DNA of 36,445 nt, taken from a virus. The notes under the pieces were generated by a model that had not been told where the DNA came from, made no database searches, and was given only the letters and a program-made list of their open reading frames with translations. Shown here piece by piece: positions 1 through 36,445 of the stretch (the first letter of the stretch is position 1; each line of letters starts with the position of its first letter). The stretch is from positions 1 through 36,445 of the IMG/VR virus record IMGVR_UViG_3300020057_000302; one strand, 5' to 3'. The translations under genes and the position numbers were made by a program.

Positions 1-54
1 GACCAGCTCTACGACCAGCTCCGCGACCAGCTTCACCGTCAGGCACGTACATAA
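1..54 (+). CDS. 3' end of a QL-tetrapeptide-repeat protein (partial)
   Basis: Frame 1 is open from the window edge to a TAA at 52-54 and encodes DQLYDQLRDQLHRQART. The first three units are the same xQLx tetrapeptide found in the next ORF, so this is the tail of an upstream paralogue, or of an earlier segment of the same gene cut by a stop. The next ATG begins two bases after the stop. Only 17 codons are visible, so nothing can be said about the rest of the protein. The function of these repeats is unknown. Confidence 0.5.
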   Translation, partial: DQLYDQLRDQLHRQART

Positions 55-320
55 ACATGAAACGGCTCCGCCACCAGCTCGACGGCCAGCTCGACGGCCA
101 GCTGTACAGCCAACTCTACGGCCGGCTCTACGACCAGCTCCGCGACCAACTCGACGACCAACTCGACGACCAACTCGACGGCCGGCTCCACGACCGGCTC
201 CACGACCAGCTCTACGACCAGCTATACGGCCGGCTCCACACCCAGCTCGACGACCAACTCGACGACCAACTCGACAACCAGCTCTACGACCAGCTATACG
301 ACCAGCTCCGCGACCAGCGA
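1..320 (+). repeat. 12-bp tandem repeat array (QL repeat DNA)
   Basis: About 25 degenerate copies of a 12-bp unit close to GACCAGCTCTAC run from the window edge to about 320, broken only by the stop/start junction at 37-80. Variation is mostly in the last codon of each unit (TAC, GAC, CGC, CAC) and in CAG versus CGG. The array is entirely coding on the + strand. Such arrays change length readily by slippage or recombination. Confidence 0.9.
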
Positions 321-374
321 AAGCTGGCACAAGTCCCAGGACTAACAGAACCCTCACAAAGGAAACCACGATGA
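57..374 (+). CDS. QL-tetrapeptide-repeat protein, unknown function
   Basis: A 105-aa ORF in which residues 7-88 are about 20 tandem tetrapeptides of the form [DGY][QR]L[DYRH] (for example DQLY, DQLD, GRLH). It ends in a short non-repeat tail. The strict period of four, with Leu in every unit, suggests an extended helical or coiled structure. Its stop overlaps the start of the next gene (ATGA at 371-374), and the tail DNA carries the next gene's AAGGAAA ribosome site, which favours real translation and coupling. From memory of the family, DUF6745 proteins often carry long QL/QV repeats inside the same polypeptide; here the repeats form a separate ORF just upstream of a DUF6745-like gene. No ribosome site is obvious before ATG 57, so translation may depend on the preceding ORF. 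Confidence 0.55.
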   Translation: MKRLRHQLDGQLDGQLYSQLYGRLYDQLRDQLDDQLDDQLDGRLHDRLHDQLYDQLYGRLHTQLDDQLDDQLDNQLYDQLYDQLRDQRKLAQVPGLTEPSQRKPR

Positions 375-1231
375 CAAAGGCAAAAATAGGCCCCTCTCCT
401 GAGGCCGACAGGATAATTGCAAACAGTCTGGAGGAGTTCTTAGCGGCCGGCAGATCAACTGCCCCCGCGGACTTCGCCAAGGCAGAGGCAGCCATCACCC
501 GCATGTACGCTCGGATCAACCTGCCGACCCCGGAGTTTGTTACGCTACCGTCCTCGGCAGCGGCCGAGAAGTACATCAACAGGGTCAATGGCACAACAAA
601 GACCTATAACGGAACCTGGTTCTGGGGCTCCGGCGATACGCTCTGGTACTGGCACGAGGCGGCCCGCCGTCTCGGCGTGGTGTTCGACAAGGAGGACGAC
701 GAGGCGCTTTCAGACAACCTTGATGTCTGCCGCTCGATTGGCTGGTGGTATCCCTATGAGTCCATCGTCATCATGACAGACCGCCCCGCTGAAATCAACT
801 TCGACGACGCGATGCGCCTGCACGGCGAGAAGAAGGCCGCTATCCTGTTCCGGGATGGTTACGCCCTGCATTCCTGGCACGGGGTGACAATCCCGGCAGC
901 CTGGAACGAAGGTAAACTCCCCACTGCCGCCGAAGCACTGCAGATCGAGAACACCGAACTGCGTCGCGCTGCATGCGAGATCCTCGGCTGGCACAACATC
1001 CTGAAGGAGCTCAACGCCACCGTCATCCAGAAGGACGACGACCCTATGGTCGGCGAGCTACTCTCTGTCGAGATCCCTGACATCGGCACGGAATTTTTCC
1101 TCCGTGTCATGTGCGGTACCGGCAGAGAGTTCGCGATCCCCGTGCCACCCAACATGAAGACAGCACTCGAGGCCAACGCCTGGACCTATGGCGTCGACCC
1201 TGCCGGATACAAACCTGAAGTGCGGACGTGA
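371..1231 (+). CDS. DUF6745-like protein
   Basis: A 286-aa protein of unknown biochemical role. The central and C-terminal parts carry the pattern I associate with DUF6745: GWWYPYESIVIMTDRP (about residues 124-139), then RLHGEKKAAILFRDGYALHSWHG (about 149-171) and the tail motif IENTELRRAACEILGW (about 193-208). The N-terminal part (ITRMYARINLPTPEFV) resembles the usual first domain. No catalytic residues are recognisable. The start ATG at 371 is preceded by AAAGGAAA and overlaps the stop of the QL-repeat ORF by four bases, so the two are probably co-translated. Family members occur in phages, actinobacteria and other bacteria. The gene is followed by a structured non-coding stretch and a strong terminator. 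The family call is by eye. Confidence 0.65.
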   Translation: MTKAKIGPSPEADRIIANSLEEFLAAGRSTAPADFAKAEAAITRMYARINLPTPEFVTLPSSAAAEKYINRVNGTTKTYNGTWFWGSGDTLWYWHEAARRLGVVFDKEDDEALSDNLDVCRSIGWWYPYESIVIMTDRPAEINFDDAMRLHGEKKAAILFRDGYALHSWHGVTIPAAWNEGKLPTAAEALQIENTELRRAACEILGWHNILKELNATVIQKDDDPMVGELLSVEIPDIGTEFFLRVMCGTGREFAIPVPPNMKTALEANAWTYGVDPAGYKPEVRT

Positions 1232-1325
1232 CCCTGAAGAACTTTACGGGCACCAACTCGTGTGGTAGAGATATCACACTCAAGGCTCGCTGATCCTCCC
1301 CCCGGGGTCAGTTTGAGCAACCTGG
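1232..1325 (+). other. structured intergenic region (two hairpins)
   Basis: No gene is seen here. Two inverted repeats are visible: GTGTGGT (1260-1266) pairs with ATCACAC (1273-1279), and CTCAA (1279-1283) with CTGA (1290-1293) pairs with TCAG (1308-1311) and TTGAG (1313-1317). With the terminator immediately downstream, the stretch could be the 3' end of the upstream mRNA or a small structured RNA. No riboswitch class is recognised. Confidence 0.4.
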
Positions 1326-1370
1326 CCCTCTGGTACGCTGTTCTCCGTGGCGTACCAGGGGGTCCTTTTT
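1326..1370 (+). terminator. strong intrinsic terminator
   Basis: A 13-bp stem (1326-1338 with 1350-1362, one G-U pair in RNA) around an 11-nt loop is followed by TCCTTTTT at 1363-1370. It ends transcription of the QL-repeat/DUF6745 unit and separates it from the next gene cluster. Confidence 0.85.
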
Positions 1371-1383
1371 CAACAGGTGATTG

Positions 1384-1491
1384 ATGAAAAAATTCAAACG
1401 AGAGATGACGTGGCTCGAAAAGCTGCCTAGGATATGTCTTCTTATATGGCTTATAGGCATGATCGGCATTGTGCTGTTCGTGAAACCCTAA
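1384..1491 (+). CDS. 35-aa single-span membrane peptide
   Basis: A short ORF of 35 codons starting MKKFKREMTWLEKLPR, followed by one hydrophobic helix (about residues 17-33, CLLIWLIGMIGIVLFV) and ending KP. The positive N-terminus and single span predict an inner-membrane peptide with its N-terminus in the cytoplasm. AGGTG lies five bases before the ATG. The ORF fills the space between the terminator and the next gene, whose ribosome site AGAGGA begins at the stop codon. Small membrane peptides like this are common in early phage regions, for instance as superinfection-exclusion or host-takeover factors, but no family is recognised. Confidence 0.5.
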   Translation: MKKFKREMTWLEKLPRICLLIWLIGMIGIVLFVKP

Positions 1492-1503
1492 GAGGAAACT
1501 GTA

Positions 1504-1971
1504 ATGATTACCGCGTTTAACGACGAGTTGCTTGTCGATACGGAAGAAGGCACGGGCCCGGCTTTCGGCGGACAAGTGGAAACTCAGATCACGACTTTCA
1601 AACTGAAAGTTGGCACAACCTATATTACCTCTTGCAAAGAGCGCGTGCTCATCGCGTTCTACAACAAGAAGCTCAACCTGTTTTTTGGCGTGGTCGTAGA
1701 TGAAACAACCAACAACCAAAACACGACTGTAGTCTGGTACAGCCAAGATGGCTTCGTCTTAGCAGACGCGAAGAGGGAAGACTGGGACGATCCGCTGAAC
1801 ATTGTCAGCGAATATCGGCCCCCAGACAGGATCTATCGACTAAAACGCAACGGTGTTTACACGCACAACACGGTCTTCATGACTCTGGAGAACGCCCAAA
1901 AAGTGGCGGCTGAGTCTGGTGGAACGGTCGTACGTTTCACGGAAGATCTGGAAGAGCTCAGAAACATTTAA
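1504..1971 (+). CDS. hypothetical protein
   Basis: A 155-aa soluble protein with no family recognised. The start ATG has a good ribosome site, AGAGGA at 1491-1496. The sequence is mixed alpha/beta, with two aromatic-rich hydrophobic stretches (VLIAFYNKKLNLFFGVVV and TTVVWYSQDGFVLAD) and an acidic C-terminus (FTEDLEELRNI). There is no signal peptide and no nuclease or helix-turn-helix motif. It lies 17 bp before the winged-helix gene in the same early cluster. Confidence 0.75.
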   Translation: MITAFNDELLVDTEEGTGPAFGGQVETQITTFKLKVGTTYITSCKERVLIAFYNKKLNLFFGVVVDETTNNQNTTVVWYSQDGFVLADAKREDWDDPLNIVSEYRPPDRIYRLKRNGVYTHNTVFMTLENAQKVAAESGGTVVRFTEDLEELRNI

Positions 1972-1988
1972 GCGAAAGGACACGTGCC

Positions 1989-2402
1989 TTGGGACTTCCA
2001 TCGTACCAACAACTGCAAGACCAAGTAGAGACCCTGAAGGAGATGGTTATTCAGCTGGAGAGCAAAGTGTTCGGAGCACACGAACACATCTTCCCTTTGT
2101 ACTTCGGACTCACGAACAAAGAGTCGAAAGTGCTCATGGCGCTTTACCGGAACAACCGTCATCTATCAAGAGACTTCCTGCTGGAGGCCGCTATGGTTGA
2201 TAGCCTTGGCGACGCACCAGATGTGAAGATTATCGATATGTTTATCCACAAGATGCGCCGCAAGATTTTCGACAAGAACCTACCTATTACGATCATCACC
2301 TACCGGGGTGTCGGCTATGAACTCAGCGCCGAAGGGCGCGAGTTTCTCACCAAGGTATTCACCGAGATACAGGAGCAACGTAATGAAACAAGGATGGTAT
2401 GA
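1989..2402 (+). CDS. OmpR/PhoB-type winged-helix DNA-binding protein
   Basis: A 137-aa probable transcription regulator. Residues about 5-30 form a short heptad-like coiled coil (YQQLQDQVETLKEMVIQLES). Residues about 38-113 match the OmpR/PhoB effector domain: LTNKESKVLMALYRN, a recognition-helix region with VKIIDMFIHKMRRKIF, and the closing hairpin ITYRGVGYEL. There is no receiver domain, so it is not a classic response regulator; the coiled coil probably dimerises it. The start is TTG at 1989, eight bases after AAAGGA (1975-1980); no in-frame ATG lies near. It may time phage transcription or act on a host promoter, which is inference. A 17-codon mini-ORF overlaps its 3' end. Confidence 0.8.
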   Translation: MGLPSYQQLQDQVETLKEMVIQLESKVFGAHEHIFPLYFGLTNKESKVLMALYRNNRHLSRDFLLEAAMVDSLGDAPDVKIIDMFIHKMRRKIFDKNLPITIITYRGVGYELSAEGREFLTKVFTEIQEQRNETRMV

Positions 2403-2436
2403 GCTCGTGTGGCTGATCGTGAACAAGGTATTTTAA
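2383..2436 (+). CDS. 17-aa mini-ORF overlapping the winged-helix gene
   Basis: ATG at 2383 lies seven bases after AGGAG (2371-2375) and opens MKQGWYELVWLIVNKVF, ending at TAA 2434-2436. The next gene's ATG begins at the very next base, and that gene has only a weak ribosome site of its own. The mini-ORF overlaps the end of the winged-helix gene in another frame. It may be a translational coupler or leader peptide, or a tiny hydrophobic product. It is too short for codon statistics. Confidence 0.4.
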   Translation: MKQGWYELVWLIVNKVF

Positions 2437-2721
2437 ATGGCCTTGTCTATCTTCGACTCGAAGGGCCGGAATGCTTCTACTTTTGTAAGGTGGGATGAGT
2501 CTCTCCACGCAGGGGATTCGGACATAGCCAAAGCGATGGCCACTAAAAAGCTGCCACGTATAGCATGTGACGTATCCCCAGATGGATATCGTCCCAGCCC
2601 TGCGGGGCTGCGTGCTTTTGTAAGAGCCCGCATCAAACACAACCATCCCAGATGGGAGCAGCTCCTATTGATTCTGGAAGACAACCCCGATTTCTGGGTT
2701 AAAATAACCAAGGAGGACTAA
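2437..2721 (+). CDS. hypothetical protein
   Basis: A 94-aa protein, unrecognised. It reads as a small mixed-fold protein with a basic middle (RPSPAGLRAFVRARIKHNHPRWEQ) that could bind nucleic acid, and an acidic or neutral remainder. The ATG follows the TAA of the 17-codon mini-ORF directly, so it is probably translated by coupling. Its own 3' end holds the strong AAGGAGG site for the next gene. Confidence 0.7.
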   Translation: MALSIFDSKGRNASTFVRWDESLHAGDSDIAKAMATKKLPRIACDVSPDGYRPSPAGLRAFVRARIKHNHPRWEQLLLILEDNPDFWVKITKED

Positions 2722-3018
2722 ATGACGCCGCACGAACTCGACCTCTTTACCGTGCACGCATACGAGTACGGTCAAGACATGTTGCTCAGCATTAGCAAGG
2801 TCAAAGAACAATCTCCGACAGCGCTATCAACTGCTTCTATGGTCGAAATGCACAAACAGCTGATCACTGTCGGTAGCCGTATGACTACGACTGACCTCAA
2901 ACTGCGGGCGATCTTCTGCGTATCGGGAGCAATTGCTGCGCGGGATCTGTATTCGCGCGACGAAATGGTTACTCTGATTGCGCAGAGGGCGCGCATGAAA
3001 TCAGACTACCTGAGATGA
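2722..3018 (+). CDS. hypothetical protein
   Basis: A 98-aa, mostly helical protein with no recognised motif. A strong ribosome site (AAGGAGG, about 2710-2716) precedes the ATG, which begins one base after the previous stop. The last four bases overlap the next start (ATGA at 3015-3018). It belongs to a run of tightly packed small early genes. Confidence 0.75.
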   Translation: MTPHELDLFTVHAYEYGQDMLLSISKVKEQSPTALSTASMVEMHKQLITVGSRMTTTDLKLRAIFCVSGAIAARDLYSRDEMVTLIAQRARMKSDYLR

Positions 3019-3332
3019 CCTTTGACCGTGAAGCTTTGGACGCGGCTATTAAAGCTGGGTTCTCTGACAATCCGAATGAGACAGCGGAAGAGAACGCCAA
3101 GCGCGTAGTAGCTACGTATATGACCTCTATCAAAGCACACAACTACCGCGCCGCTGTACAGCAGCTAGGAGAATCACGCGAAGGGCTACGGCATATTATC
3201 AGGATGTGCCAAGAACTGGAAGAGAGCTGCATCATACACGATCCCCACAAAGAGCTAACCGGCGCGTTGGTCTATGCCATCCGACTGATCGCATGCCAGG
3301 CAGACGCTCATTTAGGAACAAGGCTGAATTGA
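3015..3332 (+). CDS. hypothetical protein
   Basis: A 105-aa helical protein (MTFDREALDAAIKAGF at the start), unrecognised. The ATGA overlap with the preceding gene implies coupled translation. It has three cysteines in the C-terminal half but no metal-site spacing, and no membrane segment. Confidence 0.75.
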   Translation: MTFDREALDAAIKAGFSDNPNETAEENAKRVVATYMTSIKAHNYRAAVQQLGESREGLRHIIRMCQELEESCIIHDPHKELTGALVYAIRLIACQADAHLGTRLN

Positions 3333-3333
3333 G

Positions 3334-3534
3334 ATGAAAAGACACATCTGCAAAGACCACTTCAACGTGGACCGCAAGACACACGAACCGTACTGCACCA
3401 AGTGCGGGAAGGTATTGATCTGGCAGGAGCTTAACATTGCCAAGCGATACGATTCGTCTACATTCCTCAAAACAACGGAACCCTACTTCAGAACTCCTCA
3501 AGAACACAAAGGAAAGTTGAAGCCTAACTTCTAA
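3334..3534 (+). CDS. small zinc-ribbon-like protein
   Basis: A 66-aa protein beginning MKRHICKDHFNV with CTKCGK at about residues 21-26. Cys6 and His9 together with the C-x2-C pair could make one zinc site, as in small phage zinc-ribbon proteins. The remainder is basic (EHKGKLKPNF tail). The ATG lies one base after the previous stop. A role in nucleic-acid or protein binding is inference. Confidence 0.65.
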   Translation: MKRHICKDHFNVDRKTHEPYCTKCGKVLIWQELNIAKRYDSSTFLKTTEPYFRTPQEHKGKLKPNF

Positions 3535-3576
3535 CGACGATGAATAAAATCCCTCAAAAACAAGGAACTATATTCG

Positions 3577-4587
3577 ATGCGCAAGATTCGACCCAGCAAA
3601 CTTCTGGCCGAACTAGAGGCGAATGCCCGGTCTGACATTCCGTCAATGATCTGGGGACCTCCTGGAGTAGGCAAATCGCAGCTGACTTATCAGCTCTCCA
3701 ATAAACTCCAAGCGAAGCTGTTCGAACTACGAGCCAACCTGTTCGATCCGGTTGACGTTCGTGGTGGCCTCAAAGTCATCGAACAAGCCGACGGCACTTA
3801 CCGTACGAAATACGGTATCCCCGAAGATTACCCGGACCCCGACTTTCAGGGCCCGGTTGTTCTGCTTATCGACGAGCTCCCGAACGCTCCCAAGGCTACG
3901 CAGAACGCACTGCTGCAGCTGATCCTCGACAAGAAGATCGGCACCTACACACTTCCGGCACAGACGATCATCGTCGCCGCTGGTAACCGTGCAGCTGATC
4001 GTGCAGCCGTCAACGAGATGCCAACACCCGTCAAGAACCGCTTCGCTCACTATGAGATCGAACCGGACATCGACGACTGGTGCGCGTGGGCCATCCAGAA
4101 CAACATCGACTCGGCGTTTATCAGCTTCTTGCGGTACATGCCGAAGCACCTGTTCAACATGGACTCGCGTGAAAACGCTTTTCCTACGCCGCGGTCGTGG
4201 GAGATGATGAATCGCAAGTACAAACACATGCTGCGCGATCCCGAATCTCTCGTGGTCGGAGCCTCAGCCGTCGTTGGAGATGGCGTCGCTGGAGAACTCG
4301 TCACATTCATGACGACTCTGCTTCAGATGCCTGACATCGACCAGATCATCAAGTCGCCGGGACAGGTCAACGTTCCTATCGACATGAGCATCCTGTACGC
4401 TGTCGCCGGAGCCTTGGCCTCACGTGCCGAACAAGCAAACTTCCACAAGATCTGCGTCTTCGCACGGCGCATGCCTATGGAATATCAGATCGTTCTCATG
4501 AAGGACGCTCTAGCTAAAGACCGCGGACTGGTTCAGAACACCGACTTCAAAAACTGGGCGCAAGACAACGCCACTGTTATCCTCTAG
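3577..4587 (+). CDS. MoxR-type AAA+ ATPase
   Basis: A 336-aa AAA+ ATPase. Walker A is GPPGVGKS (residues 27-34), Walker B is VVLLIDE (94-100), sensor 1 is AAGNRA with N137, and a candidate arginine finger is R155 in TPVKNRF. The layout fits the MoxR group, chaperone-like ATPases that usually act with a VWA-domain partner to remodel or mature a target complex. A VWA-like gene with a DUF2201-type N-terminus follows one gene later, which supports this assignment. AAGGAA precedes the ATG. Modules of this kind occur in bacterial operons and in phages; the phage target is unknown. A role in host takeover or counter-defence is inference only. Confidence 0.85.
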   Translation: MRKIRPSKLLAELEANARSDIPSMIWGPPGVGKSQLTYQLSNKLQAKLFELRANLFDPVDVRGGLKVIEQADGTYRTKYGIPEDYPDPDFQGPVVLLIDELPNAPKATQNALLQLILDKKIGTYTLPAQTIIVAAGNRAADRAAVNEMPTPVKNRFAHYEIEPDIDDWCAWAIQNNIDSAFISFLRYMPKHLFNMDSRENAFPTPRSWEMMNRKYKHMLRDPESLVVGASAVVGDGVAGELVTFMTTLLQMPDIDQIIKSPGQVNVPIDMSILYAVAGALASRAEQANFHKICVFARRMPMEYQIVLMKDALAKDRGLVQNTDFKNWAQDNATVIL

Positions 4588-4605
4588 AACAAGGACCCTA
4601 CTACG

Positions 4606-5295
4606 ATGGCTAGCGTAAGAATCTCTAGTGAACTACGAAATAAGATCATCTCCAACGTTATGAGTAACCACGTCAAATCAGACCCAATCCCGATTGACAG
4701 CCCGGCTCTGGCTAACGACGCCGTCGCTGCGATCAAGGGTTCTGTTCTCTACAAAAAGCTACTAGAGATAAAGAACGATCCAGTCCTGCTGCGGTTTGTT
4801 CAAGGGCAGTCGTCTGATTCCACCAGCATTATTTCCCCTATTCGTCTTATCATGAACAGTGTGCCGGTAGCTGCGGTTCGTATGATCTACGGCACCAACT
4901 CTATCGATATAAGACTCCCCTCTCCGGTGGCTTTCCTGTGCACTCACACGAAATCGTCCATATTCCCCTATCGTGTGGAAGACACAGATGCAGCGATGGC
5001 TCCACAGCTTCTAGTGGACATCAATGCAGCGAAGTCCAAAGTGGAGCTGTGGCAAGATCGGAAAAATGCTGTTGAAAAACAGGTTAAAGACCTGCTCAAA
5101 CAGTGCGTCACTATCAGACAGCTGCTCCTGGCGTGGCCTGCTGCAGAGGCAATGCTGCCGCAAGACGTCGTCGAAAAGATGCACACCAAAAAGACGCATA
5201 CGTTCGACGCAGAGGCGGCACGGCAGCGGGCTAACTTCGACCCACAAACGGCGAACACGTCCCTGCTCGTTGGTTCACTATTAAAGGACGACTGA
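4606..5295 (+). CDS. hypothetical protein between the MoxR and VWA genes
   Basis: A 229-aa protein. The N-terminus (RISSELRNKIISNVMSNHV) and the C-terminal stretch TIRQLLLAWPAAEAMLP recall a widespread phage family in which a helix with T-x-x-Q-L-x-x-x-W-P-E/A ends the protein, sometimes labelled a nucleotide-modification-associated domain (Nmad5). I hold this resemblance weakly. A coiled-coil-like helix lies at about residues 140-170. Its position between an AAA+ ATPase and a VWA-like protein, with 18-bp and 2-bp gaps, suggests it works with them, perhaps as an adaptor or substrate. Confidence 0.7.
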   Translation: MASVRISSELRNKIISNVMSNHVKSDPIPIDSPALANDAVAAIKGSVLYKKLLEIKNDPVLLRFVQGQSSDSTSIISPIRLIMNSVPVAAVRMIYGTNSIDIRLPSPVAFLCTHTKSSIFPYRVEDTDAAMAPQLLVDINAAKSKVELWQDRKNAVEKQVKDLLKQCVTIRQLLLAWPAAEAMLPQDVVEKMHTKKTHTFDAEAARQRANFDPQTANTSLLVGSLLKDD

Positions 5296-5297
5296 TA

Positions 5298-6452
5298 ATG
5301 AAAGCGCCAAAAGACGACCTGGCTCTGAAAGAAGAGGCCATGATCCTGCTTACCAAAGCGCGGTCCAACCTCATCCGCAACGACCCCTTCTTCGGGACGT
5401 TGAGCTTGCGGCTTAAACTTGTCGCAGCGCCGGAAATGCTTGATACCGCAGGCGTCGACGGCGAGCACTTCTTCTTCAACCCGAAGTTTGTGATCGGCCT
5501 CTCAGCACACGAGCTGAGAGGTTTGGTCGCACATGAAGTGCTGCATTGTGTGTTCCAACACATGAACCGTCGAATGGGCCGTGACCCCGAAACGTGGAAC
5601 GTAGCCTGTGACTATGCAATCAATGGCTACCTGCGTGATGGAGGTTATATCCTCCCGCATGGGGGGATTATGGATACGAACAACCAGTTCACACCTGGTG
5701 ACTCGTCTGAATCTATCTACAACAAGATCAAGAAGGACCCGCCACCGGCGTGCAAATGGGGCTTGGTACTGGACGCTCCGGACGGCACAAGTAAAACGGT
5801 AGAGGTCGGCTGGGAAATCGCTGTGCGCGCCGCAGCATCTAACAGCAAGATGGCGGGCAAGCTCAGCGGGTCTCTGGCCGCTGCTATCTCAGAGGTCGTA
5901 CGTCCAATCGTTGATTGGCGTTCGCTGCTGTGGCCCTTCTGCACCAATCTGGCAGACGAGAACTACTCTTGGTCACGACCCAACCGTGCATATATCTCAG
6001 AGGACGAGTACCTGCCGAGTAGACGTTCGGAAGCACTCGGTCCTATTGCTGTGTGCGTGGATACGTCTGGCTCCATCTCAGATGCAGACCTGACGCAGTT
6101 CTGGGGAGAGATATGTGACATCGCTCGCAACCTACGACCCAGCACGTTGGTCCTTGTTATGTGCGATTCTGAAGTGCACAGTATACAAGAGATCGATATT
6201 GACGAGATCGAGAACACTCCAATGAAAATGCTGGGGCGTGGCGGCACTCGGTTCTCTCCGGCGATCAAAGCAGTCGTAGACAAATACCCAGACATGGAGG
6301 CACTTGTGTATCTCACAGACATGGAGTGCGATGACTCCGGGGAAGCGCCATACTTCCCAGTTCTGTGGGTCAGTACCTCCAGCAACTACACAGACCCTCC
6401 GTTCGGTGAGGCCTGCTACATGGCACCTGACTACTCAGCAGACATGGAGTAA
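5298..6452 (+). CDS. DUF2201-type metallopeptidase-like / VWA-like protein
   Basis: A 384-aa two-part protein. The N-terminal region has a zinc-peptidase-like signature, HEVLH at residues 79-83, followed by NVACDYAIN (101-109) with a possible third ligand Asp105. The C-terminal region is VWA-like with a complete MIDAS: DTSGS (255-259), Thr317 in GRGGTRF, and Asp341 in YLTDME. This matches proteins annotated as 'VWA-like domain, DUF2201 N-terminal', which pair with MoxR ATPases such as the one at 3577-4587. Whether it cuts peptides is unproven; the HExxH is intact. It starts two bases after the previous stop. Confidence 0.85.
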   Translation: MKAPKDDLALKEEAMILLTKARSNLIRNDPFFGTLSLRLKLVAAPEMLDTAGVDGEHFFFNPKFVIGLSAHELRGLVAHEVLHCVFQHMNRRMGRDPETWNVACDYAINGYLRDGGYILPHGGIMDTNNQFTPGDSSESIYNKIKKDPPPACKWGLVLDAPDGTSKTVEVGWEIAVRAAASNSKMAGKLSGSLAAAISEVVRPIVDWRSLLWPFCTNLADENYSWSRPNRAYISEDEYLPSRRSEALGPIAVCVDTSGSISDADLTQFWGEICDIARNLRPSTLVLVMCDSEVHSIQEIDIDEIENTPMKMLGRGGTRFSPAIKAVVDKYPDMEALVYLTDMECDDSGEAPYFPVLWVSTSSNYTDPPFGEACYMAPDYSADME

Positions 6453-6456
6453 CAAG

Positions 6457-6648
6457 ATGAGCTCCGAAAACCAGATATATAAATACCCACTAACATGCAC
6501 ATGCAAAGGCAGCGGAGTGGTCGTAAACGAGAGACGTAGCCAGGAGCTTGTGCATCTCGCAGCCCTTGTAGAGGGTGGCGAGATCTTTTCACATACGGAA
6601 TTCACGCTCTGCTACAGATGCAACTACCCAAACAGACACTCTACATGA
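6457..6648 (+). CDS. small CxC...CxxC protein
   Basis: A 63-aa ORF from ATG 6457. It holds CTCKGSG (residues about 13-19) and CYRCN (about 53-57), a spacing that suits a single zinc ribbon with a long insert. The start at 6457, five bases after the previous stop, fits the operon; a longer reading upstream would overlap the VWA gene by 150 bp. Its stop overlaps the start of the polymerase gene (ATGA, 6645-6648), so translation is probably coupled. Possibly a polymerase accessory or regulator, but this is guesswork from position. Confidence 0.65.
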   Translation: MSSENQIYKYPLTCTCKGSGVVVNERRSQELVHLAALVEGGEIFSHTEFTLCYRCNYPNRHST

Positions 6649-8468
6649 AGAAACTGGTACTGGATTTCGAAACTTACTACGCTGTTGACTTCTCCCTCGT
6701 CAAAAAAACCACCATGGAATACGTCAACGACCCACGCTTTCTGGTGTGGGGCGTTGGCTTCATGTATGTCGGTGGCAACGCACCCGAGTGGGTCGGAGAA
6801 CAGGACGTAGAAGACTTCATTCGTTCTGTAGAGTGGGACGAGACGGCAGTCGTGTGCCACAACACAAACTTCGACGGCTATATCCTCACACAGTATTTCG
6901 GTGTGCAGCCTGTGTTCTACTACGACACGAAGGCTATGTGCCGCGGGCTATACCCCGGGCACTCCGCCAGACTGGAAGCCATGAGTGAGAGGTTGTTCCC
7001 GGACGACCCCACCATGCGCAAAGGCAAAGAACTAATCAACGCCAAGGGCATCCTCCATCTGCCGCCATTGGTTGAAGAACAGATCGCTAGGTACTGCAAA
7101 CAGGACGTTATCCTGACAGATGCCGCGTTCCGAAAGATGGAGCCCCAATACCCACCGTCCGAAATAGACCTCATCGATCTGACATGCCGCATGTTTACCG
7201 AACCTTCGCTCGTGCTCGACACAGAACTGGCAACCGAGTATCGAGACAACGCGAAGGAGCAGAGTAAAGAGAACATAACCAACGCAGGGGTGCCACGCGA
7301 AGTATTGGCAAGTAACCTGAAGTTCGCAGAGTACCTGGAGAAGACTCTCAGCCTCGTAGTTCCAGTGAAGAAGTCACCGCGCACAGGTAAACTCATCCCT
7401 GCTCTGGGAAAAAGCGACCTAGCCTTCTCACAATTCAAACGTAAATACCCAGAGCACAACGACTTGTGGGCCGCACGCGGGTCAGCTAAGTCGAGACTGG
7501 CCGAGACCAGAGCAACCCGCTTCCTCGAAGGAGTAAACAAAGATGGCACAATTTCAATGCCACTCCAATACTACGCTGCACACACTGGCAGATTTGGTGG
7601 TACTGACAAAATCAATCCCCAGAACATGGGACGCGGGTCCGATCTCAGGAAGTCTCTCACGGCTCCAGACGGACACCTTGTATTTGTAGCCGACCTCAGC
7701 AATATCGAGGTCCGAGTACTTGCCTGGCTTGCCGGGGAGCAGTCCCTTCTCACTGGATTTAGAAATCATGAGGACATTTACTGCGACTTTGCCAGCTCCA
7801 GTGTGTACAATCGACCCATCAACAAGAACGATAACCCCACAGAGCGGTTCGTGGGAAAGACCTGTATCCTCGGCCTCGGCTTCCAAACCGGAGCCCAGAA
7901 ACTCAAAGACACCCTGGCTCTCGGCGTTAATGGACCCGCTGTCATTATTTCGCTAGACGAGGCGCAGCGTATCGTCTGGGCGTACAGAAGGAAATACGCA
8001 TATATCCCCGCCCTGTGGCGGAAGCTGGAAGAGATCCAGTTCTGGATACAGACACCCCGCATGCATGGGGTGACCTATGGGCCTATCACAGCTGGAGACA
8101 GCAAGTGGGTGCTGCCCAACGGTATGGCACTGCGTTACGAGAACATGCAGGGGCTGACGTTCTGGAACGGCAAGCGCAACGAGACGACGTATGGCGGGAG
8201 ACTGACAGAGAACCTGGTTCAGGCGCTCGCTCGCATCGTCATTACAGACGGCATGCTCCGTATAGACAAGTACCTGGAAGAACGCTTCGGACGACACGGG
8301 GCGCACTTAGCTTTATCAGTGCACGATGAGATCGTGGTCGTTGCTCCCGAAGAAAACCCGAAGGAACTACTTAATGAAATCATCAGGTTGATGTGCCTTC
8401 CGACCACGTGGGCCCCTGATTTGCCACTTGCTGCTGAGGGGGGCTTTGACAAGTGCTACAGTAAGTGA
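6645..8468 (+). CDS. family A DNA polymerase with 3'-5' exonuclease
   Basis: A 607-aa replicative polymerase from the ATG at 6645, which overlaps the previous stop; an upstream in-frame ATG at 6618 would add nine residues. The proofreading domain has Exo I DFETYY (D7, E9), Exo II CHNTNFD, and Exo III YCKQDV. The polymerase has motif A DLSNIEVR (D350), motif B RFVGKTCILGLGF (R401, K405) and motif C VHDEI (D561). There is no 5' nuclease domain, as in T7 and other phage enzymes. In motif B the position equivalent to E. coli Pol I Phe762 is Leu409, and that of Tyr766 is Phe413. It precedes the primase-helicase gene, making a compact replication module. Confidence 0.95.
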   Translation: MKKLVLDFETYYAVDFSLVKKTTMEYVNDPRFLVWGVGFMYVGGNAPEWVGEQDVEDFIRSVEWDETAVVCHNTNFDGYILTQYFGVQPVFYYDTKAMCRGLYPGHSARLEAMSERLFPDDPTMRKGKELINAKGILHLPPLVEEQIARYCKQDVILTDAAFRKMEPQYPPSEIDLIDLTCRMFTEPSLVLDTELATEYRDNAKEQSKENITNAGVPREVLASNLKFAEYLEKTLSLVVPVKKSPRTGKLIPALGKSDLAFSQFKRKYPEHNDLWAARGSAKSRLAETRATRFLEGVNKDGTISMPLQYYAAHTGRFGGTDKINPQNMGRGSDLRKSLTAPDGHLVFVADLSNIEVRVLAWLAGEQSLLTGFRNHEDIYCDFASSSVYNRPINKNDNPTERFVGKTCILGLGFQTGAQKLKDTLALGVNGPAVIISLDEAQRIVWAYRRKYAYIPALWRKLEEIQFWIQTPRMHGVTYGPITAGDSKWVLPNGMALRYENMQGLTFWNGKRNETTYGGRLTENLVQALARIVITDGMLRIDKYLEERFGRHGAHLALSVHDEIVVVAPEENPKELLNEIIRLMCLPTTWAPDLPLAAEGGFDKCYSK

Positions 8469-8474
8469 GATAAA
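8446..8474 (+). promoter_or_regulatory. candidate sigma70-type promoter
   Basis: TTGACA (8446-8451), 17 bases, then GATAAA (8469-8474). The -35 is a perfect consensus and the -10 matches four of six, with ideal spacing. It would start transcripts near 8481, just before the primase-helicase gene. It lies partly in the end of the polymerase gene, so chance cannot be excluded. Confidence 0.4.
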
Positions 8475-8515
8475 AGGCCCTTCTACCTCCCCTATAAATA
8501 GATGGAGTAATCCAC

Positions 8516-11026
8516 GTGAAGCTGACGTTCCTGGAAAGTGCGAGCAAAATACCCCTCACAAAGACGATCACTCCTAACGGCTCGCGCTCTTATCCGAACG
8601 TCAAGATGGTCAACTCTTACGAGTTCACCGTACCCTCGTCGAACGTAGGGCTCACTCAGTTCGACGGCCTGCTGCGCTCCAAAGCCGCGCAGGGTATGTG
8701 CCTCCTCAAAGGATCATTCAAGAAACAACTGGTTGCCGAGTCCCGCGCAAGACAAGGCGACCGTTTTTCTATGTGTGAATTTATGGTGCTTGACCTCGAC
8801 GGCGTGCGTATCCCCGGGTTCAAAGGCAGGACAGGTATGACCGCTGGTGACATAGAGTCACTGGCCGAGAGCGCGCTCAGTACCTTCCCTCCCGAGTTCA
8901 GAGAAGTCAGCTACATCGCGCAGGCGAGCAGTTCGCTAGGCCACAAAGCCGACGCCATCTCGATGCACATCTTCATCCTGCTGTCATTCCCAATGCCGGT
9001 GAATACAGTCAAGATGTGGCTGCGCAGCATGAACCTGACCAACACACTGTTCTCACCACAGGTGACACTGGCAGCTACCGGTCAGGCGCTACGCTACCCG
9101 CTAGACCCGTCTGTAGCGGATAACACCAAGCTGATCTTCATCGCGCCGCCCGCGTTCGTCGACGGGGCGGTAGACCCGTTTGTGACGCCGGATGACCGCA
9201 TCGTTCTCGTCCTGAAGGACAAGCCGTCCATAGACCTCGTACCATTGGTCGTGAACGTGAACCCCGAACGACTGAACCAGGACATCAACGAGCTCAAGGA
9301 TGAGCTGCGTATCAAGCAGGGATACAATAAGAAGAAGACCGCCAAGATCGTCTCAGTCAACCTGATGGGGGAAGACGTCGACGTGCTGGCGAACCCAGAC
9401 AAGATGTCAATCACCATCCTCGATGAGTCCTCGCATCCCTACATTCGTTGCAACATCAACGGGGGGGATTCGGGGGCTTATTATTTTCTCGCTACCAATC
9501 CCTTGTATATGTTCAACTTCAAGGACGAGCCCGCATTCGATATCCACAAGGCTGATGCGGACTTCTACAAGAGCGTGTTCGACAAGTTCAAGGGGGACCC
9601 GAACGACCCCAACACGCTCCGTCCTCTACGGCCTATGGTCATGCGGGACTTCGACACGAACACCCTGTACAACGCCATGTTCGACCCGAACACAAAGAGG
9701 TTCAGCCGCGAGTTCCCGCTCACAGAGACCTCTATGTTAAGCGTCGCTGGTTTCATGCAGACGCACGGGCACCTCCCTCCGTCGCACATCCCAGACGCGA
9801 AGATTGTGTTCGATCCGCCACACGGCGACCGTCCGATGAACCTCGAAGAAGAGCCGTACTATATCAATCTGTATCAGCCCACGAAGTACATGCTAGAGGC
9901 AGAGATGCCCGGCAAGAAGCTGAACTATGAGACGGCGCACCTGCTGGGAGCAGAGTGCCCACGTATCTACGCGCTGATTTATCATATCCTCGGGAATGGC
10001 GACGAAGAGCTCAAGCACTTCGTGAACTGGCTGGCTTACATCTATCAGGAGCGGAAGAAGACCACGACAGCGTGGGTGCTAGGCGGCATCCCCGGGACAG
10101 GGAAGGGCGTGTTCGTTAGTCACGTGCTACGGCCATTGTTCGGGCCCGAGCATGTGCCGATGAAGACACTCGAAAACCTGGAAGAGCAGTTCAACTCATA
10201 TATGCACACTGCGCAGTTCCTGGTCGTTGACGAGTTCCGTATGGGCGACGCAAAGAACACAGGGGCTAGCCGCATCGCGGATAAGCTTAAAAACCTGATC
10301 ACAGAGCCGCGGCTGTCAGTACGTGCCATGCGGTCGAACCAGGTAGAAGTCGACAACTTCACCAACTTCATCTTCCTGACGAACCGTAACGACGCCATCA
10401 ATCTGGAAGGCAACGACCGACGCTACAACGTGGCACCGAGACAGGAACGCACGCTACGCGACGTGCACCCGAAGCTCATTGAAGAGATCCCGCTGCTTAA
10501 GACCGAGCTCAAGCGCTTCGCTGGTGTGCTGGACACATTCAGGGTCAATGCTTCCAGAGTCACTATCCCGCTCTCCAACGCAGCCAAGACCACAATGCAC
10601 GGGCTGGCTATGTCGGTGGCCGACAGCTTCTGTGCAGACCTGAGCATTGGCAAGCTGGAGAGCTTCGAAGATGTCCTGAGCATTGAGACCACTGACACGT
10701 TCAACGCAGGGCGCATTCTCTCGGCACAGCGTATCGTGAAGTCTTGGTTAGCAGACGCGAAGAAGGGAGAGCTCTCGCACATACCGGCAGAGCACATGCG
10801 TATTATCTACCACGTGCTCAACGAGGGTAACTCTATCCCGACGCGGTCCTTCATGAAGATGATTGAGCGACGCGGCATCGTCATTAAGCCCAACAGACTG
10901 CCGGGAGGTAAGGTCGTGAGATGTTACAAAGTGACATGGTGCAGCGACATGGCTAGCATCGACAGCATGATAGAAAATCACTTCCTACCAGCAGATCAGC
11001 CTTTACTTAGGACAGTGAATAGCTGA
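8516..11026 (+). CDS. primase-helicase (AEP-like N-terminus, SF3/D5-like helicase)
   Basis: An 836-aa replication protein. The N-terminal third resembles archaeo-eukaryotic-type primase-polymerases: VLDLDGV with D93 and D95, then SSSLGHK (138-144) and a second His at 151. The C-terminal half is a superfamily 3-type helicase of the DUF5906/D5 kind: Walker A GGIPGTGKG (523-531), Walker B FLVVDEF (near 571), and the sensor-like segment FLTNRNDAINLEGNDRR (about 622-638). It probably primes and unwinds DNA for the adjacent polymerase. The start is GTG 8516, eight bases after GGAG (8504-8507). The primase assignment is weaker than the helicase. Confidence 0.88.
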   Translation: MKLTFLESASKIPLTKTITPNGSRSYPNVKMVNSYEFTVPSSNVGLTQFDGLLRSKAAQGMCLLKGSFKKQLVAESRARQGDRFSMCEFMVLDLDGVRIPGFKGRTGMTAGDIESLAESALSTFPPEFREVSYIAQASSSLGHKADAISMHIFILLSFPMPVNTVKMWLRSMNLTNTLFSPQVTLAATGQALRYPLDPSVADNTKLIFIAPPAFVDGAVDPFVTPDDRIVLVLKDKPSIDLVPLVVNVNPERLNQDINELKDELRIKQGYNKKKTAKIVSVNLMGEDVDVLANPDKMSITILDESSHPYIRCNINGGDSGAYYFLATNPLYMFNFKDEPAFDIHKADADFYKSVFDKFKGDPNDPNTLRPLRPMVMRDFDTNTLYNAMFDPNTKRFSREFPLTETSMLSVAGFMQTHGHLPPSHIPDAKIVFDPPHGDRPMNLEEEPYYINLYQPTKYMLEAEMPGKKLNYETAHLLGAECPRIYALIYHILGNGDEELKHFVNWLAYIYQERKKTTTAWVLGGIPGTGKGVFVSHVLRPLFGPEHVPMKTLENLEEQFNSYMHTAQFLVVDEFRMGDAKNTGASRIADKLKNLITEPRLSVRAMRSNQVEVDNFTNFIFLTNRNDAINLEGNDRRYNVAPRQERTLRDVHPKLIEEIPLLKTELKRFAGVLDTFRVNASRVTIPLSNAAKTTMHGLAMSVADSFCADLSIGKLESFEDVLSIETTDTFNAGRILSAQRIVKSWLADAKKGELSHIPAEHMRIIYHVLNEGNSIPTRSFMKMIERRGIVIKPNRLPGGKVVRCYKVTWCSDMASIDSMIENHFLPADQPLLRTVNS

Positions 11027-11030
11027 TAAC

Positions 11031-11063
11031 AGACGACTCGATCTCAAACAGGAGCCGTCTTTT
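11031..11063 (+). promoter_or_regulatory. hairpin covering the ribosome site of the nuclease gene
   Basis: AGACG-A-CTC (11031-11039) can pair with GAG-C-CGTCT (11052-11060) around a 12-nt loop, followed by TTT. The AGGAG ribosome site (11050-11054) of the downstream TTG start lies in the 3' arm. It may limit translation of the nuclease, or act as a weak terminator after the primase-helicase gene. Confidence 0.4.
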
Positions 11064-11820
11064 GGTCAACCTCATTCAGACTACACGTCCTGATGCAGAG
11101 AAGATTACAGAGCCGCAAGAGATCGAACTAGGACAAGTCAAAACGTGGAGCTACTCAGCACTAAAAGTGTACGAAGAGTGTGCTTACCGCACTTACATCG
11201 CGCGGGTGAAGAAGATCCAAGAGCCCTCTGGTCCAGCAGCTGACCGAGGCACTCTTATTCACCAAGCAGCCGAAGACTTCGTCAAAGGCAAACGCGATAC
11301 CCTGATTCCAGAACTCAAGAAACACTATGAGCAGGCGTTCCTGGACCTGCGAGAAGAATTCAAAGCTGGCCGTGCCAGCCTAGAGGGCGAATGGGGATAC
11401 ACCATCGACTGGGCAACGACCGGTTGGGTGGAAGACGATACGTGGGCACGTATCAAGCTCGACGCAATCGTCATGGAGTCGGATACGTCGGCTCGCGTGA
11501 TCGACTACAAATCAGGCAAGCGATACGGCAACGAGATTGCTCACGGGCAGCAAGGGCTGCTCTATGCCATCGGCACGTTCATGCGGTTCCCAGTGCTTGA
11601 GCATGTCACCACGGAGTTCTGGTACGTTGATCAGGACGGCAACCCGACCACGAAGCCCTATACACGAGACACAGCGCTCATGTTCATGCCGGGCTGGCAC
11701 AAACGCGGGGTGAAGATGACGACAGAGAAAGAGTTCAACCCTAGTCCCAGCAAACAGACATGCCGTTGGTGTTCGTTCAAAGACGGCGACGTTCCAGAGT
11801 GCAAGTGGGGCGTCAAATAA
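11062..11820 (+). CDS. Cas4/RecB-like PD-(D/E)XK nuclease
   Basis: A 252-aa nuclease of the RecB/Cas4 type. Motifs: WSYSALKVYEEC (29-40), GTLIH with His67, LDAI with Asp134, VIDYKSGK with Asp148 and Lys150, and QGLLYAIG (164-171). Cys40, Cys234, Cys237 and Cys247 (one before, three after the nuclease core) are placed as in the Fe-S cluster of Cas4 and AddB. The start is TTG 11062, with AGGAG seven bases upstream. Such phage enzymes usually act as 5'-3' or recombination exonucleases. The mini-CRISPR unit begins 17 bases after its stop, which makes a Cas4-type link worth testing, but replication or recombination remains the default role. Confidence 0.85.
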   Translation: MVNLIQTTRPDAEKITEPQEIELGQVKTWSYSALKVYEECAYRTYIARVKKIQEPSGPAADRGTLIHQAAEDFVKGKRDTLIPELKKHYEQAFLDLREEFKAGRASLEGEWGYTIDWATTGWVEDDTWARIKLDAIVMESDTSARVIDYKSGKRYGNEIAHGQQGLLYAIGTFMRFPVLEHVTTEFWYVDQDGNPTTKPYTRDTALMFMPGWHKRGVKMTTEKEFNPSPSKQTCRWCSFKDGDVPECKWGVK

Positions 11821-11837
11821 GGAGCCACTATGGAGAT

Positions 11838-11927
11838 GTCTCTCCCGCACACGCAGGGCTGAACCGCGTTTTATGGATTGGGCTATGGATCAAGAGGCGT
11901 CTCTCCCGCACACGCGGGGCTGAACCG
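11838..11927 (+). CRISPR. two-repeat, one-spacer mini-CRISPR unit, type I-E-like
   Basis: Two 29-nt repeats (11838-11866 and 11899-11927) flank a 32-nt spacer (11867-11898). The repeats differ at one base (A11855 versus G in copy 2). They carry the type I-E layout: a CCCGC-ACAC-GCGGG stem-loop in the middle (imperfect in copy 1) and an 8-nt end CTGAACCG, close to the ATGAACCG handle of many I-E arrays. Repeat and spacer lengths are exactly those usual for type I-E. Orientation matches transcription from the nuclease gene upstream. No cas1, cas2, cas3 or Cascade genes are in the window, so any crRNA would need host Cas proteins. No third repeat follows. Confidence 0.8.
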
Positions 11928-11948
11928 TCTATCGGTACCGACCGGAGA

Positions 11949-12059
11949 GTGGACGAGCTCTTCGCGAACATCATGTTTCACGACCCACTAGCTCACAACT
12001 CGCTGATGAGGGCGTCTCCCATCGTCTACTACATACAGACAGTACCTATCCATGACTGA
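11949..12059 (+). CDS. possible 36-37-aa ORF after the mini-CRISPR unit
   Basis: GTG at 11949 opens a short frame ending at TGA 12057-12059, which overlaps the next start by eight bases. The only ribosome-like sequence (CCGGAGA) sits too close to the GTG; an internal ATG at about 11973 has none. The product has no recognisable motif. It is listed because it fills most of the 124 bases between the CRISPR unit and the next gene; that stretch may simply be non-coding. Confidence 0.2.
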   Translation: MDELFANIMFHDPLAHNSLMRASPIVYYIQTVPIHD

Positions 12060-12279
12060 CTCCGTTCCAACCATACGAGGAAAGGCGAATAAGAACACCC
12101 AGTGGCACGGTAGGTGGGCTGAGTACCACACCATGCGCCAGCTAGAGATCAAGAAGCAACACGCACGTAGACCGATCAACGTCAGACTCACCGAAGCACA
12201 ACTGGCCATCAAGGCATTCCTCCGGCTTTGCAAAGTGAGACTGTATGGCTCTAATTCTCCTGAGAATAATCCAGATTAG
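12052..12279 (+). CDS. small basic hypothetical protein
   Basis: A 75-aa, strongly basic protein (many Lys, Arg and His in residues 8-50, for example RQLEIKKQHARRP), unrecognised. The N-terminal half looks disordered and could bind nucleic acid; LTEAQLAIKAFLRLCKVRLY looks like an amphipathic helix. It lies between the mini-CRISPR unit and a terminator, so it is probably in the same transcript as the Cas4-like gene. Confidence 0.6.
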   Translation: MTDSVPTIRGKANKNTQWHGRWAEYHTMRQLEIKKQHARRPINVRLTEAQLAIKAFLRLCKVRLYGSNSPENNPD

Positions 12280-12297
12280 CGTTGTTGTTGGTGAAGC

Positions 12298-12327
12298 CGC
12301 CCAGATCATCAGGTCTGTGGCGTTTTT
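12298..12327 (+). terminator. intrinsic terminator
   Basis: CGCCCAGA (12298-12305) pairs with TCTG-T-GGCG (12314-12322, one bulged T), followed by TTTTT at 12323-12327. It would end the transcript carrying the Cas4-like nuclease, the mini-CRISPR unit and the basic protein. Confidence 0.7.
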
Positions 12328-12344
12328 CATAAGGAACAACTCAC

Positions 12345-13016
12345 GTGGTAAGCATCGTAGTACGTACCGGGACTAAGTACCTGAAGAGCATAAAACCCCC
12401 CCACAATCATATGCTTATGCCTGGCAAGAACAACGCCAAGCTTGGCGAGATTGTGACTGTCAAGAAGTGGGCTGGGCACTATATGTACGCCCTGTCGCTT
12501 GAAGAGAGAACCACCTGCCCGAATACCTGCGAGCAGTGGGACAACTGCTACGGCAACAATATGCCGTTCGCACACCGCTTCAACCACAACGACAATGCCT
12601 TCCTGCCTATGCTGGAGGAGTCAGTGGACAAGGTGGCAGCCAAGCACCCGGACGGCTTCGTCGTGCGCCTGCACGTGCTGGGGGACTTCTACTCCCCAGC
12701 CTACATCGAGTTCTGGGAGTACCTGCTCAATACATACCTCCAGATGAAGGTGTTCGGTTACACACACCGCAAGCGTATCTCCACCATGGGACGCATGATT
12801 GCGAGTATGAACCATCGAATGCCTGACCGATGGCAAGTACGTTTCAGTGACGACCCCGCGACTATCTTCAGCGCTCACGTGGTGCAGAAGGCAGTTGCGG
12901 TGAACAGTCATACGGAAATAGTGTGCCCAGAGCAGATGGGCCAGACAGACAAGTGCACCAGCTGCGGTCTGTGCTGGTCGCAACCCAACAGAAGGATCTT
13001 GTTCGTTGAGCATTAA
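12345..13016 (+). CDS. GP88-family phage protein
   Basis: A 223-aa protein matching my recollection of the phage GP88 family. Key segments are CPNTCEQWDNCYGNNM (about residues 58-73), VRLHVLGDFYS (about 106-116), FGYTHRK, RWQVRFSDD, and the cysteine cluster CPEQMGQTDKCTSCGLCW near the end. The conserved cysteines suggest metal or Fe-S binding. The biochemical function is not established to my knowledge. The start is GTG 12345 with AAGGA at 12331-12335. Its 3' end overlaps the start of the methyltransferase-like remnant. The gene sits just after a terminator, so it needs its own promoter or readthrough. Confidence 0.8.
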   Translation: MVSIVVRTGTKYLKSIKPPHNHMLMPGKNNAKLGEIVTVKKWAGHYMYALSLEERTTCPNTCEQWDNCYGNNMPFAHRFNHNDNAFLPMLEESVDKVAAKHPDGFVVRLHVLGDFYSPAYIEFWEYLLNTYLQMKVFGYTHRKRISTMGRMIASMNHRMPDRWQVRFSDDPATIFSAHVVQKAVAVNSHTEIVCPEQMGQTDKCTSCGLCWSQPNRRILFVEH

Positions 13017-13288
13017 CGTACTGGTAGGATGCGAAGAATCCGAAGTGGCAGTTCGGGCACTTGGAGCAGAAGAAGACTGGACTGCTGCTCGACTGGCTGC
13101 CTAGGTTGACACCAAGCTGCGACGTGTATAATAAAATGATGCTCATGCCGCTGTCGATAAGGCAGCGCATACATCAAATGTCCCCCGGACCCAATCGTTC
13201 TAGAGACCGAAGTACTACGTATCAAGGGATAGCCGAGGCCATGGCTGATCAATGGATAACTTTTGCAAACCAACAAGGTGTGATATGA
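13006..13288 (+). pseudogene. deletion remnant of a phage DNA-methyltransferase-like gene
   Basis: Two ends of one family survive in different frames. From TTG 13006 (GAAGGA at 12991) the frame reads MSINVLVGCEES, the usual N-terminus of a phage family often annotated as DNA (cytosine) methyltransferase, then soon stops at TAG 13102-13104. In the frame ending at TGA 13286-13288, NPKWQFGHLEQKKTG, LPRLTPS, RIHQMSPGPN and TTYQGIAEAMADQW match the same family's C-terminal part. The middle is missing. The frames meet around 13033-13042 (GAAGAATCC), consistent with a deletion at short homology. The C-terminal frame overlaps the helicase start (ATGA), so it may still be translated from TTG 13061 for coupling. 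Confidence 0.75.
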
Positions 13289-14649
13289 TTCTACCCCCCT
13301 ACAAACATCAAACTGTCACCACTGACTTCATCGTAACCAACAACAACGTGCTGATCACTTCCGACCCCGGCACGGGCAAGACACGCAGCGTCCTTGACGC
13401 CGTAGTCGAACGCAAACGCAGAGCCACAGGGGGGCGTGTTCTGGTGTTCGCACCACTGAGCATCCTCGAAGCGTCGTGGGTTGCGGACTGCAACACCTTC
13501 ACACCAGACCTCGCCATATCCATGGCTCCCGCCGGTAAAAGGGATGCTGGTTTCGCAGCCGACTCCGACATCGTTGTGGTCAACCACGATGGCGTCAAGT
13601 GGGTGGACAAGAACGTGCACGTACTCGACGAGTTCGATACACTGGTGCTCGACGAGTTCACCGCGTTCAAGAACAAAGACAGCGCCCGCTCCAAGGCCAT
13701 GCTGCGTATCAGCAAGCGCTTCAACTATCGTATCGCCATGTCGGGCACGCCGAACAGCAACACGATCCTGGACATTTGGCACCCGGCGATGATCGTTGAT
13801 GGTGGCAAACGGTTGGGGAACAAGTTCTACAACTTCCGTGGCAGTGTCTGTACTCCTCTGTTCAATGGCTTCGCCAACGAATGGAAGGACAAGCCAGATG
13901 CCATCGACACTGTTGCGGCGGCGCTGAGTGACATCACTATACGCTACGCTCTGGAGGACTGTCTCTCCATGCCGGAGCGCACGACGTCAGATCGTCGGGT
14001 CACTCTGTCTCCGGCCATCCGCGAGCAGTACGAGATACTGATGGAAGACGCTGTGCTCTATACGACGCAGGGCACCGTCAACGCAGTGCACGCAGGAGCC
14101 AAGATACAGAAGCTGCTGCAGCTGTGCACCGGAACGGTCTATGACTCCGCTGGCGAGGCGGTCAGCATCCACAAGGAGCGGTACGAACTGGTCATGTCGC
14201 TCGTCGCGGAGCGCAAGCACTCTCTCGTGGCATTCAACTGGCGGCACGAACGGGAGGCTCTCGTCGAGATCGCGGAGTGTGAGAAGATCAAATACGCCGT
14301 GATCGACGGCACGACACCTTCCGGTCACCACGCAGGTATAGTGCAGAAGATGCAGAACGGCGAGCTGCAGGTTATCTTCGCACACCCACAATCAGCGGCG
14401 CACGGCCTGACACTCACCAAGGCCACCGCTGTTATCTGGTCTTCTCCTACCTACCGGGCCGAGTTGTACAAACAGTTCAACGGACGCATCTACCGGGCGG
14501 GCCAGAAGAAACGCACTGAGGTTATCCACATCGCAGCGCGCAATACGTTTGAAGAGATCGTCTATTCGAAGCTTCAGACGAAGATGGACAAGATGGAAGA
14601 CCTCCTTCTTCTCCTCAAGAACCTCCACATTGACAAAGGAACTAAATAA
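13285..14649 (+). CDS. SNF2-like DEAD/DEAH helicase
   Basis: A 454-aa superfamily 2 helicase from ATG 13285, which overlaps the upstream stop; a longer frame from 13252 has no ribosome site. Motifs: Q-like LPPYKHQ (3-9), motif I DPGTGKT (27-33), motif II VLDEFTAFKN, motif III SGTPNS, motif V HGLTLTKA, and motif VI FNGRIYRAGQ. The order and the R-x-x-R-x-GQ box are SNF2-type. The protein is small, with no accessory domains, as in phage homologues thought to remodel or translocate on double-stranded DNA during replication or recombination. Motif II is DEFT instead of DEAH, a change also seen in phage members. Confidence 0.9.
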   Translation: MILPPYKHQTVTTDFIVTNNNVLITSDPGTGKTRSVLDAVVERKRRATGGRVLVFAPLSILEASWVADCNTFTPDLAISMAPAGKRDAGFAADSDIVVVNHDGVKWVDKNVHVLDEFDTLVLDEFTAFKNKDSARSKAMLRISKRFNYRIAMSGTPNSNTILDIWHPAMIVDGGKRLGNKFYNFRGSVCTPLFNGFANEWKDKPDAIDTVAAALSDITIRYALEDCLSMPERTTSDRRVTLSPAIREQYEILMEDAVLYTTQGTVNAVHAGAKIQKLLQLCTGTVYDSAGEAVSIHKERYELVMSLVAERKHSLVAFNWRHEREALVEIAECEKIKYAVIDGTTPSGHHAGIVQKMQNGELQVIFAHPQSAAHGLTLTKATAVIWSSPTYRAELYKQFNGRIYRAGQKKRTEVIHIAARNTFEEIVYSKLQTKMDKMEDLLLLLKNLHIDKGTK

Positions 14650-14650
14650 C

Positions 14651-14887
14651 ATGACTAGCGAAATCCATCCGGCACCATCAGAGTTCTCAGCAGAGCAGCT
14701 AGAAGCGGACCCGATCATCCGCTTCTTCCACTACCGTCATCTGCCAGAACTACTGCAGAAGGCGTCCTACCCGTTCTTCAACCTGGCGATGCACGTGATC
14801 AGCACGCTGCCGCGCAGTGCGGAACGAACGGCTGCACTACGCAAACTACTCGAAGCCAAAGACTGCGCAGTTCGCGCCAAGCTCTAG
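14651..14887 (+). CDS. small helical-hairpin protein, possibly Acb2/Tad1-like
   Basis: A 78-aa protein from ATG 14651, one base after the helicase stop. Residues about 24-77 predict two helices: HLPELLQKASYPFFNLAMHV, a turn with LPRSAER, then TAALRKLLEAKDCAVRA. The pattern ER-x-x-AL-x-K-L-x-x-A-x-x-x-A-x-x-A recalls the helical-hairpin domain of Acb2/Tad1, phage proteins that sequester cyclic nucleotides of CBASS and Thoeris defences. The resemblance is by eye and could be chance similarity of short helical proteins. Homologues are common in phage early regions. Confidence 0.65.
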   Translation: MTSEIHPAPSEFSAEQLEADPIIRFFHYRHLPELLQKASYPFFNLAMHVISTLPRSAERTAALRKLLEAKDCAVRAKL

Positions 14888-14901
14888 AAGGAAAACGTAC
14901 A

Positions 14902-15285
14902 ATGTCCGACTACACGAAGATGAACACCAACGAACTGATCGAGGCACGGGCCGCAGTCACCGCCTCTATCCGCGCGTCTAACGCCGTGACGAAAGAGTTC
15001 CAGGTCCAACAAGACGATATCGACTCGCTGCTCATGGCCAAGATGGACAGCGAAGGCACCAAACGTACCGCCAACGAGATGGCCTCTGTGTCGATCTCCG
15101 AGACGGTGGTGCCGAATGTTGTTGACTGGGATGCGTTCCACGCCTATGTCAAAGACACTTCGAACTTCTCGCTATTGCATCGGAAGGTTACCGCCGCTGC
15201 GTACCGGGAGCTTCTCGAACTCGGCCAAATGCCCCCGGGCACTGAACCGGTAACTGTACGGAAGATCAATTTCCGTTCGCTCTAA
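14902..15285 (+). CDS. conserved phage hypothetical protein
   Basis: A 127-aa protein. The N-terminal 60 residues are helical and coiled-coil-like (NELIEARAAVTASIRA), followed by a compact domain with VSISETVVPNVVDWDAFHAYV and the tail VTVRKINFRSL. I recall similar proteins beside single-strand-binding or recombination genes in many phages, without a known function. AAGGAAAA lies before the ATG. The next gene follows after 26 bp. Confidence 0.75.
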   Translation: MSDYTKMNTNELIEARAAVTASIRASNAVTKEFQVQQDDIDSLLMAKMDSEGTKRTANEMASVSISETVVPNVVDWDAFHAYVKDTSNFSLLHRKVTAAAYRELLELGQMPPGTEPVTVRKINFRSL

Positions 15286-15311
15286 TAACCACCCTCAAAG
15301 AAAGACACACC

Positions 15312-15971
15312 ATGTCAACTGACCTCGCTACTACGTCTACTGCAATGCCAGCCTACGCCAGCAAAGGCCCGAGCCGCGGAAACGAAAACGTCTCTGCAGA
15401 ACACCTGACGATCCCCCGGATCAAACTGCTTCAGAAGATGTCTGACGAAGTGGATCGCCACCACGCCAACTTCATCGAGGGAGCCAAAGACGGCGACTTC
15501 ATGAATAGCCTGACCCGTGAAATTCTCGGCACTGAACTGTATGTCATCAGCATCACGTTCAAGGACGAGTACGTGGTCTGGAAAGACCGCAAGAAAGGCG
15601 GCGGCTTTCTCGGATCGTTCAGGACCGAGGCAGAAGCCCGGACGGCTATCGACGCCCAGGACGCGCCGGAAGACTTCGCTACCAACCAGACGCACAGCCA
15701 TATTCTGGTTATCAAGGACGTGAAGACCGGCGGGCTCTCCAAGCCGGTGATCATGGACTTCACTTCGTCGAAACTCCGCGTTTCGCGTAACTGGAACAGC
15801 CAGATCAACATCCGTGGCGGCGACCGTTTCGCTAGCCTCTGGAAACTGGAATCCGTTCCGGTGAAGAACAAGAAGGGCGACGCCTTCATGAACCTCGAAA
15901 TCGGGTTCGTGGGCTGGGCTCAGGAAGATGACTACAAGAAAGCCGAGACGTACTACGAGCAGATGAAGTAA
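15312..15971 (+). CDS. conserved phage protein, possibly ssDNA-binding
   Basis: A 219-aa protein with an extended N-terminus and a core containing IPRIKLLQKMSDEV, YVVWKDRKKGGG, DFTSSKLRVSRNWNSQI and FVGWAQEDDYKKAETYYEQM. I associate this pattern with a widespread phage family found in replication and recombination modules; some members are annotated as single-stranded DNA-binding proteins, but I cannot confirm that. Its place between replication genes and a VRR-NUC-like endonuclease agrees with such a role. The ribosome site is weak (AAAGAAAG). Confidence 0.7.
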   Translation: MSTDLATTSTAMPAYASKGPSRGNENVSAEHLTIPRIKLLQKMSDEVDRHHANFIEGAKDGDFMNSLTREILGTELYVISITFKDEYVVWKDRKKGGGFLGSFRTEAEARTAIDAQDAPEDFATNQTHSHILVIKDVKTGGLSKPVIMDFTSSKLRVSRNWNSQINIRGGDRFASLWKLESVPVKNKKGDAFMNLEIGFVGWAQEDDYKKAETYYEQMK

Positions 15972-15987
15972 GCGGGCGGGGCCAACG

Positions 15988-16389
15988 ATGAATGAGCACG
16001 GTTTCATACGTGGTGTACATACGTCGTTGGCCACCCCCGGCTTGCGTATCTGGAAGATCCACGATCAGTATCAGGGAGGAGTACCGGATGCGTTCTATTG
16101 TGGCGGCGCTGGTACTCTATGGATCGAATATAAATACGTTCCGTCTTTCCCAGTGCGCCTGGCTACGCCAATCAAGACCATCTTATCTGAGCTACAGATC
16201 GGCTGGTTGGAATCCCTCCGTGCAGCGTCTGAGTCAGCATGGCTGGTCGTTGGCATTGGCAAGCTGATCTACATCAACCAGAACCACGACCTACGAACCG
16301 TCATCACTAAACAATCCACTGGAAATCAGTTATTCACCCGCAAGCAGCTGGTGTCTATGATCCAGGGTCAATGTAAAGGAACCACTTGA
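15988..16389 (+). CDS. VRR-NUC-like PD-(D/E)XK endonuclease
   Basis: A 133-aa small endonuclease. The motif GGVPDAFYC (residues 30-38, D34) followed by LWIEYKY (44-50, E47 and K49) is the PD...ExK active site of VRR-NUC and Holliday-junction-resolvase-like phage enzymes. It may cut branched or flap DNA during replication and packaging. The start ATG 15988 is 16 bases after the preceding stop; the ribosome site is poor. It ends at TGA directly before the next ATG. Confidence 0.8.
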   Translation: MNEHGFIRGVHTSLATPGLRIWKIHDQYQGGVPDAFYCGGAGTLWIEYKYVPSFPVRLATPIKTILSELQIGWLESLRAASESAWLVVGIGKLIYINQNHDLRTVITKQSTGNQLFTRKQLVSMIQGQCKGTT

Positions 16390-16704
16390 ATGACCTACAC
16401 TCCACGCGAACAACTCCTCGCGGAAGCAGAACAAGCCGTTATGGGCGACCGTAACGAAGCCTACAACAAGGGGTCGACCACCCCTCTGAGCAACATGCAG
16501 ACGCAGGCCGACCTGATGCAGGCCTATCTGAATGGGCGCGGCACTCGGGGGGTCCTTGGCCCAACGGACAGCGTTGCGTTCGGCCTGTGCATCAAGCTGG
16601 CGCGACTGGCGTCTAACCCCAACCACCACGACTCGTGGGTTGATGTCGCGGGCTACGCGGCTGTCGGCTACGAAGTCTCGCTTACCCAGCCGAAGGGAGA
16701 ATAA
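16390..16704 (+). CDS. DUF6378-like phage protein
   Basis: A 104-aa protein matching my memory of DUF6378: EQLLAEAEQAVMGDRNEAY at the N-terminus, DSVAFGLCIKLARLASN in the middle, and DSWVDVAGYAAVGYEVS at the C-terminus. These proteins are common in phages and have an all-helical fold. The helical pattern recalls nucleotide pyrophosphohydrolases of the MazG type, but the metal-binding E-x-x-E/D motifs are not clear. It begins at the base after the previous stop, with AAAGGA upstream. Confidence 0.8.
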   Translation: MTYTPREQLLAEAEQAVMGDRNEAYNKGSTTPLSNMQTQADLMQAYLNGRGTRGVLGPTDSVAFGLCIKLARLASNPNHHDSWVDVAGYAAVGYEVSLTQPKGE

Positions 16705-16706
16705 TC

Positions 16707-16940
16707 ATGGGTATGATGGAGAGAATCCCTCTTATCAAAGAGCCAAACAAGAAGGCCATCGTTTCGGAGCTACTGCGCGCCTCGCTCCAGCACGAGCTGC
16801 TTGCTGATAGCAACGATACCGCGAAGAACCCTGCTGCATCGGACTTCTACCGCGGTACCGGGGCTCTTATGAAGGCGGCGGCTCACTTCATTCTCGGGCC
16901 AGAAGAAAACGACGAAGATATTCTGCCCCAATCCGGGTGA
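16707..16940 (+). CDS. hypothetical protein (last gene of the left arm)
   Basis: A 77-aa helical protein, unrecognised. GGGAGA precedes the ATG. It is acidic at its C-terminus (GPEENDEDILPQ) and has no membrane segment. It is the last + strand gene before the convergent terminator and follows the DUF6378 gene by two bases. Confidence 0.7.
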   Translation: MGMMERIPLIKEPNKKAIVSELLRASLQHELLADSNDTAKNPAASDFYRGTGALMKAAAHFILGPEENDEDILPQSG

Positions 16941-16983
16941 ACAGGAAGACCAAGAAAAACTAATACTCTCATCCATCTAAGAG

Positions 16984-17012
16984 AAGCCTCCAGGAAACTG
17001 GTGGCTTTTTTT
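16984..17012 (+). terminator. terminator between the convergent arms
   Basis: AGCCTCCAG (16985-16993) and CTGGTGGCT (16998-17006) form a 9-bp stem with one T-T mismatch and a GAAA loop, followed by seven T (17006-17012). It ends + strand transcription. On the - strand the bases after the stem are not T-rich, so it serves mainly the left arm. The rest of 16941-17039 shows no gene. Confidence 0.8.
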
Positions 17013-17039
17013 ATGCTGATGTAGATGCGAGTATCTTAC

Positions 17040-19190
17040 CTAGCGCTTGGCTTCGGTTATCACCAGAGTGGAGTTGTTCACGGTCGCTGTGGACACGCCC
17101 GCGCCACTAATGTTCACGTTCATATAGATAGTGTAAGCCCGCGAGACAGCCGTCCTGCCTGTCAGGACGATCTTACCCTGGATGTACTGTTCGAATGACT
17201 TCTTCAGGTAGAACGCGAATAACCTCCCAACCTGCACACCGTCTTCGTGTATGTACACATACGCAGCGTAGTCACCCGTCCCGGGGCACACGATAGCGAT
17301 CTGGAAGTCAATTATGAGCGTAGTCGCGGAGCTTTCGGGGGTATAACTCAGCGTATTGACCGTCGCGTACGACGCGTCGGTAGGAAGGTTATACGCGGAC
17401 CCCTCATCCTTTACACGGATAGCGGACACGGCCTCGCCATTAATCTCGTTGGCTGTGATCGTACCCGCCACGATATTTGCCGCTGTCACGTTGCCCAGGA
17501 CGAGCACACCGCCGACAGAAATCAACGTACTGTTGTCTATGTTCAAACGGGATGTGCTGATAGTACCGGACGTAATAGCGTCGGCGTTCAGGCTGGCGAT
17601 CTTTGCCGCGTCAATCGCGGCGTCACCGATCTTGGCGTTGGTGATCGTACCGTTCCTGATGAACGCGTCGTTCATGTACACGCCCGCCGGCACAGACTCA
17701 CCGTTTATGGTGGTTGCTCCAGTGACAATGAACGGGACAATCACATTGCCATTATTCGTCTGGTTTACGATGGCAAAGCGATCCGCGAGAATAACGAACT
17801 CAGAGATGTCGGCAGTGCTGGCAAGCCCGAAGCCGGAGATGCGATTATTAACGTTGACGCGCAACATATACCCAGCTTCAACGACTGCCGCGCTGGCTTT
17901 CGTGTAGTAGGTGGACGTAAGTATAGCCGTGTTCGTATAGTTGCCGAGTGCCGCCGTTACATACGCAGTGCTCGCCAGTGAGGTGATGGCGGCGGCGATA
18001 GCAGAATCTACGCCCGCAGATGTGTAGTAGGTGGACGTAAGTGTAGCCGTGTTCGTATAGTTGCCGAGTGCCGCCGTTACATACTCAGTGCTCGCCAGTG
18101 AGGTGATGGCGAGGGCGATAGCAGAATCTACGCCCGCAGATGTGTAGTAGGTGGACGTAAGTGTAGCCGTGTTCGTATAGTTGCCGAGTGCCGCCGTTAC
18201 ATACGCAGTGCTCGCCAGTGAGGTGATGGCGATGGCGATAGCAGAATCTACGCCCGCAGATGTGTAGTAGGTGGACGTAAGTGTAGCCGTGTTCGTATAG
18301 TTGCCGAGTGCCGCCGTTACATACGCAGTGCTCGCCAGTGAGGTGATGGCGATGGCGATAGCAGAATCTACGCCCGCAGATGTGTAGTAGGTGGACGTAA
18401 GTGTAGCCGTGTCCGTATAGTTGCCGAGTGCCGCCGTTACATACGCAGTGCTCGCCAGTAAGGCGGTGACGGCGGCGATAGTAGAATCTACGCCCGCAGA
18501 TGTGTAATAGTCAGAGAGCAGTAGCGCGCGTGTTACGCCAAGCCCTATAATAGGATCATCAATCAGGTCGATGCGCGTGAGGAGCGTCGTAGTCAGCTGT
18601 GAGTCTGTCACTGCTCCTGTGAGCAAACCCAGTATGTGTGCCACGTCAGTAGCGGTCGTAGCGAGCGTTCCCGCAGCATCGTTGAACGGACCCCGTACGT
18701 CAGACGTGTTGACGTGTCGCGCCCAGTAATAATAACTGGTGCCCCCGCCCACTGGGTCTATGAACGACCGCCCCGCAGACACGGCTATGAGAATAGCGTC
18801 GCCTATAGTGTCCGCGTCGAAACGATAAATCTCTGTGTAGGAATGATTACGGTACGCGGGGTAGTCCCAATACACCTGCACGAGGCTATACCCGCCCGAG
18901 GCTTCGAAACCCGTCGGGGCGGGCGGAAGAGCCAGGTCCACCAACCCAGTGGGTGGTTTGAACGTGACGTGCGGGTTGTTAGGGTCGTAGGGCCTAGTTT
19001 TAAGCGCCACCGCAAGCCCAGAATCGATTAGCTCGCGCAGCGTGACAGCCCGGTCTACCGGGTCACCTTGGCGTCCGAGACGGATGTTGATTGCTTCCTG
19101 CATCTCACGCAGCACTTTAGCTGTCGGTCCGGCTGACGCCGGGACATTGGAGAACCCAGGGAGTTTGGTTGGTCTTGAAGTGGTAGCCAT
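17040..19190 (-). CDS. tail fibre/tip-like structural protein with 40-aa repeats
   Basis: A 716-aa virion protein, last in the late operon. The N-terminus includes a fibronectin-III-like segment (PPAPTGFEASGGYSLVQVYW, about residues 89-108). Residues about 227-427 are five 40-residue repeats of the type YYTSAGVDSAIAIAITSLAS. Then comes a region typical of lambda gpJ/DUF1983-type tail tip proteins: NGTITNAKIGDAAIDAAKIA and ADAITSGTISTSRLNID. The C-terminal 150 residues are beta-rich and may bind the receptor. The start overlaps the previous stop by one base (TAATG). The repeats probably form a trimeric coiled or beta stalk. Confidence 0.75.
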   Translation of the reverse strand: MATTSRPTKLPGFSNVPASAGPTAKVLREMQEAINIRLGRQGDPVDRAVTLRELIDSGLAVALKTRPYDPNNPHVTFKPPTGLVDLALPPAPTGFEASGGYSLVQVYWDYPAYRNHSYTEIYRFDADTIGDAILIAVSAGRSFIDPVGGGTSYYYWARHVNTSDVRGPFNDAAGTLATTATDVAHILGLLTGAVTDSQLTTTLLTRIDLIDDPIIGLGVTRALLLSDYYTSAGVDSTIAAVTALLASTAYVTAALGNYTDTATLTSTYYTSAGVDSAIAIAITSLASTAYVTAALGNYTNTATLTSTYYTSAGVDSAIAIAITSLASTAYVTAALGNYTNTATLTSTYYTSAGVDSAIALAITSLASTEYVTAALGNYTNTATLTSTYYTSAGVDSAIAAAITSLASTAYVTAALGNYTNTAILTSTYYTKASAAVVEAGYMLRVNVNNRISGFGLASTADISEFVILADRFAIVNQTNNGNVIVPFIVTGATTINGESVPAGVYMNDAFIRNGTITNAKIGDAAIDAAKIASLNADAITSGTISTSRLNIDNSTLISVGGVLVLGNVTAANIVAGTITANEINGEAVSAIRVKDEGSAYNLPTDASYATVNTLSYTPESSATTLIIDFQIAIVCPGTGDYAAYVYIHEDGVQVGRLFAFYLKKSFEQYIQGKIVLTGRTAVSRAYTIYMNVNISGAGVSTATVNNSTLVITEAKR
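17905..18510 (-). repeat. five 120-bp tandem repeats in the tail gene
   Basis: The DNA repeats with a period of exactly 120 bp, five full units. Units in the middle (for example those at 18121-18360) are almost identical over their whole length, while the outermost units have diverged. All changes keep the frame, giving 40-residue protein units. The high identity means recent duplication or active homogenisation. Confidence 0.95.
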
Positions 19191-20902
19191 TAAGAGACGA
19201 GCTCCTCCACGCTCTGCGCGATGCAGACGTAGTCTACTATACCCGTACCCGACACTTCAATCACCCATTCTGTGGCCACAACGGGCGGGAGACGCATAGC
19301 CGGTTCGCGTAGGGTGACCGGGCTGATGCTAGCGGGAACGGTTACGGTCTGTGTGTACACATTGGACGCGAATGCCAGCGAATAATCAGCTATGAGCACG
19401 CCGTTGGCATAGACTTTAATAGTCACAGGGAATGAGCGCGCCGAGACATAAATCCAGCCCATGCTGACCGGCTGGAATGAACGCAGCACTTTGGATTGCC
19501 ACGTAGCTGTGAGCGCGGTAGCGCCCGTGCGATAGGAGACGATCTTGTTGCCCACAATAAGATACAACTGCCCGGTTTTAGGGTTCTGGTAGCCGCCCTG
19601 CACCTCTGTGCTGACGGTTAGTGTGCTGAGCGCGGCCTCAGCCGCACGGGGGTCGAACACCCAGCCGCCCAGCGTAGCGCCGCTCTTCCAGAAGCACACA
19701 TAGGTGCCCTCGTGATTGAAAGCGCGCAGGACCTCTGGGTACCAGCTGGCTCGCCACTGGACCGGTGATATTAGACCCCGGGTAACGATCTCTGATCCTT
19801 CAGCCGCGACAGAGCACAGCCCATCAGGGCCAGCGTACAGTACAAACTCACCCATATCCACGATGGACCGTGCGTTGACGCAGGGCTGGGCCAACGGTAC
19901 TTTGACAGAGGTCATGGCACTAGGGTCTACGCCCGTGGCGATGTAAGGGGTGCCGTTGGTCATGCAGACGATACCGTTCCCGATAGCTGCAATGCCGACG
20001 ATGTCTGTGTCGAGCGTGATACGATAGCCTACCGGCCACGCGTGCGGCAGGTACGGCTCGCTGAGGCACAGGCGGTTACCTGTGAACCCGGCGAACACGC
20101 CGTTAGCCAGAGGAATGAGACCCATCATGGGGCCTCTGGGATAGGTCGACGTGTTGTCGTCAGGGGGGCCGATCCAGGTGCCTGAGGGCATGACCTCGCC
20201 TAGCACAGTGTTCGCGATCACGTCGTTATAGGATATAGTCGCCATAGATACGTCGACGACGAACTGATACGAAGTGTCATTCGAGCCGGTGCTGGAGCGG
20301 TAGATACGCTTCACAGCGCCGGACCCGAAATTGTGGTTGCCCGAGGGTACGTCGATGGCGGGCAGGCTGATGGCCACCGTCTCTGTCGTGGTTACGTCGA
20401 GCGACGCGCTTGGGTCAGAGGGGGGGCCTTCTTCGCCGTAAACCGACACGAGCGTGTATACATACGAAACAGTGTCGGGAATCTCGGTTGTGTCCGGGGT
20501 CCCTGAAGCCGACACGCCGGGGGCACCTTCAGGAGCAGGTATACCGAGGCGATACGATACCGCCGGGTAGCCAGAGCTACCTGCAATCATGGAGACGACG
20601 GTGCCCATACGCGGGTAGTCTTCGCCGGTCCAGTAGAACCGCAGATATGAATCGTTGGGGACGGGGCCTTTGTGGGCCTGCACGTCTTCGTCAGCCCACT
20701 CGAGCCAGTTAGCGTCATTATAGTATGCGATGGAGTGGCGCGAGAAGTTCTGTAGAGTGAACTCTTCGGTGTTATTAGTGATCGGTGCGATTGCACCAGA
20801 TTCGAAGTCCAGGTTCCGTGCGACCTGACCGAACTGGTCTGCCAGCAGTCTCGGGGAGACGCCGGGGGCTACACCACTGAAGCGTCCGAGACGAAACCTC
20901 AT
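19190..20902 (-). CDS. neck/tail-tube-type structural protein
   Basis: A 570-aa beta-rich virion protein. The opening (GVAPGVSPRLLADQFGQVAR, residues 10-29) and the repeated blade-like segments (for example ANGVFAGFTGNRLCLSEP and IGNGIVCMTNGTPYIAT) resemble tail-needle/stabilisation (P22 gp10-like) or tail-tubular-B-like proteins of short-tailed phages, which form beta-propeller-like nozzles. A fibronectin-like stretch lies at about 140-175. Identification rests on style of sequence, not on a precise motif. It is coupled to the downstream tail gene by a one-base overlap. Confidence 0.65.
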   Translation of the reverse strand: MRFRLGRFSGVAPGVSPRLLADQFGQVARNLDFESGAIAPITNNTEEFTLQNFSRHSIAYYNDANWLEWADEDVQAHKGPVPNDSYLRFYWTGEDYPRMGTVVSMIAGSSGYPAVSYRLGIPAPEGAPGVSASGTPDTTEIPDTVSYVYTLVSVYGEEGPPSDPSASLDVTTTETVAISLPAIDVPSGNHNFGSGAVKRIYRSSTGSNDTSYQFVVDVSMATISYNDVIANTVLGEVMPSGTWIGPPDDNTSTYPRGPMMGLIPLANGVFAGFTGNRLCLSEPYLPHAWPVGYRITLDTDIVGIAAIGNGIVCMTNGTPYIATGVDPSAMTSVKVPLAQPCVNARSIVDMGEFVLYAGPDGLCSVAAEGSEIVTRGLISPVQWRASWYPEVLRAFNHEGTYVCFWKSGATLGGWVFDPRAAEAALSTLTVSTEVQGGYQNPKTGQLYLIVGNKIVSYRTGATALTATWQSKVLRSFQPVSMGWIYVSARSFPVTIKVYANGVLIADYSLAFASNVYTQTVTVPASISPVTLREPAMRLPPVVATEWVIEVSGTGIVDYVCIAQSVEELVS

Positions 20903-20903
20903 A

Positions 20904-21254
20904 CTACCGTCTTTCGTTTGGGAGGGGTCGCAGCTGGCTCCGACAAAGGTCTTCTAGTACCAGTACCCGGGAGGCTAGATTGATGACCACCTGATCGCGT
21001 AGCTGGAAGTCCTTGTCTGCGTCTTTGGCAGTGTACAGGTTCTCCCGCTCGTAGGCTAGCCGGGCCTCTAATGACGTAACCTTCTCCGTAAGAGTGGCTA
21101 TCTGCACGGAGCTCGTCTGGAGCATAGTCCCGCCCCAGACCAGCCCCGCGGTTATAAGAGACAACGCCACTGTCTGGAAATGGCGCTCAAATCTGACGAG
21201 GTTTAACGTCGCCGCCTGCTGTTCGGCAGGAGAATGTTCAGCTGAAGGCTGCAT
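20904..21254 (-). CDS. membrane-anchored coiled-coil protein
   Basis: A 116-aa protein with one predicted transmembrane helix (about residues 29-47, VALSLITAGLVWGGTML) followed by a heptad-patterned helix (IATLTEKVTSLEARLAYERE, about 52-71). No lipobox. The architecture resembles spanin or holin-accessory proteins, but a separate spanin pair exists at 25512-25095, so it may have a structural or exclusion role. GGGAG (21263-21267) precedes the ATG. Confidence 0.65.
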   Translation of the reverse strand: MQPSAEHSPAEQQAATLNLVRFERHFQTVALSLITAGLVWGGTMLQTSSVQIATLTEKVTSLEARLAYERENLYTAKDADKDFQLRDQVVINLASRVLVLEDLCRSQLRPLPNERR

Positions 21255-21271
21255 GTAATTCTCCCGGGGGC

Positions 21272-21316
21272 CAAGACATACTGTCTTGACATTTTAAAGC
21301 CTTGTAGTCAAGGCTT
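21272..21316 (-). terminator. two short hairpins, possible weak terminator
   Basis: On the - strand AAGCCTTG-ACTA-CAAGGCTT (21316-21297) is followed by TAAAATGT, and then by CAAGACA-GTA-TGTCTTG (21288-21272). Both stems are perfect. The T-run after the first is short, so this may be a leaky terminator or an mRNA-processing structure after the gene at 21334. It is the only sizeable gap (79 bp) inside the late operon. Confidence 0.35.
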
Positions 21317-21333
21317 AGGGGTGCGTGTCCTCT

Positions 21334-21762
21334 TCATCCGCCGACTGTCTGCTCGGCGTCGAGCGTGATTGTCACCGTGGCCAGGACGAGCAGCGTCGCG
21401 GTGTTGCGGATCTCGAGCGTGAACACGCACTGGCTGGTGCCGTTGGTGGTCTGCGCCCGTCCCCACTCTTCATCCGCCGAGAGCGGCAACCACGACCCCG
21501 CCGTGCCCGACGACAGCGACCCGCTCAGGATCGTCGCGCGGCACTCGTAAGCTGCGCCGGCAGCGCTCCTGGGTATGACCCAGTCGCCCAGGTCAGTCGC
21601 GCCGCCGTTGGCGAGCGTGCGGACGATGTCGCCATCGGCCTCCAGCTTGTAGCGGGCGCTGGCATTCGTCGGCGAGGCCGTGGTGTCGGACACGGTTTCA
21701 TCCGCGAGCGTGACGAGCGTGATGCGCGCGCCACTCAGCATGCCGGCAAGAAGCAGGAGCAT
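21334..21762 (-). CDS. hypothetical virion-region protein
   Basis: A protein of 142 aa if started at ATG 21762, two bases after the preceding stop; a longer frame to 21813 would overlap the previous gene by 49 bp. After a hydrophobic start (MLLLLAGMLSGARITLV) it is beta-rich, with SLSSGTAGSWLPLSADEEWG. I recall similar small domains in phage tail regions but cannot name a family. A start at 21741 is also possible; none of the starts has a clear ribosome site. Confidence 0.6.
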   Translation of the reverse strand: MLLLLAGMLSGARITLVTLADETVSDTTASPTNASARYKLEADGDIVRTLANGGATDLGDWVIPRSAAGAAYECRATILSGSLSSGTAGSWLPLSADEEWGRAQTTNGTSQCVFTLEIRNTATLLVLATVTITLDAEQTVGG

Positions 21763-21764
21763 GG

Positions 21765-22202
21765 TCACGCAGGATCGGCCGGCGCCAGGATCTGACCAAC
21801 GGCCCGCGTCCATTGCTGGTCAGCGATGCGGATCGTGTTCAGGGCCACGGCCGTCAGATTGGCCTGTTCCGTGAACGTGTCCCGCTCCGCCGTGATCTCT
21901 GCAACCTTGGCAGCCGTGGCCTGCTCGAGCGCGGCGTAGCGCTGGCCCGCCTCGGCCGCCACCTCCGCGACCCGCTGAGTGAGCTCATTGATCGCTGCAA
22001 CGTGCTCGACAGAGGCCGCGCCGATGTAGGCGGAGGCCTCCTCGGCCGTCGCCGCCACCGTGCCATGCTGCGGCGATGCCTCATCCTCGCCCGCCTCGTT
22101 GCGGAAAAAGTTTACCACCGCGAACTCAAACGCAGATGGAATGCCGCGATCGCCCAGCGTGATGATTAGCCGGCGGCGCTCAGTCGTCTTGATGATGGAC
22201 AT
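21765..22202 (-). CDS. hypothetical tail-region protein with coiled coil
   Basis: A 145-aa protein. The first 40 residues look like a small beta domain (RLIITLGDRGIPSAFEFAV). Residues about 65-115 are Ala/Glu-rich with heptad character (INELTQRVAEVAAEAGQRYA), which predicts a coiled coil. It directly follows the tail fibre gene, so it may assist fibre assembly, but no chaperone motif is recognised. GGAGAC lies upstream of the ATG. Confidence 0.65.
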   Translation of the reverse strand: MSIIKTTERRRLIITLGDRGIPSAFEFAVVNFFRNEAGEDEASPQHGTVAATAEEASAYIGAASVEHVAAINELTQRVAEVAAEAGQRYAALEQATAAKVAEITAERDTFTEQANLTAVALNTIRIADQQWTRAVGQILAPADPA

Positions 22203-22215
22203 AGGTTTGGTCTCC

Positions 22216-23655
22216 TTAGCTGACGTCGCCGCTGACGACGCATTCGGTTGCAGAAACGAAGTCGATCACCATCGCGCCGTAGGCTGCCAGCGTGAGGTTG
22301 CCGGTGGTGGCTGATCCGTGCAGGCGCATGGTCAGACCCGTGCCCTGCGTGATGGTGCGAGCGCTGGAACCTGCGCGGCGATGGATTTTGTCCTCAGCGA
22401 CGAAAACGCTGGCGGGAACTGTCAGGCCGCCGGTGAGCTGGCCGGTTGTATTCTGGTCGGCAGCGACGAGCGTACCGGTCATCGTCGTGCCGAGAGCGAC
22501 GCGGGCTTGGAGGCCGGCGCTGCTTAAGTAGGCAGCGCGCGAGGCTCCGGCGATAGATATCCATAGGCCAGATTCGGCGCGAATAACCAGATCAGTGTTT
22601 GCCGCGGACACATCCAGTTGGGGGCCGTTCCCACCGATATGTCCTGATGGGCCTGTCGCATTGGATAGGCTGATATAGTTGTTGGCCATCGACATAGCGG
22701 CGTTTGCCACAGTGAGAACGACCGCGCCGGTCACGGTCCCCCCGCCAATAGGAAGCGCGTAGGTGCCGACGTTGCCGGCGTGCAGAATTGTGTTGCCTGA
22801 TCGCGTAAGCGCCGTGACCGCAGCCGGAAAATCTATCGTGCCAGAAAGATGAGTCGAGCGTGAAATATTTATTAACGCGGTATCGGTAGTGAAGGCATCA
22901 TCGACGAGTCGGAAGCTCACTGTACCGTTGACAGCGATCCAATACGAACGTTTCAAGTCTGCACCTTGATCGGTTTCGTAAAGAGAATAAAACGGCCCGA
23001 CGGAAGACGCCGCATAATACGGAGCGGTCACAGTGGCTGATGTGGTTAGATCCCCAGTTACCGTAACCGTCCCGCTCAGCGTGGGGCTGGCGATTGTGGG
23101 AGATGTTCCAAACACCAGCGCGCCGGTACCGGTCTCACCGGTGACAGCGGCTTGCAGGTTGGCGCTAGTAGGTGTCGCGAGGAAGGTGGCGACGCCGGTT
23201 CCGGGTGTAACCCCCGCCCACGTCGTGAGGTCAGCATCATACGCCTGAACGTTGGTGCCGATGACAAGCCCGAGCTGCGACCGCATGGCGGAGTAGTCAG
23301 CGGCGCCTAGATAGCTCTGCACGTTGGCGGCAAGAGCCGCTACGCTCAGGCGCTCGTTGAGAGCATCCGTTAGCACACCAGCGGTCACACGTAGGTCGCA
23401 GGCGTCGTTCGCCGAGAACGCGGAGGCCGTCGTGCCCTCCTGCGCGCGGACGATAGTCAGAGCGTTGGTTGAGCGCGCGGTGACCTTGACGATCTCGCGG
23501 ACGAACGCGTCCGTCTCGAACGTCGCATAAAAATAGTCCCCTCCCGTGGGGGAGGGGAACACACTTCCGTTGACCACTGTAGCTGTCGTGGCTACATCTG
23601 TGATACCCGACGCCAACGCGGTGCGGGCATTATTCTTGAACAGTACAGAAGCCAC
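22216..23655 (-). CDS. tail fibre protein
   Basis: A 479-aa fibre protein. The stretch LGLVIGTNVQAYDADLTTWA (about residues 127-146) and the following TGTGALVFGTSPTIASPTLSG (split by short linkers) are hallmarks of phage and prophage tail fibres. The N-terminal 100 residues (EIVKVTARSTNALTIVRAQE) resemble the particle-attachment domain found in such fibres. Low-complexity Thr/Ala/Gly beta repeats fill the middle. The C-terminus (SGSATTGNLTLAAYGAMVID and adjacent residues) is probably receptor-binding or trimer-forming. No depolymerase motif is seen. Confidence 0.8.
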   Translation of the reverse strand: MASVLFKNNARTALASGITDVATTATVVNGSVFPSPTGGDYFYATFETDAFVREIVKVTARSTNALTIVRAQEGTTASAFSANDACDLRVTAGVLTDALNERLSVAALAANVQSYLGAADYSAMRSQLGLVIGTNVQAYDADLTTWAGVTPGTGVATFLATPTSANLQAAVTGETGTGALVFGTSPTIASPTLSGTVTVTGDLTTSATVTAPYYAASSVGPFYSLYETDQGADLKRSYWIAVNGTVSFRLVDDAFTTDTALINISRSTHLSGTIDFPAAVTALTRSGNTILHAGNVGTYALPIGGGTVTGAVVLTVANAAMSMANNYISLSNATGPSGHIGGNGPQLDVSAANTDLVIRAESGLWISIAGASRAAYLSSAGLQARVALGTTMTGTLVAADQNTTGQLTGGLTVPASVFVAEDKIHRRAGSSARTITQGTGLTMRLHGSATTGNLTLAAYGAMVIDFVSATECVVSGDVS

Positions 23656-23670
23656 TGGCTATTCCTTCGA

Positions 23671-24099
23671 TTATCCGACAGTAACGGCCCACGTGATGGT
23701 CACTATGTCACTAGCGCCTTTATTGATGACGGAGAACACAGTGCGACACAGCAGAGTACCGGTGGGTGCTATGCTGTTGAAGAGGCCCGCCTCTACGATA
23801 GCCCCGGTGCCAGCGCCAGCCGGGAACGTGGCGCCATACGTGACAATGGCAGCGGAGGCTGTAGCAGAGGCAAGCGCCACGCGGCCCACCTCAGTTCCCA
23901 GGGTAGTATTACCCACAGCGGCGGCAGTAGAGCCCGTGCCAATGGCCATGTGCGACATGACGCCGGAAGCTGTGCCAACCATTCGGCTGGCTACAAAATC
24001 CTTACCGGCAGTGACGACGAGGTTGTCCACTTCGCGTACTACTTCGCCGTTCAGGGTGATAGTCAGCTTACCCTTGAGCTTCATAGTATCGTCCAGCAT
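23671..24099 (-). CDS. phage tail/structural protein (tail-collar type)
   Basis: A 142-aa protein of a common phage structural type, with VVTAGKDFVASRMVG, MAIGTGSTAAAVGNTTLGTE, TGAIVEAGLFNS and RTVFSVINKGASDIVTITW. The glycine-rich MAIGTG, paired with the EAGLFN box, is characteristic of small baseplate or fibre-base beta-sandwich proteins. It lies between the 18-aa-repeat protein and the tail fibre and may link them. Confidence 0.75.
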   Translation of the reverse strand: MLDDTMKLKGKLTITLNGEVVREVDNLVVTAGKDFVASRMVGTASGVMSHMAIGTGSTAAAVGNTTLGTEVGRVALASATASAAIVTYGATFPAGAGTGAIVEAGLFNSIAPTGTLLCRTVFSVINKGASDIVTITWAVTVG

Positions 24100-24111
24100 G
24101 TAAAGTAACTC

Positions 24112-24714
24112 CTAGTTATTGAGCGCGAAGGCGTCAAACGCTCCGGCGTTGAAGGCAGACGAATCAGATAGCACGAATAGCGCAGAATAGGCGATTTCGC
24201 TCATCGCCACGCTATCAGCGAGCGCGAAGGAGATACTCGTAGCAATAGCCTCTATCATAGCAACAGAATCAGCCTTCGTCAAGCTGGTTGCATAGTACAG
24301 GGCCTCTGTCATAGCAACAGAATCAGCCTTCGTCAAGCTGGTTGCATAGTACAGGGCCTCTGTCATAGCAACAGAATCAGCCTGCGTCAAGCTGGCTGCA
24401 TAGTACAGGGCCTCTGTCATAGCAACAGAATCAGCCTGCGTCAAGCTGGCTGCATAGTACAGGGCCTCTGTCATAGCAACAGAATCAGCCTTCGTCAAGC
24501 TGGTTGCATAGTACAGGGCCTCTGTCATAGCAACAGAATCAGCCTTCGTCAAGCTGGTTGCATAGTACAGGGCCTCTGTCATAGATACGGAGTCGCCGCT
24601 ACGGAAGTAGCGGTTCTTGGATCCATAGACGAAGCGGGTGTCTGCTGCGCGGGCAACCGTATAATCGATCCCCGCAGTCACAATAACCCGAGATATCAGG
24701 GCTCTACCGGCCAT
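24112..24714 (-). CDS. 18-aa-repeat tail-region protein
   Basis: A 200-aa protein. After a short beta-type N-terminus (SRVIVTAGIDYTVARAAD) it consists of about nine units of an 18-residue repeat of the form ADSVAMTEALYYATSLTK, six of them nearly identical, then a degenerate C-terminus. The repeat has a regular polar/hydrophobic pattern that could build a beta-solenoid or a fibrous stalk. The start overlaps the upstream stop by one base. Function is unknown; the context implies a tail appendage. Confidence 0.7.
   Translation of the reverse strand: MAGRALISRVIVTAGIDYTVARAADTRFVYGSKNRYFRSGDSVSMTEALYYATSLTKADSVAMTEALYYATSLTKADSVAMTEALYYAASLTQADSVAMTEALYYAASLTQADSVAMTEALYYATSLTKADSVAMTEALYYATSLTKADSVAMIEAIATSISFALADSVAMSEIAYSALFVLSDSSAFNAGAFDAFALNN
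24250..24580 (-). repeat. 54-bp tandem repeats
   Basis: Six in-frame 54-bp copies, almost perfect. They fall into two sub-types in the order A-A-B-B-A-A (Lys/Thr versus Gln/Ala at two positions). This symmetric arrangement indicates block duplication of two-unit segments, not single-unit slippage. Confidence 0.95.
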
Positions 24715-25091
24715 TAGTCAAATGATGCCCGTACTTTGAGTTTAAGTAGGTCGTAGACGGTTTGGATGCCGCCGTCAGAGAACGTAATCTCTATCTCGCC
24801 TTCGTAGGTGCCCGCTGCGCTGAGCGTACCTGAGGGGAAGTCAGTGGCCACGATACCACTAGCTGGGGTCACCAACGCGCAGGTAAGCTCCGCCGTCACT
24901 GCGGTACTGCCAACTTCTCGTAGCCTGAGCAGGACGACAGCACCCGTCAGATCAATGGGGGCCCAGCTGAGTTCGTTGTTCTCATCAACCGCGCTAAACC
25001 CGGAAGCGGCAGTGTTGCTGTCCCGCAGAGTGAACGTCAACTCAGGCAGCGTGTCGCCTTTAACCAGGTTCAGGGTATCAGAGTAGGCCAT
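24714..25091 (-). CDS. BppU-like Ig-fold structural protein
   Basis: A 125-aa protein with the pattern of the BppU N-terminal domain family: LVKGDTLPELTFTLRD near the start, IDLTGAVVLLRLRE in the middle, and LSAAGTYEGEIEITFSDGG towards the end. These small immunoglobulin-like domains attach baseplates or receptor-binding proteins in many phages. GGAG lies eight bases before the ATG, just after the o-spanin gene. Confidence 0.75.
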   Translation of the reverse strand: MAYSDTLNLVKGDTLPELTFTLRDSNTAASGFSAVDENNELSWAPIDLTGAVVLLRLREVGSTAVTAELTCALVTPASGIVATDFPSGTLSAAGTYEGEIEITFSDGGIQTVYDLLKLKVRASFD

Positions 25092-25094
25092 ATT

Positions 25095-25319
25095 TTACGC
25101 TCCGCATTTGCGCTCTCGCGCAGTGTTAGCCGCCACGATATCGGACAACAGCGCCCGGTCGTGTGCGAGAAGCCAGTCTGCTGCTTCGCCAGAGTAGAAG
25201 AACGTGGTCGTGTTGAGGCAGTATGTGTCTACCACCACAGGTTTCGGTGCCTTAAGGCTTTCGCACCCACTTATCAGCAGCAGCACGAAGCTCAGCGTCA
25301 GGCAGAGAAGCAACCTCAT
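25095..25319 (-). CDS. o-spanin lipoprotein (Rz1-like)
   Basis: A 74-aa outer-membrane lipoprotein from ATG 25319: MRLLLCLTLSFVLLLISGC is a lipoprotein signal with the acceptor Cys19. The short mature part starts CESLKAPKPVVVDTYC. Its gene begins inside the i-spanin gene in another frame (68-base overlap), the classic Rz/Rz1 arrangement. With the i-spanin it would fuse inner and outer membranes in the last step of lysis. A longer frame to 25484 exists but lies wholly within the i-spanin gene and lacks a signal at its N-terminus. Confidence 0.8.
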   Translation of the reverse strand: MRLLLCLTLSFVLLLISGCESLKAPKPVVVDTYCLNTTTFFYSGEAADWLLAHDRALLSDIVAANTARERKCGA

Positions 25320-25512
25320 CGTGAGCCTGCTTGACCACAGTGACACTGTCGTTGATTGCTTTGATCTCATCCGCGGCTTCCTTTTTGATTTCCACAGCGT
25401 GCTTCTCGGCGGCTTTAGTCTTGGCTCGACTGGAGCCTGCGAAGAATACGCCAAAGAGTGCCACAAAAACTGCAGCAATTCCAACGCCGTACTTGATAAG
25501 TAGATCCGTCAT
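25252..25512 (-). CDS. i-spanin (Rz-like)
   Basis: An 86-aa inner-membrane protein. One N-terminal transmembrane helix (about residues 7-26, KYGVGIAAVFVALFGVFFAG) is followed by an Ala/Lys/Glu-rich periplasmic coiled coil (KTKAAEKHAVEIKKEAADE). GAGGAG precedes the ATG, which overlaps the holin-like stop (ATGA). The o-spanin gene is embedded in its 3' part. Spanins of this two-gene kind occur in phages of Gram-negative bacteria. Confidence 0.8.
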   Translation of the reverse strand: MTDLLIKYGVGIAAVFVALFGVFFAGSSRAKTKAAEKHAVEIKKEAADEIKAINDSVTVVKQAHDEVASLPDAELRAAADKWVRKP

Positions 25513-25727
25513 TTAATGGCTCCTCTGAACCCGATGGCGACGAGCCCTGAGTTTATCATGACCGCTGGCGGGACGCCAGGGGCGAATTCATTGATAATCT
25601 TAACAACGAGTTCCCATTGGAATACGTTCCCCAGCGCCAGAAGCACGCCGACGAAGACCGGGACGATAGCGGCCCACCAGGTCAGGGACTTCAGCTTCAC
25701 GTACTTGTTGATGAGTTTGGGTTCCAT
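25509..25727 (-). CDS. holin-like protein
   Basis: A 72-aa protein with two hydrophobic segments (about residues 17-34, WWAAIVPVFVGVLLALGN, and about 52-68, VPPAVMINSGLVAIGFR) and a basic N-terminus. Size, topology and position directly before the spanins fit a phage holin. AGGAG lies just before the ATG, within the stop region of the giant gene. No separate endolysin gene is seen in the window; it may lie elsewhere. Confidence 0.7.
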   Translation of the reverse strand: MEPKLINKYVKLKSLTWWAAIVPVFVGVLLALGNVFQWELVVKIINEFAPGVPPAVMINSGLVAIGFRGAIK

Positions 25728-25737
25728 GGTAGGCTCC

Positions 25738-28700
25738 TTACTTCACGTTGTTTAGGATAGGTATCATACGGGTCCAGTCCCCGTCGAAGAATGTGTCGTC
25801 CATGGCGTCAAACATCGGTATGTTGGCTGTGAGCGGTGCCGCAATACCTTCGTATTTGAACGTATCCAGTGTGGTCAGAGCGAGTGCAAACGGCCCAGTG
25901 ACACCAGAACGGTTGAACAGCTTCAGGGCATAGTCAGCAGCCGTCACCTTGCGTGGGTTCGGGTTCAGCTGCTGGCCGGGGATAACCAGGGCCAGTAGTT
26001 CTTTAGCCCAATCCCTAGACGCCATGCTGAGCATTGTCAACGGTATCAGGGTTGTAGCCATCAGTATCGCCGGGAGGGCGGCGTCCATGACGTCGCCTTT
26101 TTCATTGTACCGATGCTTTATCTCACGCCCCAGACCGCCGAGCACGGTCTTGCCGAAGCCGTAGTAATACGACTTCAGCTGCCACACCATAGCGAAGTGC
26201 GGGTTGGACGCCAGCACAGGGCGCTGTGTGGAATCCGGGCGGATGATGGCTTCATCGGCGAACCGCGCGATGCCATCCCGGACGCGGAGGCCTTCTTCTG
26301 TGTTGAACTCGTGGTTATTGGCCACCCACGCGTGTACGTCGTCGCGCGTCAGACCAATCTCGGCCAGATAGCGCTCGTCGCGCTCATCGAAATCAGCCTT
26401 GTTGGCTACTTTCTTGATCCACTCGCTAGCCATGCCCACAGCGAACGAGCGCGTGAACTTTGTGAACCACTGGAGTCCGGTATAGTGGAAGAACATACTG
26501 GTGGCTTTCGCTCCTTTGGTGCCTACGAAGTTCATCTCACCGACGCCGATGAACGTGTTCTCCATAGCACGCGCAGTGACGATGCCCACCGTGCGGGCCA
26601 GCTCGTGGTACTCGCGCGAGACCATAGTCTTGTGCAGGGTGGTGAAGTACAGTCCGAGGTTATTGAACTCTTTGCTGCGGGTAGCCACGCCAGTGAAGTC
26701 GGTAAGCGACGTAAGTGTCGTGAACAGAAGCGTCGAGAACACAGTGATAACCATCGCTATCGAGTTAGCTGTGCGCCACGGCTTGCTCATATTCTCGCCA
26801 GTCTTGCCGAGGTTAGCCATGATGGCCTGATCGACGGCGCTGCGTTGTTCAGCTGGCACTTGGTCGAGCTCGTCAGCGATGTTCTTGTACCCGGCTGTGT
26901 AGCCTATGCCGCGGACCCTGTCGCCGTGCCCGTCCTGCACACCGCGCTTGTTGAACTCAACAATACGAGCCACGTAGTGCATGTACTTCCTGATAGTGAC
27001 CTGCTGCGGCACGAGCCAGCCGTGCTGGTCACCGGGCCTCGCATTACGCAGAGTGTTCGTTGCCATATGAGCCCACGTGCGCTCCAGCGCCGGGTCCATA
27101 CCGGGCGTGAGGCGTACGCGTTCGGTGGCGCGGTTCCAGAACTCTTTCAGCGCGTGCTTCTTCTCATTGGGTGTCGCTGTGTTCGGCACAGCGTCGATGA
27201 TCGCGCCTTCGGGTGTGGCGGTGATAGGGCCGATCTCATTTTTGACTTGGTCGAACAGCTCATCAATCGTGAAGCCTGCGTTGTTCGCGGTGGCCTGCCG
27301 CAAGATCTTGTTGCGCATCTCTCCAATAGGACGACCTTCCGCCGAGATCAGGAACAGACGCGCTGCCCTGTTCTGCACGGTCGGTGCGGTCCACGTGGCT
27401 CCAGCGGCCAGCGCAGCGTTCTCTTCGTCGACCAGTCGGTTCTCCAAGAGCCGCTCAACGCGCACGATCGGATCAACCGTGTGTTGCGTCACGTAATCAA
27501 TGAAGGCTTCCGCCTTGGCGACCGAAGTGATCTTGGGGTCGTTAGCCATGAGGAACGCGATGAACTCGTCGCGGTTCTCTTGGATCTTGTTCGTATCAAG
27601 CATACGACCGAAGCCGTGGTTCGCCCTGAAGCTGGCGTTCACGAGCTTGTAGTTCTTGCCGTTGATATACTGATGCATGTACGTTCTGTAGATTCTCTCA
27701 GACAGAGCGCGGATTCGTTTGGCCTCCGGCGTGGTCAGGTTCTGCGTAGCTATGGTCTCGTCGGCGGCTTCGTTCAAGATGTTGGTAACCCGATCCGTCT
27801 CCCATTCTTTGGGGTCGGTTCTGTCGTCGAAACCGAGAATATCGTCGACTTCATTGTTGTAGCGCGCCTCTGCCTCAAGACGCAGCTTGTGGATACCAGT
27901 GCCTTGGTTCGACTGCGACAACGTGCCGAAGATCTTGGCGATAGCTGTACCACCACGCGACGGTCTGCCGTCGACGAGCGGGCCGCTGCTATTGCGGCGC
28001 TCGCGCAGGAAGTCGTCGTTAGCCTTGAAAACACTGACAAAGTCCATGAGCCTAGGCATGACCGCGCCGCTCATCAGACGAGCAGTGGCCGCGCGTGTAC
28101 GAGCCACGACACTGGCTGGCACCGCCGCAGCAACCGCAGTCGCCATCGTGTGCATGGACATATCGAACAGCTGCGGTGTCTCGCGGTTCTGCTCCCGGGC
28201 CTCTATGTTACGCTCGATGATTTCTTCCATCACTGTAGCGAACGTCTTGTCTTTCTTGAGACGCCCGCCGAGCATCTTGTTCACGGCGTTGTAGAAGTCG
28301 TTGAATGTCTTGGCCAGCCGCTTGAACAACGAGTCGTTGAAGTTGGAGACGGTCTTGGCGTGGTCGTACACATACGCCATGACTTGGTCAGAGAACCACT
28401 CTTCGAACGCGAAGTCCTGGTCTTTGGCGGTGTAGTCCTCCGGGCGCTGGTCCATCTTCTTCACGAACTGCTTGAATGCTTCGCGCAGCTGCTTCTGACG
28501 TTCTTTACCGATGACGTTCTTGTGGTATTCTTGGTGGAACACGATGTGGCCGATCTCGTGCATGAGCACAGAGGCGGTGTAAGCGTCGGGTTCTTCCAGA
28601 ATCTTGCCGTCGAAGTTCTCTTGTTCGCGAAGCCCGGGATTGGCCTTGAGCGCCGCTTCCGACCAACGACTAGTGTTCGTCATGCTTTCCGGCAGTGTCG

Positions 28701-31700
28701 GGTTCGCTGTAGCGTCTCTGAGCACGATCACATACCGACCCTTACCGAACACGGCGGCTGGCACGTCCTTTTCGTCATCTCTGAGAGTTTTGATGGCGAG
28801 GAGCATGCTATCGCGGTCTGCTTCGAACTTACCATCTTCGCCTGCATACTCGTCTATATACTGTTCGAGGTGCTCCAGCGAGAACACATCGACGGGTCTG
28901 TCGAACTTGAACATACCGGATGCGATACCCAGCATGCGCTGTGTCAGCAGTCCGATGCTGCCATGCACACCGACGCCTACGTTATCCTTGTTAGCGGCGC
29001 GCTCCACGGCGTGCGTCTTCTTGTTGACGTACACCATCGCTGCGTTCGGAGGCGCGGGTCTGCCTTTCTGTTGCCTTGCAGTCTTGCTAGAGAAAACGGG
29101 TCTGCCTTTCTGTTCCGCTGCAGTCTTGCTAGAGAAACCGGGCGACGCTTCGTATCCCGCTTCCAGGACCAACCGGCTGAGGTTGGGGATGGTGCCGGTA
29201 TCATATTCCATATCCATGGCTTTGTCGTACAGCCAGAACGTAGCCTTGTCATGGGCGGTGCCGTACTTATCGGTCTTGAACGAGGGGGACTGGTAGGTGC
29301 CCTTCGTTGTGCGCAGCACTCCCGACACCTTGCCGTCCTTGCCCTTCGTCATCTTGGCGGTCATGCCTGTGGGGAAGCTAAGCAGATCATACCCAGACTC
29401 AGCGCCAGCTGCGCGAGCAGCCCGCTCGTCATACATACGATTCTTCGCACTCTCGATCCGCGCTTCCTGTATTTCCGCGAGCTGCGGATCGAACACGCCC
29501 TGTTTCTTCAGTTCTTGTTCGGCTCGTTCGTCGCCCAACCCGGTCACTTCTTCTTTTATATCGTCGGGGGAGAAGACATCTATGTTCTTGTATATAACAG
29601 TATTGCCGAGCCCGGCGAGTTTCTCTTTTTCGTTTGCGGGGCGCGTTTCACTGCGCGCAGCCGCCACAAGCGCATCGAACTTACTGCGCGGGAATTCTTT
29701 ATCGACTTGCGCGAGCGCACTGTCTTCCGACAGACCTTTTTTGCGCAGCTGCTTTTCGCGCAGGTTACGGTCGTCGAAGAACTTCCGCTCCGCGGCAAGA
29801 CCGCGTTTGATAGCCTGCTTACGCGCTTTGGCGTCCGCCGTGTTCATATCCGAAGTACGCGGGTCGGCAGCAGACAGCACATCATACAGCGTGTACAACG
29901 TGCCGCTTTTGCCGCGCATAGCGACCTCACGGCTGGCTCTGTAGTGCACGCGCTTTGTCGCGACCGGCGCATTCTGCTCGGGCGAGGACTCGCGTTCCTC
30001 AGGAGGAATCTCTGTGAGGATTCGTCCCTCGCTGTCGAACCCGATGAACTTCTCCTGCTCGCCGCGAAGCCCGATGTGGAACTCCAGCGCGCCAGTGAGC
30101 GACAGCGCCTTGAGCATAGTGATAAGACCTTGCTTCGTGCGCTGCGACTCTGACAGGCCTTCGCCTACCAGACCCTGTTTGGTTTGCGCGTTCAGCTTCA
30201 CGCCTGCCTGCGCGAGCACCTGCAGTCCGGGAGTTCCGGGGCCGGGTTTGCCTCCGAACTCTGGGTAGCCAGACAGCTTGATGAATTTGCCATCAGGTGT
30301 CTTAAGCCAGAAGAAGGTGCCTTTGCGTTCATCGAAACGCTTAGCCTTCTTGATGATATCTCTGACCGCCTTACGCTCAGCAATAGTCTCGCCCCACGTG
30401 TCGGCGTCGCGCTGCATTATCTGCAGCCGCCCTTCGCCAGTCTTCACGACTTCTAAGTCGGAGTCGGGGTTCGCTTCCTGGAGAGCAATCATCTTATCGA
30501 GCATCGAGTCAGACATTATGTCGACCACGTTATCGAGGCTCTCCGCCACGCCCTCTCCGGGCGCTATGGATTTGAGATAATCGAAGCGCTTCATAAAGTC
30601 GTGGTCACGCACAGCAGGGTCAGTCGCTGCGTACGATGCACCGATTGGTTCGCCTCGCTCAGCGTCAGCCTCCGCGAAGACGCGGTCCAGCTGCGTCTCG
30701 ATGTCCGTCGTGTCGTCTTCTGTGTTCGTGTCGTCTTCCTCAGCCATGTCCACGTTCATGAAGCGCGGGGTCAGCTCTTCAACATCTACTGCTTCAGACA
30801 CAGGCGGGATGAGCTTATCCAACAGTTCGTGGAGCTTCTTGTCCGAGCGTTCGGGGGAAAGAAGGCCCTCCATAAACGAAATGATGCGCTTGGCTGTATC
30901 AGAAAAGAACCTCGATAGCTGCTGCGCGAACGTAAGGCCGTCATAATCCACAGAAGTGGTGCTGAGTATATCTGTCTCTGTTATGCCGTAGCTCTGCAGC
31001 GCCCAGCTAGCAAACTGGTTGGCAAAATACTCCTGCGGGTCCCTGTGTTCATTACTCGCAGCGTTGTCTTCGGGGCTAGGGATATAGTGTTGTCGTGTGT
31101 CGTTGCGCTCCCGCAAAATATTAAACAGCTCTACTTTGTCTGCAGGCGTGAGTATGTTGGCGAACGCCCAGTATCCTAGTTGGTGTGCTAGGACAAAAAC
31201 AGGGGGGCGTCCGACGCCGCCAACAGGTCGGCTCTCATTGCGGGACGTATACCCACGGTGCAGCACAACCTCGTTGCTCTCTACGTGGTACGTTCCGGCG
31301 GCTACTCGCCCGTCGCCGCGGTCTAGCCGCAGACCATACTCTTTGCCTATGTCTTCTACAACAGCGGGGAATACTTTCCCATTAGCCTCAGCCAGACGAC
31401 CCAGCAGCGCCGTGGCAAACGCCCTCTCGGTAGGTGTGTAGTCTTTAGTTATCTTGGAAATAAACCTACTAGACGCTTCGGCAGACGCGCCGCCGCGCTG
31501 TACTTTGCTGCCCTGCATTCTTGCTATAACTTCCGCAGCGTCTACAGCGGCGTCGAGCGCCTGTTTTCCACGGGCGTCTTTTCTACCCGGCAGATTCCAC
31601 GACACGGTGGAAAGTACCATGTACGCAAAATTGTCTAGCGCGAGCGCACTAATGCTACCTCTACGTTCTAATGCTTCTGCAATATCGTCGCGCATCCTCT

Positions 31701-34700
31701 GCGTCATTATCGGAGCGGTATCAGCTATGCTGCTGTGGTCCAGCATTGCGATAAGTACTTCAGCGTCGGCTCTGGTGAGTGGCACTTCAGTTGTGGCCGC
31801 GGCAGCTTCAGTTATAGCGGAAGGTGCCTGTTTCACGACTGCTGGCTTCGCGCCTTCCGGCACGGTGAACGTGGTGTTGCCACCAACGTCGAGTATCTCT
31901 CCCGAGCCTTTGATAACAGCATACATCTTGCCAGACAGAGACGCTGATTTGATGATGCCCTCGACCTCGTGCGTTTCTTCCGTAGTCTTATCATACAGAC
32001 GCTGCTGGCTAACGTGCGGCGTTACCGGCTTGCCGGAGCTTGCGACATCGAGAGCACGTATGTCTTGGTGTCTCTTCTCTATGGCATTTTTAGCTTTTTG
32101 CGCGGAAGCGTTTGCGGCGTCGGCTTTCAGCGTATTGGCTTTAGCGGCTTCTTCCGCAGTCGTAGCTGTCGGCTGGGTCTTCGGCGCTCCCTTGGTGTAG
32201 ACGCGCTGCGTCTTCTTCTTCACCACCTCAACGGGCTTGCTTCTGATAGCCTTGCCCGCTGTATCTTCCTCAGCTGCTTCTTTTGCAGCCGCCGCCGCGT
32301 CTTCTGTATCCATAATATTAAGGATAGAGCGCATCTCATTTCTGGCTTGCGTAATATCTACGGGCGGCGGTGTAAGGGTGTCTTCTCCCGCTGCGTCGTA
32401 CACGACTTTAGGGATAGCGGCCTTCGTCGCGGTGGCTTTCTCGGCAACGGGCTTGCTTCTGATAGCCTCGCGCGCTGTATCTTCCTCAGCTGCTTCTTTT
32501 GCAGCCGCCGCTGCGTCTTCTGTATCCATAATATTAAGGATAGAGAGCATCTCATTTCTGGCTTGCGTAATATCTACGGGCGGCGGTGTAAGGGTGTCTT
32601 CTTTGGCGACTTTAGGGATAGCGGCCTTCGTCGCGGTGGCTTTCTCAGCTGCTTCTTTTGCAGCCGCCGCCGCGTCTTCTATATCCATACTTTTAAGGAT
32701 AGAGAGCATCTCATTTCTGGCTTCCGTAATATCTACGGGCGGCGGTGTAAGGGTGTCTTCTTTGGCGACTTTAGGGATAGCGGCCTTCGTCGCGGTGGCT
32801 TTCTCAGCTGCTTCTTTTGCAGCCGCCGCTGCGTCTTCTATATCCATACTTTTAAGGATAGAGAGCATCTCATTTCTGGCTTGCGTAATATCTACGGGCG
32901 GCGGTGTAAGGGTGTCTTCTTTGGCGACTTGTTCCGCGCCAAGGCGCGACTGGCGCGACTCAAGGGCCACGTCAGCAGGAACAGGGTTATCCACACGATA
33001 CCTAGGATTATTATTGACAATAAGGTCAGCAGCGTTTTTAGCTGCAGCCTGGCCTTGTTCATTAGTCAGCTCCTCATGCACAACCAGGCCTTTTAGATCA
33101 ACAACCTGGACTGCGGTAGAGCCGTCAACTGGCTTCCCGGCGGAGAACCCCAGCGCGTGCTGCAATGAAACTTCGTCGGCACCGCTCGCGATCACCTGCT
33201 GCACAAGAGACATATCCGCGGATATGACCCGACCGCGCTTCGGTATGTCCGCGAAGTAGGCTTTCTTGCCGTCGACCTTGAACATACCGATACCGCCACT
33301 GTCTGTAGGCGGCGGGCCGAACTTCTGTTCAGCAGAAACCCACATGGCTTTCTTACCCGTGGTGGGGTCTAGAGTAGCATTCAACTGCGCGGTAAGCGTG
33401 GCCACGGATTCGGGGCTTGAGACGTTCTCCAGCGCGCGGTCGCTGACGCCGGTCAGTTCATTATCAACCTTAGTCGCAACGCGTGCGTCCGCGACCTTCT
33501 TGACAATAGCCGACGCTGCGTTGACCGCGCCAGCCAAGAGCGAGGCCATATTCGATGCGGGCGGTGTGCCGGGGGCAGGGGGAGGAGCACCGGGAGCAGT
33601 AGGAGCACCGGGAGCACCGGGAGCGCGAGTAGGGCTGGGTCTACCGCCTGCACGAGCAGGAATAGCTGCGGCCACGGCACCACCGGCACCACCAAAGGCA
33701 CCGCCACCGAAGAACGCCGCGAACGCACTCTGCGCGAGACGCATCTGCACTTCTTCATCCGCGTACTGTGGGTCTACCTCTTTGCGCTGTATAATCAGTC
33801 CGGCTTCTTGGCCGACCTCTGATGCTGTCCCAAGCAGTCCCGATACCAGAGCCGTTTTGCCAACCTTGAAAGCGTAATCTTTCAGGAGACTCTTGCCAGC
33901 CACACGCGCGGTTTTCTCCAACGCGAGCGTCTTGAGCGCGAGCAAGATAGCACCCTCGCCACCAACACCGATAGCCGCCAGTGGCACACCGATAGCAGCC
34001 GACTGCAGCGCGCGTTCGCGTGTCAGTGGTACTCCGGCCTCGTCGAACTCTGCGAAACTCTCGCCAGACATAGGCACATATTCAGACCCGAACGCGCCTG
34101 CGACAGCACCGACTTTGAAAGCAGGCGCTCGACGTATCATACCATACAGACCAGTCGCCACGGCTTCTTCAGCCGTGGTCAGCGCCCCGGCCCTGAGCGC
34201 CGCCCGCGCCGCGGTCTTGGCTGCCGCTGTCTCAGCGGACTTAACCGCTTGCTCCAGCGCCATCACACGGATCCGCTTCTTGACAATATCTTTCACGAGC
34301 TGGTTGGTGATCGTGCCTAGCGCGGCCTCTCCGCTCAGCTTCGCTACGGCAGCAACACCACCTGTTGCAAGTGTAGACGCGATAGCGACGAGAACTGAAG
34401 GCGTGATCTGTCCAACAGACGACACGGCCTGCTCGATGAACCCGCCGAATGACGGGGCGTTCATGAACTGTTCGAAGTTCTGCATGCCCTCTGTGGCATG
34501 TGCGCCGAGAGCTTCTTGTTTACGCGCGGCTTCTATGCGCCGTTGCGCGGAGCGATCTTTGCCCACGATGGTATCGACCATAGCACCGAAGTACTCGGCG
34601 TCGGCGTTCATGCCATGGACACCACTCGTCACGCCAGCCCCGAATACTTCCCCTATGTTGCCCGGCGCGGTTTTAACATACGGGGTGGGGCGTACCTGCT

Positions 34701-35397
34701 TAACCATCGACGCAATCAGAGGCGTGGTGTCGCGATACGCCGCGAAACCCTGCATGATCGAAGTATCTCTGTTTGCTTTAGGAGCGGTGGTGCCGCTGAG
34801 TATACCGTCCACGTAAGACGTATCTACTCCGGTGGCTGCCGGAGCAGCCAGACTAGACTTTTTTCCAGGTAGCGTGCCAGTTGGTCCCTCTAATTTGGTG
34901 TACTTGGCAGACCACTTGTTGGCGAGGTCACCGGCAGTGGCGTTCTCGTCGACGCCATTCAGCAGTGCCTGTTGTCTACCGACAACGTCCACCGCTTTGC
35001 GAGAGGGGTTGCGTAGGAGTTTGGCTGCGCCGCCGCCGCCCTGCTGGTGCGCGAGATACAGGTCCGAGCCCGTGGGTTCACGGCCTATTTTCTCGCGGAG
35101 ATACGCTTGGTTCCGTGTGGCTACCTTCGCCGCGCCTAGCGCCGCCTTGTAGGGGTCGAACCTGTCTGCTTCGGTCGGCGTGTCGTAGTCAGCGCCGAAC
35201 TGTTCCATGATCTGCCACGGGCCGCGCGCAGACGACTTGGGGTTTACCACATTCGTGCCGAATGCGCTCTCGATGTGAGCCGAGTTACGCAGGAAGTCTT
35301 TGGGTAGATTCGGGTACGCCTTCTCGGCGGCATTGATAGCCGCGTCCATGTCTTTCGCCGACACGCCTTTTGAGTAGTCTTTTTTAGCGTCAGTCAT
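25738..35397 (-). CDS. giant polyvalent virion protein with lytic transglycosylase domain
   Basis: A 3219-aa protein, probably injected with the DNA. Residues about 10-150 are a soluble-lytic-transglycosylase-type domain (catalytic Glu43 in HIESAFG, then ARGPWQIM), which would open peptidoglycan at entry. A Pro/Ala/Gly linker lies near 582-620 and 53-aa repeats at about 823-1050. A degenerate metallopeptidase-like segment (AHQLGYW, H1405) and an intact one (HEIGH, 2280-2284, with FEEWFSD downstream) follow. The last 600 residues resemble LPD38 of large polyvalent proteins, including the hydrophobic stretches MVITVFSTLLFTTLTSL and ILMATTLIPLTMLSMA. Similar giants (DarB-like, T7 gp16-like) protect or deliver phage DNA. 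GGAG precedes the ATG. Confidence 0.88.
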   Translation of the reverse strand: MTDAKKDYSKGVSAKDMDAAINAAEKAYPNLPKDFLRNSAHIESAFGTNVVNPKSSARGPWQIMEQFGADYDTPTEADRFDPYKAALGAAKVATRNQAYLREKIGREPTGSDLYLAHQQGGGGAAKLLRNPSRKAVDVVGRQQALLNGVDENATAGDLANKWSAKYTKLEGPTGTLPGKKSSLAAPAATGVDTSYVDGILSGTTAPKANRDTSIMQGFAAYRDTTPLIASMVKQVRPTPYVKTAPGNIGEVFGAGVTSGVHGMNADAEYFGAMVDTIVGKDRSAQRRIEAARKQEALGAHATEGMQNFEQFMNAPSFGGFIEQAVSSVGQITPSVLVAIASTLATGGVAAVAKLSGEAALGTITNQLVKDIVKKRIRVMALEQAVKSAETAAAKTAARAALRAGALTTAEEAVATGLYGMIRRAPAFKVGAVAGAFGSEYVPMSGESFAEFDEAGVPLTRERALQSAAIGVPLAAIGVGGEGAILLALKTLALEKTARVAGKSLLKDYAFKVGKTALVSGLLGTASEVGQEAGLIIQRKEVDPQYADEEVQMRLAQSAFAAFFGGGAFGGAGGAVAAAIPARAGGRPSPTRAPGAPGAPTAPGAPPPAPGTPPASNMASLLAGAVNAASAIVKKVADARVATKVDNELTGVSDRALENVSSPESVATLTAQLNATLDPTTGKKAMWVSAEQKFGPPPTDSGGIGMFKVDGKKAYFADIPKRGRVISADMSLVQQVIASGADEVSLQHALGFSAGKPVDGSTAVQVVDLKGLVVHEELTNEQGQAAAKNAADLIVNNNPRYRVDNPVPADVALESRQSRLGAEQVAKEDTLTPPPVDITQARNEMLSILKSMDIEDAAAAAKEAAEKATATKAAIPKVAKEDTLTPPPVDITEARNEMLSILKSMDIEDAAAAAKEAAEKATATKAAIPKVAKEDTLTPPPVDITQARNEMLSILNIMDTEDAAAAAKEAAEEDTAREAIRSKPVAEKATATKAAIPKVVYDAAGEDTLTPPPVDITQARNEMRSILNIMDTEDAAAAAKEAAEEDTAGKAIRSKPVEVVKKKTQRVYTKGAPKTQPTATTAEEAAKANTLKADAANASAQKAKNAIEKRHQDIRALDVASSGKPVTPHVSQQRLYDKTTEETHEVEGIIKSASLSGKMYAVIKGSGEILDVGGNTTFTVPEGAKPAVVKQAPSAITEAAAATTEVPLTRADAEVLIAMLDHSSIADTAPIMTQRMRDDIAEALERRGSISALALDNFAYMVLSTVSWNLPGRKDARGKQALDAAVDAAEVIARMQGSKVQRGGASAEASSRFISKITKDYTPTERAFATALLGRLAEANGKVFPAVVEDIGKEYGLRLDRGDGRVAAGTYHVESNEVVLHRGYTSRNESRPVGGVGRPPVFVLAHQLGYWAFANILTPADKVELFNILRERNDTRQHYIPSPEDNAASNEHRDPQEYFANQFASWALQSYGITETDILSTTSVDYDGLTFAQQLSRFFSDTAKRIISFMEGLLSPERSDKKLHELLDKLIPPVSEAVDVEELTPRFMNVDMAEEDDTNTEDDTTDIETQLDRVFAEADAERGEPIGASYAATDPAVRDHDFMKRFDYLKSIAPGEGVAESLDNVVDIMSDSMLDKMIALQEANPDSDLEVVKTGEGRLQIMQRDADTWGETIAERKAVRDIIKKAKRFDERKGTFFWLKTPDGKFIKLSGYPEFGGKPGPGTPGLQVLAQAGVKLNAQTKQGLVGEGLSESQRTKQGLITMLKALSLTGALEFHIGLRGEQEKFIGFDSEGRILTEIPPEERESSPEQNAPVATKRVHYRASREVAMRGKSGTLYTLYDVLSAADPRTSDMNTADAKARKQAIKRGLAAERKFFDDRNLREKQLRKKGLSEDSALAQVDKEFPRSKFDALVAAARSETRPANEKEKLAGLGNTVIYKNIDVFSPDDIKEEVTGLGDERAEQELKKQGVFDPQLAEIQEARIESAKNRMYDERAARAAGAESGYDLLSFPTGMTAKMTKGKDGKVSGVLRTTKGTYQSPSFKTDKYGTAHDKATFWLYDKAMDMEYDTGTIPNLSRLVLEAGYEASPGFSSKTAAEQKGRPVFSSKTARQQKGRPAPPNAAMVYVNKKTHAVERAANKDNVGVGVHGSIGLLTQRMLGIASGMFKFDRPVDVFSLEHLEQYIDEYAGEDGKFEADRDSMLLAIKTLRDDEKDVPAAVFGKGRYVIVLRDATANPTLPESMTNTSRWSEAALKANPGLREQENFDGKILEEPDAYTASVLMHEIGHIVFHQEYHKNVIGKERQKQLREAFKQFVKKMDQRPEDYTAKDQDFAFEEWFSDQVMAYVYDHAKTVSNFNDSLFKRLAKTFNDFYNAVNKMLGGRLKKDKTFATVMEEIIERNIEAREQNRETPQLFDMSMHTMATAVAAAVPASVVARTRAATARLMSGAVMPRLMDFVSVFKANDDFLRERRNSSGPLVDGRPSRGGTAIAKIFGTLSQSNQGTGIHKLRLEAEARYNNEVDDILGFDDRTDPKEWETDRVTNILNEAADETIATQNLTTPEAKRIRALSERIYRTYMHQYINGKNYKLVNASFRANHGFGRMLDTNKIQENRDEFIAFLMANDPKITSVAKAEAFIDYVTQHTVDPIVRVERLLENRLVDEENAALAAGATWTAPTVQNRAARLFLISAEGRPIGEMRNKILRQATANNAGFTIDELFDQVKNEIGPITATPEGAIIDAVPNTATPNEKKHALKEFWNRATERVRLTPGMDPALERTWAHMATNTLRNARPGDQHGWLVPQQVTIRKYMHYVARIVEFNKRGVQDGHGDRVRGIGYTAGYKNIADELDQVPAEQRSAVDQAIMANLGKTGENMSKPWRTANSIAMVITVFSTLLFTTLTSLTDFTGVATRSKEFNNLGLYFTTLHKTMVSREYHELARTVGIVTARAMENTFIGVGEMNFVGTKGAKATSMFFHYTGLQWFTKFTRSFAVGMASEWIKKVANKADFDERDERYLAEIGLTRDDVHAWVANNHEFNTEEGLRVRDGIARFADEAIIRPDSTQRPVLASNPHFAMVWQLKSYYYGFGKTVLGGLGREIKHRYNEKGDVMDAALPAILMATTLIPLTMLSMASRDWAKELLALVIPGQQLNPNPRKVTAADYALKLFNRSGVTGPFALALTTLDTFKYEGIAAPLTANIPMFDAMDDTFFDGDWTRMIPILNNVK
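29056..29139 (-). repeat. 42-bp direct duplication in the giant gene
   Basis: Two adjacent 42-bp copies, starting at 29056 and 29098 on the + strand, encode FSSKTAAEQKGRPV and FSSKTARQQKGRPA. They differ at a few bases. A small local in-frame duplication. Confidence 0.8.
32250..32935 (-). repeat. about 159-bp tandem repeats in the giant gene
   Basis: Four units, each encoding about 53 residues beginning EDTLTPPPVDIT and passing through an Ala-rich helix (EDAAAAAKEAAEKAT). Units one and two are almost identical; units three and four share an inserted EEDTAREAIRSKPV-type segment. The charged, Ala-rich composition suggests long flexible helices spacing two enzymatic parts of the protein. Confidence 0.9.
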
Positions 35398-35420
35398 GCA
35401 GGGCTCCGGTCGGGGCTGCT

Positions 35421-36445
35421 CTAGTCGAAGGCTTCGTTTTTCTCTATGAGCTCAGCGACCCGTTTGGCAATAGCTTCGTCCGTCACTTGGACGCCCTCTT
35501 TGTCTAGCTCGTTTGCCGCCGTTTGACTATAGTAAATCTCCTTAAATTTACTCATCGCATCAGTACCAATAAGGGGTGCGAGCTGGTTCGCAGTCAGCAC
35601 TGTCTGTGATGTGGAGCCGCCTTTAGTCATACGCAGGCGTATCTTTTTGATAGCGCCGGTATCTTTGTTAAGCTCCACATCAAAATTGTCTTCGAGGTGA
35701 CCCATGCCAACTTGAGCAGGATCGCGGAAAAAGTTGACCAGGAATTTGGGGTCCAAGAACCCGGGCTGCGCGCCTTTAGTGGCGTAGCTACCGAGCATAA
35801 GTGTGAAGCCCTGCAACCACGTCGCGCGTGCTGCTTTGCCTTGAGACGACGACGGCGGTGCCAGAAGTTTGGTCTGCATACCGGCCCACGTAGAGATAGC
35901 TTCGGGGGAGGGTCCTTTACTAGCGAACTCCCCGGTATTTTCTCTGAGAACACCCAGCATGATCTTACTAACATCCTTGGCTGCGTCTCCGTACGCAGCG
36001 CCGTCTTCCTGGCCCTGGTCCTTCACCACCTTCGCCACGTTCAGGTTGTAGTTACGTATGGACTCCTCGCGGTTGACTGCGTCTCTGTTTTCGGTGAGCT
36101 GCGAGTTTCTTTCTGCAGTATTGGCATTAGTGGCCTGGATAGCCAGAGCCGCGTCTGCGACGCGGGTAGCCTGCGCAGACGCGGCCACATCTCCTGTCTG
36201 GGCGAGGTTGACAACTTTCTGGAACACGTCCAACCGCTTGTCCATGTCCATGCTGGGGTCCGTGCTAGCCAGCGTCATCCCCATCTTGTAGATGTCGGCG
36301 GTAGGCATCTTGCCAATATCCTCAAAGGTCTTGACGCCAGCCGCGCGTGCGCGCTCTGCGAGATCGAGTTGTTCCTTTGCGCTGGGGATACCTTCGATCT
36401 CGCCTTTCAAGGCTGCACGCAGGTTATCGGGCGTGAGCTCGAACT
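35421..36445 (-). CDS. unidentified virion protein (5' end beyond the window)
   Basis: The frame is open to the window edge: before the first candidate start (TTG 36410) it continues as FELTPDNLRAAL, so the true start lies beyond 36445. At least 340 residues are visible, mainly helical with Ala- and Lys-rich stretches (ERARAAGVKTFEDIGK, VDMDKRLD-type helices, NANTAERNSQLTENRDAVNR). No catalytic motif. It directly precedes the giant polyvalent gene (23-bp gap), a position often held by other internal or injected virion proteins in short-tailed phages. That role is inferred from position only. Confidence 0.7.
   Translation of the reverse strand, partial: FELTPDNLRAALKGEIEGIPSAKEQLDLAERARAAGVKTFEDIGKMPTADIYKMGMTLASTDPSMDMDKRLDVFQKVVNLAQTGDVAASAQATRVADAALAIQATNANTAERNSQLTENRDAVNREESIRNYNLNVAKVVKDQGQEDGAAYGDAAKDVSKIMLGVLRENTGEFASKGPSPEAISTWAGMQTKLLAPPSSSQGKAARATWLQGFTLMLGSYATKGAQPGFLDPKFLVNFFRDPAQVGMGHLEDNFDVELNKDTGAIKKIRLRMTKGGSTSQTVLTANQLAPLIGTDAMSKFKEIYYSQTAANELDKEGVQVTDEAIAKRVAELIEKNEAFD

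Follow-up and report, generated by a model that had tools for sequence, protein, structure and literature searches.

Single-spacer phage mini-arrays and solitary repeats are both already established. Phage mini-arrays usually hold one spacer, directed mostly against related viruses (PMC8616872, PMC11656645, PMC6858448). In phage and prophage mini-CRISPR arrays as described by Faure, Shmakov et al. (2019) and reviewed in PMC8616872 and PMC11656645, one spacer lies between two host-like repeats, in an intergenic position and with no cas genes, and the absence of a leader is reported in the discussion of PMC6858448. A spacer match to a related virus is common among viral mini-arrays, without being universal or required for membership; PMC8616872 gives potential targets for 67% of the spacers in viral and 93% of those in proviral mini-arrays. 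The viral mini-arrays of archaeal SPV1 and SPV2 (Medvedeva et al., 2019; PMC6858448) are likewise cas-less, with one or two spacers and host-like repeats; their leaders contain promoters, their targets in the rival virus are known, and they show turnover between close relatives. Racr units (Camara-Wilpert et al., 2023; PMC10651486) are intergenic viral mimics of host repeats that in principle bind Cas6. A Racr candidate is a solitary repeat with no second copy beside it, and RacrIF1 has no 5' handle.

The array considered here lies in a virus record of 36,445 nt, analysed at its full length and referred to below as the window, and is another example of these established forms. It is carried by a virus, has one spacer of normal length between two repeats that resemble bacterial chromosomal ones, is intergenic, has no cas genes among the ORFs scanned, and is as leaderless as the phage and prophage arrays. 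It differs from those arrays in that no target was found, the full repeat occurs in no sampled host, and one of the stems is weakened. In contrast to the SPV1 and SPV2 arrays, it has neither a leader nor a target that was found, and their spacer turnover is matched by that of a comparison group of other phages, described below, and not by the phage of the window. With Racrs it shares the intergenic mimicry of a host repeat and, in principle, the ability to bind Cas6; unlike them, it has a second repeat 61 nt away at exact spacing, and it includes the handle sequence that RacrIF1 lacks. The locus extends the known phage-carried mini-arrays by a type I-E case that is probably alphaproteobacterial.

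Repeat geometry and genomic setting

Repeat 1 (11838-11866; GTCTCTCCCGCACACGCAGGGCTGAACCG) and repeat 2 (11899-11927; GTCTCTCCCGCACACGCGGGGCTGAACCG) are each 29 nt long and enclose a 32-nt spacer (11867-11898; CGTTTTATGGATTGGGCTATGGATCAAGAGGC), all on the + strand, giving a 29/32/29 geometry with a period of 61 nt. The sole difference between the copies is at repeat position 18 (A11855 in repeat 1, G11916 in repeat 2). The original prediction had described two 29-nt repeats with one mismatch around a 32-nt spacer, in the geometry of type I-E, and both the coordinates and the shuffles agree with it: with up to three mismatches allowed, the 36,445-base record holds two copies only, and none is expected from 100 shuffles.

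These counts bear on whether the repeats arose by chance, or are a coding or structural repeat that resembles a CRISPR. An ORF (11760-12059) does run stop-free across the array, as a coding repeat might require; however, it begins inside the upstream exonuclease gene, and because 61 nt is not divisible by three the two copies fall in different frames, which excludes a coding repeat. The expectation of zero copies in shuffled sequence and the exact 23-nt identity with chromosomal arrays, set out below, also contradict this reading, which we regard as highly improbable.

The array is intergenic and lies in operon sense (+ strand) within the replication operon, starting 17 nt past the stop of a lambda-type PD-(D/E)XK exonuclease gene (11062-11820, + strand; PHROG 69, E 6.6e-27; Pfam PF12705, E 1.4e-17), the last gene before it. 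Given this orientation and the proximity to a phage replication gene, transcription of the array is likely, judging from the sequence. Of the terminator that had been placed downstream, what stands is a weak consensus match at 12302-12317, which lies about 375 nt downstream and is no commoner than in shuffles. The array is followed by a possible 36-aa gene (11949-12059, + strand; GTG start with GGAG upstream) with no family match, and by a 75-aa ORF (12052-12279, + strand) for which no relatives were found. In agreement with the original prediction, no cas gene was identified among the ORFs scanned in the 36,445-nt window. We considered the neighbouring exonuclease as a candidate Cas4 adaptation gene and rejected it: its matches to Cas4 profiles are weak and partial, its lambda-exonuclease/PDDEXK scores are strong, and it is conserved in at least 77 related loci, none of which showed a repeat in the sequence examined.

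Repeat 1 follows the exonuclease stop after 17 nt that hold no type I-E leader, and comparison of the upstream sequence with the 100-nt stretches preceding nine bacterial arrays gave no shared 10-mer; a TTTGACAT-type motif is common to several of those nine upstream regions. Because the leader is absent, the mini-array is not a complete type I-E array; it is a leaderless, cas-less derivative of one. Spacer gain by ordinary leader-directed Cas1-Cas2 integration is therefore unlikely, and spacer exchange by recombination with host arrays, a route suggested for phage arrays (PMC6858448), fits better.

Chromosomal and viral repeats with the same core

A search of host CRISPR arrays with the repeat had been expected to predict the host as well, and it did so in part. 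The full 29-mer is absent from all 84,980 species genomes searched. Its last 23 nt, in contrast, are letter-identical in 16 stretches of the same genomes, most of them true multi-spacer arrays; all differences between the phage repeat and the main repeats of the core-carrying arrays fall within positions 1-6. The closest chromosomal repeats found have two mismatches (GTCTCCCCCGCACACGCGGGGATGAACCG) and three mismatches over 29 nt; in samples of 385 genomes of one class and 250 genomes of one order, repeats within three mismatches occur in two genomes only. Carriers of the 23-nt core are mostly Alphaproteobacteria (Hyphomicrobium and its kin, Rhizobium paknamense, Hankyongella and others), and Cas6e (PF08798) is encoded in nine of the ten core-carrying genomes checked. 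Near-identical type I-E arrays thus occur in bacteria, and the identity of the core with the repeats of Cas6e-encoding genomes, together with the repeat 2 hairpin and the 8-nt handle described below, upholds the earlier description of a cas-less, phage-borne type I-E mini-array. Because the exact 29-nt repeat occurs in no sampled genome, the host can be predicted only as probably alphaproteobacterial. Host spacers compared with the window gave best alignments with 8 of 25 or 9 of 32 mismatches, which amounts to no match.

A contig of a Hyphomicrobium MAG (L017) carries one solitary repeat at 2697-2725, preceded by a leader that matches that of the long array in L027. This solitary repeat may be an array whose spacer cannot be recognised, or it may reflect a contig junction.

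The 23-nt core also occurs in six other viral contigs, each time as part of a small array with one or two spacers; the end repeats of some are degenerate. Among these we could define one phage group, made up of IMGVR_UViG 3300031873_000012, 3300032516_005935, 3300032516_002767 and 3300031746_003562, together with a further contig, L024. The five share 97-98% identity over long stretches, falling to about 90-97% nearer the array. Their one-spacer array (L004, L005, L006 and L007 from IMG/VR, and L024) lies around 2480-2560 in - strand numbering, with a constant first repeat, a constant trailer of at least 100 nt, a degenerate second repeat (GCGGGGCAAAAGAA) and three different spacers. The presence of different spacers in near-identical phages indicates that spacer turnover is real in phage arrays with this core, which runs counter to the idea that such repeats are conserved as part of a coding or RNA structure with no spacer turnover. 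With this group, the way in which leaderless phage arrays exchange one spacer for another becomes open to study. DNA polymerase, portal and terminase genes are present in the two group records scanned. The contig L024 (JAUQYW010000373.1) is filed under a Candidatus Sigynarchaeota MAG; its identity with the bacteriophage group is about 90-99%, and it is for that reason probably mis-binned.

The predicted crRNA and its possible roles

Cas6e is the processing enzyme of type I-E systems, and a type I-E crRNA needs a 5' handle and a 3' hairpin. Sequences for both ends are present here, since repeat 1 would yield the 8-nt handle CTGAACCG 5' of the spacer and repeat 2 an intact hairpin 3' of it. The type I-E stem-loop claimed for the repeat is well formed in repeat 2 (-11.0 kcal/mol, z -2.5); in repeat 1 it is weakened by a C-A mismatch at position 18 (-5.9 kcal/mol, z -0.3), which could reduce Cas6e cutting and formation of the 5' handle. 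Rfam and tRNA scans of the 36,445-nt window gave no match.

We favour, with moderate confidence, a leaderless but guide-competent single-spacer mini-array that uses the type I-E Cas proteins of the host against a competitor. In such a scheme, a phage of virulent type would have acquired the mini-array from a type I-E host and would co-transcribe it with the replication operon. Host Cas6e would then cut both repeats to give a 61-nt crRNA composed of the CTGAACCG handle, the 32-nt spacer and a 21-nt hairpin part, and this crRNA would load into host Cascade and act on a competing virus or plasmid that has a matching protospacer. Counted for a guide array are the 29/32/29 geometry with its period that is not a multiple of three, the 23-nt type I-E identity, the nearest chromosomal repeats at two to three mismatches, the Cas6e genes in nine of ten genomes, the presence of both crRNA ends, the intergenic site in operon sense, the one- and two-spacer arrays of the same core in other phages, and the spacer turnover in one phage group. 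Counted against it are the weak hairpin of repeat 1 and the lack of a leader, of an exact host repeat and of any protospacer found, the last in contrast to the 67% and 93% of spacers with potential targets cited above.

A spacer search against phage and plasmid sequences had been proposed as a check on the array, and no protospacer came out of the viral collection, the isolated phages or the plasmids. Four seed-pattern and codon-wobble scans of the viral collection, which tolerate only set kinds of mismatch, returned zero matches; isolated phages and plasmids gave only alignments with E of 0.9 or worse that cover at most 72% of the spacer. With up to three mismatches allowed, no protospacer was found in the records of 50 relatives or in 11 genomes with related repeats, and comparison of the spacer-frame peptides with the window and its relatives gave nothing convincing. 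Covering these sets and these kinds of mismatch, the search gives a weak negative.

The missing target and the damaged stem of repeat 1 make the main rival more likely, namely a Racr-like decoy: Cas6e and Cas7 of the host would be sequestered on the repeat-spacer-repeat RNA and Cascade blocked, whatever the content of the spacer. Here the weakened first stem would favour an aberrant RNA without a handle, bound through the intact repeat 2, much as Racrs mimic host repeats and, when the 5' handle is missing, give a dead-end Cas6f-Cas7f complex (PMC10651486). A spacer without a match in any of the sets above is likewise what a decoy would permit. However, two full repeats at exact type I-E spacing and an intact handle sequence exceed what a decoy needs, no acr-like neighbour was found among the window genes scanned, and the methods of the Racr survey define solitary units and set arrays apart (PMC10651486), a definition from which the present locus departs with its second copy 61 nt off. 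We therefore treat the decoy as a tentative and somewhat doubtful alternative to the guide array. A hybrid of the two, in which repeat 1 is damaged, Cas6e processes mainly repeat 2 and the RNA acts as a dominant-negative, spacer-tailed Racr, seems to us quite improbable; if true, it would point to a way for guide arrays to become anti-CRISPR RNAs, or the reverse, while carried by phages.

The spacer itself might instead direct crRNA-guided control of a host or phage gene by partial complementarity, with silencing in place of cleavage. In favour of this, its frame 1 is open and protein-like (RFMDWAMDQE). Yet no near match with up to nine mismatches was found in the window or in the loci of relatives, and the 50 relatives' records and 11 related-repeat genomes contained none at three mismatches or fewer. 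We consider silencing very unlikely.

The carrier phage and its relatives

The carrier of the array is a podovirus-like phage, whose genes in the window include a family A DNA polymerase, a primase-like protein, the exonuclease, a helicase, tail fibre proteins, an internal virion protein and an Rz-like spanin. Its isolated relatives are remote (about 30-37% protein identity), with Pseudomonas phage KPP25 and Aeromonas phage phiA008 matched through the replication genes. In a DNA search of isolated phages a 2-kb region gave no match, and the array alone gave a 25-nt match at chance level (E 2).

Searching with the exonuclease recovered at least 77 viral loci with 50-63% identity in the best segment, among the 80 pattern matches examined; further or closer relatives may therefore exist. 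These share a gene order, where contigs reach, of polymerase, primase, exonuclease and then helicase, with a gp223-like gene ahead of the helicase in about one third. Among the relatives, the stretch from exonuclease to helicase is highly variable in both length and content, and neither the repeat nor any CRISPR-like repeat pair was found there in the sequence examined from the 77 loci, which covered up to 5 kb on each side. Neither a variant of the window's repeat in other viruses nor a sister of the window's phage carrying the array was found. Given the absence from the relatives' sequence and the variability of the interval, the array is most simply viewed as a lineage-specific gain at a variable spot. 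A Shine-Dalgarno-like AGGAG and an ATG at 11830, from which ten codons (MEMSLPHTQG) stay open before the frame closes within repeat 1 (11820-11862, + strand), are possibly the start of a small gene truncated by the array. In several relatives a small gene begins at the corresponding place, and the array may for this reason have landed inside such a gene.

The restriction of the array to the window's phage among these loci would also suit an inert or transient relic, that is, a repeat-spacer-repeat fragment taken from a host array by recombination and without function so far. The lack of a leader and of a target that was found, and the mutation already present in one repeat, point the same way. 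Against this, a single substitution separates the repeats, and the 3' parts that are critical for function are undamaged; arrays of this kind are retained by independent phages, and one group turns over its spacer; and inert DNA in a compact operon would be expected to be lost. We judge a relic to be unlikely, and prefer the guide array. The carrier lineage is widespread and its sampled members are otherwise without the array, which allows the gain to be placed against a conserved gene order.

Three further features of the window may be recorded. A single 3219-aa ORF (25738-35397, - strand) fills roughly one quarter of the record; its only PHROG matches are short, of unknown function and located towards either end. 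The region 15312-15971 gives a strong match to a Pam3 phage gp34-like protein (PF23977, E 1.9e-57), and 371-1231 matches DUF6745 (PF20530, E 1.9e-34).
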